A stretch of 10,956 nt of DNA from positions 1 through 10,956 of the forward strand of contig CAKUKT010000058.1 in the NCBI GenBank assembly GCA_934663655.1, given 5' to 3'. Source of the DNA: an uncultured Victivallaceae bacterium. GTDB lineage: Bacteria; Verrucomicrobiota; Lentisphaeria; Victivallales; Victivallaceae. The translations under genes and the position numbers were made by a program. The first letter of the stretch is position 1. Each line of letters begins with the position of its first letter. Below, one piece after another: positions 1 to 10,956 of this stretch. Below the pieces are notes generated by a model. The model worked only from the letters and a program-made list of their open reading frames with translations, was not told the DNA's origin and did no database searches.

Positions 1-1154
1 TAGGTCGGCAGCGGCGGGAAGCCGTTGAACTCCACCGACGCGTAACTGGTGGTATAGGCGCCGCAGGTCAGCCAGTAGATCCGGTCCCCGGCCTTGATGT
101 ACGCCGGCAGCGGATTCCGGAAAAATTCGTACATGATATCCTGGCTGTCGCAGGTGGGCCCGGCGATGATGAAGTCTTCGCAGTAATCGCCGCGCGCCTC
201 GCAGTAGAGCGGATATTTGATGCTCTCATCCCAGGTTTCGATCAGGCCGTTGAAACGGCCGACATCGACGTAGAGCCATTTATCGAGGCCGGTGGAGGAT
301 TTCTGACTGATCAGCACCACTTCGCTGACGAGCACACCGGCCTCCCCGGCGAGGGAACGGCCGGGTTCGAGGATGATTTCCGGCGGATCATCGCCGAAAT
401 CCTCGCGCAGGTAGCGATTGATCTCTTCGGCGTAGACGCTCATTTCATTGGTTTTGCCGATGTAGCTGGCGGGGAAGCCGCCGCCCATGTTGATCAGCGA
501 GAGTTTGACTCCTTCGCCGTTGAGGTAGTCGAAAATATAGTTGACCTTGGCGATCGCCGAGTCCCAGGCGCCGATTTCGCGCTGCTGGGAACCGACGTGG
601 AAACTTACGCCGCAGGGCTGAAGTCCGAGATCCCGGGCCAGCAGCACGAGATCGATCGCCATGTCCGGATGGCAGCCGAATTTCCGCGACAGCGGCCAGT
701 CGGCGGTTTCGCTGCCTTCGGTGAGAATCCGGCAGAAGACCCGCGAACCGGGAGCTTCCCGGGCGATATTGCGCAGATCGCCTTCGCTGTCGGTGGCGAA
801 CAATCTCACCCCTTTTTCGTAGCAGTAGCGGATATCGACCGCTTTTTTGATGGTGTTGCCGTAGCTGACGCGTTCCGGCGAAACTCCGAGGGAAAGCACC
901 CGATCGAGTTCGTAACGGGAGGCGATGTCGAAGCACGAACCGAGTTCGTTCAGCACCCGCAGCACCTCCACCGACGGACTGGCCTTGACGGCGTAATAGA
1001 TCTTCGCCATCGGGAAGTGTTTGTGGAGCTCTTCATATTTTTTACGGATGATATCCAGATTGATCATCAGAAACGGCGTTTCGTGCTTCCTGGCCTCGGT
1101 TTTGAACAACTGCCATTCCGCCTTGGAATAATAATCGTAAACGTCCAATTTCAT
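1..1154 (-). CDS. Fold-III PLP-dependent ornithine/lysine-type decarboxylase, C-terminus cut by window edge
   Basis: This is an alanine-racemase-fold decarboxylase of the ornithine/lysine/diaminopimelate group, which removes CO2 from a basic amino acid to give a diamine for polyamine synthesis in the cytoplasm. The reading frame is open for 384 codons from ATG 1154 to the window edge. Visible family motifs are YAVKA with the PLP-binding Lys57, HVGSQ with His186, the glycine loop MGGGFP at 223-228, EPGR at 263-266 (phosphate/PLP contacts), and CDSQD with Cys335, the catalytic cysteine contributed across the dimer. The last visible residues, NGFPPLPT, match the usual extreme C-terminus of the family, so only a few residues are missing. 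GGAG lies 11 bases before the ATG. The gene diverges from the ROK kinase operon. Ornithine, lysine or both could be substrates. The HVGSQ form argues for the bacterial ornithine/lysine branch over carboxynorspermidine decarboxylase, but specificity is not readable here. Confidence 0.9.
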   Translation of the reverse strand, partial: MKLDVYDYYSKAEWQLFKTEARKHETPFLMINLDIIRKKYEELHKHFPMAKIYYAVKASPSVEVLRVLNELGSCFDIASRYELDRVLSLGVSPERVSYGNTIKKAVDIRYCYEKGVRLFATDSEGDLRNIAREAPGSRVFCRILTEGSETADWPLSRKFGCHPDMAIDLVLLARDLGLQPCGVSFHVGSQQREIGAWDSAIAKVNYIFDYLNGEGVKLSLINMGGGFPASYIGKTNEMSVYAEEINRYLREDFGDDPPEIILEPGRSLAGEAGVLVSEVVLISQKSSTGLDKWLYVDVGRFNGLIETWDESIKYPLYCEARGDYCEDFIIAGPTCDSQDIMYEFFRNPLPAYIKAGDRIYWLTCGAYTTSYASVEFNGFPPLPT

Positions 1155-1265
1155 TTGCCGAACTTCTCCGAACAAAACAGCTAAAACACAAACTTTCCTT
1201 TCCGGAAACTTACTCTCCGGAAACCGCGCCCGGACCCGGGAAAACAGTCCGCGCCATAAAACACA

Positions 1266-1311
1266 CGAGCCAATGCAAAAAGCGCGTTCGTACATCTTTT
1301 GGATTGGCTCG
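1266..1311. repeat. Inverted repeat, 14 of 15 paired positions, 16-base loop
   Basis: The left arm CGAGCCAATGCAAAA (1266-1280) pairs with the right arm TTTTGGATTGGCTCG (1297-1311) with one G/G mismatch. The outer nine bases, CGAGCCAAT/ATTGGCTCG, pair perfectly. It sits immediately downstream of the leftward TATAAT, so it overlaps the expected transcription start of the decarboxylase gene. It may be a two-site operator or a hairpin at the 5' end of that mRNA. No T-tract follows the stem on either strand, so a terminator is unlikely. Confidence 0.55.
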
Positions 1312-1312
1312 C

Positions 1313-1345
1313 ATTATAAAGTACCGCGATATGCGGTTATTTCAA
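1313..1345 (-). promoter_or_regulatory. Candidate leftward promoter with palindrome in a long spacer
   Basis: On the minus strand a perfect TATAAT (1318-1313) lies downstream of TTGAAA (1345-1340) with 21 bases between them, too long for ordinary sigma70 use. The spacer contains the interrupted palindrome ACCGC-GATAT-GCGGT (1323-1337), centred within one base of the spacer midpoint. MerR-family activators are known to act on promoters with stretched spacers (usually 19-20) carrying a central dyad, so this could be such a site for the decarboxylase gene. Transcription would start near 1306, giving a leader of about 150 bases. The -10 is strong. The assignment of the -35 and of the regulator class is inference. 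Confidence 0.35.
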
Positions 1346-1356
1346 TCCGGAGAGGC

Positions 1357-1375
1357 AAAAAAAACGGTTTTTTTT
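1357..1375. repeat. A8-CGG-T8 palindrome
   Basis: Eight A (1357-1364), CGG, then eight T (1368-1375) form a perfect A/T palindrome in otherwise G+C-rich DNA, midway between the two divergent transcription units. Possible roles are a DNA bend or a weak bidirectional pausing site. No function can be assigned from sequence alone. Confidence 0.5.
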
Positions 1376-1517
1376 ACCCGGTCCGGCGGAAACCGGAACC
1401 AGATACCGTCCGGCCGTTCGTTCCATCCGGCGCCCCATCCCGGAACGCCGAAAGCGTAAACGCAACGGAAAATGGGACGCCACGGGCGGCAAAAGTCGGA
1501 AAAAGCGGATCCGGAAG

Positions 1518-1546
1518 TTGGCAAAAATCGAAAAACGGTCTATATT
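1518..1546 (+). promoter_or_regulatory. Sigma70-type promoter for the ROK kinase operon
   Basis: TTGGCA (1518-1523, 5 of 6 to consensus) is followed by a 17-base spacer and TATATT (1541-1546, 5 of 6). Transcription should begin near 1553, leaving a leader of about 105 bases before the ROK kinase ATG at 1659. This is the best promoter in the window, and it points into the three-gene operon. Confidence 0.65.
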
Positions 1547-1585
1547 GAACAGGTTGTAATGTGCCGGATCACTTCCGGCTTCCGT

Positions 1586-1605
1586 TTCCGCCGGGAAGGG
1601 CGGAA
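1586..1605 (+). promoter_or_regulatory. Leader hairpin upstream of the ROK kinase
   Basis: TTCCGCC (1586-1592) and GGCGGAA (1599-1605) form a perfect 7-bp stem with a 6-base loop inside the predicted 5' leader. An overlapping alternative stem (CTTCCGGC at 1572-1579 with GCCGGGAAG at 1590-1598, one bulge) would be mutually exclusive with it. That could be attenuator-like or chance in G+C-rich sequence. No T-run follows. Confidence 0.3.
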
Positions 1606-1658
1606 TGGCGCGGAAAAAATAAACAGCGGCTTCCCGGTAAATCATTTGGAAAAAATCT

Positions 1659-2639
1659 ATGGATAACGGCAAAATTCTTCTCGGATTTGATATCGGCGGC
1701 ACCAAGATCGGCATCGGACTGGGCGATGACTCGGGCCGCATTCTCGGCAAGGCGCGCATAGAAAACGTCAACACCGACCCGGATGACATTCTGCCGCAGC
1801 TGGTATCGGAATCCGGGCGTCTGGCGGCAGAGGCGGGAATCTCCATGAATCAGATTGCGGCGTTCGGGATTTCCGCGCCGTTTCCCGCCGACGCCGCCAA
1901 CGGCATAATGACGGCGCCGACCAACAATCCCAAATGGCGCAACGTGCCGATTCTCGCCTACCTGCGCGACAAACTGCGCCTTGAGGGCTGTTTTGAAAAC
2001 GACGCCAACTGCGGAGCGCTGGCGGAATGGTTTTTCGGCGCGGGGCGGGGATGCAGCGACATCGTCTACCTTACATTGAGCACCGGTATCGGCGCCGGTA
2101 TCATCGCCTCGGGGCGACTGGTGCGGGGTGGAAGCGCGCTGAGCGCCGGAGAAATCGGTCACGTCTGCATCCAGCTTGACGGCCGCAAATGCAACTGCGG
2201 GATGCACGGCTGCTATGAGGCCTACGCCGGCGGCCGGGCTCTCGCCCTGCGGATGCGCGAGGAACTGGCGGATCAGCCCGAAAGCATGATCATGCAGCTG
2301 GCGGGAGGGAATCCGGAAAAGATCGACATGCTGGTACTCGAAAAAGCGGTGCGCGCCGGTGATCCCTATGCGACGGGACTTTGGGAGGAGATGAGCATCC
2401 GCAATGCGCAGGCGTTCGGTCTGCTGATCAATTTCCTCAATCCGCAGCGGATCATCATGGGTACATTCGGGTGGGCGATCGGCGATCTTTTCATCGAGCC
2501 GATCCGCCGTCATCTGCCGCGCTTCTGCTGGCCGGAACCGCTGGCCGCCTGCGAACTTGTCAACAGCGAACTTAAGCGTGACATCGGCTGTTACGCCGGA
2601 ATTGCCGCGGCGCTCAATTATCTTCAGGAAAAGCGTTGA
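1659..2639 (+). CDS. ROK-family sugar kinase (glucokinase/N-acetylhexosamine kinase type)
   Basis: This 326-residue protein is a complete ROK kinase, which transfers phosphate from ATP to a hexose or N-acetylhexosamine in the cytoplasm. In order it shows the N-terminal phosphate loop DIGGTK (11-16), the sugar-binding and catalytic segment ENDAN with the likely general base Asp115, a second phosphate motif STGIGAGI (141-148), and the ROK zinc site: GEIGH with His168, then CNCGMHGC with Cys178, Cys180 and Cys185, followed by the usual E. There is no N-terminal helix-turn-helix, so it is a kinase and not a NagC/XylR-type repressor. The start ATG has a weak GGAAA about 8 bases upstream. It leads an operon: the next gene begins at or just after its stop. 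Glucose is the commonest substrate in the family, but N-acetylmannosamine, fructose or allose kinases look alike at this level. Confidence 0.9.
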   Translation: MDNGKILLGFDIGGTKIGIGLGDDSGRILGKARIENVNTDPDDILPQLVSESGRLAAEAGISMNQIAAFGISAPFPADAANGIMTAPTNNPKWRNVPILAYLRDKLRLEGCFENDANCGALAEWFFGAGRGCSDIVYLTLSTGIGAGIIASGRLVRGGSALSAGEIGHVCIQLDGRKCNCGMHGCYEAYAGGRALALRMREELADQPESMIMQLAGGNPEKIDMLVLEKAVRAGDPYATGLWEEMSIRNAQAFGLLINFLNPQRIIMGTFGWAIGDLFIEPIRRHLPRFCWPEPLAACELVNSELKRDIGCYAGIAAALNYLQEKR

Positions 2640-2641
2640 CA

Positions 2642-3328
2642 ATGTCGGAAAGCGGTTCGGGCGAAGCCGGAAAAGCGGCGCCTCTCCGGAGACGCCGGTG
2701 GCTGATCGTCGCGGCGGTGATCGTCGCGGTGATTGTGGCGCTGTTTCTGGTGTTGATTCCCGGCTGCCGCCGTGATTATTCGCTGCCGCCGGTTCCCGAG
2801 GCGTGGGAGACCGAGGCGCTGATCGGCTTGACCATGCGCGTCAGCAAAGCGATGTTTGACCGCAACGGCAAGCCGGCGCAGCGCGCGGAGATCGAACTCA
2901 GTGAAGCGGAAATGAATGCCGCCATCCGCAACGGGCTGCGTTTCGCGTTCAAATATGCCGCCCATCCGGCCCGGGAACTGCCGTCGATACGGGCGGTATG
3001 GCGCAAAGGAGCCATCGATGCCGATATTTCGGCTCCGCTCTGGCCGGTGGGCGCGGTGAATATTTCGCTGCGGCTGATTCCGGAATATGCTGACGGTGAA
3101 TTTCGTTTTGCGGCCCGGGAGATCCGGGTCGGCCGGCTGCCGGTGCCCTCGGCGACAACCAGCCGGCTGCTCAACCGCCGACTGGCGGCGGAGGTGCGCA
3201 ACCGCCCGGAACTGGCGACGGCCCTGAAGGCGGTTGAAAGCATGACCCCGCTGCCCGATGGAGGTCTGAAGGTGGTTTTCAATCCCCGGCAGGCGGCAGA
3301 GATGTTGAACTTTCTCTTCCGGCGGTAA
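2642..3328 (+). CDS. Single-pass membrane-anchored protein of unknown function
   Basis: I do not recognise a family with confidence. The 228-residue product has a basic N-terminus (RRRRW at 16-20), one strong membrane segment (about 20-40), then Gly-Cys at 41-42 and a soluble domain that should lie outside the cytoplasm. The P-G-C junction is a poor lipobox, so a plain membrane anchor is more likely than a lipoprotein. The exported part has a segment IELSEAEMNAAI followed by alternating beta-type stretches (ISAPLWPVGAVNISLRL, then a long helix near 170-200), a layout reminiscent of YpmS-like exported domains; this likeness is weak. An in-frame TTG at 2636 overlaps the ROK stop and has AGGA at a better distance (6 bases against 12 for the ATG), which would add two residues. 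Either start implies translational coupling to the ROK kinase. Confidence 0.75.
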   Translation: MSESGSGEAGKAAPLRRRRWLIVAAVIVAVIVALFLVLIPGCRRDYSLPPVPEAWETEALIGLTMRVSKAMFDRNGKPAQRAEIELSEAEMNAAIRNGLRFAFKYAAHPARELPSIRAVWRKGAIDADISAPLWPVGAVNISLRLIPEYADGEFRFAAREIRVGRLPVPSATTSRLLNRRLAAEVRNRPELATALKAVESMTPLPDGGLKVVFNPRQAAEMLNFLFRR

Positions 3329-3357
3329 CCGGGGTATTCAAAGTCGGAGAAAAGGCG

Positions 3358-4101
3358 ATGGAACCGGGAAAAGTTGACCTGCATTGTCATCTTGCCTATG
3401 GAGTAAGCGACGGTCCGCCCGAACCGGAAATTTCGCTGCGGATGATCGACGCGGCGGAGGCGGCGGGGGTGAAATACATCAATGCGGTGGCGCACAGCGG
3501 GCCGTGGTTTGACGAAGTGAGGGCGGCGGTGGAGTTTCTGCGCGGCAGAACCGGCGGAAAAATTGAACTCCACCCCGGAGTGGAATATGATTTCGACGAC
3601 CTTTCGGCGGCGGAGTTCGTGCCGGTGACGGTGGGGGATAATTCGCCGTTTTTCCTTCTGGACTTCAATTCGCGGGTGCTTCCTCCCGAGGCGGGAGTCC
3701 GGTTGGCGGAACTGGCGGCGCGGGGTTACCGGGCGATTGTGGTGCATCCGGAGGTGTTGTTCGGGCCGTCGGAGGTGGCGACTCTGGCGGGGCTGCGGGA
3801 AAGCGGGGCGCTGTTTCAACTCAATGCGGCGAGCTTTCTGCCGGAGGCAAGCGGGGGCGTCCGGAACATGGCGGTGAAACTTCTGGAAGCCGAACTCGGT
3901 GATATGATCGCCTCGGATGCTCATCGTGACCGGGGGCGGCGGCGTTATGCGATCGCCGAAGCGGGACTCAGGGTGTCGAAACGTTTCGGCGCGGAAGCGG
4001 CAGAAACCCTGTTCTCCGGCAACCCGGCCCGGGTACTCCGCGGTGAAGAACCGGAACGCCCACGCCTGCGCCGTCGGAAATTTTTCGGTCTTTTCTCCTG
4101 A
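3358..4101 (+). CDS. Divergent PHP-domain phosphatase, CpsB/YwqE tyrosine-phosphatase-like
   Basis: The 247 residues follow the layout of the metal-dependent PHP phosphatases of the CpsB/CapC/YwqE group, which dephosphorylate tyrosine-kinase-linked capsule or exopolysaccharide regulators. Visible elements are DLHCH (7-11) followed by GVSDG (15-19), His46, HPGVE with Glu76, HPE (130-132), QLNA (154-157), SDAH (186-189) and the C-terminal LFSGNPARVLRGE. Metal-binding His and Asp positions are therefore present. Several family residues differ: the usual DDG is SDG, TPHH is AVAHS, and the HPER Arg is Val133. The start has GGAG 8 bases upstream, and the gene lies 29 bases after the membrane protein in the same operon. 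No tyrosine kinase or capsule gene is visible in the window, so the substrate is unknown. Another small-phosphoester PHP hydrolase is possible. Confidence 0.8.
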   Translation: MEPGKVDLHCHLAYGVSDGPPEPEISLRMIDAAEAAGVKYINAVAHSGPWFDEVRAAVEFLRGRTGGKIELHPGVEYDFDDLSAAEFVPVTVGDNSPFFLLDFNSRVLPPEAGVRLAELAARGYRAIVVHPEVLFGPSEVATLAGLRESGALFQLNAASFLPEASGGVRNMAVKLLEAELGDMIASDAHRDRGRRRYAIAEAGLRVSKRFGAEAAETLFSGNPARVLRGEEPERPRLRRRKFFGLFS

Positions 4102-4127
4102 TGGGGATCAGTCAGGGGGGAGGCGGT

Positions 4128-4156
4128 TTGCATTTCCCGGAAATCGCGGTTATATT
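4128..4156 (+). promoter_or_regulatory. Candidate promoter for the esterase cluster
   Basis: TATATT (4151-4156) is preceded at 17 bases by a poor -35, TTGCAT (4128-4133). It lies in the 125-base gap between the phosphatase and the first esterase, which suggests the esterase genes can be transcribed separately from the ROK operon. The weak -35 implies a need for an activator, or that the true promoter uses another sigma factor. Confidence 0.4.
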
Positions 4157-4188
4157 TTTCCGGTTATAGTATCGCAGCGAACCGGAAA
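4157..4188. repeat. 9-base perfect inverted repeat in the esterase leader
   Basis: TTTCCGGTT (4157-4165) and AACCGGAAA (4180-4188) are perfect complements separated by 14 bases, directly after the candidate -10 box and across the expected transcription start. A further CCGGAAA in direct orientation lies at 4137-4143, inside the promoter spacer. The position suits a repressor operator or a 5' mRNA hairpin. No T-run follows, so it is not an obvious terminator for the upstream operon. CCGGAA is very common in this genome's coding DNA, which weakens the case for the single copies but not for the 9-base symmetry. Confidence 0.5.
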
Positions 4189-4226
4189 TCCGGCAGCGTG
4201 CTGTTCATCACAATCCGGAGGAAGCT

Positions 4227-5603
4227 ATGAGGTTTTTTTTCACCCTGTTGTCGGCGGGAGCGCTGTTTCAGCTGCTTGCTGCCGGAGAATTTTCCTATCG
4301 TTTTACCTCGAACCGTCCGGAGGCGATCTACCAGATCGGCGAAAATATAACCTTTTCGGCCCAGCTGCTGGAGGACGGGCAGCCGGTGTCCGGCCGTCGG
4401 GTGAACTACGAACTGGTTGGAGACGGCGGACTGGAAAAGAAGGGATCGTTTATCTCCTCGGCGGAAAAACCGTTTGAGATCAGTTGTTCGCTGGACTATC
4501 CCGGAGGGGTGCGGTTGCTCTGCCAGCTGCCGGGAGAGGACGGCAAGGCGCTGGATGTGACCAATCCGGCGACGGGGGCGAAGAATGCGAAATCGGTCGG
4601 CATCGGCGCGATGGTCGCTCCGGAACAACTTCGTCCGGCGGTTCCGTGCCCGGACGATTTCGATGAATTCTGGAACCGGCAGCGTCGGCTGCTCGAGGCG
4701 GTTCCGATCCGGGCCGACCGCCGGGAGATCAAACTTCCGTCGGGGCTCTCGGGTTATGCCGACAAAGTCAAGGCTTACGATGTGAAGGTGGACTGCGCCG
4801 GTTCAATGCCGGTTTCCGGACGGCTGGCGATGCCGGCGGATGCGCCTCCCCGGAGCGCGCCTGCGTATGTAAGTTTTCACGGGGCGGGGGTGTACAGTGC
4901 GGGGATCCGGGCTGATCTCGCAGCGATGGGAGCGATCGCGTTTGACGTCAACGCGCACGGGATTGACAACGGACTCTCATCGGAGGCCTACCGGAAACTT
5001 GCCGCCGGAGAATTGAAGGGCTACATGGGACGCAACGCCGATGATCCGGAAAAATATTATTACCGTGACATGTACCTGCGGGTGCTCCGGGCGCTCGATT
5101 ACGTAACCAGTCTGCCCGAATGGGACGGCAAGACCCTGATTGTCAACGGCGGCAGCCAGGGAGGGGCGCAGGCGATCACGGCGATGGCGCTCGATCCGCG
5201 GGTGACGCTCGGCGTCGCCAATTTCCCGGCGCTGACCGATCACCCCGGCACCCTGGCCACGCCGCCCCGTCAGGGGGGCTGGCCGCGTCTCTATCGGGCG
5301 GATAAGGACGGAAAGCCGAATGATCCGAAGCGTTTCCGGACTGTGCAATATTACGACGGGGTGAATTTCGCTCCGCGCATTCACTGCGAAGTCTATACCG
5401 CAACCGGTTTCGTCGATCTCTCGTGCCCGCCGACGGGGACGATGGTGTTCTACAACGAACTTGCTTCTGAAAACAAACATCTGGAAACCTATCCCCAGCT
5501 CGGCCATCACTCCAAAGCCGGCAATGCCGCGGGACGGGCCAGAATCAGTGAGTGTATCCGCAATGCGGTGGCGGAGGCCGCAAAGCTGCGCGAAGCGAAG
5601 TAG
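4227..5603 (+). CDS. Secreted acetyl-xylan-esterase-like (AXE1/CE7-type) alpha/beta hydrolase
   Basis: A 458-residue exported esterase, expected to remove acetyl (or similar) groups from glycans or oligosaccharides. Residues 1-20 form a signal peptide (hydrophobic core after MR). Residues 21-125 form a beta-rich N-terminal domain, shared with the next gene. The AXE1 catalytic domain begins with PDDFDEFW (142-149), typical of the family. It carries FHGAG (217-221, oxyanion region), the nucleophile Ser310 in GGSQGG, the likely acid Asp397 in GFVD, and the likely catalytic His427 in GHH. Two of the three classical CE7 motifs differ: RGQG is replaced by NAHGIDN (242-248), and HE by HH. GGAGG stands 5 bases before the ATG. 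It is about the same length as its paralogue downstream, which begins 53 bases after its stop. The substrate cannot be read from sequence; cephalosporin-C deacetylase or other short-chain esterase activity is possible. Confidence 0.85.
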   Translation: MRFFFTLLSAGALFQLLAAGEFSYRFTSNRPEAIYQIGENITFSAQLLEDGQPVSGRRVNYELVGDGGLEKKGSFISSAEKPFEISCSLDYPGGVRLLCQLPGEDGKALDVTNPATGAKNAKSVGIGAMVAPEQLRPAVPCPDDFDEFWNRQRRLLEAVPIRADRREIKLPSGLSGYADKVKAYDVKVDCAGSMPVSGRLAMPADAPPRSAPAYVSFHGAGVYSAGIRADLAAMGAIAFDVNAHGIDNGLSSEAYRKLAAGELKGYMGRNADDPEKYYYRDMYLRVLRALDYVTSLPEWDGKTLIVNGGSQGGAQAITAMALDPRVTLGVANFPALTDHPGTLATPPRQGGWPRLYRADKDGKPNDPKRFRTVQYYDGVNFAPRIHCEVYTATGFVDLSCPPTGTMVFYNELASENKHLETYPQLGHHSKAGNAAGRARISECIRNAVAEAAKLREAK

Positions 5604-5656
5604 CAACCGATAACCGAATCCGAGTATCCGAAATTTGCAGACGTGAGGTGAAACAC

Positions 5657-7030
5657 ATGAACTGGCGACGAACTCTTCTGATGTTGGCAACGGCGCTGTT
5701 GTCGCTGCCGCTGTTTTCTGCTGAAACCCGGACCAAACCGGTGTTTGAACTCACGGTGAACCGTCCGGACGGGATATTTTCTCCCGGAGAGGAGATTGTG
5801 TTTACGGCACAGCTGCTTGAGGATGGTCGTCCGGCGACGGGATATCGGGTGGACTACACCTTTGTGATGGACAAGACCGGAGAGGAGTCGGGAACGTTTC
5901 AGGTATCCGACACGCCGTTTATGTTCCGGACGAGCCGGGATACCCCCGGCTGGTGCTGGATCAAGTTCGTCGCCCGGGACTCCGAGGGAAAAGAGGTCGA
6001 ACTCTACGATCCGCGGATCCGGCGCAACGTGAAGTTCTCCGCGATCGGCGCGATGGTCGATCCGCTCAAGATCAAGGCTCCGGTGGGGCCGCCGGAAGAT
6101 TTTGACGCCTTCTGGGACCAGCGGCGGCGGCTGCTGGATATGACGCCGTGGCAGGCGACCCGCACGGAAGTGGAAATGCCGGAACAGTTCCGCGAATACG
6201 CCGACAAACTCCGGGTTTACGACATCACCGTGGATTGTCCCGGCAGCCGTCCGGTCCGGGCGGTGCTGACGGTTCCGCGCGACGCCCGGGACGGGGAGAT
6301 GCCGGTGATCGTGAATTTCCACAGTTACGGAGTCTTCAGTGCGCGGCCGATGATATATTTCGCGCTGCGCGGCGCGGTGATGCTCGATGTGAATGCGCAC
6401 GGCATCGATAATTTTCAGAGTGACGAATACTACGCTCAGCTGCGCAGCGGCGAACTGCGTAACTATGTCGCCCGGGGAGTGAAAACTCCGGAAACCTACT
6501 ATTTCCACGATATGTATCTGCGGGCAATGCGGGCCATGGATTACGCGAAGAGCCTTCCGGAATGGGATGGCCGCCGGCTGATCGTGACCGGCGGCAGCCA
6601 GGGCGGGGCGCAGGCGATTTTTGCGATTGCGATGACACCTGAGGTGACGCTCGGCATGGTGGATGTGCCGGCGATGCTCGATCACCAGGGAGCGCTGGCG
6701 ACGCCGCCGCGAACCCCGGGCTGGCCGCGGCTCAATCTGGCGCTGAAGTCGGACGGCACGTTGCCGAATCCGGAGGCGGCGCGGACGCTCTCTTATTTCG
6801 ACGGGGTCAATCTTGCCGGCAGGATCAAATGTGACATGTATCTGTGCACCGGCTGGGTCGATCAGTCGTGCTCGCCGTGCAGTGTTTACGCGTTTTTCAA
6901 TGCGCTGCCGGGCACCAACAAGCTCATCACCACTCATCCGGAGGGGGGGCACGGAGCCACGACCAACGGCAACCGGCCCGGGGTGGCGCGAATCGAGGAA
7001 TATATTAAACCGAACCAGGAGGAAAAATGA
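5657..7030 (+). CDS. Second secreted AXE1/CE7-type esterase, paralogue of the preceding gene
   Basis: This 457-residue paralogue has the same order of parts: signal peptide 1-22 (likely cut after FSA), a beta-rich N-terminal domain (about 27-130), PEDFDAFW (146-153), FHSYG (221-225), NAHGIDN (246-252) in place of the CE7 RGQG motif, GGSQGG with the nucleophile Ser314, GWVD with Asp402, and His432 in GGHG instead of the usual HE. The open frame extends upstream to 5552, but ATG 5657 is preferred because GAGGTG lies 6 bases upstream and the signal peptide starts there. Its stop TGA (7028-7030) overlaps the ATG of the next gene (ATGA), and the next gene's Shine-Dalgarno is inside its last codons, so the two are translationally coupled. 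A decayed copy of its 3' end occurs further downstream. Confidence 0.86.
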   Translation: MNWRRTLLMLATALLSLPLFSAETRTKPVFELTVNRPDGIFSPGEEIVFTAQLLEDGRPATGYRVDYTFVMDKTGEESGTFQVSDTPFMFRTSRDTPGWCWIKFVARDSEGKEVELYDPRIRRNVKFSAIGAMVDPLKIKAPVGPPEDFDAFWDQRRRLLDMTPWQATRTEVEMPEQFREYADKLRVYDITVDCPGSRPVRAVLTVPRDARDGEMPVIVNFHSYGVFSARPMIYFALRGAVMLDVNAHGIDNFQSDEYYAQLRSGELRNYVARGVKTPETYYFHDMYLRAMRAMDYAKSLPEWDGRRLIVTGGSQGGAQAIFAIAMTPEVTLGMVDVPAMLDHQGALATPPRTPGWPRLNLALKSDGTLPNPEAARTLSYFDGVNLAGRIKCDMYLCTGWVDQSCSPCSVYAFFNALPGTNKLITTHPEGGHGATTNGNRPGVARIEEYIKPNQEEK

Positions 7031-7572
7031 TACCGAGTGACCATTTCGTGCGCTTCTACAATGAAGTCTTTAAATTTCTTGATGAAAAGGGCGCGTTGAA
7101 ACCCTACTACGGGGAGATCGCGCGCCACCAGGAACTTCATTGTCTGGAGACCTTTACCCGCAACGGGCTGCGGGGCATGTACGATTACTGGGAACATATC
7201 CGGATCGAAGAAAATTGCGACATGGTGCTGACTCTCCATGAACACATGCTGGAGTCGCACATGAGGAAGTGTCCGAGTCTCTCCAAGGTGATCGACAACG
7301 ACGCCGGCCCCTGCCTGCGTTACTGTGAACACTGTCCCGGATGGGTCTTCCCGCTGCTGGCGAAGTGCGGATACTATTCGGTCTACGATCTGGTCAGCCT
7401 GACCGAACCGGAATGCCGGGAATACATCTTCGACAACCGCGCCGATGCGGAAGCAAAATGGCGGGAACTGACCGCCGGTGACCGGGATCAAACCCGGGTG
7501 CGGAATAATTTCGCCTACTTCGACCAGAAGGACGCGCCGGCGGCGGTCGACGGTTCCGGCGCGAAGAAATAA
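6773..7572 (+). repeat. Tandem duplication, unit A (esterase 3' end plus small Cys/His gene)
   Basis: This is the intact member of a tandem pair with about 7690-8458. The small genes align over almost their whole length. The junction 6985-7016 is identical over 32 bases to 7892-7923, and similarity continues upstream into the last third of the esterase gene. The 5' boundary is approximate because the other unit is decayed there. Confidence 0.75.
7027..7572 (+). CDS. Small Cys/His-rich protein of unknown family, copy 1
   Basis: I do not recognise a named family. The 181-residue product has no signal peptide or membrane segment, so it should be cytoplasmic. It has eight cysteines (39, 64, 82, 96, 100, 103, 114, 130) and a histidine cluster H71, H73, H78 just before C82. 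The core CPS...CxxxCxxCPGW (82-106) looks like a metal or Fe-S ligand set, or a redox/thiol site; this is inference. The rest is mostly helical with many aromatic residues. AGGAGG lies 4 bases before the ATG, which overlaps the upstream esterase stop by 4 bases. The second copy further downstream is identical at about 85% of the first 150 positions, and all eight Cys and the three His are kept, so they are likely functional. The polar tail after about 150 is variable. Confidence 0.82.
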   Translation: MIPSDHFVRFYNEVFKFLDEKGALKPYYGEIARHQELHCLETFTRNGLRGMYDYWEHIRIEENCDMVLTLHEHMLESHMRKCPSLSKVIDNDAGPCLRYCEHCPGWVFPLLAKCGYYSVYDLVSLTEPECREYIFDNRADAEAKWRELTAGDRDQTRVRNNFAYFDQKDAPAAVDGSGAKK

Positions 7573-7689
7573 CCGGAACGCGGGCGGGGAAAAACATTCT
7601 GTTTCGCGAGGTCGGCAAGGAAACGGTAAAAATAATATTGAAGGTTCCGTTGGAGATATCAGCAACGGCGATGACGCTGTCGGTGGTGG
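7573..7689. other. Non-coding stretch after small gene copy 1
   Basis: No gene, clear promoter or terminator is visible in these 117 bases. A short A+T-rich run (about 7627-7637) interrupts the G+C-rich background. A weak resemblance of 7668-7690 to an internal part of the esterase gene (near 6645-6670) suggests that the decayed copy may extend further left with internal deletions. Confidence 0.4.
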
Positions 7690-7937
7690 AGCGCCACCTG
7701 CGCTCTCTCTGACGGACTCGATTTTACAGAGAGAATCACAAGAGACGCTTTCATCTGTATATCGGTGGGATAGATCAGTTGGCTTCGGGTGCGGAGTTTA
7801 CGCATTTTTCAACGCGTTGCCGGGAGCCGGGCAAGGTGCCCCCAATCCGGGGCGGGCGGAAGACCGCAACCAGCGGCAGCCGGCCGGGAGCGGCGCGAAT
7901 CGAGGAATATATTAAACCGAACCGGGAGGAAAAATGA
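7690..7937 (+). pseudogene. Decayed 3' fragment of a third AXE1/CE7-type esterase gene
   Basis: The sequence matches the last part of the esterase gene ending at 7030. In one frame from about 7705 it reads LSDGLDFTERITRDAFICIS, to be compared with LSYFDGVNLAGRIKCDMYLC. In another frame it reads CGVYAFFNALPG against CSVYAFFNALPG. The last stretch, 7892-7923, is identical to the parent over 32 bases but now out of frame (TAA at 7913-7915). A TAG interrupts the first frame at 7771-7773, where the triad Asp segment GWVD should be. The segment 7766-7933 is 5 bases shorter than its parental counterpart (6854-7026), and the rest of the gene, including the GGSQGG nucleophile, is missing. It cannot make an active enzyme. 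The shared SVYAFFNALPG block makes it closer to the second esterase than to the first. Confidence 0.82.
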
Positions 7938-8458
7938 TACCGAGTGACCATTTCGTGCGCTTCTACAATGAGGTCTTCAAATTTCTCGATGAAAAGAATG
8001 CTTTGATTCCCTATTACCGGGAAATTTCGCATCATCAGGAGCTCCACTGTCTGGAAACCTTTACCCGCAACGGACTGCGGGGCATGTACGATTACTGGGA
8101 TCATATCCGGATCGAGGAAAACTGCGATCTGGAACTGATGCTGCACGAGCATTTGCTGGAGTCGCACATGAAGAAGTGTCCGAGCCTCTCCAAGGTGATC
8201 GACAACGACGCCGGCCCCTGTCTGCGTTATTGTGAACATTGTCCGGGGTGGGTCTTCCCGCTGCTGGCGAAGTGTGGATACTATTCGATCTACAATCTGA
8301 TCGGAATGAGCACGCCGGAGTGCCGGAAATATGTTTTCGACAACCGTGCCGATGCGGAAGCAAAATGGCGGGAACTCTCCAGCAGCGGTTCGGATACTTC
8401 GCTGTTGCGGAACAACTTCGAACTGGTCGACGGAATCCCCGCGGAGACGGTGAAGTGA
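7934..8458 (+). CDS. Small Cys/His-rich protein of unknown family, copy 2
   Basis: This 174-residue paralogue of the product at 7027-7572 is also unrecognised at family level. All eight cysteines and H71, H73, H78 are at the same residue numbers, and residues 81-110, which include the CPS...CxxxCxxCPGW core, are unchanged. Differences cluster at 121-130 and in the C-terminal tail, where this copy ends about seven residues earlier. The bases after its stop (8460-8496) resemble the end of copy 1 and would read GGSGAQEEAAM in another frame, against VDGSGAKK, so the tail may have been cut by a frameshift. GGGAGG lies 4 bases before the ATG. It is preceded by the dead esterase fragment, so it is no longer coupled to a live esterase; transcription probably reads through from upstream. 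Confidence 0.82.
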   Translation: MIPSDHFVRFYNEVFKFLDEKNALIPYYREISHHQELHCLETFTRNGLRGMYDYWDHIRIEENCDLELMLHEHLLESHMKKCPSLSKVIDNDAGPCLRYCEHCPGWVFPLLAKCGYYSIYNLIGMSTPECRKYVFDNRADAEAKWRELSSSGSDTSLLRNNFELVDGIPAETVK

Positions 8459-8486
8459 CCGGCGGTTCCGGAGCGCAGGAGGAAGC

Positions 8487-8503
8487 GGCAATGTGATATT
8501 GCC
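8487..8503. repeat. Short perfect hairpin after small gene copy 2
   Basis: GGCAAT (8487-8492) and ATTGCC (8498-8503) form a 6-bp stem with a 5-base loop in the 137-base gap before the SGNH esterase. There is no T-run after it, so it is at most a weak transcript-end or processing structure. Confidence 0.25.
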
Positions 8504-8595
8504 CTTGAAATTCAGGACACGCCGCAAGTGAGGGTGGTTCGCGACGGCGAAAAAATTAATCTATTTTCATTCAACCAGAACAGGAGATCCGAAAG

Positions 8596-9999
8596 ATGTG
8601 GAAAAGAGTGCTGGGCGCCGCAGTGGCGTTGATGGCGTTTGCCGCGGCGGCGGGAACGCAGGCCGATGCCGACCGGGAAAAGATCAGCGAACACTTCAAA
8701 AGCCGCCAGTCGGGCAACTGGACGTGGGTGTTCTATGGGGATTCGATCACCCACGGAGCCGCTCACACGAAAGGGTGGCGCAGTTTCGTGGAAATCTTTC
8801 AGGAACGGGTCCGTTACGAACTCGGCCGGCCGATGGATGCGGTGATCAATTCCGGCAACAGCGGTCAGACGAGCGTCAATTTGTTGAACGACAATCAATA
8901 TCAGTGGCAGGTACGGCGTTTCAAACCCGATGTGGTGCTGATTCTGATCGGCTGCAATGATATTGTAAGGAAGGAAGCCGGGGGAGTGGAGGATTTCCGG
9001 ACGCGGCTGGAGGCGCTGGTGAACCGGGTTCGCGCCGATGGAGCGATTCCGGTGCTGCAGACCTACAACACGATTCAGCTGGTCGAGAATCCCACCTCCG
9101 AATACCTGCAGGGTTACGTCAAACGTTACCATGAATTTCCCGCCTACAACCAGGTGATCCGCGACACCGCGGAAAAACTCGACGTGCTGCTGGTGGATCA
9201 TACCCGGCACTGGGAAAAGAACGCCGCGGATCCGGCGGTGCTCGACTTCTGGCTCGGAGAAACCATCCATCCGGGACCGCGGGGGCATCAGGAGATGGCG
9301 GTGGAGATCTTCAAAGCGCTGGACATGTACGCGCCTTCGAGCAAGTGCAGTACGCTGGAGGCGGGAGGACCGGCCCCGGCGGCGGAGCGGAACAGCGGAA
9401 TGAATCTCGACATGTTCTCGCAGGTCGGGAAGTGGGCGATCGACTATTCGGCAGAGAATGGTCTGCCCCCGGCGGATCTGTGGAAAAACGGTTATCCGGC
9501 CGGACGGGTTTCGATCGTCGAACGTGACGGCGGCAAAGCGCTGCGGGTGGACAGTTCGGGTCTGGCGGCGGCGCTGTTCAGCTTCACTGACCGGAAGCTC
9601 ATCGGTTCGCTCTCCGGGACGGTGCTGATCGAAATGGAACTGGCGCTGCCGGAAGCACCGGCTGATCCCAAGATGGGGAGTCAGTTTTATTTCGCCTTTT
9701 CCGGCGGCGGCGACCGGATGGTGCAGTCGATCATCGCGCTCGGCAACAGCAGTTGCGGAGGAAGTTTCGGCGGGTGTTCCTTCGGGCCGATCCCCTACGG
9801 GCAGTTTTTCAAGGTGAGAATTGCGCTGGATCTGGAGAATAGTTCCGGAGCACTCTGGATCAATGATCAGAAATTCGTCAAGAGCAGGCTTGCCCCGATG
9901 ACCAAAGTTGCCGACTACCTCTACTTCGGTGACGGCGGCAAATCGGTGGACGGCAAATTTGAACTCCGCAGCCTGCGGGTGGGCGCGATCGGCAAGTGA
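8596..9999 (+). CDS. Secreted SGNH/GDSL esterase with C-terminal beta-rich domain
   Basis: A 467-residue exported esterase of the SGNH hydrolase fold, likely acting on acetylated or acylated carbohydrate. Residues 1-24 are a signal peptide (MWKR, then an Ala-rich core). The SGNH blocks are present in order: GDSITHG with the nucleophile Ser50, NSGNSGQ with the oxyanion Gly (85-91), GCND with Asn121, and ETIHP with His225. The Asp normally three residues before the His is Glu222, a conservative change. Residues from about 270 to 467 form a separate domain rich in beta strands and aromatic residues (YFAFSGGGD, LDLENSSGALWINDQ), which resembles concanavalin-like/LamG-type modules. It may bind glycan; that is inference. 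AGGAGA lies 8 bases before the ATG. The next gene overlaps its stop by 4 bases. Confidence 0.87.
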   Translation: MWKRVLGAAVALMAFAAAAGTQADADREKISEHFKSRQSGNWTWVFYGDSITHGAAHTKGWRSFVEIFQERVRYELGRPMDAVINSGNSGQTSVNLLNDNQYQWQVRRFKPDVVLILIGCNDIVRKEAGGVEDFRTRLEALVNRVRADGAIPVLQTYNTIQLVENPTSEYLQGYVKRYHEFPAYNQVIRDTAEKLDVLLVDHTRHWEKNAADPAVLDFWLGETIHPGPRGHQEMAVEIFKALDMYAPSSKCSTLEAGGPAPAAERNSGMNLDMFSQVGKWAIDYSAENGLPPADLWKNGYPAGRVSIVERDGGKALRVDSSGLAAALFSFTDRKLIGSLSGTVLIEMELALPEAPADPKMGSQFYFAFSGGGDRMVQSIIALGNSSCGGSFGGCSFGPIPYGQFFKVRIALDLENSSGALWINDQKFVKSRLAPMTKVADYLYFGDGGKSVDGKFELRSLRVGAIGK

Positions 10000-10956
10000 T
10001 CAGAAATCTTTTCATTTTTTTGCTGCTGATTTTCGCGACCTCGTTTGCCGCGACGGCGGAATCGAAGGCGTTTGCCGCCTCCCGCCCCGAAGTGGCGGTG
10101 GTGATTGATTTTACCAATTACGTGTTTTTCGACTCGCGCGGCAACGGGGAAATCTACCCGCTGCGGGTTTACGAGGAGCGGCTGCGTGAACTTGCTTCGC
10201 TCGGTATCGGGAAATTTTATCTGCGGGTCAATGTCTACGGGTTATCGCTCTATCCGAGCCGGGTAACCGGGATTTACGGAACCCATTTCGGGCGGCACCG
10301 CTATTACGGAGAGAACGACCCCGGCAGTCGGCTTGCCCGTACGCTTGAGCTCTACAATCCGCTGCTTGAAACCATCCGGATCGGCCATCAGCTCGGTGTG
10401 GAGGTCTGGGCCTGGGAGAGCCTCTTTGACGATGCCGGAAATCTGTTCCGACTCTCTCCGGAACACGACCCCGTCTGGGTGAGCCGTTATGGTGAATACC
10501 CGCTGATGTCACCGTTTTTCCGCCGGAATCCGGGCTATTATGCGATGCGGTCGCCGGCAGGAGATACCACGCGTCAACTTTTCGCGCAGCGCAACCGGGA
10601 GGCGGAGGACCGGATCATCGGCCGGATCGTCGTGATCAGCGGAGCGGATTCGTCGCCACTTGAGCTTTCGCGGGAGCAGCTGGTGATTTTCACCGGTTCG
10701 GACAACCACAATTACCAGCGTTACACCGGACCGGTGGAACTGTCGGTGTTCCGGGCCAATGATCGCAATATCGTCGTGCTCGATCAATTGGAGATCCCCG
10801 AACGGTTCGTGAAGTTCGGCATTCTCAATCCCTCCGGGGAGGAGGGAGGAGCGCTGATACTGGCGGGCAACCGGGGGACGAGCCGGGTGTTCGACCGGGA
10901 CGGCAAAATGATTCCGGCGGTATGGGGGGTGGAGGAGGTTCCGGCCGACCGGGAAG
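9996..10956 (+). CDS. GTG-initiated secreted protein, probable TIM-barrel glycan-active enzyme, cut by right edge
   Basis: The frame is open from GTG 9996 to the window end, 320 codons, with no stop. The GTG shares four bases (GTGA) with the stop of the SGNH gene, so translation is coupled. Residues 1-21 make a clear signal peptide (MIRN, then FIFLLLIFATSFAA). The mature part starts with a strand-helix pattern, VAVVIDFTNYVFFD, then RLRELASLGIGKFYLRVNVYG, later LLETIRIGHQLGVEVWAWESLFDDAG (split here: Leu123 to Gly135, then Glu136-Val-Trp-Ala-Trp-Glu141). This resembles the first strands of (beta/alpha)8 barrels of putative glycoside-hydrolase-like proteins. After about residue 220 there is beta-rich sequence. 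No catalytic pair can be named from what is visible. The gene is easy to miss because of the rare start and the missing 3' end. Function is inferred from context and fold pattern only. Confidence 0.72.
   Translation, partial: MIRNLFIFLLLIFATSFAATAESKAFAASRPEVAVVIDFTNYVFFDSRGNGEIYPLRVYEERLRELASLGIGKFYLRVNVYGLSLYPSRVTGIYGTHFGRHRYYGENDPGSRLARTLELYNPLLETIRIGHQLGVEVWAWESLFDDAGNLFRLSPEHDPVWVSRYGEYPLMSPFFRRNPGYYAMRSPAGDTTRQLFAQRNREAEDRIIGRIVVISGADSSPLELSREQLVIFTGSDNHNYQRYTGPVELSVFRANDRNIVVLDQLEIPERFVKFGILNPSGEEGGALILAGNRGTSRVFDRDGKMIPAVWGVEEVPADRE

Follow-up and report, generated by a model that had tools for sequence, protein, structure and literature searches.

The protein encoded by the gene under study apparently belongs to a widespread and apparently undescribed pair of small, cytoplasmic proteins, and is not specifically devoted to the secreted esterase whose gene overlaps its own. 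Hallmarks of its family, here called B, are pairing with a second protein, A, a predicted V4R/TRAPPC3-type fold and a Cys4-His core. Its most likely role lies in sialic-acid-like 2-keto-sugar-acid metabolism, where the reaction may be a hydrolysis or an isomerisation.

The B gene and its duplicated surroundings

The features of the window, the whole 10,956-nucleotide stretch of DNA that was analysed, are collected in Table 1. The B gene starts with an ATG preceded by AGGAGG at 7017-7022, and this start and the stop of the upstream AXE1-family reading frame form an exact ATGA overlap, which confirms the 181-residue frame and the four-base overlap with an AXE1/CE7-like esterase described in an earlier note on this DNA. 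One database search yielded 1035 B homologues at E<=1e-3, ruling out a chance reading frame; together with a dN of 0.12 against a dS of 0.55 between the two B copies of the window, they indicate a real coding sequence. The N-terminal 40 residues of B contain no hydrophobic segment (a crude hydropathy scan over 15 residues peaks at 0.09, compared with 1.45 and 1.89 for the two AXE1 esterases by the same measure), in agreement with the previously claimed lack of an export signal. No Pfam domain was present in the 120 best of the 1035 homologues, which were those listed, and searches of Pfam, NCBIfam and PDB sequences with the family gave nothing, or weak sub-cutoff matches in a few members which we take as chance. 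Literature searches for the A-B pair, whose family bears no searchable name, gave no description of it among the papers listed. These results support a cytoplasmic protein that is undescribed in the libraries searched; the earlier view of B as an undescribed family holds, and the profile searches found no strong match to a characterised family.

Table 1. Coordinates of features in the window
Feature	Position	Strand	Remarks
ROK-family sugar kinase	1659..2639	+	PF00480; NanK, NagK and glucokinase not distinguished
CpsB/CapC-like protein	3358..4101	+	
Second secreted AXE1-family esterase	4227..5603	+	PF05448, E 3.6e-43
Secreted AXE1-family esterase with 4-base overlap with B	5657..7030	+	PF05448, E 7e-44
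B copy 1	7027..7572	+	181 aa, unnamed B family; gene under study
C82 codon	7270..7272	+	Conserved in 212/212 B and 8/8 divergent B; CPS motif, start of helix 83-90 in model
C100-x-H102-C103 codons	7324..7335	+	Cys and His in 212/212 and 8/8; start of helix 99-113 in model
C130 codon	7414..7416	+	212/212 and 8/8; start of strand 130-135 in model
Decayed esterase 3' end preceding B copy 2	7753..7937	+	83% to 6840-7469 (blastn); esterase frame lost
B copy 2	7934..8458	+	174 aa, 80% amino acid identity to copy 1; probably under purifying selection
Secreted GDSL/SGNH hydrolase	8596..9999	+	PF13472, E 5.9e-25

The second B copy, absent from the earlier note, overlaps a duplicated block (6840-7469 and 7753-8376, 83% identical by blastn), and 138 of 172 aligned residues are identical between the two proteins. 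Given the dN and dS values above, both copies are probably under purifying selection. Unlike copy 1, copy 2 has no intact esterase neighbour. The segment 7573-7937 is a tandem duplication scar in which copy 2 retains a ribosome-binding site (GGGAGG, 7924-7929). B copy number elsewhere ranges from one to three per locus, with three copies in tandem at L023:8977-10489 and up to five matches per genome (G012). Further, all NCBIfam matches of the ROK kinase were below cut-off, and the window proteins at 9996-10956 and 2642-3328 have a hydrophobic N-terminal segment and no Pfam or NCBIfam family at E<=1e-3.

Partner protein A and the esterase

A genome scan for B returned 173 loci. The best 80 were kept and, together with the window, gave 81 sources; these 80 lie mainly in Lentisphaeria and Kiritimatiellae, and also in Phycisphaerae and Alphaproteobacteria (Devosia, Kaistia, Planktomarina, SAR11). 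Genes were called by a composition- and codon-based caller, and A and B were assigned by two profiles. B was recovered from all but four of the 81 sources (it was missed in L032, L037, L044 and L064), and the remaining 77 are the loci used below. A protein of ca. 148 residues, A, was found in 73 of the 81 sources. It sits directly upstream of B on the same strand in 69 pairs, most commonly with an exact four-base overlap (39/69). Eight sources lack A: in L051, L065, L075 and L080 B lies at a contig end, with a truncated end of A retained in L075, while L029, L031 and L055 have an A match elsewhere in the genome (partial in L029, 45 positions). The six frames of the window contain no A besides a weak cross-match to B itself. 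The esterase at 5657..7030 occupies the usual place of A, and the species may carry an A gene elsewhere in its genome.

The two families also occur together at the genome level. Among 98 genomes of the class, B was present in 25, A in 22 and both in 21 (20 without a weak cross-match in G308; some matches are partial), with a Fisher p of 3e-15, and a divergent adjacent A-B pair was found in seven of the genomes in this survey. Among 398 Pseudomonadota genomes, B was detected in the centre genome alone. No A-B fusion protein was found among the best 120 of 189 matches to a joined A+B query (length range ca. 177-563 aa).

This arrangement bears on whether B has a functional link to the secreted esterase, taking up or sensing its product. 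The four-base overlap, the joint duplication of B and the esterase tail and an AXE1 gene in the wider Devosia loci L062 and L063, six genes upstream of B, speak for such a tie. We nevertheless consider it highly improbable, as only 1 of the 77 loci, the window itself, has AXE1 at a distance of three genes or fewer from B, without enrichment near B (2/344 genes near vs 2/426 far, p=0.60), and as copy 2 retained B while its esterase tail decayed. On the neighbourhood survey proposed in the earlier note, a family-wide esterase linkage was rejected, and an esterase tie as a property of the B family is largely refuted; the accompanying suggestion that B acts on a product taken up possibly stands, for a product of glycan breakdown. 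Since the usual partner of B is A and a four-base overlap is the commonest A-B junction, we regard the co-production of B and esterase as a local arrangement.

Conserved residues, predicted fold and putative metal site

Residue conservation in B was counted over 212 sequences, comprising 92 called in the loci (window copies included) and the 120 best database matches, a set with some redundancy and a bias to near relatives; eight divergent B sequences from the class survey were added. Besides M1, the residues invariant in all 220 are Y11, E13, F15, E61, E62, C82, S84, Y99, C100, H102, C103 and C130. The earlier note had called eight cysteines fully conserved. All eight are common to the two window copies, but across the 212 sequences only C82, C100, C103 and C130 are invariant, C64 being near-invariant (210/212, 0/8 divergent) and C39 (173/212), C96 (169/212) and C114 (39/212) variable. 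Likewise, its conserved HxH....H run was not recovered (H71 21/212, H73 34/212, H78 25/212); the invariant histidine is H102, within YCxHC. In these alignments the B core is CPS...YCxHC...C, four invariant Cys plus H102 and not eight Cys. An eight-Cys ferredoxin- or zinc-ribbon-like protein was rejected as a candidate, given three variable cysteines among the eight and no such family above cut-off. In case of A, the residues D13, F14, H15, E72 and C92 are invariant in 193 core and seven divergent sequences. H11 is present in 184/193 core (the other nine are gaps) and 7/7 divergent sequences, and C110 (190/193) and C138 (189/193) of core A are both lost in all seven divergent ones.

Profile comparisons show that A and B are homologous: the A profile finds B up to E 9e-9, the B profile finds A up to 4e-6, and hhalign of A against B gave E 3.4e-5, or 1.4e-6 over 128 columns with deeper alignments, compared with 0.076 or worse for nine unrelated neighbour families used as controls. 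The structural model of A, a two-layer arrangement of N-terminal helices and a four-stranded sheet, matches the TRAPPC3/V4R/H-NOX type and firmly supports this ligand-binding fold for A. For B, the AF2 model (pLDDT 88.9, pTM 0.84) is suggestive of the same fold. The neighbours of both are among the matches listed, and these lists do not exclude other fold families.

The likeness to TRAPPC3/Bet3 and Thorarchaeal TRAPPC3, which are dimeric relatives, is one of overall modelled fold; TRAPPC3/Bet3 give no sequence match, and A-B differ from them as a paralogous gene pair in bacterial metabolic loci. TRAPP and BcsD serve in structure or assembly. With both among the fold neighbours, and with Zn sites that can be purely structural, A-B could lack catalytic activity and organise the enzymes of the locus as a scaffold or carrier. 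We regard this as improbable in view of the strictly conserved acid and His residues (H11, D13, H15 and E72 in A; E13, E61, E62 and H102 in B).

Sequence matches to known families were all below curated cut-offs. Weak matches to ATC_hydrolase (PF14196), a small protein of the same superfamily with a similar CP...C...C pattern, were found for 12 of 26 A members (best E 2.9e-4), but the gathering score was not reached (20.2 vs 28.1 bits for the A of L001) and B had no match. MsvR (NF053755) was matched by 21 of 26 A members (best E 1.4e-5), again below cut-off (21.8 vs 220 bits for the A of L001, model positions 100-194 of 236). No V4R (PF02830) Pfam match was listed for A or B. By hhalign, A aligned with the C-terminus of nine SufR-like proteins (themselves TIGR02702 sub-cutoff) with E 9.5e-4 over 128 columns, pairing D-x-H and three Cys. 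The value for B against this C-terminus was 0.032, while A against V4R (0.053) and DUF6125 (0.63), and B against ATC, V4R and DUF6125 (0.26-0.36), gave nothing.

These relatives raise the possibility that A-B is a regulatory module that senses a ligand or the redox state: it would correspond to the C-terminal sensor of SufR/MsvR-type proteins, lack a DNA-binding domain of its own and modulate a regulator or enzyme nearby. The sub-cutoff matches of A to MsvR and SufR-like C-termini are consistent with such a sensor, as is the JGI label 'predicted ArsR family transcriptional regulator' on 4 of 120 listed A proteins. Pfam and NCBIfam searches found no bacterial DNA-binding domain in A or B besides the sub-cutoff MsvR match, which misses the MsvR N-terminus; the V4R proteins MopR, PoxR and DmpR (phenol sensors) and MsvR differ from A-B, which have neither a DNA-binding nor an AAA+ domain, and SufR differs by its winged helix and by the linkage of A-B to metabolic genes. 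Loci can further have regulators of their own (GntR in L005), and A-B genes sit among enzymes, with B fused to a DUF386 domain in some proteins. A sensing role is therefore unlikely in our judgement.

The small, deeply conserved Cys/His set of B would suit a metal or Fe-S site, and the earlier picture of a cytosolic metal- or Fe-S-like protein agrees with this pattern. Cysteine sites are known in this fold. Thor TRAPPC3 binds Zn by four Cys, and such sites join the sheet to helix D, according to an excerpt of PMC10933270. Excerpts of further papers give C151/E172/C177/C185 as the Zn ligands of DmpR (PMC7264223), describe C203/C216/C244 as required in the SufR homologue Rv1460, which binds an Fe-S cluster (PMC6034842), and implicate V4R cysteines of MsvR in redox-dependent DNA binding (PMC3729527). 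In the B model, where C82 sits between strand 74-81 and helix 83-90, the residues C82, C100, H102, C103 and C130 fall in elements that appear comparable to those of these sites, with a putative equivalence in position to the Zn-binding Cys of Thor TRAPPC3. B probably holds a metal atom.

If this were a SufR-like [4Fe-4S] cluster, A-B might be a redox or dehydratase-like enzyme that makes a 2-keto-3-deoxy acid cleaved by the aldolase discussed below. The four invariant Cys of B, CxxC included, would fit, as would the C110-C138 spacing of A, which at 28 equals that of C216-C244 of Rv1460 as given in an excerpt of PMC6034842. Many of the hosts are also, by their record titles, gut or rumen Lentisphaeria and so probably anaerobes. 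However, members occur in Alphaproteobacteria as well (e.g. Devosia, SAR11), the C92-C110 spacing of 18 differs from the 13 of C203-C216, the SufR ligand cysteines aligned in core A are reduced by two of three in divergent A, and the Cys sites known in this fold hold Zn too. We consider this enzyme quite improbable.

Sugar-acid context and proposed role

Neighbour enrichment was assessed by comparing genes within three genes of B (344) with those far from it (426) in the 77 loci. For eight families tested, most picked because they were seen to cluster and in related loci that are not independent, the values, besides those of AXE1 given above, were as follows: DHDPS/NanA-type aldolase (36/344 vs 9/426, p=7e-7), NagA-like deacetylase (15/344 vs 0/426, p=5e-6), BNR sialidase-like proteins (29/344 vs 8/426, p=2e-5), aldo-keto reductase (10/344 vs 1/426, p=0.002) and SSF symporter (10/344 vs 3/426, p=0.02) were enriched near B, while SDR (24/344 vs 27/426) and GDSL (5/344 vs 3/426) were not. 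At least one aldolase, NagA or BNR gene lies within four genes of B in 56 of the 77 loci, with 21 lacking all three. The nearest solved relatives of the B-adjacent aldolase are DapA/NanA-type enzymes, and it retains Y130 and K158, aligned to the catalytic Tyr and Lys of DapA. An aldolase also adjoins the divergent A-B pair in 2/8 loci (L131, L132), and the neighbouring deacetylase matches NagA with E 5e-32.

Further, the joined A+B query retrieved three B proteins fused to DUF386 (PF04074), the family of YhcH, also named NanQ. The DUF386 part is C-terminal of B in all three (residues 167-321, 180-318 and 172-303). These proteins (P0344, P0346 and P0348; 312-322 aa) may stem from a single fusion event. 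DUF386 is another family than B, which itself has no PF04074 match. According to an excerpt of PMC8141875, E. coli YhcH contains Zn and gives NanA the open form of Neu5Ac; as a small metalloprotein serving the NanA aldolase, it resembles what is proposed for B. In L024 and L041, separate DUF386 genes occur at a distance of four or five genes from B, although co-occurrence is uninformative, DUF386 being present in 83 of 98 class genomes.

Nonulosonic-acid biosynthesis was rejected as a general context of B. In L042 the next gene after B is a NeuB gene (by NCBIfam, above cut-off, and by Pfam), and in L065 it is a NeuB-family gene, assigned by its BLAST cluster with the former, but NeuB (>=100 bits) is no commoner in B-positive genomes (8/25 vs 23/73, p=0.57). 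In these two loci (L042:10505-13963, L065:639-4454), the genes after A-B are those for NeuB and for a CMP-nonulosonate cytidylyltransferase-like protein (PseF-like, below cut-off). A large conserved locus surrounds A-B in Devosia (L062, L063) and Planktomarina/SAR11 (L071, L078), with HpcH aldolase, D-serine dehydratase-like, RidA-like, SDR, Gfo/Idh, BNR, PhyH and M81/MlrC genes, assigned by Pfam for some genes of L063, L071 and L078 and otherwise judged by eye; in L062 and L063 it includes the AXE1 esterase. Near A-B in L063 (11614-13902), a 762-residue transporter consists of an MFS domain fused to HEAT repeats. One B protein, P0333 (385 aa in total), has a long C-terminal extension with a weak match to LPD3 (25.5 bits, cut-off 27), a domain type found in mobile elements; the extension could be an assembly artefact.

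Based on this context, we tentatively propose, at somewhat less than even confidence, that A and B form a heteromer with a Cys4(-His) metal site that acts as a hydrolase or isomerase in sialic-acid-like 2-keto-3-deoxy sugar acid metabolism. A and B would assemble as TRAPP-fold proteins do, and the four invariant Cys and H102 of B would hold a metal, most likely Zn and possibly a [4Fe-4S] cluster, that connects the beta-sheet with the last long helix and gives shape to a pocket. The substrate may be a sialic-acid-like 2-keto-3-deoxy sugar acid or a close product, handled beside the NanA/DapA-type aldolase, with A-B acting together with YhcH-type anomerases as a metal-dependent hydrolase or isomerase. 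The B gene of the window lacks an adjacent A, is duplicated and has secreted esterases around it, a possible source of the sugar. A more specific version, which we rate as doubtful, would make A-B a new metalloenzyme: an obligate heterodimer of V4R-fold paralogues (H-x-D-F-H in A, Cys4-His in B) that performs a missing step of sialic-acid-like sugar catabolism in Lentisphaeria, Kiritimatiellae, Phycisphaerae and Alphaproteobacteria, and that can be welded to a YhcH anomerase so as to feed the aldolase.

This would assign a fold, a partner and a pathway, along with a metal-site hypothesis, to more than 1000 proteins whose family is strongly conserved and unnamed. If the proposal is true, TRAPP/V4R proteins would have a heteromeric relative in bacteria that is likely to be catalytic, and the handling of sialic-acid-like sugars by gut and marine bacteria would include a new step.
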